This document shows positions 1 through 64,000 of a stretch of 64,000 bases of DNA, in pieces; within the stretch, counting starts at the first letter, position 1; each line of letters opens with the position of its first letter. Both the position numbers and the translations under genes were made by a program. Under the pieces are notes generated by a model, which was not told the DNA's origin, made no database searches, and saw only the letters and a program-made list of their open reading frames with translations. The stretch is from Candidatus Kutchimonas denitrificans (lineage in GTDB: Bacteria > Gemmatimonadota > Gemmatimonadetes > Palauibacterales > KS3-K002). The DNA lies in NCBI GenBank assembly GCA_011774835.1, contig JAACAK010000120.1, positions 1 to 64,000 on the forward strand, in the 5' to 3' direction.

Positions 1-241
1 GCAGGAAGGTGTTCGCCGCCGTGATCTGGATCGCCAGCGGCGAGCCGCCCTCCTCCAGCGGGATGCCGGGCAGGGCCCACTCGCCGGCGCCGAAGCGCAG
101 GATGATGTAGGCGCCGATCAGGCTGGTGAAGAACATCACCTCGGAAGCCAGGAAGACCCACATCCCCAGCTTCTGGTTGTAGACCCGCATCCCGGGCTCG
201 GCCTGGACGCCTCCGGATAGGACCGCTGACTCGCTCCTCAA
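1..241 (-). CDS. coxC: Cytochrome c oxidase subunit III, N-terminal part (runs off the window edge)
   Basis: Reverse translation gives (M)RSESAVLSGGVQAEPGMRVYNQKLGMWVFLASEVMFFTSLIGAYIILRFGAGEWALPG..., typical of COX3 TM1; likely TTG start at 241; lies downstream of coxB-coxA. Confidence 0.85.
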   Translation of the reverse strand, partial: MRSESAVLSGGVQAEPGMRVYNQKLGMWVFLASEVMFFTSLIGAYIILRFGAGEWALPGIPLEEGGSPLAIQITAANTFL

Positions 242-255
242 CTCGTGCCCCTCTG

Positions 256-424
256 CAAGTGGAAGTTGGAAATTGGATGTGGGCGTTGGAAATTCACCTA
301 GAAGATTCGATCGCTGAATGTTCGCTCTTCAAGGTTCAACTTCCAAGGTGAATTTCCAATTTCCACATCCAATTTCCGATTTCCAAGTTGACCCACCAAC
401 CCACCAACCCACTAACGCACTAAC
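256..424. repeat. Intergenic imperfect inverted repeat (about 256-299 vs 347-389) followed by an octamer tract (accaaccc/actaacgc)
   Basis: Left arm aagtggaagttggaaattggatgtgggcgttggaaattcacct; right arm aggtgaatttccaatttccacatccaatttccgatttccaagtt; then acccaccaacccaccaacccactaacgcactaacc. Confidence 0.8.
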
Positions 425-425
425 C

Positions 426-2162
426 TCAGCCGCCCCCCAGCGGCTGATTCTGCGGCAAGAAGTCCTCCTCCGCCTCCGGGTGACTGAACTCGTACGGCCC
501 GTGATATACCGTGGGTGCCGTGGCGAAGTTGCCGTGCGGCGGCGGCGACGGTGTCGTCCACTCGAGCCCGTTGTCGTGCCACGGGTTCTCGCCCGCCTTC
601 TCGCCCCGGAACAGGCTCCAGAAGAAGTTGACCAGGAACGGGATCTGGGCGACGAACAGCAGAAAGGCGCTGACCGTGATGAACTCGTTCATCCCCTGGA
701 ACCGCTGGAGGAACTCGTACTCGGTCGGATCGTAGATCCGGCGCATGTGGCCGCCCATGCCCAGGATGTGCATGGGGAAGAAGACCAGGTTGTAGAGGAT
801 GAACGTGAGCGCGAAGTGGATCTTGCCCCACGTCTCGTTCATCATGCGGCCGAACATCTTCGGGAACCAGAAGTAGATCGCCGCGAAGATGCCGAACAGG
901 CTGCCGCCGAACAGCACGTAGTGGATATGGGCGACGATGAAGTAGGTGTCATGGATGAACACGTCCACGGTGTTCGACGCCATGAAGATCCCGCTCAGCC
1001 CCCCGATCGTGAACAGCGCCACGAACCCCACCGCGTTCAGCATCGGCGTGTGGAACTGGATGTTGCCGCGCCACATCGTGCCCAGCCAGTTGAACACCTT
1101 GATCGCCGACGGCACCGCGATCGCCATCGTCGAGATCATGAACGACGTGCCCAGCAGCGGGTTCATGCCGCTCTGGAACATGTGGTGGCCCCAGACGATC
1201 CAGCCGAGGAACGCGATGGCGATGATCGCGAACACCATCGAGTGGTAGCCGAAGATCGGCTTCCGCGACCCGTTGGCGATGACGTCCGACACGATCCCCA
1301 TCGCCGGCAGGATCAGGATGTAGACCTCGGGGTGCCCGAAGAACCAGAACAGGTGCTGCCACAGCAGCGGCTGACCGCCGTCCGCCGGCAGGAAGAACGT
1401 CGTGCCGATCGTCTGGTCGAACAGCAGCATGATGACCGCGCCCGCCAGGACCGGCACCGCCAGCAGCGCCAGGATCGCGGTGATGAACAGCGCCCAGATC
1501 GACAGCGGCATCCGGAACAGCGTCATCCCCGGCGCCCGCATGTTGATCACGGTCGTGATGTAGTTGACCGAGCCCAGCAGCGACGAGGCGCCGAACAGCA
1601 CGATGCTGACCACCCACAGCTGCTGGCCCAGATACACGCCGGTGTAGTCCGGCACGGCGCTCAGCGGCGCGTAGACCGTCCAGCCGGCGCCCGCGGCGCC
1701 GCCGGTCACGAACAGGCTGGCCAGCATCACCACGCCCGACGCGACGAACACCCAGAACGACATCATGTTCAGGGTGGGGAACGCCATGTCGGGCGCGCCC
1801 AGCTTGAGCGGGATCAGGTAGTTGGCGTAAACGCCCACCAGCAGCGGCATGATCGCGAAGAAGATCATGAACGTGCCGTGCATCGTGACCAGCGAGTTGT
1901 AGAACTCGGGCAGGATGATGCCCCCCGGCGCTCGCGCCTCGCCCAGGACTCCCGCGCCCGGCAGCGGCTGGCCCGGGAACCCGAGCTGCCAGCGGATCAT
2001 CATCGCCAGCAGGCCGCCTACCGCCAGGAACACCAGGCAGGTGAACAGGAACTGGATGCCGATGATCTTGTGATCGGTGGAAAAGATGTACTTGCGGACG
2101 AAGCTCAGCTCTTCGTGATGGCCGTGCGCCGCTCCGCCCGCCACCGCTTCTGCTGTCGCCAT
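426..2162 (-). CDS. coxA: Cytochrome c oxidase subunit I (heme-copper oxidase)
   Basis: 578 aa; FSTDHKIIGIQFLF, LLWQHLFWFFGHPEVYILILP, IVAHIHYVLFGGSLF motifs. Confidence 0.98.
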   Translation of the reverse strand: MATAEAVAGGAAHGHHEELSFVRKYIFSTDHKIIGIQFLFTCLVFLAVGGLLAMMIRWQLGFPGQPLPGAGVLGEARAPGGIILPEFYNSLVTMHGTFMIFFAIMPLLVGVYANYLIPLKLGAPDMAFPTLNMMSFWVFVASGVVMLASLFVTGGAAGAGWTVYAPLSAVPDYTGVYLGQQLWVVSIVLFGASSLLGSVNYITTVINMRAPGMTLFRMPLSIWALFITAILALLAVPVLAGAVIMLLFDQTIGTTFFLPADGGQPLLWQHLFWFFGHPEVYILILPAMGIVSDVIANGSRKPIFGYHSMVFAIIAIAFLGWIVWGHHMFQSGMNPLLGTSFMISTMAIAVPSAIKVFNWLGTMWRGNIQFHTPMLNAVGFVALFTIGGLSGIFMASNTVDVFIHDTYFIVAHIHYVLFGGSLFGIFAAIYFWFPKMFGRMMNETWGKIHFALTFILYNLVFFPMHILGMGGHMRRIYDPTEYEFLQRFQGMNEFITVSAFLLFVAQIPFLVNFFWSLFRGEKAGENPWHDNGLEWTTPSPPPHGNFATAPTVYHGPYEFSHPEAEEDFLPQNQPLGGG

Positions 2163-2172
2163 AGAGATCCTC

Positions 2173-2835
2173 TCAGCTCTGCTCCACCATCCAGCTCTCG
2201 TACTCGTCCTGCGCGTGGACGATCACCCGGGCGCGCATCCGATAGTGGCCCAGCCCGCACAGCTCGGCGCAGGCGAGCTCGAACTCACCCGTCTCGGTCG
2301 CCTGGAACCAGGCGTCGTTCTGCATCCCCGGCACCACATCCTGCTTGATCCGGAACGCCGGGACGAAGAACGAGTGAATCACGTCGATCGACTCCATATG
2401 AAGCACAACCGGCCGATCCACCGGCACGTGGACCTGGTTCCGCGTGGTGAAATCGTCGTCGGTCCCCAGGCTGCCATCGGCGCCCGGGTAGGTCACGTTC
2501 CACTCGAACTGTTCGGCCCGCACGTGCAGCTCCAGCGCGTCGGTCGGGAAGCGGTCGGGGCTCTTGATCTTCGGCCAGACGCTCTGGCTGGCGAAGGCGA
2601 GTCCGAGGATGAACAGCGCCGGTATGACCGTCCAGATCACCTCAGCGCGGTTGCTCCCCTCGATGTAGAACGCCTTCCGGCCCTCGCGGCCGCGGTACCT
2701 GAACAGGAAGTAGATCAGGACCGTCAGCACACCGACCAGGATGACGCCGGTGACGGCGAGTATGACGTAAAAGATCCTGTCGATATCGGCGGCGTACGTG
2801 GACGCCGCCGCCGGTAGCCAATCCATGTCGGTCAA
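2173..2835 (-). CDS. coxB: Cytochrome c oxidase subunit II (no fused cytochrome c)
   Basis: 220 aa; CuA motif CAELCGLGHYRMRARV; two N-terminal TM segments. Confidence 0.95.
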   Translation of the reverse strand: MTDMDWLPAAASTYAADIDRIFYVILAVTGVILVGVLTVLIYFLFRYRGREGRKAFYIEGSNRAEVIWTVIPALFILGLAFASQSVWPKIKSPDRFPTDALELHVRAEQFEWNVTYPGADGSLGTDDDFTTRNQVHVPVDRPVVLHMESIDVIHSFFVPAFRIKQDVVPGMQNDAWFQATETGEFELACAELCGLGHYRMRARVIVHAQDEYESWMVEQS

Positions 2836-2852
2836 TCCTCCTCGTCGTCTGC

Positions 2853-3671
2853 CTAAGCCGACGCGTCACCGAACGTGAACGTGACCTCGGCGCTCTCGTT
2901 CGCGCCCACCGTCACCTGCTGCGTCTGCGCGCCATACCGCTCGTGCCACGCCTCGATCGTGTAGGTCCCCGGCGGCAGCGTGTCGAGCGAGAAGCTGCCG
3001 TCGTTTCCGGTGACCGAGTAGTACGGGTGCTCGAGCACGCCGACGTAGGCGTACATCCAGCCGTGCACGTCGCACTCGAACCGGACCATCACCTCGGGCA
3101 CGCCGAACTGGCGCGTCGTCTCCATCTCCACCGGCTGGCTGATGTTGAAGCCCCGGTTCTGCTCCGCCTTGGCGTTGATGTTGTGGAGCAGCCCGTCGCT
3201 GTTCTTGATCACCAGGTCCTGGCCGACCTGGATGCCGAACACCCGGGGCCGGTACCAGCAGCCCGCCTGGTCCAGCACGACACCCTCGGAGGGCACGGAG
3301 AACGTCATCCCGCTGAGTCCGTCCTTGACGTAGACGAACACGTTGGCCAGGCCGCCGCCCTCGCCCACGACGACCTCTTCGGTCGTCTTCGGCATGTCGT
3401 AACGGGCGGCGCAGTTCGGCTCCTCGCTCATGTCGATCGCCTCGGCCTCGGGCTCGGTGCCGGTGAAGCTGACCGTCCCGCTGACCGTGGCAGCGGTCGC
3501 CGTGTCGACGGTCGCCGCCTTGGCGTCCATCGCCGTGGCCACGCCGCCGGCTTCCTCTTCCATCGCGCCCTCTTCGCCGCCGGCCTCGCCGCCGCCGCCG
3601 CAACCCGCGGCCACGATCAGCGCGCAGGCGAAAGCCAGAAACGTCGTCAGGCATCTTTCTCGATTCATCAT
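2853..3671 (-). CDS. Lipoprotein with cupredoxin-like region and C-terminal carboxypeptidase-regulatory-like (Ig) domain
   Basis: 272 aa; lipobox-like ...LIVAAGCGGGG; LLHNINAKA ... VRFECDVHGWMYAYVGVLEHPYY; GNDGSFSLDTLPPGTYTIEAWHERYG. Confidence 0.75.
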   Translation of the reverse strand: MMNRERCLTTFLAFACALIVAAGCGGGGEAGGEEGAMEEEAGGVATAMDAKAATVDTATAATVSGTVSFTGTEPEAEAIDMSEEPNCAARYDMPKTTEEVVVGEGGGLANVFVYVKDGLSGMTFSVPSEGVVLDQAGCWYRPRVFGIQVGQDLVIKNSDGLLHNINAKAEQNRGFNISQPVEMETTRQFGVPEVMVRFECDVHGWMYAYVGVLEHPYYSVTGNDGSFSLDTLPPGTYTIEAWHERYGAQTQQVTVGANESAEVTFTFGDASA

Positions 3672-3686
3672 CGGTACAGCCCTCCG

Positions 3687-5234
3687 TTACTGTTGACTTG
3701 AACCTTCCACTTCGCGCCGTTGGGCGCGCCATACGACCAGCACCCCCAGCCCCGCGGTGACCAGCATCGCCAGCACCGGCGAGACGTATACGGTCTTCGG
3801 GGTCGGCTCCTCCAGGTAGATGGAGTACCACGAGCTCACCGCCATCTGCGCCCCGCTCTCGCCGTTCGAGCCGTCCCAGGCGAAGAACGCGATCGGGATC
3901 GCCACGCCGGAGCGGAAGCTCAAGGTCGTCGCCGTGTCGGCGGCGGCCAGCGGCCGTTGGAACACCACCGTCCAGGCACCCGCCTCCCATTCGGCGGCCG
4001 CGCTCAGATCGCCGCCATCGAGAGGCGCCCGGGTACCCAATCCGCTGGCCCACGCTTCATGGGCCCCGGCGTCGCTGCTCCACTCCCACAGGTAGACCGG
4101 GCGCCGCGAGTCGCCCATCAAGAAGTAGGGCCGTTCGCGACCGGTCGGTATCGCCGTCGGGAACTGGACCACCAGCCGGTCCGGGAGAAGCGCCGTCGGC
4201 TCGGCCTCGGGGGCCGGCTGCACCGTCTCCGCCACCCAGCCCTGCCACTCGAGCCAATCGGGATCCGGGCTCTGCGACGGGTCGTGCCAGGTCACCCGCA
4301 GGGCCAGCGTCGCTCCGTCGTGTAAAGCTCTTATATACAGACCATCGACCCCGGGCGCGAACCAGCGGGGCTGCTCGATGATCTGACCGACCAGCGGCAC
4401 ATAATAGGGCGGCACGGCGTTCCAGGCCGAGTCGTCGGCTGCCGCCGGCACTCTCCCCTCGACACGCCGGGCGGCGATCACGTCCCGGACCCGGGGCCGT
4501 TCAGGCGGCGACAGGCTGCGCACGTAGGCCGCCAGGTACCACATCTGCTCGTCGGTCATGAAGCCCGAGTCGATGAGATCGGAGAACGATGGCATCGGCG
4601 TTCCGTCCATGCCGGTGCGGAGACGGCGGTAGATGTCCTGGACGCGGCCGCCGCCGTTGAAATTCCAATTCTCGCTGAGGTCGGCGGCGCGGATCGGGAA
4701 ATCCAGGTCGTCCTGCAGGGTGGGCGCCGAGGGGCCGTCGCCGCGGCCCCGGTCGCCGTGGCACTTCCAGCACTCGATCTGCTCGTAGAGCCGTCGGCCC
4801 TCGGCCAGCGCCTCGGCATCCGCGCCGGGGCGGTCCCCGAACTCCAACGGCTCCGGGGCGCCGAAGAGCTCGAAGAAGTCGGAGAAGTCCTTGATGTAGG
4901 CCACCAGGTCGCGGACCTCGTCGTCGCTGAACTTCGACTCCCACCCCGGCATCGCGGTGCCCGGCATCCCGTCCTCGATGACCCGGACCAGGTCCGCGTC
5001 GGTGGGCAGCTCGCCGTTGGCCGTGGTGCGGATCTGGTAGAGGCCGGTGGTGAAGTCCCGGGGACGCGGCATCATGTAGGCCGCCGCCGAGCCTTCGCCG
5101 GCGCCGTCCGTGCCGTGGCACTCGGCGCACCAGCGGTCGTAGAGCTCCCGGCCGCGCTCGGTATCCTGCGCCAACGCGGGGGTAGCGATCCACCACAGGG
5201 CCAATCCGAAGGCGATCGTCGCGGCCCTAGTCAT
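3687..5234 (-). CDS. Diheme c-type cytochrome fused to an EB_dh-like (ethylbenzene dehydrogenase gamma-type) heme-binding domain, C-terminal TM
   Basis: 515 aa; CAECH and CWKCH motifs; C-terminal half resembles NxrC/EbdC-type gamma subunit fold; C-terminal hydrophobic helix VSPVLAMLVTAGLGVLVVW. Confidence 0.75.
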   Translation of the reverse strand: MTRAATIAFGLALWWIATPALAQDTERGRELYDRWCAECHGTDGAGEGSAAAYMMPRPRDFTTGLYQIRTTANGELPTDADLVRVIEDGMPGTAMPGWESKFSDDEVRDLVAYIKDFSDFFELFGAPEPLEFGDRPGADAEALAEGRRLYEQIECWKCHGDRGRGDGPSAPTLQDDLDFPIRAADLSENWNFNGGGRVQDIYRRLRTGMDGTPMPSFSDLIDSGFMTDEQMWYLAAYVRSLSPPERPRVRDVIAARRVEGRVPAAADDSAWNAVPPYYVPLVGQIIEQPRWFAPGVDGLYIRALHDGATLALRVTWHDPSQSPDPDWLEWQGWVAETVQPAPEAEPTALLPDRLVVQFPTAIPTGRERPYFLMGDSRRPVYLWEWSSDAGAHEAWASGLGTRAPLDGGDLSAAAEWEAGAWTVVFQRPLAAADTATTLSFRSGVAIPIAFFAWDGSNGESGAQMAVSSWYSIYLEEPTPKTVYVSPVLAMLVTAGLGVLVVWRAQRREVEGSSQQ

Positions 5235-6054
5235 GACCGCCCTCCGCGCCCGCTTCGCCCTCGTGCTCCCACGTCCGCGGCGTCCAGCCGGTCTGCTCGT
5301 ACAGGAAGATCGTCACCGCCCAGATCTCGTCCTCGGTGAGGATCGGCTCCCAGGCCGGCATCGCCGAGTTCCACGGCGTCCCCTCCGTGGGCAGGCCCGG
5401 GCCGCCCTTGGCGATCCGCCAGAAGACGAAGCTCTCGGTCAGCTGCGGGATCGTCCCGTTGTCGGTGAACGCCAGCGGCGGCGGGTTGAAACCGTGGGCG
5501 TAGTGCCCGTTTCCGTCCAGCAGGTCACCGTGGCACGGCAGGCAGTTCCCGTAGTAGACCCGTTTGCCCACCTCGTAGTCCTCCTCGATCGACCCGTCGG
5601 CCCGCAGCGGGTTCTCCAGCCCGGTGAGCCGGATCGTGCGGCCGCGGAAGCTGATCGACGTCGGGGGCGCCGGGTGGATCGAGCGCAGCTGGACCGGCGC
5701 CGCCACGCCGGGCCGCACCTGGCTGTAGGTCAGCCAGCCGACGGCCAGCGGGACCAGGACCAGGAGCGCCGTGCGCAACCAGCGCAGGCCGGGATCGACC
5801 AGCAGCGTGCCCACCGGCTCCTTGAACCGTTTCCAGCGCTCCTCGTTGTCGCTGACGTAGATCAGGATCCCCACCGCCGCGGTGATCAGATACTGGAGGA
5901 GCACGCTGTCGGGGATCGGAGCGCTCCGCACCCCGAACAGAGGCGGCAGGTAGGCGACTCCGAACTCGAACACGATATACGCCGCGACGAGCAGCGCGAT
6001 CGCCAGCCAGAAGGGGTGCCGGAGGTAGTCTCTCAGACGGTTCACGTGGGTCAC
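5227..6054 (-). CDS. Membrane-anchored c-type cytochrome
   Basis: 275 aa; N-terminal TMs, single CLPCH motif; overlaps the next gene start by a few bases. Confidence 0.88.
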   Translation of the reverse strand: MTHVNRLRDYLRHPFWLAIALLVAAYIVFEFGVAYLPPLFGVRSAPIPDSVLLQYLITAAVGILIYVSDNEERWKRFKEPVGTLLVDPGLRWLRTALLVLVPLAVGWLTYSQVRPGVAAPVQLRSIHPAPPTSISFRGRTIRLTGLENPLRADGSIEEDYEVGKRVYYGNCLPCHGDLLDGNGHYAHGFNPPPLAFTDNGTIPQLTESFVFWRIAKGGPGLPTEGTPWNSAMPAWEPILTEDEIWAVTIFLYEQTGWTPRTWEHEGEAGAEGGHD

Positions 6055-6845
6055 CGTTGCTGGGCCAGGAAATCGACTAGCGCCTCGAGCTGGGCCGCGG
6101 TCATCCGCTCGCCGAAATCCGTGGGCATCAGGTTGGCGAACGCCTCGTAACCCGCGCTCACCTCCACCCGCGGGTCGAGGATCGACTCGCGGATCGCCGC
6201 GGCGTCCAGCCGGGCGCCAACGTCGGTGAAGGCCGGGCCGATGGCGGTCCCCTGGCCGTCCAGCTGATGGCAGGCCAGACAGCCGAACTCGTTCAGCAGC
6301 TGCCGCGGGTCTCGTGTCGACGGGGCGGTAGCGGCCGCCGCCGGTGCGGCGGACGCGGCTGTCGCCGCCGAGCTCGCACCGACCAGGTCGTCGGCCGTCA
6401 CCGTCACCACGCCGCCCTGCGCCTGGAGAAACGCGACCAGCGCCCAGATCTGGTCCTCGGGCAACGTGCGGTCCGCGTCGGGCATGATCGGGTTGTACCC
6501 GTCGACCACGTAGCTCCCCGGGTCGGTGAGCGATGTATAAAGGTACGTCTTGCAGTCCTGGTCCGGCACGCGGTCGCCGCAGCGCGCGCCGATGGGCCCC
6601 AGGCCGTCTGTCGACCGGGTCAGGTTGGGCGCCCGGGTGCCCAGCCCATGACAGGCCGTGCAGCCGCCGGCGCCCCCGAAGATCCGCTCGCCCGCCGCGA
6701 CCAGCTCGGCCGCCGACGCGTCCGCCGACAGCGCCAGCTCCTCGGGCACCTCCGACTCGATCTGCGGGATCATGTTGGCGATCAGCGTATAGCCGGCCAC
6801 CGTCAGGACGACGACGATGGCGATCTTCAGGTTGGTCATGAACAT
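6051..6845 (-). CDS. Diheme c-type cytochrome, N-terminally anchored
   Basis: MFMTNLKIAIVVVLTVAGYTLIANMIPQ...; CTACH and CLACH motifs; the ORF track extends upstream to 8327 but the ATG at 6845 is the plausible start. Confidence 0.88.
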   Translation of the reverse strand: MFMTNLKIAIVVVLTVAGYTLIANMIPQIESEVPEELALSADASAAELVAAGERIFGGAGGCTACHGLGTRAPNLTRSTDGLGPIGARCGDRVPDQDCKTYLYTSLTDPGSYVVDGYNPIMPDADRTLPEDQIWALVAFLQAQGGVVTVTADDLVGASSAATAASAAPAAAATAPSTRDPRQLLNEFGCLACHQLDGQGTAIGPAFTDVGARLDAAAIRESILDPRVEVSAGYEAFANLMPTDFGERMTAAQLEALVDFLAQQR

Positions 6846-6862
6846 GCTTATCGTCCCCCTCC

Positions 6863-8647
6863 TCAGTCGCCCGCCGGCTGCGGCGACAACCCCACCGCTT
6901 CGCTCGTCGCCCGCGCCAGCGCCGGCTTCTCGATCAGACCACCGATCCAGAAGACGAAGGAGACGATCGCCAGGAATATCAGGACGCAGGCGCTGATAAC
7001 CACGCCGGCGTAGCCGAGCGCCGGCGTCGCCGCCCACTGGCTGGTGTCGCGCATCACCTCCCAGATGTGCCAGTGCTGACGGATGCCGCTGCGGGCGAAG
7101 CCCATCAGGCCCATCAGCCAGGTGAACGTCACCGCCAGGATGATCAGCGTGTACTGCGAGCGCGGCGGCATCCGCCCCCAGCGGATCGCGCCGCGGGACT
7201 CGGCCCCGCGCAACATGAACAGGTCGACGGCCAGCACCACGACCATCGCCGCCAGCACAGTGAGCACCTGGTAGACGCTGAACCCGATCCGCACGATCGC
7301 GGTGACGAAGTAGCCGTAGATGCCGTAGAAGATCACCACCGCCGCCGCCAGCCCCAGCACGCCACCCTGCACGATCGTCCCCTGCCGCGACCAACTCACG
7401 GCCGGCCGCTTGTTCGCCCGCCGGTAGAGCAGGAACGACAGGAACGTCGTCAGGATCATCAGGTTGACCGCCGTGTTCTTGGCGCTCATCACGCCGAGCA
7501 CGCCGAGGAACGGGTGGTGCGTGCCGCCCATCGCCGCCAGCTCCTCCCGGTTGGCGATCATGGTGTGCGGCGTCGCCCAGACGATCACGCCGATGATCAG
7601 CACCAGCAGCATCCACTTCGTATATGGCGTGAACCGCTCCGCGCCGGGAATGCGTCCCATCCCCACCCACAGGTAGTAGTTGCCGGCCAGAAAGAGCACC
7701 CCGATCAGGAACGCCTGGATGATCCAGAGCCAGCTCATGAAGCCGCCCATCATCGTGATGCCCATCGCCTGGTTGTACTCGTAGATCTCGCGGCCCAGCC
7801 AGTAGCCGGCGAACGGCAGCACGATCAGCGCGCCGATGGCGATGAAGTTGCCGACGTAGCCCATCCAGTCGTAGTGCCGGCGCTCGTCCTCGCTCCGGGC
7901 GGCGAGGAATCGGTAGGCGGCGTAGGCAGCGACGATCGAGCCCCCGAACACCACGTTCGCGATCAGCCGGTGGATGTTGATCGGCATCCACGTCGCGTTG
8001 GCGAACGCGCTCCAGAACTGGACCTGCGCCGGCGCCGTGTCCGCCGTCACCTCGGCCGGCGGGCTCATCATGTAGCTGAGCCAGCTGTCGGCGATGAACA
8101 GTACCGCGGTGCCCCAGACGTTGAGCAGGATGCCCAGCGACCAGTGGAAGATCTTGGCGCGCCCTTCCTTCCAGCGCTCCCAACCGTAGTAGTAGATATA
8201 GAGCGTCGCCGATTCGACGAAGAAGAGCCCCACGTAGACCCAGATCGAGGTCTCGAAGATCCCGGTCAGGTGCGACATGAACCGCGGGTAGAGGGTGATG
8301 AGCAGGAAGGTCAGTGTCGCGCCCCACAGCGCCGTGGCGCTATAGGCGATGAGCAGCAGACGCGTGAACTCCTTCGAGAGCCGGTCGTAGCGCGCGTCCT
8401 TACCGAAGATGCCGATCGCTTCCGTCACCACCGCGAACATCGGCACGCCCAGCACGAAGGCCGCGAACATCAGGTGCACCTGGGCGGCGATCCACACCGC
8501 CGCCCGGCTGCCGATGACCGGGAAGTTGCCGTACTCGCGTATCCCTTCCGCCGCCTGCGCCCAGGCGGGGTCCGCCGCCGCCAGGACCAGCGACCCCGCG
8601 CCGACGACCAGCCCGGCCGTCCGCAGGGCGTCTCTCCCACTCGTCAT
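6863..8647 (-). CDS. Cytochrome bd oxidase subunit I-like (CydA-like) multi-TM protein
   Basis: 594 aa; AAVWIAAQVHLMFAAFVLGVPMFAVVTEAIG, WMPINIHRLIANVVFGGSIVAAYAAYRFLAARS; no neighbouring cydB; no GRQPW-type Q-loop motif found by eye. Confidence 0.85.
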   Translation of the reverse strand: MTSGRDALRTAGLVVGAGSLVLAAADPAWAQAAEGIREYGNFPVIGSRAAVWIAAQVHLMFAAFVLGVPMFAVVTEAIGIFGKDARYDRLSKEFTRLLLIAYSATALWGATLTFLLITLYPRFMSHLTGIFETSIWVYVGLFFVESATLYIYYYGWERWKEGRAKIFHWSLGILLNVWGTAVLFIADSWLSYMMSPPAEVTADTAPAQVQFWSAFANATWMPINIHRLIANVVFGGSIVAAYAAYRFLAARSEDERRHYDWMGYVGNFIAIGALIVLPFAGYWLGREIYEYNQAMGITMMGGFMSWLWIIQAFLIGVLFLAGNYYLWVGMGRIPGAERFTPYTKWMLLVLIIGVIVWATPHTMIANREELAAMGGTHHPFLGVLGVMSAKNTAVNLMILTTFLSFLLYRRANKRPAVSWSRQGTIVQGGVLGLAAAVVIFYGIYGYFVTAIVRIGFSVYQVLTVLAAMVVVLAVDLFMLRGAESRGAIRWGRMPPRSQYTLIILAVTFTWLMGLMGFARSGIRQHWHIWEVMRDTSQWAATPALGYAGVVISACVLIFLAIVSFVFWIGGLIEKPALARATSEAVGLSPQPAGD

Positions 8648-10332
8648 TCGCCGCCGCCGTTTCCCTCCGCCGCCCGTCGGTCTAGCATCTCCTGCACCTC
8701 ACGGATTGGGCACTTCGAGCCGCCGGCCTCGCTGAACGTGCCTTGGGCGCCCTCGGCGCCGGCACGGATCTCCCGGGCCCGCAGCTCGCTGAACATCACC
8801 ATCATCGTCTCGACGTCGAACGTGTCGGCCTCGATCATCGCCTGCTTGTTCTCGTCCATGACCTGGACCGTCACGTGCTCGGCGTCCCGGCTCTTCGCGA
8901 AGCGCTCCACCGTCGACCGGGCCAACGGTCGGGCGATCAGCGGCACCAGCTCCAGCCGCTCCCACGCCTCCTTCGACCACGTCACGCCGCCCCGCGCCCG
9001 GGCCCGCGCCGCCTCGCGGTCGCTGCCCATCGGGCACATCGGGACCGGTCGGTCCGCCAGCGCCTCCTCCGCCTTCACCTCCGCCCGGGCGATCTCCTCC
9101 GCCTGGCCGATCCCCATCACCAGCTGCATGTGGGTCGGCAGCAGCGACCCTATCGCCTGGTCGAGCAGCTCGTTGGTCACGACATCGAACCCGCGCTCCT
9201 CGACCCACTCCTCCACCGCGTTGCGGGCGATCCCCTGGGCGAACGGCGGTACCCGCTGAATGCGGACGGCCGCCAGCGGGTCCCACTCGAGGCCCGCCAC
9301 CCCGTCCTCTTCGATCCACGGCACATCCTCCGGCCGCACGTCCACCGTGCCGGTCAGCAGGACGTCGCACGGCGCCAACCGCACCAGGTTCTCCACCTGC
9401 GAGCCCATATCCGTGCCCTCGATCCGGTGCGAGCCGTGGCGCGCGAGCACCAACAGGGTCGGCTCCAGCTCCTCGATGTATTCGAGGATGCTCTCGAACG
9501 GCTTGCCGATCAGAACCTGCGAGCCCGTCTCGACTTCGGGGTAACCCTCGGCCATCTTCTCGGCCCGCATCAGGTTCGCCTTGCACAGCTTGAGCAGGCC
9601 CTTGTCGATGATGTTGTTGTGCAGCTCCTCCTGCTCCTCGAACTTGAACACCCGACTGGCCTGGTAGCTCAGCACGTCCTTGATGTTGTTGAACGCGATG
9701 TGATGGAAATCGAGGTCGAAGGCGCTGCAGAACTCCACCCGCGCTTCGAACTCGCGCGCCAGCTCCAGCGCGACCCGCGCCGCACGGTAGCTGTACGAGC
9801 TCCCATCCACGCACACCAGGTAGACCCCGTCCCGCAGCGGCCGGTCGGTCCGTGTAATCAGCAGATCCTTCTCCAGCCGCCGCATCACCCGCGACACTAC
9901 ACCGCCCAGCTGCGAATGCGGCTGACGGCCCAGGCCGTGCGCGCCCATCGCGCACAGGTCGTAGCCGTTGCAGTTCACCTCCCGAGCGATCTCCTCGAAG
10001 TGGATCCCCTCCAGCAGCTGCCGCTTCATCTTGACGCCCGCCGCCTTCACCTGCTCCTCCATCCGGTCCAGGAACGAATCGCTGATCAGCTGCAGGCCCT
10101 TCTCGATCAGTTTGTCGTGAATCTTTCGCTGACGCTGGATCTCCTCTTTCGGCTGGAAGCGGGCGGGCAGGCCGGATTCGAGCTGGCGAAACCGCACGTC
10201 GTGCAGCTTCGCCGCGTAGACGTGGTTGCCCACCACGCCGGCCTCGCACTTCCGGGCCAGCTCGATGGCGCGGTGAATCGCGTAATCGCACTCCTGCGAG
10301 TTGTCACAGGGAACGAAGACCTCTCTGTACAT
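8644..10332 (-). CDS. Tandem universal-stress-protein (UspA) domains fused to a C-terminal PCP_red-like domain
   Basis: 562 aa; YREVFVPCDNSQECDYAIHRAIELARK and VYLVCVDGSSYSYRAARVALELAREFEARVE Usp starts; C-terminal VTWSKEAWERLELVPLIARPLARSTVERFAKSRDAEHVTVQVMDE. Confidence 0.85.
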   Translation of the reverse strand: MYREVFVPCDNSQECDYAIHRAIELARKCEAGVVGNHVYAAKLHDVRFRQLESGLPARFQPKEEIQRQRKIHDKLIEKGLQLISDSFLDRMEEQVKAAGVKMKRQLLEGIHFEEIAREVNCNGYDLCAMGAHGLGRQPHSQLGGVVSRVMRRLEKDLLITRTDRPLRDGVYLVCVDGSSYSYRAARVALELAREFEARVEFCSAFDLDFHHIAFNNIKDVLSYQASRVFKFEEQEELHNNIIDKGLLKLCKANLMRAEKMAEGYPEVETGSQVLIGKPFESILEYIEELEPTLLVLARHGSHRIEGTDMGSQVENLVRLAPCDVLLTGTVDVRPEDVPWIEEDGVAGLEWDPLAAVRIQRVPPFAQGIARNAVEEWVEERGFDVVTNELLDQAIGSLLPTHMQLVMGIGQAEEIARAEVKAEEALADRPVPMCPMGSDREAARARARGGVTWSKEAWERLELVPLIARPLARSTVERFAKSRDAEHVTVQVMDENKQAMIEADTFDVETMMVMFSELRAREIRAGAEGAQGTFSEAGGSKCPIREVQEMLDRRAAEGNGGGE

Positions 10333-10659
10333 GGATCCCTCGGTGCCCAGGGTTCTTCAGGAGATCCGCGAGCGAATCACCTGTTGGATGTTGCCGGCTT
10401 GTCTGTGTTCCATGCCACAGCAGAAGGCGGGAGGCTCGCGGCGAGCTTCCCGTTCATGACTCGGTTCTGTTCTCGACCCGGCTCCCGGCCTCCGTGGTCG
10501 TCGGGGGCGAGGGGCGAAGCGACACGGAGCGATCCCGATCTATGCAAAAACCGATAACAGGAATTATTATCGCGGATTACAACCGAGCGAGTATAGCTGG
10601 CCTTACCGGCGGCTGTCAACCAAACCGCGCAACCGGGTTTCGGTTCGACCACCGGCCGC

Positions 10660-10911
10660 TCAGGCCTCCGGGGCCAGCTGGGTGCCGTCCTCCCCGAAGA
10701 TGAGGATCGCGCTGACCGGACAGGATTCGGCCGCCCCGACGAGCGCCTCGAGGGGCGGCTCCTCGAGGTCGACCAGGACGGCCAGGTTGTCCTCGTTCAG
10801 TTCGAAGGCATCGGGCGCGGCTTCGACGCAGTCGGCGAAGCCGGAACACAGCTCGTGATCGATCTGCAGCGTGACGGCGTGTGCTGCCGAGACCTTTTCG
10901 TGCAGCGTCAT
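10660..10911 (-). CDS. Small ferredoxin with three candidate cluster cysteines ([3Fe-4S] type)
   Basis: 83 aa; CSGFADCVEAAPDAF ... ESCPVSAI. Confidence 0.88.
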   Translation of the reverse strand: MTLHEKVSAAHAVTLQIDHELCSGFADCVEAAPDAFELNEDNLAVLVDLEEPPLEALVGAAESCPVSAILIFGEDGTQLAPEA

Positions 10912-10923
10912 GTCCTGACCTCC

Positions 10924-11346
10924 TCACATCTCCTCGATGCCCAGCTGGGCCCGGGCCTCGTCCATCACCGTCAGGGTTATCTCGCTGAGCCCGCGCTCCC
11001 GGGCCCACTCCATATAGAGTTTTCGCACTGTGCCGCGGACGAAACCGGGTACGCGGCCCAACCGTTTCTCCGCTTCGTCGCTCCAGACCGGGTCGGGGCC
11101 CGACGGGTCCGGATGGCGGGTCTCGAGATGAGAGCGAACCGATTCGAACGGCTGCGCTTCGGCGGCGCTGTCGCTGAGGTCGACGCAGAGGCTGTCGACC
11201 ATCCGGGTCTCCATCGGGTTGGTGAGCATGGCGACCTGGCGATCGCAATTCGGACAGCGGAACGTGATCGCCATCGTCCCGTCACCCGGCGCGGCGCTCT
11301 CGACCGACTTCATCTGCGCGTCGCAGTCCACACAGAGAAACTTCAT
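10924..11346 (-). CDS. Zinc-ribbon protein with C-terminal PCP_red-like domain
   Basis: 140 aa; MKFLCVDCDAQMKSVE...FRCPNCDRQVAML (two CxxC); C-terminal WSDEAEKRLGRVPGFVRGTVRKLYMEWARERGLSEITLTVMDEAR. Confidence 0.82.
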   Translation of the reverse strand: MKFLCVDCDAQMKSVESAAPGDGTMAITFRCPNCDRQVAMLTNPMETRMVDSLCVDLSDSAAEAQPFESVRSHLETRHPDPSGPDPVWSDEAEKRLGRVPGFVRGTVRKLYMEWARERGLSEITLTVMDEARAQLGIEEM

Positions 11347-11357
11347 CTAACCTTACC

Positions 11358-12260
11358 TCACGATCCGTTTTCGTAGAACTGCCGGACCGCCCGCGCCAGA
11401 TCACGAACCGCCCGGGCCGCCGGGGCGTCGGGGCGCCCGAGCACGTCGGGGCGTCCGGCGTCGCCCTCGGCGCCGAAGCGCGGGTCGAACGGCACGGCGG
11501 CCAGGCGCGGCACCCCCTCGAACGGCGCGGCCTCGGTGCTGAACAGCGGGCCGATCCGGCCGCAGTCCGGACAAAGGTAGCCCGACATGTTCTCCACGTA
11601 GCCGACGATCGGGATCCCCAGCTCTTTCACCATGGTGAGCGACTTGCTCACCACGAAGCGCGACAGCTCCGACGGGATCGTCACGGCCAGCGCGCCGCCC
11701 AGCCCCGGAAGCAGGTCGTGGACCGGCGCGATCCGATCGGTCCCGGGCGGAAGATCCAGGATCAGGTAGTCCAGGTCGCCCCACGCCGTATCGGACAGGA
11801 ACTCGCGCAGGGCGTTCGCCTCCAGCGTGCCGCGCCACAGGAAGCTCCCCGACTCGGTTCCGCGCCAGCGGACCGGGCTGTCGGGGCCTTCCAGCCACAA
11901 ATCCATCGACATCACCTTCACGGCCGCCGCCCCGACGGCCGGCGCTATCCCGTCTCCCTCGACCCGGAGCGACGATCGTTCGACACCCAGCAGCCGGGGC
12001 ATCGACGGGCCGTTGAGATCGGCGTCGAGCACACCGACTGACGCACCCTGGTCCGCCAGACACGCCGCCAGGTTCGCGGCGATCAGGCTCTTCCCCACAC
12101 CGCCCTTGCCGCTCAGAACCGCCAGCGTATGTCGGACCCCGGCCAGTCGGCGCTCGAGCCGCTGCCGCCGCTCGGCCAGCTGGCCGGCGATATCGGCGGC
12201 CGTCCCCTCCGTCAGCTCGGCGTACGTGCGCCGCCGGTCGGACGGACTCACAGATCCCAC
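11358..12260 (-). CDS. Mrp/NBP35/ApbC-type P-loop ATPase (Fe-S carrier family)
   Basis: 300 aa; deviant Walker A VLSGKGGVGKSLIAANLA; ENMSGYLCPDCG CxxC. Confidence 0.93.
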   Translation of the reverse strand: MGSVSPSDRRRTYAELTEGTAADIAGQLAERRQRLERRLAGVRHTLAVLSGKGGVGKSLIAANLAACLADQGASVGVLDADLNGPSMPRLLGVERSSLRVEGDGIAPAVGAAAVKVMSMDLWLEGPDSPVRWRGTESGSFLWRGTLEANALREFLSDTAWGDLDYLILDLPPGTDRIAPVHDLLPGLGGALAVTIPSELSRFVVSKSLTMVKELGIPIVGYVENMSGYLCPDCGRIGPLFSTEAAPFEGVPRLAAVPFDPRFGAEGDAGRPDVLGRPDAPAARAVRDLARAVRQFYENGS

Positions 12261-12685
12261 GCCGCCCGGGCCAGCATCCAGGCGGCCACCGCGGTGACCA
12301 GGAACGGCCCCAGGAAGAACCCCGTGTTCGGCTGCGCGAACAGGTAGATCGCCCGGATGAAGACGACGATGGCCAGCGCCATCGTGAACCAGCGCACCTG
12401 TCGCCAGATGAAGAAGGGGAAGCCCACCGTGATCAGGAACCCGATCGGAATCAGAACCCAGGCGGCGACCCGCGGATAGCCGTGCAGGTTCCAGTCGCTG
12501 CGGACGCCCATGGCGACGATCCGGGACAGATAGAACGCGCCGTAGCCGAAGTAGACGACGGCGGCCTGACGATACTTTCGCGTCCGGGGATCGAGGCTCG
12601 AACTCTCCGCCGGGCCCACGGCGGTCTCACTCACCGACTCCATGATCGGCCAGCGTAGAGGCGTACCGGCCGTCGTGTCAAGCAT
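12248..12685 (-). CDS. Small multi-TM membrane protein, unknown function
   Basis: 145 aa (or start at M 12643); several hydrophobic segments; overlaps both neighbouring genes. Confidence 0.7.
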   Translation of the reverse strand: MLDTTAGTPLRWPIMESVSETAVGPAESSSLDPRTRKYRQAAVVYFGYGAFYLSRIVAMGVRSDWNLHGYPRVAAWVLIPIGFLITVGFPFFIWRQVRWFTMALAIVVFIRAIYLFAQPNTGFFLGPFLVTAVAAWMLARAAWDL

Positions 12686-14030
12686 CGCCGGGCGGCGTCG
12701 CGTCGTCTTCGACGCCGGCGCCGCTTTCGGCCTCGAGCATCTTCCGCACGAACGACGGGACGTTGCCGATCCGGCCGCTCAGCGTCCGCTCCCGCACCTC
12801 CTGCATCAGTTCGGCGGTCACCTGCGGCTGGCCCCGTTCGGCGGCGTAGCTCTCCATCCGCTTCGCCAGCATGCCGCGAACGAACGACGGGACTCGTTCC
12901 AGCCGCGCTCGCGCCTCCGCCGTCCACGGCAACGTGCCGTCCAGCTCCATCCCGTAGGTCGTCTTCCCCGCAAAGCTGATCGGCTCGAACCCGTAGGCGC
13001 CGGGCTCGTACACGCACCACGGGTCCTCCGCCATGAAGTCCCCCGTCGCACCGTACGCCCGGGCCCGACAGCCGCCGCAAACCGAGTTGAACTCGCACGC
13101 GCCGCAGCGCCCGCCCAGCGTCTTCCGCCGGCGGATGCGCTGAAAGACGTCGGACTCCTCCCAGATCTCCCGGAACGACCGCTGGCGCAAGTTGCCGCCG
13201 TATACCGGCAGGTAGGGGCAGGGCGTCATGTCGCCGTTGGGACGAATCCCCAGGTAGTGCGTGCCGGCGGGACAGCCGCCGGCCCCGGCGGCAAAGCTCT
13301 TCAGGAAAGGCGAGTCCGGGTCGTTCTGGTAGAGCATCCGCTGGTAATGGGGCGCGCACTTCGAGTTCACCAGCATCCGGCCGGCGAACTCCTCCTGCAG
13401 CTTCATCAGCTCAGCCAGAGTCTCCTCGTACTCGTCGGCCGAGATGTCGCTGGTATACGCACCGCGTCCGGTGGGCACCAGGAAATAGAGGTTGTAGACG
13501 CGGGCCCCGAGCTCGTGGGCGAAGCGGGCCAGCTCGACGATCGAGTCGCGGTTGTGCCGCCCGATCGTCGTCTGGACGATGAACGGCAGGCCCGCCGCTC
13601 TCAGTACCTTCGACCCCTCCACAGTGTTGTCCCAGGCGCCCTGCACACCCCGGAAGGCATCGTGGGTCGCCGCCTCGAGGGAATCGAGGGAGAGGGCGAC
13701 GCCGCGGATGCCCGCTTCGATCATCCGCCGGCACAGCTCCGGCGTGATCAGCACTCCGTTGGTCCCCACCACCACCCAGAGCCCCTTCGAGTTGGCGTAC
13801 GACGCGATCTCGAACACGTCCTTCCGCAGCAGCGGCTCACCGCCGGTCAGGATCAACAGCGCTTCCGGGTTGACCTCGCAGATCCCGTCCACCACCCGGA
13901 GACACTCCTCGGTCGACAGCTCGTCCCGCGCCTCGCCCTTCGAGATGCGACCGGCGCTGATGTAGCAGTGCTCGCAACGCAGGTTGCACTTCTTGGTCAG
14001 GTTCCACGAGATGACATGACTGCGGTACAT
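12678..14030 (-). CDS. Radical SAM/SPASM enzyme (AhbD/NirJ-like) with C-terminal PCP_red-like extension
   Basis: 450 aa; CNLRCEHC; SPASM-like CGACEFNSVCGGCRARAYGATGDFMAEDPWC; tail WTAEARARLERVPSFVRGMLAKRMESYAAERGQPQVTAELMQEVRERTLSGRIGNVPSFVRKMLEAE. Confidence 0.9.
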   Translation of the reverse strand: MYRSHVISWNLTKKCNLRCEHCYISAGRISKGEARDELSTEECLRVVDGICEVNPEALLILTGGEPLLRKDVFEIASYANSKGLWVVVGTNGVLITPELCRRMIEAGIRGVALSLDSLEAATHDAFRGVQGAWDNTVEGSKVLRAAGLPFIVQTTIGRHNRDSIVELARFAHELGARVYNLYFLVPTGRGAYTSDISADEYEETLAELMKLQEEFAGRMLVNSKCAPHYQRMLYQNDPDSPFLKSFAAGAGGCPAGTHYLGIRPNGDMTPCPYLPVYGGNLRQRSFREIWEESDVFQRIRRRKTLGGRCGACEFNSVCGGCRARAYGATGDFMAEDPWCVYEPGAYGFEPISFAGKTTYGMELDGTLPWTAEARARLERVPSFVRGMLAKRMESYAAERGQPQVTAELMQEVRERTLSGRIGNVPSFVRKMLEAESGAGVEDDATPPGDA

Positions 14031-14151
14031 GCCGGGGCTGCCTCCAGTCGCTCACGAAGTTCCGGGCCAAACCCTATAGCTATCGACGGCCCGGCGGCGC
14101 GGCAAGCGGGCCGGGGCTGCCGGGTGTCCCGCGCGACTCTATCTTGCCCCC

Positions 14152-14832
14152 ATGCAGAAACCCGGACTCTCCACCCTCGTGCTGACCTCGATCGGCCTCC
14201 TCTTCGCGGCACTCGTGGTCGTGCTGATCGTCAGCAGCCTGGTGCGGCCCAGCGTGCGGGAGTTCGCTCCCACCGCCCCGAACCCGGAAGCGGTCGGCGA
14301 GCGGTCGGTGGGGCCCCGGCTCTATACCGTCGACGCGACCGCGCACGACCGCTGGGTCTACTTCGACTTCTCCCGCGGCTCCGTGGTCGATGTCGATTCG
14401 CGTCGTTCGCTCGATTGGGACCTCGCCTTTCAGCGGCACCGGATGATCAGCAACGGCGGCGACACGAACCCGGCGGGCCGAGGGGCCGTTGCCGACCTGG
14501 GTCCGATCCGCATCGACTCGGCGCTGACCGTGCCGGAGGACGACTGGACGACCGACGAGGGACGGGGCGACACCCCGCGCAACCCGGTCCTCGAGGACTG
14601 GTACGACTACAGCTGGACCTCGCACATCCTGCGACCCGCGGACCGCGTGCTGGCGATCCGCACCGCCGACGGCCGTTACGCGGCCCTCCGGTTCGTCGGC
14701 TACTACTGCCCCGGCGGCCGGCCCGGCTGCGTCAGCTTCGTTTACCGCTACCAGGGGGACGGGTCGAAGACGTTCGCGCCAGCGGCCGCCAGCGCCGCCG
14801 ACTCCGCCGCAAACGGCACCGCCGCAGGTTGA
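14152..14832 (+). CDS. HmuY-like putative heme-binding exported protein
   Basis: 226 aa; N-terminal TM/signal; VDVDSRRSLDWDLAFQRHRMISNGGDTNPAGRGAVADLG resembles the HmuY core. Confidence 0.6.
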   Translation: MQKPGLSTLVLTSIGLLFAALVVVLIVSSLVRPSVREFAPTAPNPEAVGERSVGPRLYTVDATAHDRWVYFDFSRGSVVDVDSRRSLDWDLAFQRHRMISNGGDTNPAGRGAVADLGPIRIDSALTVPEDDWTTDEGRGDTPRNPVLEDWYDYSWTSHILRPADRVLAIRTADGRYAALRFVGYYCPGGRPGCVSFVYRYQGDGSKTFAPAAASAADSAANGTAAG

Positions 14833-14904
14833 CCGCCGGTCCAGATTTACTATCGTTTCCGCCAGCCGAACGGGCTCTAACACAAGAGAAACAGCCGAGG
14901 AAAC

Positions 14905-16002
14905 GTGATCGGTGCCGGTGAGTTAGCGGGCGGGCGTGGCCGGCGTTTGCTCAACCCCATTTACTATACGATCGTGATCGTCAGCTCCGCCCTCCTGGGG
15001 TGCGGGCAGGACTATCCTCAGAGCACGATCGATCCGGCCAGCGGGGACTTCGGGGCGGCGATTCACAGTCTCTACCAGACCGTGTTCTGGTGGACCATGC
15101 TGATCCTCGCCGTCGTCTGGGGGGTCCTCGGCTGGGTGCTGTTCCGCTACCGGGCCCGGCCGGGCGGACCGGAGCCGAAGCGGATCCACGGCCACCTGGG
15201 ACTGGAGATCGGGTGGACGGTGGGCGCCGCGATCATCGTGGTCCTGATCACGATCCCGACGATCCATACCGTGTTCCAGACCCAGAGGGAGGCCGGTGAA
15301 GACGCCCTGGTCGTCGAGGTCATCGGCCACCAGTGGTGGTGGGAGTTCCGGTACCCCGAGCAGGACGTGGTCACGGCGAACGAGCTGCACCTGCCCGTCG
15401 GCCGGCAGGTCGACCTGCGTCTCTGGTCGGCGGACGTGATCCACTCGTTCTGGGTCCCACGGCTGGGCGGCAAGCGCGACCTCAATCCCCTGGTCCGAAA
15501 GCCCGACGGCAGCCTGGCGATCAACCGCCTGACCTTCACGGTGGACGAGGCGGGGACGTTCATGGGGCAGTGCGCCGAGTTCTGCGGACCGGCCCACAGC
15601 CTGATGGGCCTGAGAGTGATCGCCGCGCCGGAGCCCGAGTTCGAGGAATGGGTCGAGCGCATGAAGACGCCGGTGGAGCCGGACAGCGGCAGCCTGGCCG
15701 CCCGGGGTCGCGAGGTCTTCATGGGTGCCACCTGCGTCGCCTGCCACGCCATCGCCGGGACGAACGCCCGGGGTCGGTTGGGTCCGGACCTGACGCGGCT
15801 GGGCGCGCGGACGACGATCGGGGCCGGCCTGCTGGAGAACACGCGGGAGAACCTGGCCGCCTGGATCACCGCGCCGGCCGAGTTCAAGCCGGGTGTGAAG
15901 ATGCCGGGCGTGGCCGAGGAGGGCGGCGGTTTTCCGCCCACCGGCCTGTCGTCGGAACAGGTCGAGGCGGTGGCGGCCTACCTGGCGAGCCTCGGCCGGT
16001 GA
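14905..16002 (+). CDS. coxB: Cytochrome c oxidase subunit II with fused C-terminal cytochrome c (caa3-type)
   Basis: 365 aa; lipobox ALLGCGQ; CuA CAEFCGPAHSLMGLRV; CVACH heme motif. Confidence 0.96.
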   Translation: MIGAGELAGGRGRRLLNPIYYTIVIVSSALLGCGQDYPQSTIDPASGDFGAAIHSLYQTVFWWTMLILAVVWGVLGWVLFRYRARPGGPEPKRIHGHLGLEIGWTVGAAIIVVLITIPTIHTVFQTQREAGEDALVVEVIGHQWWWEFRYPEQDVVTANELHLPVGRQVDLRLWSADVIHSFWVPRLGGKRDLNPLVRKPDGSLAINRLTFTVDEAGTFMGQCAEFCGPAHSLMGLRVIAAPEPEFEEWVERMKTPVEPDSGSLAARGREVFMGATCVACHAIAGTNARGRLGPDLTRLGARTTIGAGLLENTRENLAAWITAPAEFKPGVKMPGVAEEGGGFPPTGLSSEQVEAVAAYLASLGR

Positions 16003-16038
16003 GTCGGCGAATCCACCCTTGTCATCAGGAGCCGTTGC

Positions 16039-17910
16039 ATGGCAGATGCGATAGCTAGCGAGAGGGGCCCGCAACGGGCCCACGCCGAGGGACACGGCGC
16101 GGCGGCTCTCTACACCGATCCGGGCGGGCTCTGGGCGACGATCCGCGGCTGGATCACCACGGTGGACCACAAGCGGATCGGCATCATGTACGCCAGCGCC
16201 GCGCTGTTCTTCCTGCTGGTGGGCGGACTGGAGGCGCTGCTGATCCGGGTGCAGCTGGCCGTGCCCGAGAACGACTTCATCGGCGCCGAGACGTACAACC
16301 AACTGTTCACCATGCATGGCACCACGATGATCTTCCTGGTCGCCATGCCGCTGGCCGTCGCTTTCTTCAACTACATCGTGCCGCTGCAGATCGGCGCGCG
16401 GGACGTGGCTTTCCCGCGTCTGAACGCGCTGTCGTTCTGGGTCTTCCTGTTCGGCGGCCTCTTCCTCAACTCGAGCTGGCTGTTCGGCGCCGCGCCCAAC
16501 ACCAGCTGGGTCGGCTACGCCAACCTGACCTCGGTCCAGTACTCGCCGGGCCTCAACGTCGACTTCTGGGTGATCGGCCTGTCGATCGTCGGGATCAGCT
16601 CGCTGATCGGCGCGATCAACTTCATCACCACGATCATCAACCTCCGCGCCCCCGGGCTGACGCTGATGCGCATGCCGCTGTTCACCTGGATGACCTTCGT
16701 CACCAGCTGGATCCTGGCGACGGCGATCCCGGTCATCGCGGTGGCGCTGATCTTCCTGGCGGCGGACCGCTTCTTCGCCACCAACTTCTTCGTGCCCGGC
16801 GCCGGCGGCGACCCGGTGCTCTGGCAGCATCTGTTCTGGATCTTCGGGCACCCCGAGGTCTACATCCTCATCCTGCCGTCGTTCGGCATCATCTCCGAGG
16901 TCGTGCCCACCTTCTCGCGCAAGCCGCTGTTCGGCTACCCGATCGTGGTCTACGCCGGCATCCTGATCGGCTTCATCGGCTGGGGCGTGTGGAGCCACCA
17001 CATGTTCACCACCGGGCTCGGGCCCATCGCCGACTCGTTCTTCGTGGCCAGCACGATGATCATCGCCATCCCGACCGGCGTGAAGATCTTCAACTGGCTG
17101 GCCACCATGTGGGGCGGCGCGCTCCGCTTCACCACGGCGATGCTGTTCGCCATCGGGCTGGTCGCCATCTTCACCATCGGCGGCCTGTCGGGGATCATGC
17201 ATGCCTCGGCGCCGGTCGACCTGCAGCAGCACGACTCGTACTTCGTCGTCGCCCACTTCCACTACACGATCGTCGGCGGCGCCGTCACCGGTCTGTTCGC
17301 CGGGTTCTACTACTGGTACCCGAAGGTGACCGGCCGCCTGATGAGCGAGACGCTCGGGAAGTGGCACTTCTGGACCTTCATCGTCGGGTTCAACCTGACC
17401 TTCTTCCCCCAGCACTTCGTCGGGCTCTTCGGCATGCCGCGCCGCGTCTTCACCTATCCGGCCGAGCTGGGCCTGGGGGGCTGGAACATGGCCTCGACGA
17501 TCGGAGCGTTCATCTTCGGGGTCAGCACGCTGATCTTCGTCTGGAACCTGATCCGCAGCGCCCGGCGCGGTACGCCGGCGGCGGCGAACCCCTGGGACGC
17601 GCCGACCCTCGAGTGGTCGGTGCCGTCGCCACCGCCGCACTACAACTTCGCCGAGATCCCCGAGGTCGAGAGCCGGGACCCGCTCTGGAAGGGGGCCGCC
17701 GCGGGACCCGACCGGGCCGTGGCGACCGGCGGCGATGAGCCGCACATGCCGTCGCCCTCCGCCTGGCCCATCCTGACGGCGCTGGGGATCAGTTTGACCT
17801 GGATCCTCCTGATGGCCCGGATCTGGTGGGTGCCGCTCATCGGCCTCGCCGTGACGGCGGTCTGCGTCTACTCGTGGGCGTTCCAGCCGGCGTTCCGGGC
17901 CGAGAGTTGA
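16039..17910 (+). CDS. coxA: Cytochrome c oxidase subunit I (second copy)
   Basis: 623 aa; VDHKRIGIMY, LLWQ-like VLWQHLFWIFGHPEVYILILP, VVAHFHYTIVGG. Confidence 0.98.
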   Translation: MADAIASERGPQRAHAEGHGAAALYTDPGGLWATIRGWITTVDHKRIGIMYASAALFFLLVGGLEALLIRVQLAVPENDFIGAETYNQLFTMHGTTMIFLVAMPLAVAFFNYIVPLQIGARDVAFPRLNALSFWVFLFGGLFLNSSWLFGAAPNTSWVGYANLTSVQYSPGLNVDFWVIGLSIVGISSLIGAINFITTIINLRAPGLTLMRMPLFTWMTFVTSWILATAIPVIAVALIFLAADRFFATNFFVPGAGGDPVLWQHLFWIFGHPEVYILILPSFGIISEVVPTFSRKPLFGYPIVVYAGILIGFIGWGVWSHHMFTTGLGPIADSFFVASTMIIAIPTGVKIFNWLATMWGGALRFTTAMLFAIGLVAIFTIGGLSGIMHASAPVDLQQHDSYFVVAHFHYTIVGGAVTGLFAGFYYWYPKVTGRLMSETLGKWHFWTFIVGFNLTFFPQHFVGLFGMPRRVFTYPAELGLGGWNMASTIGAFIFGVSTLIFVWNLIRSARRGTPAAANPWDAPTLEWSVPSPPPHYNFAEIPEVESRDPLWKGAAAGPDRAVATGGDEPHMPSPSAWPILTALGISLTWILLMARIWWVPLIGLAVTAVCVYSWAFQPAFRAES

Positions 17911-17920
17911 TGTCGGACGA

Positions 17921-17983
17921 GAGAACAGAGAACAGAGAACAGAGAACAGAGAACAGAGAACAGAGAACAGAGAACACGGAACA
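17921..17983. repeat. Heptanucleotide tandem repeat (gagaaca)x8 plus one degenerate copy (cggaaca)
   Basis: Read directly: eight exact copies 17921-17976 between coxA and coxC. Confidence 0.97.
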
Positions 17984-17994
17984 GTTGGAGGAAG

Positions 17995-18576
17995 ATGGAG
18001 ATCGCGCACCACCCACCGACGGCCACGGGGCTCGACAACCGGAAGCTGGGCTTCTGGACCTTCATCGGGTCCGAGACCCTCTTCTTCGGCAGCCTGATCT
18101 CGACCTACATGGTCTACAAGGGCGCCGCGGTCACCGGGCCGTACCCCCACGAGGTCCTGAACATCCCGGTGACCAGCGTCAGCACGTTCGTCTTGCTGAC
18201 CAGCTCGCTGGCGATGGTCCTGGCGCTGAATGCGGTCCAGCGGGGTAGCCGTGCCGGAACGCTCACCTGGCTGCTGGCCACGGCGATCGGCGGCCTCATC
18301 TTTCTCGGCTTCCAGGCCTACGAGTTCACCACGTTCGTCCACGAGGGGCTGACGATCCAGACCAACGTGTTCGGCTCGGCCTTCTACGTGCTGACGGGCT
18401 TCCACGGAGCGCACGTTTCGGTGGGCGTGCTGTGGCTGCTGACCCTGGCGGCCCTGACGGCCATGGGCAAGATCGGTCGCGAGGACTCGCTCAAGGTCGA
18501 GATCGCGGGCCTCTACTGGCACTTCGTGGACGTGGTCTGGATCGTGATCTTCACTCTGATCTATCTGATACCGTGA
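17995..18576 (+). CDS. coxC: Cytochrome c oxidase subunit III (second copy)
   Basis: 193 aa; LDNRKLGFWTFIGSETLFFGSLISTYMVYKG ... FHGAHVSVGVLW ... YWHFVDVVWIVIF; RBS-like ggaggaag just upstream. Confidence 0.96.
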   Translation: MEIAHHPPTATGLDNRKLGFWTFIGSETLFFGSLISTYMVYKGAAVTGPYPHEVLNIPVTSVSTFVLLTSSLAMVLALNAVQRGSRAGTLTWLLATAIGGLIFLGFQAYEFTTFVHEGLTIQTNVFGSAFYVLTGFHGAHVSVGVLWLLTLAALTAMGKIGREDSLKVEIAGLYWHFVDVVWIVIFTLIYLIP

Positions 18577-18586
18577 CGGAGGGGGC

Positions 18587-18955
18587 ATGAGCGCGGCAGC
18601 ACAGGACCAGGAAAGCGTCGTCGGAGGCACCGGCTCGACCGACGAGCCGGCCTCGCACCCCACCTGGCGGTTCTACGTCATGATCGGGTTGATCCTGACG
18701 GTGATCACGGCCGCCGAGGTGGCCGTCTTCTATATACCGGCGTTGCGCGGCGTCCTCGTACCCATCCTCCTGGTGCTGTCCGGCGCCAAGTTCGCCCTGG
18801 TCGTCATGTTCTACATGCACCTGCGCTTCGACAGCCCGATCTTCAGCGGCGTCTTCGTCGCGCCGCTCCTCCTAGCGGTGCTAGTCGTCGTCGCGCTCAT
18901 CGTGCTCTTCCACGTCTTGCCGCACGGGATGGGGACGATAAGCGGTAGTGGGTAG
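18587..18955 (+). CDS. coxD: Cytochrome c oxidase subunit IV (prokaryotic COX4-like)
   Basis: 122 aa; three TM segments, FYMHLRFDSPIFSGVFVAPLLLA; position downstream of coxC. Confidence 0.85.
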   Translation: MSAAAQDQESVVGGTGSTDEPASHPTWRFYVMIGLILTVITAAEVAVFYIPALRGVLVPILLVLSGAKFALVVMFYMHLRFDSPIFSGVFVAPLLLAVLVVVALIVLFHVLPHGMGTISGSG

Positions 18956-19024
18956 TGGGTAGTGGGTGGTGGGAACACGACGGATCACCCACCACCCACT
19001 ACCCACTACCCACTACCCACTACC
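18944..19024. terminator. 30-bp-stem inverted repeat built from gtagtgg heptamers between convergent coxD and ctaG; candidate bidirectional terminator
   Basis: ggtagtgggtagtgggtagtgggtggtggg (18944-18973), 14-nt spacer, exact reverse complement at 18988-19017, one further period to 19024. Confidence 0.75.
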
Positions 19025-19819
19025 GTAGCTCTCTTCGCTTCGATACCAGCGGAAGAATAGAACCGTGATCGCCGTCCAGAAGATCAGGCCGCCGCCGATC
19101 TTCATCAGCAGTCCGGCGAGCCGCTGGTCATCCCGAACGGAGAGGCCCGAGACCGGCGGCGCCAGCTCGAACGTCGCGTACAGGGGCAGGTTGCTGAACG
19201 TCAGGAAGGCGAAGGCGGGCGTGTTGAGTATGGTGGCCAGGATCAGGTAGCCGATCCGGTACATGTGCGAGAAGCCGGGCCGGCGCGGCACCGGCGCGAC
19301 CAGCGGCCACCAGAGCGCCAGCCCGGCCACGAGCCACGACATATCGAGAACGAACGAGCCCGGCTGCGAGACCATCAGTGCGTCCACCACGGACGGCCAG
19401 TGCGTCGTCAGCAGAACGACGTTGAAGATGGCGAGGGCCACCAGCGGATGGGTGAGAACGCGCAGCGCGCGCATCAGGTTGGGTCGGGCTTCCAGCCTCG
19501 CGTAGGCCTTCGTCGAAACGCCGTACAGCAGCAGCGGCGGCGCCACCAGCGAGATGAGGAGGAACTGCACCATGTGCGCGCTGGCCAGGTAGCCGGCCCC
19601 CAGCGCCCCCACCGGCCAGTCCAGCGCGACCCAGAGTCCCAGCAGGCCGCCGTAGAAGGCGATGCGCCGCAAAGTCCGCGGCCGCTCCGGGTCACGCCCG
19701 GTGCGCCGCTCCAGCAGCCAGTACGCGGCGCCCAGCGCCAGCACGAAGGCCCAAACGCCCGGGTACGGAGTCCAGCTCCACGTCCACGCCGCCGTCTGGG
19801 CCGAGCACCACCACTGCAC
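19013..19819 (-). CDS. ctaG: CtaG-like (caa3_CtaG) cytochrome c oxidase assembly membrane protein
   Basis: 268 aa; multi-TM, YLASAHMVQFLLISLVAPPLLLYGV, WWPLVAPVPRRPGFSHMYRIGYL. Confidence 0.85.
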   Translation of the reverse strand: MQWWCSAQTAAWTWSWTPYPGVWAFVLALGAAYWLLERRTGRDPERPRTLRRIAFYGGLLGLWVALDWPVGALGAGYLASAHMVQFLLISLVAPPLLLYGVSTKAYARLEARPNLMRALRVLTHPLVALAIFNVVLLTTHWPSVVDALMVSQPGSFVLDMSWLVAGLALWWPLVAPVPRRPGFSHMYRIGYLILATILNTPAFAFLTFSNLPLYATFELAPPVSGLSVRDDQRLAGLLMKIGGGLIFWTAITVLFFRWYRSEESYGSG

Positions 19820-19851
19820 CGTCTACGCTCCTGGAAACGTCACGGGGTCAG

Positions 19852-19897
19852 CCACCCCCTCCCACCCCCTCCCACCCCCTCCCACCCCCTCCCACCC
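19852..19897. repeat. Decamer tandem repeat (cccaccccct) with G-runs on the minus strand
   Basis: Four to five consecutive copies read directly, upstream of ctaG on its sense strand. Confidence 0.92.
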
Positions 19898-19922
19898 GTC
19901 CCGCCCGCCCCGGGCATCCTCG

Positions 19923-20915
19923 TCACACTTTCGGTTCGGCCGGAGACGAGACGTCCGTTTCATCGGTCGAGAACGTCTGCGGGCCCAGCGCCGCTCTGAG
20001 CTTCGGATGCTCGCGCCACAGCACGAAGGCCATCGCCGCAGCCGCCAGCAAGTTCCCGATCCCCACCGACATCCACCCCAGGGCGCCCAGCAGCCATTCC
20101 GCCACCACGGCCAGAAGCCCGAGGAAGAAGGCTTCGAAGGTGACGAACACCAGCAGGCCCAGCAGGATCAGCGGCGGCCGCTGCTCCGCCAGCACCGCGA
20201 CCGTCGCGGCCGCCAGCCCGATGGCGATGAACCCGGCGAAATGGACGATCGTGTAGCCGCCCACCGTCAGCAGGCCGATCTGCACCTCGCTGGCATCGGC
20301 CACGCGCAGGAAGAAGGCGGAGCCCAGCGCGCCGGGCGTGAACAGCATGCGCCCCTGCACCAGGTCGAAGAGGAAGAACCACACGGCGACGACCAGCGCC
20401 CCGACCACGCCCACGATCACGCCCTCCCGCAGAATTCGATTGCCGAGCAGGGTCGCGACCCACTGCGGCGACTGCAATCCCAGACTCGTGTGCAGATACC
20501 CGATAGTTCCCACCCCGGCGAACAGGTTGCCGGCCAGGACCTCGGGCCAGCCCAACCGCTCGACCACGTCGACCCCGGTGAGCACCACTCCGCTGTAGAA
20601 GACCAGGTCGAACAGGATGAACCCGAGCACCAGCCCCAGCAGTATCGGTGGACAGGCTTCCAGCTTCGTGAGCAGCCAGGCCATCGCGACGCCGACGGCT
20701 CCGAAAGCCGCGTAGTGCAGCAACGTGTACAGGACGATGAGCGACAGCGATCGATCGGTCGTTTCCACGCCGGCGAGCACGCCGGCCAGGAACGAGGGCG
20801 TCGCGAATGGTTGACCTCGCAACGTATCGATCAGCAGGAACCATAACGCCAGTATCGTCGCCCCGATCAGGCCGGCGATGATCCCTCGGGACAGGATTCG
20901 CTTGGGTACCATCAA
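19923..20915 (-). CDS. Multi-TM membrane protein, unknown function
   Basis: 330 aa, many hydrophobic segments; no family recognised. Confidence 0.7.
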   Translation of the reverse strand: MMVPKRILSRGIIAGLIGATILALWFLLIDTLRGQPFATPSFLAGVLAGVETTDRSLSLIVLYTLLHYAAFGAVGVAMAWLLTKLEACPPILLGLVLGFILFDLVFYSGVVLTGVDVVERLGWPEVLAGNLFAGVGTIGYLHTSLGLQSPQWVATLLGNRILREGVIVGVVGALVVAVWFFLFDLVQGRMLFTPGALGSAFFLRVADASEVQIGLLTVGGYTIVHFAGFIAIGLAAATVAVLAEQRPPLILLGLLVFVTFEAFFLGLLAVVAEWLLGALGWMSVGIGNLLAAAAMAFVLWREHPKLRAALGPQTFSTDETDVSSPAEPKV

Positions 20916-20928
20916 GCTTTCTCCTTTG

Positions 20929-21429
20929 CTAAGTCGCCGACTCCTGCTCCTCCATCAGTTCTCTTACCAGACCGCGATGCTGGTACCACAGGTAACTCAC
21001 CAGCCCCACCACCCAGACCACGTTCGCCACCGCCACCGACCACCACGGGACCAGCCCGGCGATCTCCACGCTCACCGCGCCCACGAACACCAGGCTGAAG
21101 ACGAAACCGGCGATGAAGACGAAGAACACGAAGTACCAGAGCCAATGGTGCCGCTCGGTCTCGAAGAACAGCCACGCCGCGATCGTACCGGCGAGCAGCG
21201 ACACGATCAGGTGCAGGCCGTTATAGGCGAGCACGGGACCGGGCTCGATCGTGATGCGCGTCGGATCCTCGAGGCCGTAGAACAGCGCCTCGCCCAGCGC
21301 CGCGGCGGTATGGAACGGCGAGCGCCCCGCGACCACGTTGACCAGCAAGAAGAAAACCGCCACCGCCGCGTACGCGATCAGCCCCGCGACGAGACCCTGG
21401 GCGAACACCTGCGCTCTCTCGGGTTTCAT
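20929..21429 (-). CDS. Multi-TM membrane protein, unknown function
   Basis: 166 aa; hydrophobic; adjacent to the similar-looking membrane protein at 19923. Confidence 0.7.
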   Translation of the reverse strand: MKPERAQVFAQGLVAGLIAYAAVAVFFLLVNVVAGRSPFHTAAALGEALFYGLEDPTRITIEPGPVLAYNGLHLIVSLLAGTIAAWLFFETERHHWLWYFVFFVFIAGFVFSLVFVGAVSVEIAGLVPWWSVAVANVVWVVGLVSYLWYQHRGLVRELMEEQESAT

Positions 21430-21597
21430 CTCCCGTCCCGTCCTCTGCCGATACTTATCCCGGTTATGGTTACCGGCGTTGCTGTGGCAATGTGAAGTCG
21501 ACGGTCCAAGCTAATAGACGGGGCCGGCAGTTCCAAGCGCACCACACCGCGGACCCGCTTTCGCCCCCTGCAACCGGCCGGTAGCTTTACCCGGCTC

Positions 21598-23577
21598 ATG
21601 CGATCGGACACACCCACCTCCGTCGCCGTCGATACCGGCGGCACCTTTACCGACTTCGTCGTGCTGCGCGACGGTGTCAGGACCGTATACAAGCGTGCCT
21701 CGACCCCGGACGATCCCGCCCGGGCGGTGCTCGATGGGCTGGCCGAGCTGCTGGAGGAGGGCGAGGTCTTCGTTCTGGCGCATGGCTCGACGGTGGCCAC
21801 CAACGCCCTGCTGGAGCGGCGCGGCGCCAGAACGGCCTGGATCACCAACCGGGGATTCGAGGACCTGATCGAGATCGGGCGCCAGGCTCGGCCGTCATCC
21901 CAGCTTTATGCGCTGGTGGCCGAACGGCCGTCTCCGCTGGTCGCCCCCGAGGCCCGCTTCGGCGTCTCCGGACGCATGCTGAAGGACGGGTCCGAGGAGA
22001 GCGGGATCGAGCCGGCGGAGATCGAGGGACTGCTCGACAGGTTGGGCGACTTCGAATCGGTGGCGGTCGGTTTCCTGCACAGCTATGCCAATCCCGAGCA
22101 CGAGGAGGCGCTGGGCGCGGCGCTGGCCGAGCTGGACGTGCCGGTGACGCTCTCGGCCCGGCTGCTCCCCGAGTACCGCGAATACGAGCGCTTCTCTACG
22201 GCGCTGGTCAACGCCTACGTCGCTCCGCTGGTCCAGCGCTACCTGCAGCGGCTCGACGCGGCGGCGGGTGCCGAGCGGGTGCGGATCATGGCGTCGGGCG
22301 GTGGCGCTTTCTCGGTGGAGCGGGCCGCCCGGGAGCCGGTCCACACGGTGCTCTCGGGGCCCGCGGGCGGTGTGGTCGCGGCCCTCGAGGCGACGCGACG
22401 CTCCGGTTTCGATGCGGCGCTCTCGTTCGACATGGGCGGCACCTCCACCGACGTCTCGCTGTGTCCGGGCCGACCGCTGACGACCCGGGAGTACGAGATC
22501 TCCGGCTGCGCGGTGGCGATCCCGGTGATCGACATCCACACCGTGGGTGCCGGCGGCGGCTCCATCGCCCGCCGCGATCCGGGCGGTGCGCTCAAGGTGG
22601 GCCCCGCCAGCGCCGGAGCCGTCCCCGGGCCGATCTGCTACGGCGCGGGTGGGACCGAGCTGACCGTCACCGATGCTCATGTCTGGTTGGGCCGGATCGC
22701 GCCCGACCTGTTCCTGGGAGGCGCTCAGCGCCTGGACCGCGACGCCATCGCGGGGCCGCTCGAGCGCCTGGCGGACGAGCTCGCCGCTTCACCCGAGGAG
22801 ACGGCGGAGGGCGTCCTCGAGGTGGCGGACACGCGGATGGAGGGGGCGTTGCGTCTGATCAGCCTCGAGCGGGGCCATGATCCGGCGGATCTGACGCTGG
22901 TCGCCTTCGGCGGCGCCGCGCCCCTCCACGCCGCCCGCCTGGCCGGACGCCTCGGTGTCTCCCGGGTCCTCGTGCCACCCGATCCGGGCACGCTTTCGGC
23001 CCACGGCATCCTCGTGGCCGACGTCCGTAAGGACACGTCGCGCAGCGTGCTCGCCACCGATTCGGACGCCGACCTGGCGACACTCGAGCCCGTGTTCGAC
23101 GAGCTGGAAGCGCAGGCCCGTGGCGAGCTCGAGCTCGACGGGTTCGCCGGCGACGACGTGGTCATCGACCGCGGGATCGACGCCCGTTATGTCGGACAGA
23201 GCTACGAGCTGGGTGTGCCGGCGACCGCCGACTGGGTCGAGGCCTTCCACTCCGCCCACCAGCAGCGCTTCGGCTTCCGGCGCGACGACGCCCCGGTGGA
23301 GGCTGTGACGGTCAGGGTCACCGCCCGCGCCCCGGTCCGGCGGCCGGCGAAGCCCGAACTGGCCGCCGCCACGGATCCGCCGGAAGTCGCGGGCCCGAGC
23401 CAGGTCTACTTCGACGGCGGCTGGCGACGGGTACCGCTCCATCGGCGCGAGGACCTGCTGGCCGGACACGAGTTAGAGGGGCCGGCCATCGTCGCCGAGT
23501 ACAGCAGCACGACCTGGCTGGCCGTCGGCTGGCGACTGCGAGTGCTGGCCGCCGGCGACCTCCTCCTCAGCCGCTGA
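21598..23577 (+). CDS. hyuA: Hydantoinase/oxoprolinase family protein, HyuA-type subunit
   Basis: 659 aa; VAVDTGGTFTDFVVLRDG; FDMGGTSTDVSLC; HTVGAGGGSIARRDPGGALKVGPASAGAVPGP. Confidence 0.95.
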   Translation: MRSDTPTSVAVDTGGTFTDFVVLRDGVRTVYKRASTPDDPARAVLDGLAELLEEGEVFVLAHGSTVATNALLERRGARTAWITNRGFEDLIEIGRQARPSSQLYALVAERPSPLVAPEARFGVSGRMLKDGSEESGIEPAEIEGLLDRLGDFESVAVGFLHSYANPEHEEALGAALAELDVPVTLSARLLPEYREYERFSTALVNAYVAPLVQRYLQRLDAAAGAERVRIMASGGGAFSVERAAREPVHTVLSGPAGGVVAALEATRRSGFDAALSFDMGGTSTDVSLCPGRPLTTREYEISGCAVAIPVIDIHTVGAGGGSIARRDPGGALKVGPASAGAVPGPICYGAGGTELTVTDAHVWLGRIAPDLFLGGAQRLDRDAIAGPLERLADELAASPEETAEGVLEVADTRMEGALRLISLERGHDPADLTLVAFGGAAPLHAARLAGRLGVSRVLVPPDPGTLSAHGILVADVRKDTSRSVLATDSDADLATLEPVFDELEAQARGELELDGFAGDDVVIDRGIDARYVGQSYELGVPATADWVEAFHSAHQQRFGFRRDDAPVEAVTVRVTARAPVRRPAKPELAAATDPPEVAGPSQVYFDGGWRRVPLHRREDLLAGHELEGPAIVAEYSSTTWLAVGWRLRVLAAGDLLLSR

Positions 23578-23665
23578 ACCCTAGCGCGAGCCTGCGCCGC
23601 GCGTATATATAGACCGCCGCGGCGGCACGATTCCCGAAAACTGTCAACGTGATCAGCTAGACGAC

Positions 23666-26212
23666 ATGCCAGACGACAAGCGGGCGATCGACACGCCCGA
23701 TAGCGTAATAAAGGAAGCCGGAGCGCCCGAATACGAGCCGCCCTATCGCTGGGCCGGTGTCGTCGGCCTTATGGTGTTCGCCCTCTACGCCATCACGCTG
23801 GCACCCACCACCGCCTTTTGGGATACCAGCGAGTACATCGCCACCGCGCACATCCTCGGCATACCGCATCCGCCGGGCAACCCGGTGTTCATCATCCTGG
23901 CGCGGACGTGGGAGATCCTGATGACGCCCGTGCCGCTCCCCACGGCGATGAAGATCAACCTCTTCTCGGCGGCGATGAGCGCCACCGCCGCGGCTTTCTG
24001 GTTCCTGGTCGTTCATCGCGTGCTCGCCTTCTTCTCCGACCAGGAGCTGTTTCGCCGCGCCGGCGCCGGCGCCGCCGCCTTCATCTCCGCCACCGCCTTC
24101 ACCGTCTGGAACCAGTCGGTGGTGAACGAGAAGGTCTACACGGTGAGCCTGATGACCATCGCCCTGCTCACCTGGCTCATCTTCCGCTGGCGCGACAACC
24201 TGGGGAAGGGCAAAGACGACAACCTGCTCATCCTGATCGTCTTCCTGCTGGCCCTATCCCTTGGCAACCACCTGATGGCATTCCTGGTGGCGCCGGCCAT
24301 GCTGCTCTTCATCATCTGGGTGCACCCCCGGGTGCTCGCCCGCCCGCGGCTCTACGCCTTCGCGGCGCTGGCCTGGTTCCTGGGACTGAGCGCCCAGCTG
24401 GCGCTGCCGATCCGGGCGAACGATCGGCCGGTGATCAACGAGGCCGAGCCGGTATGCGGATCGGTCGTCGCCGCCGCCTACGAGATCGTTCGCCTCCATC
24501 CGCCGGTATCGCTGGTCGCCGGCAAACCGGAAAACGACCGCTGCCCGGCCCTCGCATCCTCCCTGCGGCGCGAGCAGTATCGGAAGCCGCCGATCAATCT
24601 GAACCCGATCTTCTACGTTCCCGGCTCGCCGCGTAACCCGCCGCGCGACATGAAGCTCCTGCGCTGGCAGTTCATCAACTTCGCCCAGTACTTCGATTGG
24701 CAGTGGGCGCGCAGCCTGAACGGGGACAATACGTTCTTCGCCTGGGTGCGGGCCCCCTTCACCCTGGTCTTTCTCCTCCTCGGCCTGCTGGGCGCCTGGC
24801 GCCACTACTACGCCGATCGGATCTCGTGGGTCTACTTCGCGGCGCTGTTCGCGACCGTCAGTTTCGGGCTGGTCATCTATCTCAACTTCAAGTACGGCTA
24901 CTCGGTCGGCGCCACCACGATCGGGCCAAACGGCTCCGAGGTCGGCGTTCCCCGCAGCTGGCGCGAGGTCCGCGAGCGCGACTACTTCTTCATCGTTTCC
25001 TTCTCGTTCTGGGGCGTATGGGCGGGCATCGGGCTCGCGGCGCTCTGGCGCGCGTTCGCCGAGACCATCGCCGGGTCGTCGGCCCGCATCACGACCGACC
25101 ACCTCAAGCGGGCCAGCCCCGTCCTCCTGCTGGCCCTGCTGCCGATGCTCCTCAACTGGCAGTACGCCAGCCGCGCCGGCGACTATGCCGCTCGCGATTG
25201 GGCCTACAACCTGCTCATGTCCGTCGAGCCGTACGGCGTCCTGTTCACCAACGGCGACAACGACACGTTCCCGCTCTGGTACCTGCAGGAGGTGGAGGGG
25301 CTGCGTCAGGACGTCACGGTCATCGTCTATTCGTACCTGGCCACACCCTGGTACTCGAAACAGCTCCGTGACCTGACGGCCCCCTGCGACGGCCAGGACC
25401 CATCGCGCGACGAGACGCGGATCATATGTCAGAGATCGTTCGAGCCGGACGAGGCGCTGCCGATCTACTCCGAGATGGAGTGGACGCGGCCCACCCGCTC
25501 GATCCTGCAGGCGACCGACGAGCAGCTGGAGAGCGTGCCCGAATGCTATCCGATCGATCGGCGCGGCAACTGCGCCGCCTTCGCCGATACGCAGGCGGTG
25601 CGCATCGGCGGTATCGTCGGAACGATTCCCCGCGGTGAGCGCCTGCTGCGCAATGACATCATGCTGCTACAGATACTTCAGGGCGCCGCCGGCGACCGCC
25701 CCATCTATTTCGCGGGCACCACGGGGACGTACGAGAACTTCGACCTGCAGCGCTGGATGGTCCGGCAGGGTGTGGCGTTCAAGTTGGAGCCCATCGACTT
25801 TCAGCCGCGCGGCTCGATCATCCCGATCCCGGTCCAGGCACGGAACCAGGGTGGCCGGGACACGCCGTGGTGGATCAACGTCGAACGGACCGAGACGCTC
25901 CTGGAGGAACACTACATCTATCGCGACATCACCGAGTGGGACTTCTGGCCCGACCTGACGACCAGCGGAATTCCGCTCCAGTACTATCAGGCGTACATGG
26001 CGCTGGCCAACGCCGAGCTGGTGACTGGTGACCAGGCCGAATCGGACAGCGCGGTGGACCGCGCCATCGACTTCCTCGAGGTGGCCCTCGGACCGCTGCC
26101 CGAGGAGATGCGCGACGTGCGGCCGGAGACCGTGGCGCCACCGGCGGCGACCGACGTGGAGACCGAACCGATCGAGCTGCCCCCCGATTCCGAGCCGGGG
26201 GGCAGAGACTGA
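23666..26212 (+). CDS. DUF2723 family membrane protein (putative glycosyltransferase-type)
   Basis: 848 aa; YAITLAPTTAFWDTSEYIATAHILGIPHPPGNPVFIILARTW; NGDNDTFPLWYLQEVEGLRQDV. Confidence 0.9.
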   Translation: MPDDKRAIDTPDSVIKEAGAPEYEPPYRWAGVVGLMVFALYAITLAPTTAFWDTSEYIATAHILGIPHPPGNPVFIILARTWEILMTPVPLPTAMKINLFSAAMSATAAAFWFLVVHRVLAFFSDQELFRRAGAGAAAFISATAFTVWNQSVVNEKVYTVSLMTIALLTWLIFRWRDNLGKGKDDNLLILIVFLLALSLGNHLMAFLVAPAMLLFIIWVHPRVLARPRLYAFAALAWFLGLSAQLALPIRANDRPVINEAEPVCGSVVAAAYEIVRLHPPVSLVAGKPENDRCPALASSLRREQYRKPPINLNPIFYVPGSPRNPPRDMKLLRWQFINFAQYFDWQWARSLNGDNTFFAWVRAPFTLVFLLLGLLGAWRHYYADRISWVYFAALFATVSFGLVIYLNFKYGYSVGATTIGPNGSEVGVPRSWREVRERDYFFIVSFSFWGVWAGIGLAALWRAFAETIAGSSARITTDHLKRASPVLLLALLPMLLNWQYASRAGDYAARDWAYNLLMSVEPYGVLFTNGDNDTFPLWYLQEVEGLRQDVTVIVYSYLATPWYSKQLRDLTAPCDGQDPSRDETRIICQRSFEPDEALPIYSEMEWTRPTRSILQATDEQLESVPECYPIDRRGNCAAFADTQAVRIGGIVGTIPRGERLLRNDIMLLQILQGAAGDRPIYFAGTTGTYENFDLQRWMVRQGVAFKLEPIDFQPRGSIIPIPVQARNQGGRDTPWWINVERTETLLEEHYIYRDITEWDFWPDLTTSGIPLQYYQAYMALANAELVTGDQAESDSAVDRAIDFLEVALGPLPEEMRDVRPETVAPPAATDVETEPIELPPDSEPGGRD

Positions 26213-26260
26213 TCCGACATCCGACCAGGAGATAATCGTGACGCGCCGGTCGCCGGGCCG

Positions 26261-28711
26261 TCACGTCGTCAGAGCCAGATCCTCCAGCTCCGGCTCGCCA
26301 GCTGAGGCGTCCGGGCTCTCATCCCGCACCACGCTGGCGCCCGTGCTCTCCTCGTAGGCGACACGAACCACCTGGTCCATCCCGTCGCGGATCGACTCGA
26401 TATGCGTGATCAGGATCACCTGCTCAAAGCGGTCTTGCAGACGCTGCAGCAGGCGAACCACGCTCTCCCGACGCTGGTCGTCCAGGCCGCCGAACACCTC
26501 GTCGAAGATTAGCAGCGAGAGCGTCTGGCCCGCCCGGTCGGCGATCATCTGGCTGATCGCCAGCCTCAGCACCAGATTCGCCAGATCCTCTTCCCCGCCT
26601 GAGATGACCGGCTTCTCATCGCCTTCGTCCAGCACGACGACATCGTAGTCGGGTCCGATCTCCAGACGGTTGTAACGGCCGTCGGTCAGCTCGGCGAGGA
26701 ACACGCTGGCAATCTCCGACAGCTCTGGACGCACCCGGTCGTTCAGTTCGTGCCGCAGCTCGCCCAGCGCCCGGTACAGATCGTTGTGCAAGCGCAGCTC
26801 CTTCTCCCGGGCCGTTATGCTGGCCTCGAGCTGCCGGTGCTCCTTCTCCGCCATCCGCGCGGCTTCCGCCCCGGCCCGTGCACCCTCCAGCTCCGTCCGC
26901 GCTCGCTCGACGTCCAGGCGCGCCGCTTCCAGCGTCACCCGCGCCGCCTCGAATTTCGCGCCGACTTCCCGATACTCTTCCTCGGAGAACGCCAGTCCCT
27001 CGCGGCTCGCCTCGAGCTCCTCGATCTGCGCCCGAATCTGCCGCTCCTCTTCCTGCGCCTCCGCCATTTCGCTCCGCAGCTGCGGCCGTCGCTCCAGCCG
27101 CGTTTCCAACTGAGTGATCTTCTTCTCCAACTCGCTCAGCCGTTCGATCCCCCGGCGGACCTCGGCATGCCGATCGGCGTCGTAGCCGTCGGGCAGCGCG
27201 GCGACCGCGCCCGCCAGCTTGCGGGCGCGCTCTTCTTCCGCGCCCAGCTCCGATTTCAGCGAGGCGGTCTGGGCCAGCGCGGATTCGGCGTCCGCCAGCT
27301 TGGACACCAGCCGCTCCAAACCCTGGCGCGACCGGGCCAACCGCTCCCGAGCCTCGGCCACTTCCGCTGGCTCCGACTCGAGCTGCTTCTCCCGCTTGCG
27401 ATACCACTTGCCGTCCTGGACGACCTCCTCGTACTGATTGCGGACCAGCGTCAGAACCTCCTCGTACTCGGCACCCAGCGGACGGCGACAGGTGGGGCAG
27501 GTGCCATCCGGCCCCTCTTTCTCCAGACCCTCGATCTGCTCCTCCAGCTCCTTGGCCTGATCCAGCAGGATGCGCAGCTGGGCGTTCACTTCCTGCTTGT
27601 CACGCTGCCAGCTGGCCGCCGCCTCCTCCCGCTTCTTTTCCAGCCGTTCGCACTCGGCCTCCTGCTCCGCCAGCTTCTCCTTCAGTTCGTCCCGGTCCCT
27701 CGCGTTCTTTTCCTGCTCCGCGATTCGCTTGGACAGCGCGACCACTCGCTCGCGCTGTTCCTCGAGCTGCCTGGTCAGCGCCTGTCGCCTGGCCTCGGCG
27801 TCGGCGAGCTCGCGCAGCTTGCTTTCTTCCTCGCGCAGGGCGGATAGCGGCGCCGCCTCGGCCCGCAGGCGCTCCAGCTCTCCGGCCGCGTCGGCCAGCC
27901 GGGCCAGCTCGGCCTCCGTCTCTTTCTCGTCCTTGATCACACGCTCGAGCCGCGTGCCCAGGATCCGCAGCTCGCCACTGAGGTCCTGATGCCGCTCCCG
28001 CTTCTCCTGCAGCTCGGTCCAGAGCGGCTCCACGTCGGCGAAGCCCGCCGCGGCTTCGCCACTCCGAGTCTCCGCCGCGCCCAGGGCCGCGTTGGCGTCC
28101 TTCAGGCGCTCCTCCGCCGCCTCACGATCCGCTTCGAGCTTCTCCCGATCGCCCAGCGCGCGGGTGAGCTCCTCGACCTGGCCCCGCAGGACCTTGCGCT
28201 GGCCGCCCACCAGATCCTGGGCAGCCCGCAGCCGCTCATAGCCGAGCACCTGCGACAGGAAACGAGCCCGATCGGTGGGTCCCATGCCGGCCAGCACCTG
28301 GAGCTGCTTCTGACCGGTGAAGTACGTGTTGTAGAACTCGCGGCGCGTCATCCCGAGCCGTCGCGTGAGCTGACGTGTCACCTCGGTGGTGCCGGCGGCG
28401 ATGGGTTCCGGGGTCTCGCTGCGGTAGAGCTCGGCCGTCTTCGGCGAGCGTACGACGCGCAAGCGCTCGCCGCGCAGCTCGAACTCGAGCTCGGCACGCA
28501 CCAGCGAGCGGCCGGGCGCCCGATTGAAGCGAAGCGTGTCCTTGGTCCCGCGGATCGCCTGGGTCCCGTAGATCGCCCAGGCGATCGCCTCGAGGATGGT
28601 AGTCTTGCCCGAGCCGTTGGGGCCAATGATCCCCGTCAGCCCGGACCGGAGCTCGAGCTGGGTGTCGGGGTGCTGGCGGAAGTTCTCGAGGGTGACGCGC
28701 AGCAGCCGCAT
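26261..28711 (-). CDS. sbcC: SbcC/Rad50-like SMC-type ATPase
   Basis: MRLLRVTLENFRQHPDTQLELRSGLTGIIGPNGSGKTT Walker A; long coiled coil; zinc hook CPTCRRPLG; Walker B LSLLIFDEVFGGLDDQRRE. Confidence 0.93.
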   Translation of the reverse strand: MRLLRVTLENFRQHPDTQLELRSGLTGIIGPNGSGKTTILEAIAWAIYGTQAIRGTKDTLRFNRAPGRSLVRAELEFELRGERLRVVRSPKTAELYRSETPEPIAAGTTEVTRQLTRRLGMTRREFYNTYFTGQKQLQVLAGMGPTDRARFLSQVLGYERLRAAQDLVGGQRKVLRGQVEELTRALGDREKLEADREAAEERLKDANAALGAAETRSGEAAAGFADVEPLWTELQEKRERHQDLSGELRILGTRLERVIKDEKETEAELARLADAAGELERLRAEAAPLSALREEESKLRELADAEARRQALTRQLEEQRERVVALSKRIAEQEKNARDRDELKEKLAEQEAECERLEKKREEAAASWQRDKQEVNAQLRILLDQAKELEEQIEGLEKEGPDGTCPTCRRPLGAEYEEVLTLVRNQYEEVVQDGKWYRKREKQLESEPAEVAEARERLARSRQGLERLVSKLADAESALAQTASLKSELGAEEERARKLAGAVAALPDGYDADRHAEVRRGIERLSELEKKITQLETRLERRPQLRSEMAEAQEEERQIRAQIEELEASREGLAFSEEEYREVGAKFEAARVTLEAARLDVERARTELEGARAGAEAARMAEKEHRQLEASITAREKELRLHNDLYRALGELRHELNDRVRPELSEIASVFLAELTDGRYNRLEIGPDYDVVVLDEGDEKPVISGGEEDLANLVLRLAISQMIADRAGQTLSLLIFDEVFGGLDDQRRESVVRLLQRLQDRFEQVILITHIESIRDGMDQVVRVAYEESTGASVVRDESPDASAGEPELEDLALTT

Positions 28712-28712
28712 C

Positions 28713-29924
28713 TCACTCTCTGCCTTCCAGCGACTCTTTCTCCTCGGCCTCATGCAGGTACCTGAGGCCGAGGGCGATCAGCGCCTCGCGGTCGACCGAA
28801 TCGGACTCCGGCTTGAAGCGAGCTTTGAGAAAGGACTCGAGCTCTTCGCGCAGCGTCATGCGCCGGCCGGGCGCGCCCGACGCGACGCGCCGCTCCACTT
28901 GCGGCGGCTTCGGCTCGAGGTTGAAATGGAGCGCCTCGGTCCGGAACCCGCGGATCTTCTTGTGGTCCAGCTCCCTGTAGATCTCGCGCGGCACGTTGAA
29001 GATGCGCAGCCTGACGATCTTGCCGGCGATCCCATCGGGGATCCCCGTCACCGCCGCCTCGATCGCCTGGTCCAGCTCACCTGGAGTCTGGTCGTAGTAG
29101 AGGATGGGGTCGAGATCCAGGACCGGGCGCGGGTTGGCCAGCTTGTGGAAGACCGCCCGGCCGCCGTCGAGGTCGAACTCGATGAAGCCCTTGCCCCACT
29201 CCGCTCGCTTCCAGGTGTCTTCCTTTTCGACTCGCGCGTCGTCCGCCTCCGCCCAGATGTTGAGGCTCGTCCGCTCGATCGCGCCCGCGTAATACATGTT
29301 GGGCGCCAGCTGCGTCCGCAGGTGGTAGTGGCCCAGCGCCACGTAGCTCCAGTCCGTCGGTTCGATTTCGTTCCGCTGCAGCTTCGCCGCCCCGAAGTCC
29401 ATCAGCAGCTTGAGTCGCTCGTCGTCGATCTCGGCGTGGGCCACCAGCACGTTGTGGGTGGCGTCGGGGTCCGGTTCGATGGCGACGCTGGCACCGCCGT
29501 ACAGCTCGGCGTGGGGCAGGCACAAGATCGCGGTATCCAGGTCCGGGAACGCCAGGCGGCGCGCCTCGTGGTGCGCCACGTAAACGCCGTCGATCTCCTC
29601 GAACAGCCTCAGGATGCTCCCCGTCTCCGCTGCCTTGGGCGAGTCGTGGTTGCCCGCCACGATGACCACACGGGTACCCGCCGTCTCGCTCCGGAACCGC
29701 GACAGTCGGCGGAACGCGTCGGCGATCGCGATGTTCGAAGGCCGGACCGTATGGAAGACGTCGCCGGCGATGATCAGCAGCTCGGGCTCGAGCTTCGCCG
29801 CGCGCTCGAGCAGCTCGCGGAAGGCCCGGGCCACATCGGCCTCCCGGATGTTGATCCCGCGCGGGTCGGTCCGGTGGTAGGCCCGGTAGCCGAGATGCAG
29901 GTCGGCCGCGTGCACCAGCTTCAT
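28713..29924 (-). CDS. sbcD: SbcD/Mre11-like exonuclease
   Basis: 403 aa; MKLVHAADLHLGYRAY, LIIAGDVFH, VIVAGNHDSP phosphoesterase motifs. Confidence 0.95.
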   Translation of the reverse strand: MKLVHAADLHLGYRAYHRTDPRGINIREADVARAFRELLERAAKLEPELLIIAGDVFHTVRPSNIAIADAFRRLSRFRSETAGTRVVIVAGNHDSPKAAETGSILRLFEEIDGVYVAHHEARRLAFPDLDTAILCLPHAELYGGASVAIEPDPDATHNVLVAHAEIDDERLKLLMDFGAAKLQRNEIEPTDWSYVALGHYHLRTQLAPNMYYAGAIERTSLNIWAEADDARVEKEDTWKRAEWGKGFIEFDLDGGRAVFHKLANPRPVLDLDPILYYDQTPGELDQAIEAAVTGIPDGIAGKIVRLRIFNVPREIYRELDHKKIRGFRTEALHFNLEPKPPQVERRVASGAPGRRMTLREELESFLKARFKPESDSVDREALIALGLRYLHEAEEKESLEGRE

Positions 29925-30820
29925 GGCGCCTCCACCAGCTCGAGACGGCCGTTGGCATGCCCGGTCAGCTCCACCTCGGCCGCGCCGGTGGAGTGAAGCG
30001 CGAACATGTCCAGCTCGTAGCTGCCCCCGACGAACCGGCCCTCTGCGATGGCGAACAGCGAGACGCCGGTAAAGCTCGCTTCCATGTGCAGAGGCAAACC
30101 CAGCTCCATCGCCTCGATACTCTCCTCGCGGGTGTAGCTGCCCGAGAGCGCGATCACCGCGATCGGTCCGTCCGGCCCTTCCCTGACTTCTCTCAGCGTA
30201 TGCTCGAGCTCGAACTCCATGCTCTCCGGTCCGCCGATGCCCGTCTGAAGCGGCAGGCTGGCCCGCCCCGTCCAGCTGTCGCCGACTCGCACGGGCGTCG
30301 CCGGCAGAAAGGTGGGCATGCCCGCCTGGTGGAACTGTCGCGCCAGAGGAACCATGCTCGGGCTCGAGTAGGAGACGTCGAGGGTCTCCGCGGTCGGCGT
30401 CGTCTTCACACGGGCAGTGCCGGAGAGCAGCTCGCGGCGCGCCGAGGCGTGTCCGGGCGGCGGCGGTATCTCCTCGTCACCCAGCCGGCCCTGGAACTGG
30501 TAGTCGTGCCAGCGGACCTCGAAGATGTGCGTCTCATCGGGCGCCACATCGGCGAGCCGCTGCTCGTACTCCACCGCGGTCCGCACGTCCATCCCCTGGC
30601 TCAGCACGGCGAGCAGGCGGCGCGTCGCCTCATCCATCGCCCCGGAGCCGCTGTACTCCGCTCGCATCTCCAGGTCGAACGCCAGCCGGTAATGGTCCAC
30701 GCGCCCGATTCGGTCGCCGAGACGCAGGCGGTGCTCGCCCTGTCCCTGCTGGCCCGCGGCCGTCGTCGCGAGACATGTCCCGACGGCGAACAGGATGGCG
30801 AGGGCGGCCGCTCTCGACAT
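29921..30820 (-). CDS. Putative exported protein, unknown function
   Basis: Signal peptide MSRAAALAILFAVGTCLATTAAGQQ at 30820; resembles in layout the protein at 31301-32194. Confidence 0.7.
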   Translation of the reverse strand: MSRAAALAILFAVGTCLATTAAGQQGQGEHRLRLGDRIGRVDHYRLAFDLEMRAEYSGSGAMDEATRRLLAVLSQGMDVRTAVEYEQRLADVAPDETHIFEVRWHDYQFQGRLGDEEIPPPPGHASARRELLSGTARVKTTPTAETLDVSYSSPSMVPLARQFHQAGMPTFLPATPVRVGDSWTGRASLPLQTGIGGPESMEFELEHTLREVREGPDGPIAVIALSGSYTREESIEAMELGLPLHMEASFTGVSLFAIAEGRFVGGSYELDMFALHSTGAAEVELTGHANGRLELVEAP

Positions 30821-31290
30821 CAGAAACGGAAGACCCCGAGGATGACAAGATAGATGAGGGCGGCGCCGACGGCGTTGCCGACGATCACTTGCCACCGCAC
30901 GCGTCGCGCGAACTGGGGCGACACAGTCCCCTCCTCCGCGTCGCGTTCCGCGAACCCGGCCAGCGCCACCGCGTTAGGGATGACGAAGAACAGAGTGGCC
31001 AGGAAGACCAGCGTGCCGATGATCTGCATCTGGAACAGCCAGTGATCGGGGAAGGGCTGGAACCACTCACGGTTGGTCGCGAACACCAGCGCGATACCCG
31101 ACACGAACGTCACGATCGCCACGGCGGAGATGAAACCGCGATAGTAGCGGGCTGCGGTGTTGTAGGCGAAGACGATGATCCTCGGGTCGGCCGTCCGTCG
31201 AGCCCGGCCGGTCCAGATCCCCAGCGTCGTCATCCCTCCCAGCCAAAACGCCATGCCCGCCAGATGCAGAAAACCCCAGAGCTTGACCAC
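30820..31290 (-). CDS. Small multi-TM membrane protein, unknown function
   Basis: 156 aa; MVKLWGFLHLAGMAFWLGGMTTLGIWTGRARR...; four hydrophobic segments. Confidence 0.75.
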   Translation of the reverse strand: MVKLWGFLHLAGMAFWLGGMTTLGIWTGRARRTADPRIIVFAYNTAARYYRGFISAVAIVTFVSGIALVFATNREWFQPFPDHWLFQMQIIGTLVFLATLFFVIPNAVALAGFAERDAEEGTVSPQFARRVRWQVIVGNAVGAALIYLVILGVFRF

Positions 31291-31300
31291 GCTTCCCTCC

Positions 31301-32194
31301 CTACCTGCGGATCAGTTGTCCTCGCCACTCTATCACGGTGCGACTCGGCGGCAAACCGCTCGTATCCTCCCAGTTCACCTCGAGATTGGCCAGTGCCATC
31401 ATCTCCTCGTAGTAGCCGCCGCTGACCGAAAAGACGCTCTCGCCGAAGTACTCGCCGCTGACGGTCCGCACGCCGATCGATACGCCCACCGGTTCGCCAT
31501 CGAACTCGATCCGCGCCCGGACCCCATCCGGCTCTCGACTCACCTCCGCCAGCCGATAGGTCACCTGCACTAGCGCTTCCTGACGCGAACCGTCCGGCGC
31601 CGTGATCGGCACCGCGACCTGCCCCTCCCATCGGCCGCCGAGGCCCACCGAATCGGCGGGCAAGGCCATCGCCAGACCCGCCAGGATGTCGGCCAGCGAA
31701 CGGGCGACGGGACGTACCGCGTCCGACGACACCTGGACGCCGAGCGGCCGACCCAGCGGGCTGAAGCGGAGCGTCGCGCGACGTCCGACCTTCTGGAAGA
31801 TGCTGTCCCAGGCCACGGGTGACAGGGTCCGATCCTCTTCGCCGCTGAACCGGTAGCCGAGCCAGTAGATCAGGTAACGCCGATCCTCGTCGGCGGCCGC
31901 CGGCGTCGAGACCACCGTGCCGGCGACATCCCGAGTGGTGGACTGGGGGGCCGTTACGGCTGCCAGCAGGTCGTGGCGCGGGTCGTCCTCCGGGATGTCG
32001 AAGACCAGCCGGCTCGTCAGCTGACCGGTGAACCGGAAGTGGCCCACGACCCCAGAGTCGGCCACCAGCCTGAGCTGAACGCGCCGGCCGCCCGTTCGGT
32101 CCGGCCCCTGCGCCGCCGCGACGCCGGCGCAGGCGTTCAGCAGCGCCAGAGTCACGGCGGTCAGCGCATACCGACGCGTCACCCTACAGGTCAC
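31301..32194 (-). CDS. Putative exported protein, unknown function
   Basis: 297 aa; signal peptide RRYALTAVTLALLNACAGVAAAQ. Confidence 0.7.
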   Translation of the reverse strand: MTCRVTRRYALTAVTLALLNACAGVAAAQGPDRTGGRRVQLRLVADSGVVGHFRFTGQLTSRLVFDIPEDDPRHDLLAAVTAPQSTTRDVAGTVVSTPAAADEDRRYLIYWLGYRFSGEEDRTLSPVAWDSIFQKVGRRATLRFSPLGRPLGVQVSSDAVRPVARSLADILAGLAMALPADSVGLGGRWEGQVAVPITAPDGSRQEALVQVTYRLAEVSREPDGVRARIEFDGEPVGVSIGVRTVSGEYFGESVFSVSGGYYEEMMALANLEVNWEDTSGLPPSRTVIEWRGQLIRR

Positions 32195-34118
32195 CTCCGT
32201 ACGGGTCTTCCGGCACGGGCACGGGACGAGCCGTTGGCTCGATGACCTCCGATGACACTTTGCGTTTCAGCCGGGCGCGGAAAAAGCTCAGCGCGTCGTC
32301 CGGCTCTACCCGTTCGGCGTGGTGATAGGCCCGGAGCACTTCCTCGCGATCGCGTCCGGCGATCAGGTCCTTCACCTCGTTCAGCTTGACGCGCCCGTCG
32401 AGGCGTTTGAGCCCCCGCGCGATGGCATCCTCGAACGGAAGGTCGTGACGCGGCGGGAACTTCTCGATCCCATCGCGCCCGCGCATCACCGCCGGCTTGG
32501 GGAAGCGGGCGAAGATCGGCTGCGTGAAATGCGGATGGCGGACCATCAGGTCCCCCTTCGGCAGGCTGGCCAGTTTCGTCTTGGTGGCCGGCGTCAGGAC
32601 CCCGTAGCCCGGCGTCGCCAGCTCGTCCATGTCCATCCGACCGTAGACCGACGAGCCACAGTTGCCCACGACACGCCGATGGACTTGCGAACGGAACTGT
32701 TGCGCGCCGAACAGCACGAGCCCCAGGTAGCGGCCCCGCTCGCTGATGTCGAGGAGCATCTTCCGCACGTAGGTCTCGGGCCCGTCCGAGGGGGCGTACT
32801 TGTTGAGCTCGTCCGCGAAGACGATCACGTGGTTCACCCCCAGGCTCCCCGACTCGAGCCCCTCGCGCAGCCGCGACACCACCCGCGCGAACACCAGGTC
32901 CTGCGCCTCGGGCTCCACGTTCGCCACGTCCACCACATAGACCGCCCGATCCTCGAACTCGCCCCACGGCAGATCGTTCACCGCGTCGTCGTTCACCACC
33001 AGGCCGTGCGCCCGGCTGACGATCCCGTTCAGCCTGTTCCGCACCTTGCGGATCGTCGCCGTGTGGTGCGTCATCCAGCGGTCGGAACCGCTGCTCTCGC
33101 AATAGGCCAGCACGTCGTCGAACCAGGCTTCCAGGTCGCGGAAGGTGCGCACCAGGTGGTCCCGGGATACGAGATGGCCATGGCTGGGGCCAAACGGCTG
33201 ATCGAGGACCCGGTCGCGGATGAAATCGACCAGCGCGTCGGCTTTCGCGTCCAGGTCGTCACGCGTCAGGAGAACCTCGGAGAACTGCATCACTTCCTTG
33301 AGCCCCCAACGCAGCGGCTCGACGTTCTCGATCAGTTCCGGATGCGTCCGCAGCGTGTTCAGATTCCAGCCGTCGGGCTTGTAGGGCGCGTAGTAGCGCA
33401 CGTTCTCGAACGGCTGCGCCGGCACGCCCAGCTTCCCGTACATCCGCAGATCGTTCTCGTCCAGCAGGCCCGGCTGGTCCAGGAACAGGAGGTCCGGACC
33501 TTTGACGTTGAAGCAGACCGCGGCCACCGATCCCTTCGCCGCCGGCATGTGCTGGAAGACCGAGGCGAGCAGGAACTCGACCAGGCTCGTCTTGGTGGCC
33601 AGCCCGCTGACCCCGGTGATGTTCAGGTGGGCCGCTTCAGGACCCAGCAGGAAATCGGCGTCCAGATAGACCTTCGCTTCCATACCACCGCTGGTGTAGA
33701 GGCCCAGCGGGATGCCGGTCTCGTTCTCGACCCCGACGTAGGTGTCCATCCGTAGTCCCACGACGACGTCGTCGTCGTCCGCCAGATAGACGGCGCCCAT
33801 CGGAACCGGCTGCACGGGCTCCTCCGGCTCGCGGCGAAGGACGGCGGCCGAATAGAGCCGAATCTCTGGCCGCTCCGACGCCGACCGCGCCTCCGCCTCG
33901 GGGTCGGCGTCGGCGCCGATGTAGTCGTGGAGCGGCGACATCAGGTCGGTGTAGCTGAACCCCTCGACCACCACGCCGTACACGGTCTGCGCCTCAGCCA
34001 CGACCCGCACGATCGAGCCGATGCCGATCTGGGCCTCCCGGCCGGTCCAGAAGTGGAACTCATGAGTCGTGTTCGGCTTTCGCTCGGTCGCGACGACCCT
34101 GCCTACCAGTGCGCTCAT
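32184..34118 (-). CDS. HerA-like (DUF87) ATPase with divergent P-loop
   Basis: 644 aa; N-terminal barrel-like VGRVVATERKPNTTHEFHFW; NITGVSGLATKTSLVEFLL; VIVFADELNKYAP; LVLFGAQQFRSQVHRRVVGNCGSSVYGR. Confidence 0.82.
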   Translation of the reverse strand: MSALVGRVVATERKPNTTHEFHFWTGREAQIGIGSIVRVVAEAQTVYGVVVEGFSYTDLMSPLHDYIGADADPEAEARSASERPEIRLYSAAVLRREPEEPVQPVPMGAVYLADDDDVVVGLRMDTYVGVENETGIPLGLYTSGGMEAKVYLDADFLLGPEAAHLNITGVSGLATKTSLVEFLLASVFQHMPAAKGSVAAVCFNVKGPDLLFLDQPGLLDENDLRMYGKLGVPAQPFENVRYYAPYKPDGWNLNTLRTHPELIENVEPLRWGLKEVMQFSEVLLTRDDLDAKADALVDFIRDRVLDQPFGPSHGHLVSRDHLVRTFRDLEAWFDDVLAYCESSGSDRWMTHHTATIRKVRNRLNGIVSRAHGLVVNDDAVNDLPWGEFEDRAVYVVDVANVEPEAQDLVFARVVSRLREGLESGSLGVNHVIVFADELNKYAPSDGPETYVRKMLLDISERGRYLGLVLFGAQQFRSQVHRRVVGNCGSSVYGRMDMDELATPGYGVLTPATKTKLASLPKGDLMVRHPHFTQPIFARFPKPAVMRGRDGIEKFPPRHDLPFEDAIARGLKRLDGRVKLNEVKDLIAGRDREEVLRAYHHAERVEPDDALSFFRARLKRKVSSEVIEPTARPVPVPEDPYGGDL

Positions 34119-34144
34119 CTTCCCCTTCCCGTCGCCAACTCTAT

Positions 34145-34174
34145 CCCAACGCCATCCCCAAGCATGGCGTTGGG
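34145..34174. other. Perfect 11-bp inverted repeat (CCCAACGCCAT / ATGGCGTTGGG, 8-nt loop) between herA-like and carB
   Basis: Read directly; no U-tract on either side, so terminator status is uncertain. Confidence 0.8.
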
Positions 34175-34208
34175 GGAGGGCGATGGCGATGATGTGTGTG
34201 TACGGGCT

Positions 34209-37445
<3,237 letters not shown>

Positions 37446-37610
37446 CGAGTTAGGTTGATTGATTCCGCATGAACCTCGGCGACCGAGCAATAGTACCCGG
37501 CCGGCCCGTGCGGCGCCAGTCGGACGCCGGTTGCCCCGCTTCGGGCCGTTCGCCACATTCGAGGCTCACGTACAGCGATCGGACCTCATAACTGAAACGC
37601 GAGATCGGAT

Positions 37611-39848
37611 ATGAAGAATCTCATTCATCTGCCCGGCCCGAACCGCCTGGCTCTGGCGGTCGCGGCCTGGCTGTTCCTCGGCTGCAGCTCCACCGCACCG
37701 GTCGAACAGGAACCTGCCCCCGCCACCACCCCCGCCCCCGAGGCCGAGGAGTCGGCGGTCGCGCCGATGCCGGCGTTCACGGTCCCGCCCATGCCTTCGC
37801 TGGAAGACGTCGAGGCGGGTCGCTTCATCAACGGAAAGATGTGGACGTTCGAGTACGCGCCGCTCGAGTACTTCGCCGAGACCTACGGCTTCCAACCTGA
37901 CCAGGAGTGGTTCGAGAAGGCACGGCTGGGCGCTCTGCGCATCCAGGGTTGCTCGGCTTCCTTCGTTTCACCGCACGGGCTCGTCCTCACCAACCACCAC
38001 TGCGCCCGGGGCAGCGTCACCGAGGTGAGCGAGCCGGATGAGAATCTTCTGGACAACGGTTTCTACGCGTTGGGCCTCTCGGACGAGCGCCCGTCCAGCC
38101 AGACCGCTGACCAGCTGATCGAGATCGTCGATGTCACCGACCGGGTGCGGGCGGCGACGGCAACGGTCCCCGAGGCGGAGATGGCGCAGGCGGCGGAAGC
38201 CGCCAGCTCCACGATCGCGGACAGCATGACCGCCGCGCGCGGCGGCGCCGAGGCGGGGATCATGGTCGAGGTGATCGCGCTGTGGAACGGGGCACGTTAC
38301 TCGGCCTATGTATTTCGCCGTTACGACGACGTGCGCCTGGTCCTCGCTCCCGAGCTACAGATCGGCTTCTTCGGCGGCGACCCGGACAACTTCACGTACC
38401 CGCGCTACAACCTGGACATGTCGTTCTACCGGATCTACGGGGAGGACGGGGAGCCGCTCGAATCGAACAACCACTTCACCTGGAGCGAAGACGGGGTGGA
38501 GCAGGGCGACGCCGTTTTCGTGATCGGCAACCCGGGCGGCAGCAGCCGCTTGCAGACGGTCTCCCAGCTGGAGTTCCGACGGGCGGTGGGGGACAAGACC
38601 CTCCTCGGTTTCCTCGACACACGCCTGCCGGTGCTGAAAGCGTACCTCGCGGCCGACCCCGAGGGCGCCGAGGAGCAAGACCTGCGCAATACGATCTTCA
38701 GCCTGGAGAACACCCAGAAGGCCTACCGGGGCATTTGGGAGGGCCTGTTCAATCCGGAGTACATGGCGCAGCTGGCTGACGCCGAGGCCGACTTCCGGGC
38801 GGCGCTCCAGGCGGACCCGGAGCTTAGCGCTGAGTACGGCGGACTGTTCGACCGCATGGCCGACATCCAGGCGCAGAAGATCGCGCTGGGACCCCAATAC
38901 GGCACCACCTTCGCGTTGGGCAGCCCGAACTGGACGTCCGCCACCATGTTGCGGGCGCTCTACGCCTACCTGTACCTGACCCGTCAGGCGGAGTCTTTCA
39001 AGACGCAGCTGCTGGCGGTCGAGACCAAGCATCCGGTGCTGGAGCGCGGGATGTTGGAGGCGCGGTTGCGGGACATCCAGAAGTACCTGAGCCCCGAGCA
39101 CGAGGTCACGACGCAGCTCCTGCAGGGGCGCACCGCCGAGGAGACGGCCGAGGCGTTGATCTCGCACTCCGTGCTCGCCGACTCGGCGCGCGCGGCCGAC
39201 GCCGTCGAATCAGGCACGCTCACGTTGGAGGACCCGGCGGTCCAGGCGATGGCACAGCTGTTCGAACCGACGAGGAACGTGCAGGCCACGTACGGCGCTC
39301 TCAATGAAGACGAAGAGGTGATCGAGCAGCAGTTGGGCCAGGCACACTTCGGCGTCTACGGCACCACGATGCCGCCGGACGCCACGTTCTCGCTGCGAAT
39401 CGCCGACGGGCGGGTGGAAGGCTATGAGTACAACGGGACGGTCGCCCCGATCCACACCACCTTCTATGGCCTCTACGACCGCTACTACTCGCACGGCGGT
39501 CCCGGCACGCCCTGGGACCTGCCCGCCGGCTGGTTGGCGCCGCCCGATGCGTTCGACCCGGCAACGCCCCTCAACTTCGTCACCACCGCCGACATCATCG
39601 GCGGCAACTCCGGATCGCCGGTCATCAACGACGATCTCGAGGTCGTCGGCCTGATCTTCGACGGCAACATCGAGAGCCTTCCCGGCGATTACATCTACGA
39701 TCCCGAGGTCAATCGTTCCGTCGCCGTCGATGTGCGCGGGATTCTCGAAGCACTCGATGACATATACGATGCCGACCGGATCGTGCTGGAGCTGACCACC
39801 GGCCGGATGGTGGCGACCGAAGCGGAGGCGGACGCGGTGAGGCGATAG
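37611..39848 (+). CDS. S46 family peptidase (dipeptidyl-peptidase 7/11-like)
   Basis: 745 aa; lipobox LFLGCSS; ASFVSPHGLVLTNHHCARG; TTADIIGGNSGSPVIND. Confidence 0.95.
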   Translation: MKNLIHLPGPNRLALAVAAWLFLGCSSTAPVEQEPAPATTPAPEAEESAVAPMPAFTVPPMPSLEDVEAGRFINGKMWTFEYAPLEYFAETYGFQPDQEWFEKARLGALRIQGCSASFVSPHGLVLTNHHCARGSVTEVSEPDENLLDNGFYALGLSDERPSSQTADQLIEIVDVTDRVRAATATVPEAEMAQAAEAASSTIADSMTAARGGAEAGIMVEVIALWNGARYSAYVFRRYDDVRLVLAPELQIGFFGGDPDNFTYPRYNLDMSFYRIYGEDGEPLESNNHFTWSEDGVEQGDAVFVIGNPGGSSRLQTVSQLEFRRAVGDKTLLGFLDTRLPVLKAYLAADPEGAEEQDLRNTIFSLENTQKAYRGIWEGLFNPEYMAQLADAEADFRAALQADPELSAEYGGLFDRMADIQAQKIALGPQYGTTFALGSPNWTSATMLRALYAYLYLTRQAESFKTQLLAVETKHPVLERGMLEARLRDIQKYLSPEHEVTTQLLQGRTAEETAEALISHSVLADSARAADAVESGTLTLEDPAVQAMAQLFEPTRNVQATYGALNEDEEVIEQQLGQAHFGVYGTTMPPDATFSLRIADGRVEGYEYNGTVAPIHTTFYGLYDRYYSHGGPGTPWDLPAGWLAPPDAFDPATPLNFVTTADIIGGNSGSPVINDDLEVVGLIFDGNIESLPGDYIYDPEVNRSVAVDVRGILEALDDIYDADRIVLELTTGRMVATEAEADAVRR

Positions 39849-39970
39849 GTTGGTAGGTTGGTGCGTTAGTCGGTTAGTGGGTGGACTGGTGATCGGCGCC
39901 CAGGGTTACATGGCTGACCTGACCGCTCTCCAATCAACCAACCCACCAACCCACCAACCTACCAACTCAC
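39846..39970. terminator. Octamer-repeat imperfect inverted repeat (ggttggta/ggttagtg ... caaccaacccaccaacc) between convergent genes; candidate bidirectional terminator
   Basis: Left taggttggtaggttggtgcgttagtcggttagtgggtgg; right caatcaaccaacccaccaacccaccaacctaccaactcac. Confidence 0.65.
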
Positions 39971-40863
39971 TCCTCCTCGTCACCGATCAGCAGGGCGACG
40001 CCGCCGGCCAGGCCCCAATCCCCCGAGTTGCCGGCGTAACCGGCGAAGCCCCCGAAGTCGACGAGCCAGGAACCCAGGCGGAAGTCCAACCCGAGCATCA
40101 GTTCCCCAATGTCCTCGGTGCCCACAGGCACACGTTGCCGCGTGCTCGCCCGCCCGTACGCTCCGGCGCGGACGCGGAGCCGCTGCGGCAGGCCGAGATC
40201 ATAGAGGAACTGCGCGCTGTACGCGAAGACATCGTTCTGCTCGAAGTTCTCCAACGGCGCCTCGAGGATGGCCAGACCCGCATCACCGGTAAACCGCAGC
40301 GGCCCGCCACCATAGCTCCCCAGCAACGTCATGCGAACGTTGGTCGTATTGGTGCCCAGCCCCTCGGCCTGGTTGCTGGAGGGAATGTCGAACCGCAGCC
40401 GACCGCCGAAGGCGAAGCCATCGGCATCGCCCAGCGCCTTGAACGTGACGTCGGCCGAAACGTTGCCAGCACCCGAGCTCTCGCCGTCCGCGAGCCCCTC
40501 GTCGGGCGTCACGAGCGGCATCCCCAACGTGTCGACGTTGAGCACCTTGTAAGCGTCACCCTCGAGACTGATAATGAGCCCGTCCGCGATGGCCCAAGAG
40601 ATCTGCAGCCTTCCGAATGTCTCCAGGTCGCCCCGGGCATCGAGCAGCGGGATCACGACGTTCCGCTCGTAGAGAGCGCCGACGCCGAAGATCATGTGGC
40701 CGCGCTTCGCCAGCACGACAGGCTGGATGGGGGCGTCCCGGACCAGAGCGTTCTGCGACTCGGCGGGCACCGCCGGACCGAGCAGCAAAATGGCGGCGAG
40801 AAGCGAGCCGCCGACACGCGACGACCTGGTCATGACCATCCTGCCCTTGACCCGCTCATCCAC
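39967..40863 (-). CDS. Exported, probably outer-membrane-associated protein of unknown function
   Basis: 298 aa; signal peptide VGGSLLAAILLLGPAVPAESQ; beta-rich sequence; start could be 40833. Confidence 0.65.
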   Translation of the reverse strand: MDERVKGRMVMTRSSRVGGSLLAAILLLGPAVPAESQNALVRDAPIQPVVLAKRGHMIFGVGALYERNVVIPLLDARGDLETFGRLQISWAIADGLIISLEGDAYKVLNVDTLGMPLVTPDEGLADGESSGAGNVSADVTFKALGDADGFAFGGRLRFDIPSSNQAEGLGTNTTNVRMTLLGSYGGGPLRFTGDAGLAILEAPLENFEQNDVFAYSAQFLYDLGLPQRLRVRAGAYGRASTRQRVPVGTEDIGELMLGLDFRLGSWLVDFGGFAGYAGNSGDWGLAGGVALLIGDEEE

Positions 40864-40889
40864 TGCACACCGAGGTACCGACGCACCGA

Positions 40890-42098
40890 CTACCGGAGCG
40901 CTCGTTCGAAGTCCGCCACGATGTCCTCCGGATCTTCCAGCCCCACCGAGACCCGAATCAGGTTCTCCGATATGCCCGCTTCGGCGCGCTGAGCCGGGGT
41001 CAGCCGGGCATGGATCATCGAAGCGGCGTGAACGGCCAGGGTTTCCGTGCCACCCAGGCTCACCGCGCGTCGGGCCAGCTCCAGCCGTGCGGTGAAGTCA
41101 CGAGCCGCGTCGAAACCGCCCGCCAGCTCGAAGACAACCATGCCGCCGAAGCCGTCCATCTGTTTCGCTGCGAGCTCGTGCTGCGGGTGCGAGGCGAGTC
41201 CAGGATAGTAGACGCGCTCTATCGCGGCATGGCCTTCGAGGAACTCGGCGACGGCCATGGCGCTGCTGTTGTGGCGGGCGACACGGAAAGGGAGGGTCTG
41301 CAGCCCGCGACCCAGCAACCAGGCCTCGAACGGGTGAGAGATCCCACCGTGGATGATATGTGCGAGCCACAGCTCGTCGATAAGCTCCTTGCGACCCACG
41401 ACGAAGCCGGCGGTGAGATCGCTGTGCCCGCCCAGGTACTTGGTCGCGCTGTGGACCACGAGATCGATACCGTGCTCGAGCGGACGCTGGTTGATCGGTG
41501 TGGCAAACGTGTTGTCCATGCAGACGAACGCGTCATGGTCGCGGGCGATGCCCATGACGCCCGCCAGGTCGGTGATCGTCAGCGTCGGGTTGGTGGGCGT
41601 CTCGAGCATCACGAGTCGCGTGTTCGGTCGCATCGCGTCAGCGAACGCATCGAGATCGGTCTGATCCACCATTGTCACCTCGATCCCGTACCGAGGCAGC
41701 CAGCTTTCCAGCGCCTTCATCGTTCCGACGTAGTGGCAATTCTGGCTCACCAGGTGGTCGCCGTTCTTCAGCATGCCGAGAAAGACCAGCATGATCGCCG
41801 CCATGCCGGACCCGGTGACGAGTGCCGCCTCTCCGCCCTCCAGCTCCGCTAAGGCGGTCTGTACCGCGCTGAAATTCGGGTTGCCGTACCGCGTGTAGAA
41901 CGTCTCCGGCTGGGTTGCTGTCGCGGCGTCCGCCACTTCCTCCGGCCGGTGGAACTCGAAGGTCGAGCTTTGCCAGATCGGCGCTGTCAACGACGTGCCG
42001 CCACCCGGCCCCATCGCTGCACCGCCCCCCGTCACCGATCGTATCACCCGGGTCGACATCCCCCACTCGCGCGACTTCGGTTTCCTGATCGTCATCAC
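40890..42098 (-). CDS. Cys/Met metabolism PLP-dependent enzyme (cystathionine gamma-synthase/lyase-like)
   Basis: 402 aa; YTRYGNPNFSAVQTALAELEGGEAALVTGSGMAAI; DNTFATPINQRPLEHGIDLVVHSATKYLGGHSD. Confidence 0.95.
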   Translation of the reverse strand: MMTIRKPKSREWGMSTRVIRSVTGGGAAMGPGGGTSLTAPIWQSSTFEFHRPEEVADAATATQPETFYTRYGNPNFSAVQTALAELEGGEAALVTGSGMAAIMLVFLGMLKNGDHLVSQNCHYVGTMKALESWLPRYGIEVTMVDQTDLDAFADAMRPNTRLVMLETPTNPTLTITDLAGVMGIARDHDAFVCMDNTFATPINQRPLEHGIDLVVHSATKYLGGHSDLTAGFVVGRKELIDELWLAHIIHGGISHPFEAWLLGRGLQTLPFRVARHNSSAMAVAEFLEGHAAIERVYYPGLASHPQHELAAKQMDGFGGMVVFELAGGFDAARDFTARLELARRAVSLGGTETLAVHAASMIHARLTPAQRAEAGISENLIRVSVGLEDPEDIVADFERALR

Positions 42099-42124
42099 GT
42101 CTCCTCCGGCATCCCGACGACGCT

Positions 42125-45100
42125 TCAGCTACGGCCTTCGAGTATCAGCGTCGACTGGCGGACGGCTTCTCGTGTGGCCACGGTTAGCGCCGCCATGTTG
42201 ATGTGCTCGGACGTCAGCAGCTCCTCCAACGTTTCACGCACCACCTCGAGGCGCTCCGCGTGCCTGGCGCTGAATTCCTCGATCTGCTCCTCGATCGACC
42301 TGTCCCTGCCGCCGTTCGTCAGCACAGCGAGTGTCAGGTTGCGTCGCGCCTGACCCAGATCCTGTATCAGCCCCTGCGCCGCGCGCTGCTCCCACTCGTC
42401 TTCGCCGGGCGTCAGTTTCAGCAGCTCCAGCAGGAGGGCGAAGTCGATGTGACCGGCGAGGGCGAAATACACCCGTCCCACATCGACCACGGGCCGGTCG
42501 AACTCTCTCGAGATCCGCGTCACTTCCATCAGGTCCTCGAGGAACTGCAGCGCCGCCACTCGCAACGCCACCTCTTTCGGCACACCACTGGCGGTGAACT
42601 CATCGAGCGCCTGCTCGAACTCGGCGCTCTGCGACGCGTGCAGGATCGTGGGCAGGATGTCACAGAGCTCCTGTACCGGGCCCCTGAACTTCGTGATCAC
42701 ACCGCCAACGTCCACGTCCGCCGGCAGGTTCTCCACCGCCCAGCGGACCGTGCGATCCAGTATCCCCTCCAGTGCGAGCAGCCAGCGATACTGCTGCTCG
42801 GGGGGCAGGCGGATATCGTCCTGCTCCATGCGCCGCAGCAGCTCCGCCGTACCCATGATCTCGGCGGCGATGTACCAGCCGCGGGCCACAGCCGCTGGCG
42901 TGACACCCGAGTCTCGAACCACGCGGGGCACGAACGTGCAGCCCATCAGGTCGATCAGCCGGTTGGTCAGCACCGTTGCAGCGACCTCGCGGTGAAGGCG
43001 ATGGGTGAGCAGGTCCTCCTTTCCCACCCGATCGACCACGGCCGCCGGGAAGTAGGAGACCAGGCAGCTGAGGAGTGCGGGTTCCTCGGTCAGCGTCGAC
43101 GCGATGACCTCTCGCTTCAGATGGAGCTTGCTGTAGGCCAGCAGGAGCGACAGCTCGGGGCGCGTCAGGCTCTTGCCCTGCTCCTTGCGTGTCTGCAGCC
43201 GACCCCAGCCCGGAATGTGCTCGAGCGCGCGGCGCAGCCCGGCTCGCTGCTCCAGGTAATAGGAAGCGTCTCGGAAGTCCGCCAACCGCTCACGCGCACG
43301 CGCCTGTTCAAGGCTCAGCGCCCGGCTCTGGGCTCGATTGTTGGCTAGCACCTTCTCGCCCACCTCATCTTTGATCTGCACCAGCAGCTCGTTGCGCTCG
43401 TCGTAGGTCATCGCGCCGCGATCGATAGACTTGCGGAACAGAATCTTCAGGTTGACCTCGCGATCCGACATGTCGACGCCGCCCGAGTTGTCGATCGCGT
43501 CCGTGTTCACGCGGCCACCGTCCAACGCGTAGTCGATGCGCGCACGCTGCGTCAGCCCCAGGTTACCGCCCTCGCCCACCACCTGCACCCGCAGCTCGTT
43601 CGCATCGATCCGCACCGCGTCGTTGCTCGAGTCCCCGACATCGGCCTGCGTTTCCTCGGCAGACTTCACGTACGTGCCGATGCCGCCGTTCCACAGCAGG
43701 TCGGCGGGCGCCCTCAGAATCGCCTGGATCAGCGTCTGCCCGTTCACTGTCGATGCGTCGATGTCCAGCGCCCGGCGCACCTCGTCCGACAGTCGAATCT
43801 CCTTCGCACCCCGCGGGTAGACCGCGCCGCCGGCGCTCAGCACCGACCGATCGTAGTCGTCCCAGCTGGACGTAGGCAGCTTGAACAGTCGGGCGCGCTC
43901 GGCATAAGACGCCTCGGGGTCAGGGTCCGGGTCCACGAAGATGTGGCGATGGTCGAAGGCGGCCAGGAGGCGAATCGTTCGGCTCAGCAGCATGCCGTTG
44001 CCGAACACATCGCCGCTCATGTCGCCGATGCCGACCACCGTGATCGGCTCGGCGTTTGGGTCGACGCCCATCTCGCGGAAGTGGTGACGGACGCACTCCC
44101 ATGCCCCGCGCGCGGTGATCCGCTCTTTCTTGTGGTCGTAACCGTGGGAGCCGCCCGAAGCGAAGGCGTCGTCCATCCAGAAGTCGTACTCGGCAGCGAT
44201 CGCGTTCGCCACGTCAGAATACGCCGCCGTCCCCTTGTCCGCCGCCACGACCAGGTACGGGTCCTCATCGTCGTAGATCACCGTGTCGGGTGGCCTGACG
44301 ATCTCTCCATCCACCACGTTGTCGGTCACGTCGAGCAGGCCGCCGATGAAGTCTCTGTACGAAGCACGGACGGCCGGCTCGATCTGGGCTCGATCGGTCG
44401 GCGGCTTGCGGACATAGAAGGCGCCCTTCGCCCCGCTCGGCACGATCACCGCGTTCTTCACCTGTTGCGTCTTGACCAGTCCCAGCACCTCGGTTCGGAA
44501 GTCGTCCGGGCGCTCGCTCCACCGCAGCCCACCTCGAGCAACGGGTCCGAACCGTAGATGCAGGCCGGCGGTTTGCGGTCCATGGACGAACATCTCCCGC
44601 GCCGGCCGCGGATAGGGCATCTGCTCGATCGCTTCGCAGTCCAGCTTGAACGTCGTGCGCGGCCACTGCAGGTCGCGCCGCAGGTTGCGGTAGTAGCTGG
44701 TCCGCACGGTGGCGTGAATCAGATTGTGCAGTCGGCGCAGCGTGAGGTCGTCGTTGATCGACACCACCGCCTGCAACGATTCGAAGAAGCGCGAGCTGCG
44801 ATCTCCTATCGCCGCATCACGATCGCCCACGAACGCCGGGTCGAACTTGGCATGGAAGACCTGGCAGAGCAGTTGCGCGCAACCGGGATAATTGGTCAGC
44901 GCATCGGGCGCCGCGCGGCGGCTGGTCAGCGCACCGATCTGGAACGCGTAGGCGGAATACGCCCGCAGGACCGACGCTTCTTCCCACGTGATGCCTGCCG
45001 TAATGACCAGCTGGTTGAATGCGTCATCGTCGGCTTGGCCGCTCGCCACCGCCCGCAGCGTCTCGGTGAGACGCTCGCCCACTATCCCTCCATCGAGACG

Positions 45101-46963
45101 CTTTCGGTCCGGACCCTGAACGATGAACGTGTGAATGGTCGCCGCGCTGGCTCCCGACCCGACGTCCATCGCATCCGCCTCGATCACCCTGAGCCCCAGG
45201 TGCTCCAGGACCGGCATGGCGTCGGCCAGGATCATCGAGCCGCGCGGCACGAACAGCCGCAGCGAGCTCGTCTCCACGCCACCGTTGACCCGTTCATCCA
45301 GCGAAACCTGCAGCGAACCCGTCTCGCGCAGCTGCTCGAGAAGCTGGATATCCTCTACGGCCGTGTCGACATCGGTGGTCGCCACGTAGCCAGGAGAGAA
45401 CGACTCGAAGTACATCTCCTCCAGGCCGTGTACGGCTTCCGCGTCGCGCTCCTCGCCGAGCGCGTCCCGCAGCCGCTGCTTCCACGTCCGTACGATCGAC
45501 CCGACCAGCTTCTTCAGCTCGCCGACATCGACCGCCTCCACCCGTTCCGGCGATGCCGAGATGTAAAAGTGGAGCCGGGCGGTATCGCCGGTCCCGATCG
45601 ACAGATGGTCATTGAGAACGGTGCCGCCGAGAGCTCGTGATATCTCACCACGCAACCGGCCGCGCACCTCGTCGGTGTAGTTCCGTTTCGGCAGTATCAC
45701 CATGACGTTCACGCCGCGGCCCAACGAATCGGGTGTGACCACGAGCCGCACGTCACCGGTGTCCTCCGTGGCCATCACCGCAGAGATGCGCCTCTCCAGA
45801 TCATCGGGGCTGACCAGGAACAGCTCCTCGAGCGGCATGTCGTTGAACAGCGCGATGATCGCCTTGTAGTCATGCGACAGCTTCGGGACGTCCGCTCTGT
45901 CGAGTACTTCCCTCAGCTTTTGGCGGAGGATCGGTATGTCGTTCTTGGGGAACGTGTACGCCTGCCAGGTGAACAGTCCCAGAAAGCGCCACTCGCCGAT
46001 GACGGCGCCGTCCTCGTCCAGCTTCTTCACTCCGACGTAGTCCATGCGCGCGCGGCGGTGCACGCGAGACTCCGAGTTCGCCTTCGAGACCAGCAGTATC
46101 GGACCGTGCAGCGCCCGAGCCCGCAGCTCCGCGGGCATCTGTTCGACCGGTATTGGCTCCCAGATGGCCGACTCCTCCTCGCGACGGAGTATGCCTAGCC
46201 CCGACCCACGCCTGACCGAGGCGAAGACCCTGCCGTCTTGCTCGGCCTTGAAGTCGTACTCGCGGAAGCCGAGATAGATGAATCCACCGTCCCGCAGCCA
46301 TTCGAGGAGCGCGCCGATCTCCTCGATCTCCTCTGCCGATCGCTGCCCGTCACGAGCGTAGCCGCGAAGCACATCGACGACCTCGTTGGTCTTCTTCAGC
46401 ATGAGCGGGAAGTCGTCGGTGGCGAGACGAAGATCCTCCATGCAGACGCGGATGTCCGACTCGAGGGCGGAGAGGGTGGCCTGGTCGATGTGGCCCTCGA
46501 ACTCACAGTACGTCGCCGAGATCTTCTGGCCCTCGGCTCGCCAATCGCCAACCCCGATGACCTTCCCCTGGGCGTCCCGATCCACGACAACCACAGGGTG
46601 CAGCTGGTGCCGGATCTCGAACCCTTTGGACGTCAGGTACTGACGGACGGTGTCGACCACGAACGGCCGGTCGCTGATCACGACTTCGGCGCCACCATGG
46701 TGACCGTAGTTGGGACGCTGGTAGACACGAACTCCGATCTCGTCGGCGGCGGTTTCCTCCACTAGCCGGAAGACGGACAGCACGAGCTCTTCCAGCTCGC
46801 CCGGCCGTCTCTCTGCGAAGAAGTCCGGGGTTGCCCGACTCAGCAGCTCTCGCGCGAACGACTTCAGCGCTTCGACCTGATCCGGGTCAACGCTATTCGC
46901 TATGGATTCGATAACCTCGTCGAAGCCGGGAAGGGCCTCTTCGACCTGCGTTCTCGTTTTCAT
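42125..46963 (-). CDS. gdhB: NAD-specific glutamate dehydrogenase, large (about 180 kDa) class
   Basis: 1612 aa; LRFGPVARGGLRWSERPDDFRTEVLGLVKTQQVKNAVIVPSGAKGAFY. Confidence 0.96.
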   Translation of the reverse strand: MKTRTQVEEALPGFDEVIESIANSVDPDQVEALKSFARELLSRATPDFFAERRPGELEELVLSVFRLVEETAADEIGVRVYQRPNYGHHGGAEVVISDRPFVVDTVRQYLTSKGFEIRHQLHPVVVVDRDAQGKVIGVGDWRAEGQKISATYCEFEGHIDQATLSALESDIRVCMEDLRLATDDFPLMLKKTNEVVDVLRGYARDGQRSAEEIEEIGALLEWLRDGGFIYLGFREYDFKAEQDGRVFASVRRGSGLGILRREEESAIWEPIPVEQMPAELRARALHGPILLVSKANSESRVHRRARMDYVGVKKLDEDGAVIGEWRFLGLFTWQAYTFPKNDIPILRQKLREVLDRADVPKLSHDYKAIIALFNDMPLEELFLVSPDDLERRISAVMATEDTGDVRLVVTPDSLGRGVNVMVILPKRNYTDEVRGRLRGEISRALGGTVLNDHLSIGTGDTARLHFYISASPERVEAVDVGELKKLVGSIVRTWKQRLRDALGEERDAEAVHGLEEMYFESFSPGYVATTDVDTAVEDIQLLEQLRETGSLQVSLDERVNGGVETSSLRLFVPRGSMILADAMPVLEHLGLRVIEADAMDVGSGASAATIHTFIVQGPDRKRLDGGIVGERLTETLRAVASGQADDDAFNQLVITAGITWEEASVLRAYSAYAFQIGALTSRRAAPDALTNYPGCAQLLCQVFHAKFDPAFVGDRDAAIGDRSSRFFESLQAVVSINDDLTLRRLHNLIHATVRTSYYRNLRRDLQWPRTTFKLDCEAIEQMPYPRPAREMFVHGPQTAGLHLRFGPVARGGLRWSERPDDFRTEVLGLVKTQQVKNAVIVPSGAKGAFYVRKPPTDRAQIEPAVRASYRDFIGGLLDVTDNVVDGEIVRPPDTVIYDDEDPYLVVAADKGTAAYSDVANAIAAEYDFWMDDAFASGGSHGYDHKKERITARGAWECVRHHFREMGVDPNAEPITVVGIGDMSGDVFGNGMLLSRTIRLLAAFDHRHIFVDPDPDPEASYAERARLFKLPTSSWDDYDRSVLSAGGAVYPRGAKEIRLSDEVRRALDIDASTVNGQTLIQAILRAPADLLWNGGIGTYVKSAEETQADVGDSSNDAVRIDANELRVQVVGEGGNLGLTQRARIDYALDGGRVNTDAIDNSGGVDMSDREVNLKILFRKSIDRGAMTYDERNELLVQIKDEVGEKVLANNRAQSRALSLEQARARERLADFRDASYYLEQRAGLRRALEHIPGWGRLQTRKEQGKSLTRPELSLLLAYSKLHLKREVIASTLTEEPALLSCLVSYFPAAVVDRVGKEDLLTHRLHREVAATVLTNRLIDLMGCTFVPRVVRDSGVTPAAVARGWYIAAEIMGTAELLRRMEQDDIRLPPEQQYRWLLALEGILDRTVRWAVENLPADVDVGGVITKFRGPVQELCDILPTILHASQSAEFEQALDEFTASGVPKEVALRVAALQFLEDLMEVTRISREFDRPVVDVGRVYFALAGHIDFALLLELLKLTPGEDEWEQRAAQGLIQDLGQARRNLTLAVLTNGGRDRSIEEQIEEFSARHAERLEVVRETLEELLTSEHINMAALTVATREAVRQSTLILEGRS

Positions 46964-47239
46964 CTTGCCTGCGATCTGCCTTCACGCCGAAGGTTCGGCG
47001 GTCATCAACCTGGTCCTCAAACCGCGGGTTTCGGCCGACTTACGCTGGCGCGAACCCGTAACTGGCCACAATATATTCGGCCACGGGCAAACTGCGAGAA
47101 GGCTCGCGAAGTCGCAAAACGCCACCCTCGGCGGCGCTGCCGCCCGGTGTTGCCCGCACCCACGGCACGAGCCGCAAGGATCACGCCCGAGTCAGGGTTC
47201 GAACCGGCGCCAGCGAGGGCGTCAGGAACGTGACGATCG

Positions 47240-48304
47240 GTGAAGCCCTTGAGCTCGACACCGGTAGCCGCACGCTCAACAGAGACCGTCGGTCCGTTCA
47301 GGCCCGCCTGGTGGCTGCGTGGGCCACATCGCCAGACAGTATGGGCTCGGCTCGTCCGTGGCCACCCGCAGGTGTCCACGACCCGAGCGCGCTGGACCAC
47401 TCCCGACGGTGATTTCCTCGACATCGATTTCGTCGATGGCCCGATCGGCTCACCGCAGTTGCTCGCGCTTCATGGACTCGAGGGCTCGTCGGAACGGAAG
47501 TATGTGCGTGGCCTGCTCTCGTTGGCCAAAGCACGAGGCTGGCGGGGCCTGGGGCTCAATTTCCGCGGGTGTAGCGGCCAGCTCAACCGGGCGCCGCGTC
47601 TCTACCACTCCGGCGAGACGAGCGACCTCGGTTGGGTGATCGGTCAGCTGGCCAAGCGCGACCCGGGAGCGCCGATTCTGCCCGTTGGTGTGTCGCTGGG
47701 CGGCAACGTCTTGCTCAAGTGGCTGGGAGAAGAGGGCGTTCAGGCTCCGGACGAAGTGCGCGCGGCCGTGGCGATCTCGGTGCCGTTCGACCTCGGCGCC
47801 TCGGCGGCCCGGATGTCACGCGGCCTGGGTCGGCTTTACACCCGGTTCTTCCTGCGCACCCTCAAGCCCAAGGCGCTGGCCAAGGCCCGTGAGTACCCCG
47901 AGCTCCTGGATGAGCGCGCCGTCCGTCGGGCGAGGAACTGGCGCGCTTATGACGAAGCGGCAACGGCGCCCTTGCACGGCTTCGAGAGCGCCGAGGACTA
48001 CTGGGAACAATCGAGCTCGATTCATTATCTGGATCGGATCCGGCGGCCCGCCCTGCTGATCAGCGCAAAGGACGACCCGTTCCTACCGGCCTCCTGCCTG
48101 CCCCACGATTCGGTGAGCGGGTCCGAGTGGCTGCAGGCGGAGTTCACCCACCGGGGCGGCCACGCCGGGTTCGTGGCGGGTCGTTACCCGTGGCAAACGA
48201 TCTATTGGGCGGAACGGCGAGCGGTGGACTTCCTGGCCCAATACGTCCCCACCCTACGCCCCGTGTGGACGGCGAAAGGAGTGGACGAACGGTTAGAGGC
48301 CTGA
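47240..48304 (+). CDS. YheT-like alpha/beta hydrolase
   Basis: 354 aa; PAWWLRGPHRQTVWARL, LLALHGLEGSSERKYVRGL, LNFRGCSGQLNRAPRLYHSGETSDL. Confidence 0.93.
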   Translation: MKPLSSTPVAARSTETVGPFRPAWWLRGPHRQTVWARLVRGHPQVSTTRARWTTPDGDFLDIDFVDGPIGSPQLLALHGLEGSSERKYVRGLLSLAKARGWRGLGLNFRGCSGQLNRAPRLYHSGETSDLGWVIGQLAKRDPGAPILPVGVSLGGNVLLKWLGEEGVQAPDEVRAAVAISVPFDLGASAARMSRGLGRLYTRFFLRTLKPKALAKAREYPELLDERAVRRARNWRAYDEAATAPLHGFESAEDYWEQSSSIHYLDRIRRPALLISAKDDPFLPASCLPHDSVSGSEWLQAEFTHRGGHAGFVAGRYPWQTIYWAERRAVDFLAQYVPTLRPVWTAKGVDERLEA

Positions 48305-48320
48305 ACGGCAGCGGTTCAAG

Positions 48321-48351
48321 TACTCCCCACTCCCGACTCCCCACTCCCTAC
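48321..48351. repeat. Heptamer tract (ccactcc/cgactcc) between convergent genes
   Basis: tactccccactcccgactccccactccctacc read directly. Confidence 0.8.
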
Positions 48352-48356
48352 CGCTT

Positions 48357-49025
48357 CTACGTGTCCGTCGATTCAATGTAGATCCGGGTTTCCGGTCCGG
48401 CGAATCGGATCACCAGGATCACCCATGCCGGCTTGCGCTGCTCGCCTCGATAGGCGGGCCAGAACGTCAAGTCGTCGAGAAGACGCGATCCCGCCGACAT
48501 GACCTCATCGCTCGACGCCTCCGCGTTTCGGTTCTCCAAGATCCACCCTTCCGGCCCCACCTTCACACGAACCCGGTAGCGGCCGCGCAGGTCCGGGTAC
48601 TCGTTGATGATCCGGTTCACCACGACCCGATCGTTCCGCAGTCGGGGCGGGTAGCTGGCTCGGGTCACCAGATCGAAGTTCACCGGTACGCGGACCAGAG
48701 CGGGCACGGGATCTCCCCCGGACCGGGCGGGCTCGAATCGCATCTGCTCGCCGATCCAGCGCGCCGCATCGTCCAATTCCTCATTGCCCGAGCTGCTGGC
48801 AAGACGCACCTGCCTCACATATCCCTCCTCATCCACCCGGACCAGAAGCACGACCTCGGCCTCGAAGCCGGCTCCGACCGAGCGCATGGCACGGGTGATC
48901 TCTTCCCTGTTAATGAGGACCGGAGCGATATCGTAGGCAGGCTGCGCCTGGCGGCCGCTGCAACTCGGGAGGGCGAGAACGGCCGCAACGAAGATCGTAA
49001 TGAACTGGCCGAAGCGCTTGCACAT
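48357..49025 (-). CDS. TonB-family C-terminal-domain-like lipoprotein
   Basis: Start M at 49025; AVLALPSCSG lipobox; SVGAGFEAEVVLLVRVDEEGYVRQVRLASSSGNEELDDAARWIGEQMRFEPARSGGDPVPALVRVPVNFDL. Confidence 0.75.
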   Translation of the reverse strand: MCKRFGQFITIFVAAVLALPSCSGRQAQPAYDIAPVLINREEITRAMRSVGAGFEAEVVLLVRVDEEGYVRQVRLASSSGNEELDDAARWIGEQMRFEPARSGGDPVPALVRVPVNFDLVTRASYPPRLRNDRVVVNRIINEYPDLRGRYRVRVKVGPEGWILENRNAEASSDEVMSAGSRLLDDLTFWPAYRGEQRKPAWVILVIRFAGPETRIYIESTDT

Positions 49026-49101
49026 GATGAAGACTCCTGCACCGGGCGCCTTCACCATCATTCAGCGCGGGCGCCCGGCGCGCAAGCTCCCCATTCAATC
49101 G

Positions 49102-49998
49102 CTACTGACGACGGCGCGTCGGCACGTCGAACAGCAGATTCCCTCCCTCGGTGGGCGCGATGATGACGTTCCCCTCCTTCTCACCCACCATCTGAAGCGT
49201 CTGCATATAGTAGTACGACAGGTACTCGGGCGTCAGGCTCTCGCCGATGATGTTCTGCGCGTCCCGTATGCCCAGCGCCTCCTCCCGCTTCTGCTGGGCC
49301 TGCTCCGTGACGATCTCCGTCTGGAACTTCTGCGCCTGGACCTCCTGCTCGCGCTGCAGCTTCAGCTCGATCGCCTCGCGAACCGCCGGCGGCGGCTGGA
49401 TCTCGCGCACGAAGAAGCGGACGACCTGGATTCCCTTGGCGCCCAGCTCTTCGTCCATCAGCTCCTCCACTCGCGACGCGATCCGCAGCCGATCCGTCGA
49501 CAGGATCTCGGCACCGCTCAGCTCGGCGATCGCATCGCGCAGCGCGGTTCGGAACGTCGTGTACACGTACTCGTTCACGTCCCGCATGTCGCCGACCACC
49601 AGGAACAGGTCAACCACCTTAGCGGGAAGTACCCGGTAGCGATAGGCGGCGTCGACCGTGATCGTCAGCTGGTCCGAGGTCAGCGCCTGCGCCTGCTCGC
49701 TGCCGCCGCCCGCCGGGTACTGGATCTCGCGCGTCGGATACGTGAAGTACTGCCTCCAGAACAGTGCCGGCGCGGCGAAGTACAGCCCCTGCCCGAACGA
49801 TTCGTCCACCACGTTACCGGTGATCGGGTTCTGCAGTACGGCCACCTCGTAGTCCGCTACCGTGGTGCAGGAAAACGGCATCGTCACCAGGAAAAGCGCC
49901 ACCGCGGCCGCGGGCACCATCGCCAGCGCCTTGCCCAACGACGGCCGCTTCATCTGCCGGAACTCTCGGGGGATGATTGGATCAGACATGTAAACCAC
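49102..49998 (-). CDS. SPFH/prohibitin-like protein (HflC-like)
   Basis: 298 aa; single N-terminal TM, DYEVAVLQNPITGNVVDESFGQGLYFAAP, coiled-coil REQEVQAQKFQTEIVTEQAQQKREEAL. Confidence 0.85.
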   Translation of the reverse strand: MVYMSDPIIPREFRQMKRPSLGKALAMVPAAAVALFLVTMPFSCTTVADYEVAVLQNPITGNVVDESFGQGLYFAAPALFWRQYFTYPTREIQYPAGGGSEQAQALTSDQLTITVDAAYRYRVLPAKVVDLFLVVGDMRDVNEYVYTTFRTALRDAIAELSGAEILSTDRLRIASRVEELMDEELGAKGIQVVRFFVREIQPPPAVREAIELKLQREQEVQAQKFQTEIVTEQAQQKREEALGIRDAQNIIGESLTPEYLSYYYMQTLQMVGEKEGNVIIAPTEGGNLLFDVPTRRRQ

Positions 49999-50010
49999 CT
50001 CTCTGCTTGT

Positions 50011-50472
50011 TTATGGTCTCTCGTTCTCGTCCTCTCTTACACTCGACTCGTCCCCGCGCCGCCACGTCGCTACGGCCACCGCCACGGCCACCAGCAGCCA
50101 GCCGAGAGCCAGGCCGCGGCCCGCCGTGCGACCGGCGCCCAGGACGCCGACGGAAATCACCAGCACCAACATCGAGGCGATCCCCACGGCGAACACCGCG
50201 ACCCCTTCCCACCAGCGTCGCACCCGCGACGCCGTCAGGCCGGCGGCCACCGCCATCCCGAGGATCGCCAGCGGGATCGCCAGAAGGATCGGGGCCGGCT
50301 CGCTGCAGCCGCCCAGCAGCGGGCAGCCCACCGCGGCTCGCCCGAGACCGCGGCCCGCCAGGTGACCGAGCACGAATCCTCCGGGCGCCAGCGCCGCGGC
50401 GCGCCAGCAGGCGGCGACCAGGCTATCCGGCGGCGTCGATCCCCTGCTTCTCTCTTTCGCGCCGGATGCCAT
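50011..50472 (-). CDS. Small membrane protein, unknown function
   Basis: 153 aa, several hydrophobic stretches. Confidence 0.55.
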   Translation of the reverse strand: MASGAKERSRGSTPPDSLVAACWRAAALAPGGFVLGHLAGRGLGRAAVGCPLLGGCSEPAPILLAIPLAILGMAVAAGLTASRVRRWWEGVAVFAVGIASMLVLVISVGVLGAGRTAGRGLALGWLLVAVAVAVATWRRGDESSVREDENERP

Positions 50473-50548
50473 ATCTGAGGAGGAAGACGAAGCCGCCCCA
50501 CACGAACCCGCAGGTCAGGATCATCACGATGACAGCGCTGCTGTTCAT
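50423..50548 (-). CDS. 41-aa single-TM protein resembling the MetS/MaAIMP small subunit of NSS importers
   Basis: MNSSAVIVMILTCGFVWGGFVFLLRYGIRREREKQGIDAAG; pattern (M..SAxxxMxx...xWGG....L...RR) recalled for that family. Confidence 0.55.
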   Translation of the reverse strand: MNSSAVIVMILTCGFVWGGFVFLLRYGIRREREKQGIDAAG

Positions 50549-50601
50549 GTCGAGCACGCCCTTTCCGATGTACCGCCGACCGAGCTGGCCCGGCGGTCCG
50601 G

Positions 50602-51993
50602 TCACTCCTCTACCGGTTCGAACCGAGCCGTGAAGTGCCGCAGAAACGGCGATTCGTAAGCGATTCGGTAGCCCCGGATCGCCTCGCGGCGGCGCCAGAC
50701 CTCGATGAACGCCTCGACCACGTAATCGATGTGGCTCTGAGTATAAACTCGCCGCGGGATCGCCAGTCGCAACAGCTCCTTCTCCGCCGGGCGTTCCTCG
50801 CCCGACTCCGCCTCCCGATGGCCGAACATCACGCTGCCGATCTCGACCCCCCGGATGCCGGCCTCCCTGTACAGCTCCACGGCCAGCGCGATTCCCGGGT
50901 AGGCGAGCGGCTCGACGTGCGGCAGGAACGCCGCCGCGTCGATGTAGATCGCGTGACCGCCCGGCGGCTGCACGATCGGCACGCCCTCGGCCGATATATG
51001 GCGACCCAGATAATCGGTCGACGCGATCCGATACTGCAGATAGTCCTCCTGCACCACCTCCTCCAGACCCACCGCGATCGCCTCCAGATCCCGGCCCGCC
51101 AACCCTCCGTAGGTCGGATAGCCTTCCGTCAGGATCAGAAGATCCTTCTCCTGCCGGGCCAGGTCCCCGTCGTTCGTGGCCAGAAAGCCGCCGATGTTTC
51201 CCAACCCATCCTTCTTCGCTGACATCGTACAGCCATCGGCGTGCGACATCAGCTCGCGGGCGATCTCGGCCACCGAGCGATCACCATATTCCGGTTCGCG
51301 CAGCTTGATGAAGTACGCGTTCTCCGCGAAGCGACAGGCATCGATGTAGAGCGGCACACCATGACGACGGCAGATCGCGGACACCGCGCGCACGTTTTCC
51401 ATCGAAACCGGCTGGCCGCCGCCCGAGTTGTTGGTGATCGTCAACATGACCAGCGGCACCTTGTCGGGACCCTCCCGATCGAGCAGCGCCTCCAGCGCGC
51501 CGGCATCCATGTTCCCCTTGAACGGATGGCGCTCCGAGGTGTCGGCAGACTCCGGGCAGGGCAGATCCAGCGCCTCGGCCCCGCGATACTCGATGTTGGC
51601 ACGCGTCGTATCGAAATGCGTGTTGTTGGGCACGATCTGGCCCGGCTCGCACGTCACGCTGAACAGGATCCGCTCCGCGGCTCGCCCCTGGTGCGTCGGA
51701 ATGATGTGCTCGAACGGAAAGCAGCGCTTCACCGATTCCTCGAACCGGTAATACGACGGGCTCCCCGCGTACGACTCGTCCCCGCGCATCAGCGCCGCCC
51801 ACTGGTGCGAGCTCATCGCGCCCGTGCCGCTGTCGGTCAGCAGGTCGATCAGCACGTCCTCGGCCTGGAGCAGGAAGACGTTGTATGCCGCAGCGCGGAT
51901 CTTCTCCTCGCGCTCGGACCGCGTCGTCATGCGGATCGGCTCGACCGCCTTGATCCTGAATGGCTCGATAATCGTTTTGATCGCCATCGTCAC
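50602..51993 (-). CDS. tnaA: Tryptophanase / tyrosine phenol-lyase family beta-eliminating lyase
   Basis: 463 aa; PTHQGRAAERILF; NNSGGGQPVSMENVRAV; DACRFAENAYFIKLREPEY; MSAKKDGLGNIGGF. Confidence 0.88.
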   Translation of the reverse strand: MTMAIKTIIEPFRIKAVEPIRMTTRSEREEKIRAAAYNVFLLQAEDVLIDLLTDSGTGAMSSHQWAALMRGDESYAGSPSYYRFEESVKRCFPFEHIIPTHQGRAAERILFSVTCEPGQIVPNNTHFDTTRANIEYRGAEALDLPCPESADTSERHPFKGNMDAGALEALLDREGPDKVPLVMLTITNNSGGGQPVSMENVRAVSAICRRHGVPLYIDACRFAENAYFIKLREPEYGDRSVAEIARELMSHADGCTMSAKKDGLGNIGGFLATNDGDLARQEKDLLILTEGYPTYGGLAGRDLEAIAVGLEEVVQEDYLQYRIASTDYLGRHISAEGVPIVQPPGGHAIYIDAAAFLPHVEPLAYPGIALAVELYREAGIRGVEIGSVMFGHREAESGEERPAEKELLRLAIPRRVYTQSHIDYVVEAFIEVWRRREAIRGYRIAYESPFLRHFTARFEPVEE

Positions 51994-52592
51994 ACCGAAT
52001 CGCTCTGACTGTCATCGCTCCCCAGCAGACCGAGCTCGTCCGCGATCTCGCGCATCGCCTCGATCACCAGCTGCACGTGCTCGTTGAAGTCGACCCCCAG
52101 CTCCTCGATCCCTTTCTTCACGTCTTCCCGGTTGACCCCGCGGGCGAAACTGGAATCCTTCAGCTTCTTCTTGACCGACTTGACCTTCAGATCGGCCAGC
52201 CCGTTCGGGCGAACCAGCGCGCAGGCGGTGAGCAGACCGGTTAGCTCGTCGACGGCGAACAGCGTCTTCGCCATCCGACTCTCGCGCGGCACCCCCGTAT
52301 AGTCGGCGTGCCCCATTATCGCCTGCCGCATCTCCTCCGGATAGCCTTTCTCTTTCAGAATCGCCACACCGGTGGAAGGGTGCTCGTCGTCAGGCTTGCG
52401 TTCGTCGTTGGGCCAGCGCTCGTAGTCGAAGTCGTGGAGCAGCCCGGTGATTCCCCACAGCTCCTCGTCCTCCCCATATTGCCGGGCGTAAGCCCGCATC
52501 GCCGCTTCGACGGCGTACATGTGTCGACGCAGATTTTCGTTGGCCGTGTACTCGTGCATCAGGGCGAGCGCTTCGTCGCGATTCAGTTCCAT
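51990..52592 (-). CDS. HD-domain phosphohydrolase
   Basis: 200 aa; NLRRHMYAVEAAMRAYARQYGEDEELWGITGLLHDFDYERWP. Confidence 0.9.
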   Translation of the reverse strand: MELNRDEALALMHEYTANENLRRHMYAVEAAMRAYARQYGEDEELWGITGLLHDFDYERWPNDERKPDDEHPSTGVAILKEKGYPEEMRQAIMGHADYTGVPRESRMAKTLFAVDELTGLLTACALVRPNGLADLKVKSVKKKLKDSSFARGVNREDVKKGIEELGVDFNEHVQLVIEAMREIADELGLLGSDDSQSDSV

Positions 52593-52652
52593 TTCCTCGA
52601 CTCCCGCTTCTTTAGGCTATACACCGCAACCGTTCAGGTATTCGGCCCTCGC

Positions 52653-53342
52653 TCAAACGGTGTGCGCGCTGGGGCACAGCTCCTCCAGCGGACAACCGTC
52701 GCACTTCGGCTTCCGCGCGTGGCATGTATAACGTCCGTGCAGCACCATTCTGAGCCCGAAGCTGTTCCACCGCTCCTGAGGTACGACCTCCATCAGGTCG
52801 CGCTCGATCTTCTCCGGCTCGCTCGCCTCCGTGAGCTCGAGGCGCTGAGAGACACGCTTGACGTGCGTGTCAACGACGATCCCCTCGTCGATGCCGAAGC
52901 CCGAGCCCAGGATGACATTCGCCGTTTTGCGGCCGATCCCCGGCAGCTCGACCAGTTCCTCCAGCGTCTTCGGCACCTCGCCATCGTGCCTTTCCACCAG
53001 CGCCCGGGCGAAGCCGAGGATCGATTTCGTCTTGTTGCGGAAGAAGCCGGTCGACCGGATCTCCTCCTGGAACTCTTCCGGGTCGGCATCGGCGTAATCC
53101 TCCGCGCTCTGGTATTTCTTGAAAAGGTCCCGAGTCACCTCGTTCACACGCGCGTCCGTGCACTGCGCGGAGAGGATCGTCGCCACCGCCAGCTCCAGCG
53201 GGTTGCTGAATTCCAGCTCGATCTGGGCCGGGTAGGCCTCAGCCAGCCGCTGGACGATCGCCGCAGCTCGATCGGCGGCGGCCTGCCCCGATCGCTTCCC
53301 CCCGCTCGATCCTCCGTTTCCCGTCTTCTTCCTGGCTGACAC
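52653..53342 (-). CDS. nth: Endonuclease III
   Basis: LVELPGIGRKTANVILG; VDTHVKRVSQRLEL; C-terminal Fe-S CHARKPKCDGCPLEELC; GTG start at 53342. Confidence 0.95.
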   Translation of the reverse strand: MSARKKTGNGGSSGGKRSGQAAADRAAAIVQRLAEAYPAQIELEFSNPLELAVATILSAQCTDARVNEVTRDLFKKYQSAEDYADADPEEFQEEIRSTGFFRNKTKSILGFARALVERHDGEVPKTLEELVELPGIGRKTANVILGSGFGIDEGIVVDTHVKRVSQRLELTEASEPEKIERDLMEVVPQERWNSFGLRMVLHGRYTCHARKPKCDGCPLEELCPSAHTV

Positions 53343-53371
53343 GGTCGCTCGTCCTTTCGGTCGTCCTTCGA

Positions 53372-54496
53372 TCAGTGAAGCTGCTGGTACCGATCCAGCC
53401 AGCCCGCGATGTCGGCGCGCGTGATCACGCCCTCCAGGTGATCGTGATCCATGACCAGCGCACGTCCCACCCCTACGCTCTCCAGCTTGCTCAACACTTC
53501 CGCAAGCGAATCCTCCGCCCTCACCGTCACGGCATCGCTGACCGGCATCATCGTGGCCGCCACCGTCGTCGTCGGCCATTTCTCCCGCTCGACGCCCTTG
53601 ACCTGGCTCAGCGTGATGACACCGAGCGTCTTGCCATCGCCGTCCTCCACCGGGAACGCGTTGTAGCGCCGTTTGAGAAAGTAGTCGTCGACCACGTCAC
53701 GCAACGTGAGCCCGGGCCTCACCGTCTCAGGGCTGCGGGTCATCGCCTCCCGCACCTGCACGCCTTCCAGGATACGCCGCAGCACCAGCTGTCGATATCC
53801 GGACTCCGCCGCCTGGATCAGGAACCAGCCGATGAACACCAGCCACATCCCGCTGACCAGGTAGCCGCCGAACAGGTTCAATATGCCCACCCCCACCATG
53901 AGCAGTCCAAAGCCGCGACCGCTGTACGCGGCCCAGCGGGTCGCCCGGCGGATGTCCTTCGAGAAGTGCCATACGGCAGAACGGAACAGCCGTCCTCCGT
54001 CCAACGGGAAGCCCGGTATGAGATTGAAGACGGCGAGGATGAAGTTGAGAAGCGCCAGGTAATCGGCCACACCGGTCAGCGCCGGTGTGGCACCCAGCTC
54101 GCGGCCCAGCTGGGCCAGACCGAGAAAGAAGAGTCCCAGCACCGCGCTGGAGAACGGTCCGACGATGGTGATCAGGAACTCGTCGCGCGGCGTTTCCGCG
54201 TTGGCACGGATGCGGGCCAGCCCGCCGAAGACGAAGAGCGTGATCCCGTCCACCGGGATGCCCCGCGCCCGGGCCACCGCCGAGTGAGCCACTTCGTGTA
54301 GAAAGACGGAGCCGAAGAAGAGCACCGCTCCGGCCCACGCCATGATCACGTATTCCACTGGCTCGAGACCGGGAACCCGGCGTGGAAACTCCGATTGGGC
54401 GAACGTCCAGAGCACCAGCAGGAACACGACGAACCAGGAGAGATCGATGCGGACCTCGAAACCGAAGATGCGGCAGAAACGGATCCCGGTAGTCAT
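53372..54496 (-). CDS. M50 site-2-type protease with C-terminal CBS domains
   Basis: FLHEVAHSAVARARGIPVDGITLFVFGG (HExxH), NLIPGFPLDGGRLFRS, tandem CBS region; ATG at 54496. Confidence 0.93.
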   Translation of the reverse strand: MTTGIRFCRIFGFEVRIDLSWFVVFLLVLWTFAQSEFPRRVPGLEPVEYVIMAWAGAVLFFGSVFLHEVAHSAVARARGIPVDGITLFVFGGLARIRANAETPRDEFLITIVGPFSSAVLGLFFLGLAQLGRELGATPALTGVADYLALLNFILAVFNLIPGFPLDGGRLFRSAVWHFSKDIRRATRWAAYSGRGFGLLMVGVGILNLFGGYLVSGMWLVFIGWFLIQAAESGYRQLVLRRILEGVQVREAMTRSPETVRPGLTLRDVVDDYFLKRRYNAFPVEDGDGKTLGVITLSQVKGVEREKWPTTTVAATMMPVSDAVTVRAEDSLAEVLSKLESVGVGRALVMDHDHLEGVITRADIAGWLDRYQQLH

Positions 54497-55293
54497 TCGC
54501 GGTCCCGCTCGTTCAGCTGCAGCCTGACGTGGTCCAGCGAGGTCGGTCCGACATCGACCGCAGACGATTCGGCCGCTGCGTCCGCCTCGACTCGTTCCGC
54601 CGCCTCGGGGTATCGCTCCATGTACCAGAGCGATGCCAGCGCTAGGCTGACCGCCTCCGAGGGTCGGCCGAGGGAATAGAGGCCGGCCAGATCGGCTCCG
54701 GGGATATCCGATCGAAAGGCATCGGGCTCGGAGCCGGACAGCTCTTCGAGCTCCACCGTCAGGCCGGCCGTACTGAAACCCGGCCGGTCGGCGCGCATCC
54801 CGAGGACCAGCAGGATCTCGATCACCGATCGATCCCCGTCGCGATCGGTCCGCACGAACATGCCCTCGACCGGCTCCGGCGGGTCGTTGGCGATGACGTC
54901 GGCCCAGAACAGGTTGCGCGGCAGCTCGATGTAAAGGCCGCCTCGCGCGCCGGGCGACCAGCCCGAAAGGTCTGGCGGGTCCTCGACCAGACTCCGCGCC
55001 AGCGCCTCCTCGAGCGTGACCAGCTGGAGCCCGGAGCGCCAGAAATGGAAGCAATGATAAAGGGTGTCCAGATAGCGATCGAACGCGGCCATCTCCGCCG
55101 TCTCCGGGACCAGCCGGCCGATCAGGTGCGCCACGCTCTCCAGCTGCGCGAAGCGGTCGCGCTTCCCGGCTTCGATCCCTCTACGCTCCGCCTCTGCAGC
55201 GATCGTCGGGAATTCGTCCTCCGCCAGCTTGGTGCTCCCGAACACCAGCTCGTATGGCGTCAGCCGACCGGATTCCGACCGCCGATCCCTCAT
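54493..55293 (-). CDS. Conserved-looking hypothetical protein
   Basis: 266 aa; overlaps the M50 gene start by 4 nt; no recognised domain. Confidence 0.65.
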   Translation of the reverse strand: MRDRRSESGRLTPYELVFGSTKLAEDEFPTIAAEAERRGIEAGKRDRFAQLESVAHLIGRLVPETAEMAAFDRYLDTLYHCFHFWRSGLQLVTLEEALARSLVEDPPDLSGWSPGARGGLYIELPRNLFWADVIANDPPEPVEGMFVRTDRDGDRSVIEILLVLGMRADRPGFSTAGLTVELEELSGSEPDAFRSDIPGADLAGLYSLGRPSEAVSLALASLWYMERYPEAAERVEADAAAESSAVDVGPTSLDHVRLQLNERDRE

Positions 55294-55318
55294 GCGCCGC
55301 TCCTCGGCCCACCTCGCA

Positions 55319-56785
55319 TCAATCGTTCGGCTCGATCGGCGGTCCGTCCCTGGCGCCGGATCGGCCGCCGAGCCAGCGGTTGAGCAGCAAGAATGCGACG
55401 AGCACGACGGACCACTGCAGCAGCACCGTCCCGATGCTGTAGGTGCTGACCGGGTCCAGCGCCGTCGACCACCCCGTCCCGCGCACCTGTATGAACCACC
55501 AGACGATCAGTACGACCGCCTCGACCAGGCAGAGGCCGATCGCCCATTCCCACCACCGACCGATGTGGACATCGGCGCCAGGGCCGTTGATCAACTCGAG
55601 CCGGAACCGTCGCACGCCGTATTTCATCACGGCGAACGCGAAGAAAAAGCCTGACAGCATGAGACCGACGCCCCAGACGAAGTCCTGGTTGCGGAGGAAC
55701 TCGAGGGAGAGGGCGCTGGGCACTCCAGCCAGGAAGCCAACGCCACCCACCCAGAATATCGCTCGACGCCGCGCCACCCCAGCGTCGACCAGCACCCGCG
55801 TGGCGAGCTCGATCATCGAGATCAGGCTGGTCCAGGCGGCGAACACCAGGGCGAGGAAGAACAGCGCCATGAAGAATCGACCGCCCGGCATGGTCGAGAA
55901 CAGCTGCGGAACCCAGATGAACGTGAGCCCTTCGTTGCCGGCCCCGACGATCTCGGACGCGGCGTCCGGACGCATGGCGAAGACCGTGCACAGCACCATG
56001 ATGCCCGCCAGCAGCGACATCGAGTTGTTGCCGAACCCGAGGGTGAACGCGTTGAGGGTCGTGTCCTCGTTCTTACGCATGTAGACCGCGTACGTCAGAA
56101 TCAGCCCCCACCCCGCACCCGTGTCCCACGCGTTCTGGGTCAGCGCCTCGAGCCAGACCCGATAGCTCAGCAGTTGCGACCAGTCGGGAGTGAACAGGAA
56201 GTTCAGGCCGCGAACGGCGCCGGGCAGCGTGACGGCCCGTATCGCCAGAGCGATGACCAGCACGACCAGGCTGGGGATCAGAATGCTCGCGACCTTCTCG
56301 ATCCCTCGAACGCCTCGAGCGACCACGGCCACACCCAGGATGATCGCGATGCCGTGGGTGAGCAGCGCTCCCGACGACCCCGCATACCCGTTCCAGAAGG
56401 CCTCCGGCGTGGCGCCGGGTATGGCGCCGGTCAGCGTGGCCACGAAGTGCCGGATGCACCAACCCATCACCACGCTGTAGTAGAACATGATCGCCGTCGC
56501 GCACCAGCCGACCCAGGTCCCCATCCAGGCGAACTTGCGGCCGATGAGCTTGCCGAACGCGCCCACCGTCCCGGAGCGCGAGGCCTTGCCCATGGCGAAC
56601 TCGACCAGGATGAGCGGCACCGACCACAGCAGCAGGAAGCAGACCCAGGCGATAAGGAAAGCGCCGCCGCCGTTGGTCGCGACGATCCGCGGGAAGCGCC
56701 ATATGTTGCCCGTCCCGACGGCCATCCCCAGCATGGCCAGCAGCATTCCCCAACGGGACCCGAAGACTTCAGATCGCGAAGTCAC
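55319..56785 (-). CDS. Neurotransmitter:sodium symporter (NSS) family transporter
   Basis: 488 aa; SRWGMLLAMLGMAVGTGNIWRFPRIVATNGGGAFLIAW. Confidence 0.96.
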   Translation of the reverse strand: MTSRSEVFGSRWGMLLAMLGMAVGTGNIWRFPRIVATNGGGAFLIAWVCFLLLWSVPLILVEFAMGKASRSGTVGAFGKLIGRKFAWMGTWVGWCATAIMFYYSVVMGWCIRHFVATLTGAIPGATPEAFWNGYAGSSGALLTHGIAIILGVAVVARGVRGIEKVASILIPSLVVLVIALAIRAVTLPGAVRGLNFLFTPDWSQLLSYRVWLEALTQNAWDTGAGWGLILTYAVYMRKNEDTTLNAFTLGFGNNSMSLLAGIMVLCTVFAMRPDAASEIVGAGNEGLTFIWVPQLFSTMPGGRFFMALFFLALVFAAWTSLISMIELATRVLVDAGVARRRAIFWVGGVGFLAGVPSALSLEFLRNQDFVWGVGLMLSGFFFAFAVMKYGVRRFRLELINGPGADVHIGRWWEWAIGLCLVEAVVLIVWWFIQVRGTGWSTALDPVSTYSIGTVLLQWSVVLVAFLLLNRWLGGRSGARDGPPIEPND

Positions 56786-56797
56786 TTTGCCTGGCCC

Positions 56798-57775
56798 TCA
56801 TGCGGTTTCGGTGGTCGAGCGTCGCCGGTCGGCACTGCTGCGCACCTCTTCCAACCACTCGAGCACCATCCGGTTGAACGTCTCCGCCTGCGAGATCAAG
56901 GACAGGTGTCCCCCATTCGGGACCTCCGCGTATGTGGCTGCCGGGAGGAGGTCCGCGATCTCGCGCTGCCAATCGTTGGGCGTGTAGGTGTCGGTGGCGC
57001 CTGCGATGACCAGGGCAGGCGCCGTTATCTCCGGCAGCCCCCCGCGCAGGTCGCGGTCCTTGAACGTCGCCATGCGAAGTGTGCCCACCGACGTCGGTAT
57101 GCGCACCGGCGCCGTGAGCTCGTACTCGATGATCCGGTCGTTGCCCGGCGACGGATCGTAGACCCACACGCGCCAGTCCCCCCACAACTCCGCCAGCCTC
57201 CGCATCATCCGGACCGGCAGATGGCGCGTCGACCAGCGAGCCAACGGGATCAGCAGCGTTCGGTTCAGGCCGACGTGAGAAAGATCCAGCCGGGCCAGCG
57301 TGTTGGTCAGGATCAGTGCCTCGACCCTGTCGGGGTGCAGCCTGGCGAAGCGCAAACAGATCGGGCCACCGAAGGAGAGGCCCAGGAGCGTCGCCGACGA
57401 CACACCCAGCTCGTCCAGCACGGTGCCCAGATCGGCCGCGAACTGGTCGAAGTTCGCGTCGACTCCCTCGAAGTCGGCGCGCAGGTTCGGTGCGATGACC
57501 CGGTAGCGCTCGGTGAACGCTGGGATCTGGTACCGAAACACCTGGTGGTCTCCGGTCAGCCCGGGCACCAGCACAACCGCCGGACCGGAACCGACGTCGA
57601 CCACGGGAACGCATTCGCCACCTTCGAGCTCGACGAAGCGAGGCTCGATCGACCGGCCGTCGGGACCCCGGATCGTACGCGGTTCGGCCGCCAGGTCGCG
57701 CTGCCGGCGGTGAACCAGGTAGGCGCCGACGGCGGCGCCGAGGCCCAGTGCGAACAGGCGTCTCAGCAGAAGCAC
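56798..57775 (-). CDS. Alpha/beta hydrolase
   Basis: 325 aa; VVLVPGLTGDHQVFRYQIPAF; LLGLSFGGPICLRFA; NGGHLSLI. Confidence 0.92.
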   Translation of the reverse strand: MLLLRRLFALGLGAAVGAYLVHRRQRDLAAEPRTIRGPDGRSIEPRFVELEGGECVPVVDVGSGPAVVLVPGLTGDHQVFRYQIPAFTERYRVIAPNLRADFEGVDANFDQFAADLGTVLDELGVSSATLLGLSFGGPICLRFARLHPDRVEALILTNTLARLDLSHVGLNRTLLIPLARWSTRHLPVRMMRRLAELWGDWRVWVYDPSPGNDRIIEYELTAPVRIPTSVGTLRMATFKDRDLRGGLPEITAPALVIAGATDTYTPNDWQREIADLLPAATYAEVPNGGHLSLISQAETFNRMVLEWLEEVRSSADRRRSTTETA

Positions 57776-57797
57776 CCCCCGGCTCGGACCCAGACCT

Positions 57798-59108
57798 TCA
57801 CCCGCCCAGCCTGTCTGCCAGGTACTCGCCCAATTTCCCGGTGGCCACTCGATCCTGCTTCAGCGTGTCACGATCCCGGACCGTCACCGTATCGTCCTCC
57901 AGCGTTTGACCGTCGATGGTGATGCAGAACGGTGTGGCCGCCTCGTCCTGCCGTCGATACCGGCGGCCGATCGAACCGGACTCGTCGTAGAAGGTGTGGA
58001 ACCGCTGACGCAAGTCGTCGTGAATCTTCCGCGCCACCTCGGGCATCCCATCCTTCTTGACCAGCGGGAATATCGCCGCCTTGACGGGCGCCAGCTGGGG
58101 CTGCAGGGCGAGCAACACCCTCGTCTCGCCCTCCACCTCCTCCTCGCGATACGCGTCGGCCAGCAGGACCAGCATCAGACGGTCGACACCGCCGGATGTC
58201 TCGATGATGTATGGAGTGTATCGCTCGTTGGACGCCTGGTCGAAATACTCCAGCTTCTTGCCCGAGCGTTTCTGATGAGCGGCAAGATCGTAGTCGGTGC
58301 GGTTGTGTATTCCCTCGAACTCCTGCCAGCCGAACGCAAACTCGTACTGGATGTCGTACGCGTCATACGCGTAGTGGGCGAGCTCCTCTCGCGTATGCTG
58401 CTCGAGGCGCAGCTTCTCGGCGCGGATCCCCAGCGACCGGACCCATTCGAGCCGCTCGTTCCGCCAGTAGTCGAACCACTCCTGGTCGGTGCCGGGCTTG
58501 ACGAAGTACTGCATCTCCATCTGCTCGAACTCGCGCGTCCGGAAGATGAAGTTCCCCGGCGTGATCTCGTTGCGGAACGCCTTGCCGATCTGCGCGATGC
58601 CGAACGGGATCTTCTGGCGCGACGAGTTGAGCACGTTCAGGAAATTCACATAGATGCCCTGCGCCGTTTCCGGCCGCAGGTACACCTGCGCCGCCTCGTC
58701 TTCCACCGGCCCCATGAAGGTTTTGAACATCAGGTTGAACATCCTGGGAGTCGTGAACTCGCCTTTCACTCCGCAAGACGGGCACTGGTCACCCTCGACG
58801 AAATCGGCGCGAAAGCGGCGGTGGCAGTTCTTGCATTCGATCAGAGGGTCGGTGAACCCCTCCACGTGCCCGCTGGCCACCCATACGTCGGGGTGCATCA
58901 GGATCCCGGCATCCAGCCCCTCTATATCCACTCGCGTCGTCACCATGTCCCGCCACCAGCGGTCCTTGACGTTGCGCTTGAGCTCCACGCCCAGCGGCCC
59001 GTAGTCCCAGACCGAGCCCAGGCCGCCGTAGATCTCCGACGACTGAAAGACGAAGCCACGGCGCTTGCACAGCGACACCAGCTTCTCCATCAGGTCTCCG
59101 TTCGACAT
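57798..59108 (-). CDS. glyS: Glycine--tRNA ligase (dimeric type)
   Basis: 436 aa; LVSLCKRRGFVFQSSEIYGGLGSVWDYGPLGVELK; class II motifs RPETAQGIYVNF, GVDRLMLVLL. Confidence 0.97.
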   Translation of the reverse strand: MSNGDLMEKLVSLCKRRGFVFQSSEIYGGLGSVWDYGPLGVELKRNVKDRWWRDMVTTRVDIEGLDAGILMHPDVWVASGHVEGFTDPLIECKNCHRRFRADFVEGDQCPSCGVKGEFTTPRMFNLMFKTFMGPVEDEAAQVYLRPETAQGIYVNFLNVLNSSRQKIPFGIAQIGKAFRNEITPGNFIFRTREFEQMEMQYFVKPGTDQEWFDYWRNERLEWVRSLGIRAEKLRLEQHTREELAHYAYDAYDIQYEFAFGWQEFEGIHNRTDYDLAAHQKRSGKKLEYFDQASNERYTPYIIETSGGVDRLMLVLLADAYREEEVEGETRVLLALQPQLAPVKAAIFPLVKKDGMPEVARKIHDDLRQRFHTFYDESGSIGRRYRRQDEAATPFCITIDGQTLEDDTVTVRDRDTLKQDRVATGKLGEYLADRLGG

Positions 59109-59170
59109 GTATGTGATCTCTCTTCTCCGCTACCCGGATCGGTACGCGATTCGTTTGCGTTGCGAGCGGT

Positions 59171-60277
59171 TCAAAGTCTATCCCCTTCGTCGAGGGCGCG
59201 GCAACCCGCTGCGGTCAGCTCCGCCAGGTCCTCCGTCTCCAGCTGGCCGGCGGCCCCCGCCCCCTGCATCCCCTCCACCCCGTCGGGCAGTGGGCCGTCG
59301 ATCCGGCCGCAGACCAGGAGAGCCGGCACGCCGGCCGCCGCCGCGGCCACCAGCACCTTCCCTGTCACCTTGCCCATCCGGCTCTGAGCATCGAAGTGGC
59401 CCTCGCCCGTTACGACGAGGTCGGCCGACGCCAGTAGCCCCTCGATCCCGGCCCGCTCCAGCATCCAATCGGCCCCGGAGGCCAGGCGCGCGCCCAAAAA
59501 GGCGCGGCAGCCGGCGCCCAGGCCACCTGCGGCGCCGGCGCCGGGCAAGTCGGCGACTCCTACGCCGAGCTCCGTCTCCACTACCTCGGCCAATCGAGCG
59601 AGGCCGGCCTCGAGGAGCTCTACCTGGCGGGCGTCAGCCCCCTTCTGCGGCCCGTAGACCCGGGCCGCGCCCAACGGTCCCACCAGCGGGTTCTCCACAT
59701 CGCACAGCGCCGTGACCTCGATCGACCACCTCGGGGGCGATTTGAGGGACGCCAGGCGCGAGAGCTCGCCGCCGCCCGGCGGCAGCGGCCGGCCGCGACC
59801 GTCGAGGAACTCCCACCCCAGAGCGCGGGCCATGCCGGAGCCGCCGTCCACCGTGGCGCTACCTCCCAATCCCAGAACGATGGACCCGGCTCCACCGGCG
59901 ACCGCCGCACGCAGCAGCTCGCCCACACCGAACGTGGTCGCGCCGATCGGGTCACGGCGCGATTCGGGCACCAGGTGCAGCCCGCAGGCCTCTGCCGATT
60001 CGATCACGACTCGCGAGCCCTGACGGAGCAGCACGGCCCGGACCGGCGCACCCAGCGGCCCCTGGACCACGATCGGCTCCAGCTGGCCCTCCTCCAGGGC
60101 GCGGCAAGCTTCCAGCAGGCCGTTCCCTCCATCGGACAGCGGACGCTCGGACGTCTCGGCCCGGGGCCAGACCTGGCGGACCCCGGCAACCATCGCCCGG
60201 GCGACCGTCGCCGGCCCCATCGTCCCCTTGAACGCCGTGGGTGCGACGACCACGCTTCGATGCGCTCGGCTTGTCAC
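59171..60277 (-). CDS. Glycerate kinase (GarK/GlxK family)
   Basis: 368 aa; VVVAPTAFKGTMGPATVARAM; LSDGGNGLLEA; IVLGLGGSATVDGGSGMARALG; VTGEGHFDAQSRMGK. Confidence 0.95.
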   Translation of the reverse strand: MTSRAHRSVVVAPTAFKGTMGPATVARAMVAGVRQVWPRAETSERPLSDGGNGLLEACRALEEGQLEPIVVQGPLGAPVRAVLLRQGSRVVIESAEACGLHLVPESRRDPIGATTFGVGELLRAAVAGGAGSIVLGLGGSATVDGGSGMARALGWEFLDGRGRPLPPGGGELSRLASLKSPPRWSIEVTALCDVENPLVGPLGAARVYGPQKGADARQVELLEAGLARLAEVVETELGVGVADLPGAGAAGGLGAGCRAFLGARLASGADWMLERAGIEGLLASADLVVTGEGHFDAQSRMGKVTGKVLVAAAAAGVPALLVCGRIDGPLPDGVEGMQGAGAAGQLETEDLAELTAAGCRALDEGDRL

Positions 60278-60292
60278 GCTCTCACCCGACCC

Positions 60293-60307
60293 ATAGTCTT
60301 CGACTAT
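60293..60307. promoter_or_regulatory. Perfect palindrome ATAGTC-TTC-GACTAT in the divergent glycerate kinase/OsmC spacer; candidate operator
   Basis: Read directly. Confidence 0.35.
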
Positions 60308-60480
60308 ACCTCATCACCTCGTCCGAGTGGCCCTGCGATGATGACGTGCCCCGGGACCGGCCTCGATTCCCACATATTAGCGGCACGCCGACGGCGCGGA
60401 AGCATTCGCGTCGCAGTCCATCGACCGGCGGCGCGGGCGCGCCTGGATACAGAACGAAACCAGCGAAAAGAGGAGTGAAG

Positions 60481-61005
60481 ATGTCCAGAATCAACAATGT
60501 AGATGTCGATGCGATGAAGAAATTCGCGTCCGCGATCGAAAAAGATCCCGGCGAGGCGATCAAGCTCAAGGCGATCAATGGCCGCTGGAACTTCGAAGAG
60601 GGCGCCCCACAGTTCAGCGCCGAGGTCGAGTACCCCAACGGCAGCGTTTCGGTCGAGACCGACTTCGCACCCTTCATGGGCGGCTCCGGGCTCCGACCCG
60701 ATCCCGTCTCCTACTGCATGTTCGGGTTCGCCTCCTGTTTTTCCGGCACTTTCGCCGCCGTGGCCGCCGAGCACGAGGTCGAGCTGAAGTCGCTGGAGGT
60801 TCGGGTCGAGAACCCGATCGACCTCAGCAGCCCCATGGGCGTTGCCGACCGGCCGGTCACCGAGGGGATGAACGCCACGCTGAGGGTCGAGTCGGAAGCG
60901 TCGGCCTCGAAGCTCGAGGAGATCCGACAGCTCGCCCACGAGCGCTGTCCGGGGGTCTACTGCATCACGAACCCGATCCCGTTCGATAGCCGAATCGAGA
61001 GCTGA
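60481..61005 (+). CDS. OsmC-like protein
   Basis: MSRINNVDVDAMKKFASAIEKDPGEAIKLKAINGRW...; MFGFASCFSGTFAAVAAEHEVELKSLEVRVE; RBS-like aggag upstream. Confidence 0.88.
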   Translation: MSRINNVDVDAMKKFASAIEKDPGEAIKLKAINGRWNFEEGAPQFSAEVEYPNGSVSVETDFAPFMGGSGLRPDPVSYCMFGFASCFSGTFAAVAAEHEVELKSLEVRVENPIDLSSPMGVADRPVTEGMNATLRVESEASASKLEEIRQLAHERCPGVYCITNPIPFDSRIES

Positions 61006-61154
61006 GGAAGCGGACGCGGCAGGCCGGAATTCTGGCGTGAAACCTGCACTTCGGGCCCTTTTTTCGCGGGTTGCGCGGGGGCGCATCCTTACTTTTCTTA
61101 TTCACTCTATTCCACCGGATCGCCAGTTACCGCGCAGACCTCAGGGGGGTGAAA

Positions 61155-61550
61155 ATGCACAGGGTGGCTCCACCGGAGGCGGCGACGGAGCGCGCCGTGC
61201 TGACCCATGTCATGCTCGACATGTACGGCATCGACTCCGAGCTCCTGAACGACCCCGACCGCATCGGGAAGCTCCTGACCGGCGCTGCTGCCGCAGCCTC
61301 CCTGCACCCGCTCGCGGAGCCGGCCACCTATCGTTACCCGAGACAGGGGCTGACCGTTTTCCTGCCGATCCGTGAATCTCACTTCGCTATCCATACTTAT
61401 CCGGAATACGGATACGCGTCGGTCGACATCGTGAGCTGCGCGCTGGCCGAGCGGGCGGTCCGCGCTCGCGACTACGTGCTCGACCGGTTGGGCCCGGAAC
61501 GGCACGAGAGTGACTTGATCTTCAGGGGCTTCCCGGAGAACGCGGCCTGA
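61155..61550 (+). CDS. speD: S-adenosylmethionine decarboxylase proenzyme
   Basis: FLPIRESHFAIHTYPEYGYASVDIVSCA cleavage-site motif (E-S); start ATG at 61155. Confidence 0.92.
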   Translation: MHRVAPPEAATERAVLTHVMLDMYGIDSELLNDPDRIGKLLTGAAAAASLHPLAEPATYRYPRQGLTVFLPIRESHFAIHTYPEYGYASVDIVSCALAERAVRARDYVLDRLGPERHESDLIFRGFPENAA

Positions 61551-61663
61551 GCGATCGACGGTCTCAGCAAGTATCCAGGTTCGGAGTGCGTCCCGGGCGA
61601 TCTCTGTGTCGTTCTCCCCAACCCATCGGCGCGGCGGCCCCTTCGCTACGCCTCCGCGAACGC

Positions 61664-62611
61664 TCAGTAATACAGGATCCGCTCCTCGAAGTGCTCCCGC
61701 AGGTAGGACTCGTACCAGTCCAGCACTTTCATGTTCTCCATCGTGCTGATGTCCGTCGTTTCGGTCCGCGGTTCGTCGGGCGCGAAGTAGAACATCCCTT
61801 CGACCGCCGGCGGCGTCAGATGGCGCGCAGCGGGCGGCGGCGGATGCCGGCGCGTCAGCTTCCCTAACCCGCACAGTCCGAAACCCGCCCGCACGAAGCT
61901 GTACATCCAGACCGCATACTCCTCCACCGCCGGGAACACACTGCGCAAAGTCGAAAGCACCCCGTCGTACAGCGGTGGCACGTAGATGATCTGAACCGAC
62001 AACAGCCCGTTCGCATCCAGCTGGCCTCGCAGCCGGCGATAGAATTCCTGGCTGTACAGCCGACCCAATACCGGGCTCGTCGGGTCCGGCAAGTCACACA
62101 GTATCAGGTCGAACGGCCCGTCGGGCTCGAACGTGAGCGCGTCAGCATTGATCACCTCGACGCGCTCGTCGAACAGGCTGCCGCCGTTCAGCTCCACCAG
62201 CTCCGGCACGCTCCTCGCCATCTCGGTCACCGCGGGATCGATGTCGACGATCTGGATCCGCTCGACCTCGTCCCCGTAGTGCCTTAACAGTTCCCGGGCC
62301 GCCAGCCCGTCGCCGCCGCCCATCACCCCGACGCGCCGGATCGGAGCCGGCCGATAGAGGAACGGAACCAACGCCAGAGACTCGTGAAACCGATGCTCGT
62401 CGCCACTGTAAAACTGGATCTCGCCGTCCAGCAGCAGCATGAGCTCCTTTTTCGGAGTCTCGATCAGCAGGACGCGCTGGTAGTCCGTGCGCTCCTCCAC
62501 CAGCACGCGCGAGCCCACCTCCTTCAACGCGTCGAGCTTCGCCCGCTCCGGCCGCTTCACGATCCCCGGCAGCTCGTAGAGTCGCTTCCAGTACCGGTCA
62601 AGGTCGGCCAT
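61664..62611 (-). CDS. speE: Polyamine aminopropyltransferase (spermidine synthase family)
   Basis: 315 aa; LLDGEIQFYSGDEHRFHESLALVPFLY; VGVMGGGDGLAARELLRH; DLILCDLPDPTSP. Confidence 0.92.
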   Translation of the reverse strand: MADLDRYWKRLYELPGIVKRPERAKLDALKEVGSRVLVEERTDYQRVLLIETPKKELMLLLDGEIQFYSGDEHRFHESLALVPFLYRPAPIRRVGVMGGGDGLAARELLRHYGDEVERIQIVDIDPAVTEMARSVPELVELNGGSLFDERVEVINADALTFEPDGPFDLILCDLPDPTSPVLGRLYSQEFYRRLRGQLDANGLLSVQIIYVPPLYDGVLSTLRSVFPAVEEYAVWMYSFVRAGFGLCGLGKLTRRHPPPPAARHLTPPAVEGMFYFAPDEPRTETTDISTMENMKVLDWYESYLREHFEERILYY

Positions 62612-62617
62612 AGGTCG

Positions 62618-62659
62618 GTGTGCGGTGTGCAGTGTGCAGTGTGCGGTGTGCAGTGTACA
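62618..62659. repeat. Heptamer tandem repeat (gtgtgcR)n
   Basis: gtgtgcg gtgtgca gtgtgca gtgtgcg gtgtgca gtgtaca read directly between lrp and speE. Confidence 0.93.
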
Positions 62660-62703
62660 GTACGCCGTGGGGTGTGCCGGGTCCGGTCCGTTCGTCCGCG
62701 CCG

Positions 62704-63171
62704 TCAGCCCTCCGGAGCCAGCGCGCGGAGCTCCAGGTCCCCACCCTCCTTGGCGATCGAGAGCACGATCGATGTGTTGGTCCCCTCGATCTCCGGATGC
62801 GCCAGCATCCGCTTGATCTCCCGGTTCATGCTCTCCTCGTCCGGGTACTTCCCGACCACCAGGACATCGTAATCACCGGTTATCTCGTACACGTCTACCA
62901 GCGTCTCCTCCTTCACCAGCTCTTCCACGATCCGCGGGATGTCCACACCCCGCGCCTTGATCTTCGTTATCGCCGTCAGCCGATAGCCCAGCTTGCCGTA
63001 GTCCAACACCGGCCGGTACCCCTGGATCACCCCTTTCGACTCCAGCTGCTTCACCCGCTGGCTCACCGTCGACGTCGAGACGTCCAGCCGCTCGGCGATC
63101 GTCCGCAACGAAGCCCGCCCGTCCCGGCACAGCTCCTCCAGGATATCCAGATCCAGCCCCACGTACGTCAT
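62704..63171 (-). CDS. Lrp/AsnC family transcriptional regulator
   Basis: MTYVGLDLDILEELCRDGRASLRTIAERLDVSTSTVSQRVKQLESKGVIQGYRPVLDYGKLGY. Confidence 0.92.
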   Translation of the reverse strand: MTYVGLDLDILEELCRDGRASLRTIAERLDVSTSTVSQRVKQLESKGVIQGYRPVLDYGKLGYRLTAITKIKARGVDIPRIVEELVKEETLVDVYEITGDYDVLVVGKYPDEESMNREIKRMLAHPEIEGTNTSIVLSIAKEGGDLELRALAPEG

Positions 63172-63273
63172 CGAAGAACCTCCGTTCAAATCCTCCGAAA
63201 CGTACGACTCAAAGCCGCAAAACCACAAGCCTGTATCGGAATAAGCCCACGCCCTGGATGCCCGTACACACAC

Positions 63274-63335
63274 CCCTACTCCCTATTCCCTGCTCCCCTG
63301 CTCCCCACTCCCTAGTCCCCACTCCCTACTCCGCT
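63274..63335. repeat. Heptamer tract (ctactcc/ctattcc/ctgctcc/ccactcc/ctagtcc) at the 3' end of nadE
   Basis: Read directly; overlaps the nadE stop at 63312. Confidence 0.85.
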
Positions 63336-64000
63336 CCGGTAGCCGTTCGTGATCGGCAATCTCCGGTCCCTGCCGAAGGCCCGCGGCGAGATGCGGATCC
63401 CCGGTGGCGCCTGTCGCCGCTTGTATTCGGCCCGATCGACCATCTCCGCCACTCGATAGACGAGCTCGCGATCGAAGCCCATCTTCTCGATCTCCTCCGG
63501 CGAGCGGTCTTCCTCGACATAGGCCTCGAGGATCGGGTCGAGGACCTCGTAGGGAGGGAGAGTATCGCTGTCGAGCTGGCCCGCGCGCAGTTCGGCCGTC
63601 GGCGGTTTCTCCAGCACGCGCGGCGGAACGACCTCTTCGGTCCGGTTGCGCCATCGCGCCAGCCGATAAACCCAGGTCTTCGACACGTCTTTGAGGATGG
63701 CGAAGCCGCCGGCCATGTCACCGTAGAGGGTGGCATATCCGACGCTGTACTCGCTCTTGTTGCCGGTGGCGAGCACCAGCCAGCCGAACTTGTTGGAAAG
63801 CGCCATCAGGACGTTGCCGCGAATGCGCGCCTGGATGTTCTCTTCGGCGACGTTGGGATCGGTTCCGGCGAACGGCTCCTCGAGGGCGTCGAGATAACAG
63901 CCGAACACCCCGTCGATGGGGAGCTCTTTGAAATCCACGCCGACCCGGCGCGCGCATTCGGCCGCGTCCTCGCGGTTGTGCTGCGCCGTGTAGCGCGAAG
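63312..64000 (-). CDS. nadE: NAD+ synthetase, C-terminal part (runs off the window edge)
   Basis: [16 protein letters not shown] ... [63 protein letters not shown]. Confidence 0.93.

Follow-up and report, generated by a model that had tools for sequence, protein, structure and literature searches.

A gene set rich in PCP_red domains accompanies a cytochrome bd-like complex in two phyla and is a candidate system for the maturation of its heme

We found that a set of six genes, three of them encoding PCP_red domains, is inherited with and sits beside a cytochrome bd-like complex in two bacterial phyla. The set very probably constitutes an accessory system of this complex, and we somewhat favor the more specific reading that it is a dedicated heme-cofactor maturation system, including heme modification, the chemistry of which we infer from the enzyme families involved. 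As such, it probably makes or inserts the heme of the bd-like complex. An earlier note, based on the sequence alone, had proposed a porphyrin/heme-modifying or heme/Fe-S-insertion assembly for the cytochromes encoded downstream, an interpretation which our analysis supports in part.

The set was recognized in a 64,000-nucleotide stretch of DNA, analyzed at its full length and referred to here as the window, from the Gemmatimonadota MAG of Candidatus Kutchimonas denitrificans (~87% complete). All its genes lie on the minus strand, and their 5' to 3' order is: rSAM-PCP (12678..14030, 450 aa), a radical SAM/SPASM enzyme nearest to AhbD/NirJ2; TM145 (12248..12685, 145 aa), a predicted small membrane protein with no family match in the domain scan, whose gene overlaps both neighbors; an Mrp/NUBPL-type P-loop ATPase (11358..12260, 300 aa) with Walker A and CPDC motifs; the zinc-ribbon protein ZnR-PCP (10924..11346, 140 aa); a ferredoxin-like protein (10660..10911, 83 aa); and Usp-PCP2 (8644..10332, 562 aa), composed of two Usp followed by two PCP_red domains. 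Next comes the gene of the cytochrome bd-like (CydA superfamily) membrane protein (6863..8647, 594 aa), which is probably the client of the set; three c-type cytochrome genes follow. The first of these encodes a membrane-anchored protein with two CxxCH motifs (6051..6845) and is co-conserved with the bd-like gene, the second a membrane cytochrome of 275 aa (5227..6054), and the third a 515-aa protein (3687..5234), in which two cytochrome c domains are fused to a heme b domain of the ethylbenzene-dehydrogenase/NxrC type and a C-terminal hydrophobic stretch. Several neighboring genes overlap by a few bases, including the Usp-PCP2 stop and the bd-like gene start (4 bases), and the 327-base gap between the ferredoxin and Usp genes (10333..10659, from coordinates) may perhaps hold a candidate second promoter. 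The region is flanked by two separate cytochrome c oxidase gene pairs (426-2835 and 14905-17910), with a CtaG-like gene at 19013-19819. The rSAM gene is adjoined by a divergent gene (14152-14832) for a conserved membrane-anchored protein of unassigned family, which occurs close to the set in about 24 relatives as well.

Searching the whole genome with the PF08369 (PCP_red) profile, we detected four domains in the region, all above the Pfam cut-off of 32.5 bits: in the rSAM tail (12792-12926, 61.5 bits), in the C-terminal part of the zinc-ribbon protein (10951-11085, 56.5 bits), at the C-terminus of the Usp protein (8845-8979, 45.7 bits) and, as a second internal copy, further upstream in the same protein (9154-9285, 38.9 bits). 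These four are the sole matches in the ~87% complete MAG, and whole-protein scans likewise placed rSAM-PCP, ZnR-PCP and Usp-PCP above the cut-off. The earlier note had recognized a PCP_red-like domain in three neighboring genes and aligned their cores without gaps; the three tails are indeed present in the translations, align as described and score 45.7-61.5 bits, while the fourth copy had been overlooked. The partial second copy that it saw in the rSAM tail receives no domain score, but the stretch does form a conserved tail motif, with P425 and F427 retained in at least 92% of relatives. The AlphaFold2 model of ZnR-PCP, the one copy of the four that was modeled, superposes its PCP part (pLDDT 93-95) at rank 1 on 2KRU, the NMR structure of the PCP_red domain of BchB, with an rmsd of 1.1 A over 52 columns, and a sequence search of solved structures with the zinc-ribbon protein led to BchB/ChlB chains. 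Our literature search found no paper on PCP_red outside DPOR nor a role for it within BchB, and returned a single mention of PF08369, as a phototrophy marker, namely as one of the most prevalent families by which putative phototrophs are identified (PMC12815261).

As for the probable client, the product of the downstream gene belongs to the cytochrome bd subunit I superfamily. It matches PF01654 (Cyt_bd_oxida_I) with 80.5 bits against a cut-off of 26.2, in its N-terminal half only, and its ten best PDB folds are all bd subunit I, with moderate target TM-scores of 0.42-0.59. The protein is extremely conserved among relatives: an alignment of 40 sequences shows no variation at H58, E145 and H226, and an equally invariant Y138 where the Geobacillus enzyme has Glu101. 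With respect to the Q-loop and the third b558 ligand (Met) of quinol-oxidizing bd oxidases (qOR), no alignment of its C-terminal half to solved CydA was obtained. Among Gemmatimonadota genomes, a cytochrome b of the bc1 type (PF13631, E <1e-30) is rarer with the set (9/51) than without it (64/150; p 0.001, uncorrected), which raises the possibility that complex III is in part replaced by the bd-like complex and its c-type cytochromes. The window's genome has both the set and a bc1-type cytochrome b.

The gene neighborhood proved strongly conserved in related genomes, as determined from about 60 named loci, nearly all of Gemmatimonadota and one labeled Rokubacteria. Two of the three outcomes that the earlier note had named as refuting, tails scoring below the HMM threshold and a neighborhood lacking conservation, were thus not observed. 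The usual order in these loci is Mrp, ZnR-PCP, ferredoxin, Usp-PCP, rSAM-PCP and bd-like, followed by two c-type cytochromes, an EbdC-type cytochrome, a cupredoxin-like protein, cox2 and cox1; in some loci the ferredoxin is placed before Mrp. The window represents a variant, in which rSAM stands at the 5' end and is followed by TM145 and Mrp. Four loci titled Gammaproteobacteria (L091, L092, L094, L099) resemble Gemmatimonadota in gene order and similarity and are probably old mislabels. In nine loci (L078, L084, L085, L086, L093, L096, L097, L100, L101) a CcmA-like ATPase, below the CcmA cut-off (89 vs 131.6 bits) and often accompanied by a CcmB-like permease, lies between ZnR-PCP/ferredoxin and Usp-PCP.

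Among 201 Gemmatimonadota genomes, most of which are MAGs or drafts where absence can be an assembly gap, the multi-copy set was detected in 53 and the bd-like gene (at ≥70% identity) in 51, and all 51 are shared. Thus, every bd-like-positive genome has the set and 51/53 set-positive genomes have the bd-like gene (hypergeometric P 8e-46, a value that ignores relatedness), with a PCP_red domain no more than 1 kb from the bd-like gene in 51/51. Of the two exceptions, one is a genome whose contig ends at the ferredoxin (G002), and the other (G053) carries a variant set: in L120:1-9644, Mrp, ZnR-PCP and directly after them rSAM occur with no bd-like gene, and a gene 6 kb off encodes a Usp protein that includes a zinc ribbon and three PCP_red domains. 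This variant set possibly has another client, or the contig is foreign. At least seven families, counted with part of the negative genomes listed, include both members that possess the set with the bd-like gene and members devoid of the latter. Nineteen further genomes show only one or two high-scoring PCP_red matches, which we read as BchB of phototrophs.

We observed the same association in the phylum of the Rokubacteria MAG, where the bd-like gene is present in 57/64 genomes with PCP_red vs 2/31 without it. Seven PCP_red genomes of this phylum have no detected bd-like gene, some perhaps through MAG gaps, and they count, together with the variant set of G053, against the maturation reading. 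Locus L144 displays the order Usp-PCP, rSAM-PCP, TM145, Mrp, ZnR-PCP, bd-like, which includes the rSAM-TM145-Mrp arrangement of the window, with the TM145 homolog in the same place. The L150 genome has a second bd-like gene (53% identity), which is accompanied by an Mrp, a ZnR-PCP and a three-PCP_red protein of its own; ahead of this paralog, L150:5335-13450 comprises the three-PCP_red protein, a cupredoxin-like gene, Mrp, ZnR-PCP and a U32-peptidase-like gene. In turn, a Chromatiales MAG encodes the Usp-PCP/rSAM-PCP pair on a separate contig from a divergent bd-like gene, which lies near Mrp, with a protoporphyrinogen oxidase gene (over cut-off) between the two. Linkage therefore lends good support to the earlier proposal of a function for the downstream cytochromes, and allows the bd-like complex to be singled out among them.

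What the set does for this complex is best approached through its radical SAM enzyme, the best models for which are AhbD (TIGR04545, 357.4 bits) and NirJ2 (TIGR04055, 333 bits), each below its cut-off of 500; NirJ (TIGR04051) follows with 188 bits against 515. By these scores, the enzyme appears related to AhbD and NirJ2 and a member of neither. Radical SAM enzymes of the AhbD/NirJ kind alter heme side chains, and either AhbD or HemQ catalyzes the final conversion of coproheme to heme b (PMC7242693). HemQ is encoded in 49/51 cluster genomes vs 45/150 others, and in the window's genome too, which indicates that the cluster genomes use the coproporphyrin route and makes the radical SAM enzyme spare for ordinary heme b. 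It could be argued that what the set makes for the bd-like complex is ordinary heme b, with the radical SAM enzyme as an H2O2-independent coproheme decarboxylase (the AhbD function) providing an on-the-spot supply at low oxygen, parallel to HemQ. AhbD being the best NCBIfam match, and AhbD and HemQ being known alternatives for the same substrate (PMC7242693), speak for this explanation; yet the enzyme scores 357 against the AhbD cut-off of 500, and a general heme b supplier is not expected to track one oxidase so strictly, so that we consider it unlikely.

Radical SAM/SPASM enzymes often modify peptides, and the enzyme of the set also matches several peptide-maturase models weakly, including PqqE and mycofactocin; both points weigh against the maturation reading. 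Combined with the extreme conservation of the bd-like protein, they would fit an enzyme that modifies a protein, e.g., the bd-like subunit or one of the cytochromes, where it would alter a residue or form a cross-link, with PCP_red as a plain protein-protein docking module. We regard this as rather improbable since no peptide-maturase model reaches even half the score of the AhbD and NirJ2 models, PCP_red has its known place in a tetrapyrrole enzyme, and the set includes no widely conserved small precursor ORF. Among ORFs of 22-75 aa in 64 loci, no conserved one was common to more than 11 loci, and the conserved small ORFs that we inspected resembled antisense shadows of the main genes; peptide maturation of the RiPP type was accordingly rejected.

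The domain scan upheld the earlier gene identities of Mrp ATPase, ferredoxin, Usp and radical SAM. The Usp protein matches PF00582, an ATP-binding family, with 122.8 bits, and in the zinc-ribbon protein C5, C8, C31 and C34 are invariant in 44 sequences. Two Usp domains, a zinc ribbon, a ferredoxin and a Usp gene overlapping the bd-like gene by 4 bases could also be read as a redox or stress sensor/regulator of the bd-like operon rather than a maturation machine. An NrdR-like fold of the ZnR model would point the same way, but was rejected, as the weak fold matches have an rmsd >12 A and are not meaningful; moreover, regulation leaves the AhbD/NirJ-like enzyme and Mrp unexplained and is very unlikely. 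The Mrp ATPase exceeds the cut-off of PF10609 (227.2 bits), and the CxxC of its CPDC motif (230-233) is retained in 42/45 relatives. Mrp proteins are carriers of Fe-S clusters. Ferredoxins carry electrons, and that of the set (PF13459, 39.6 bits) shows a CxxFxxC...CP pattern in 69/69 relatives, with a fourth Cys in 65/69 that is absent in the window's copy, a ligand pattern which suggests a [3Fe-4S]-type or atypical cluster. The earlier analogy to the DPOR parts list is weak, and a DPOR-like tetrapyrrole reductase, despite the PCP_red domain and P-loop ATPase common to both, was rejected as next to inconceivable, given that the ~87% complete MAG has only the four PCP_red domains of the set, none of them in a BchB-like protein, that a catalytic BchN/BchB core is missing and that the ATPase is of the Mrp/NUBPL type, matching the NifH/BchL family (PF00142) only at E 0.0067.

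Of the two activities considered earlier, heme modification is favored over general Fe-S insertion into the cytochromes because no Fe-S domain appears among the Pfam matches of the bd-like and c-type subunits, the radical SAM enzyme is nearest to heme-modifying families, and heme-pathway genes are nearby in some relatives. The latter, HemA, HemB or HemE, score over cut-off beside or inside the set in 12/63 longer loci from about five independent lineages, a limited spread which also counts against the maturation reading. In soil Gemmatimonadota, the set is preceded, at a distance of a few kb, by a gene for an NfuA-like Fe-S carrier with a GGCQGC motif (L057:1827-2441 and 12 other loci).

In the heme-maturation system that we propose, Mrp would supply or keep the Fe-S clusters in the radical SAM enzyme and the ferredoxin would feed electrons to it. 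The AhbD/NirJ-like enzyme would then alter side chains of a heme precursor, most likely coproheme, or of heme b. The PCP_red domains could form a common module, either holding the tetrapyrrole or docking the partners, and thereby allow the product to be handed on to the bd-like subunit, and Usp and ZnR may act as scaffold or regulatory parts. It is further possible, though doubtful, that the bd-like complex has an undescribed heme derived from coproheme or heme b via rSAM-PCP, and that PCP_red is a general tetrapyrrole-handling module common to photosynthesis (BchB) and this respiratory system.

PCP_red, treated so far as a marker of chlorophyll synthesis, is now linked to respiration, and concrete candidate genes are at hand for the cofactor of a widespread, biochemically uncharacterized bd-like complex. 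Two questions would become testable, namely which heme these oxidases carry and what the role of PCP_red is. The occurrence of four copies in genomes without BchB is a warning for the use of PF08369 as a phototroph marker.

Compared with known systems, the domain studied here is the same as the C-terminal PCP_red of BchB/ChlB (PF08369; 2KRU, 2YNM) by HMM score and predicted fold, but its four copies sit on non-BchB proteins in a genome without BchB. The bd-like protein resembles in sequence features the OR-N/OR-C type of CydA, a type reported from Nitrospirales and Nitrospinota that still awaits experimental confirmation (PMC10839748, PMC12342949): the CydA-like N-terminal half, H58/E145/H226 and adjoining c-type cytochromes are shared with the proteins of Nitrospira and Nitrospinota, while none of the papers found describes this gene order with a PCP_red set. 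The radical SAM enzyme has the radical SAM and SPASM architecture of the AhbD heme b synthase and NirJ2, its best-scoring models; unlike them, it falls below both equivalog cut-offs, has a PCP_red tail, and its gene sits with an oxidase rather than in a heme b or d1 operon. Similarly, the ATPase shares the P-loop, the CxxC and, over cut-off, the Pfam family of the Mrp/ApbC/NUBPL Fe-S carriers, and differs from known Mrp/ApbC proteins in scoring below the MrpORP and ApbC equivalog cut-offs and in belonging to a conserved set.
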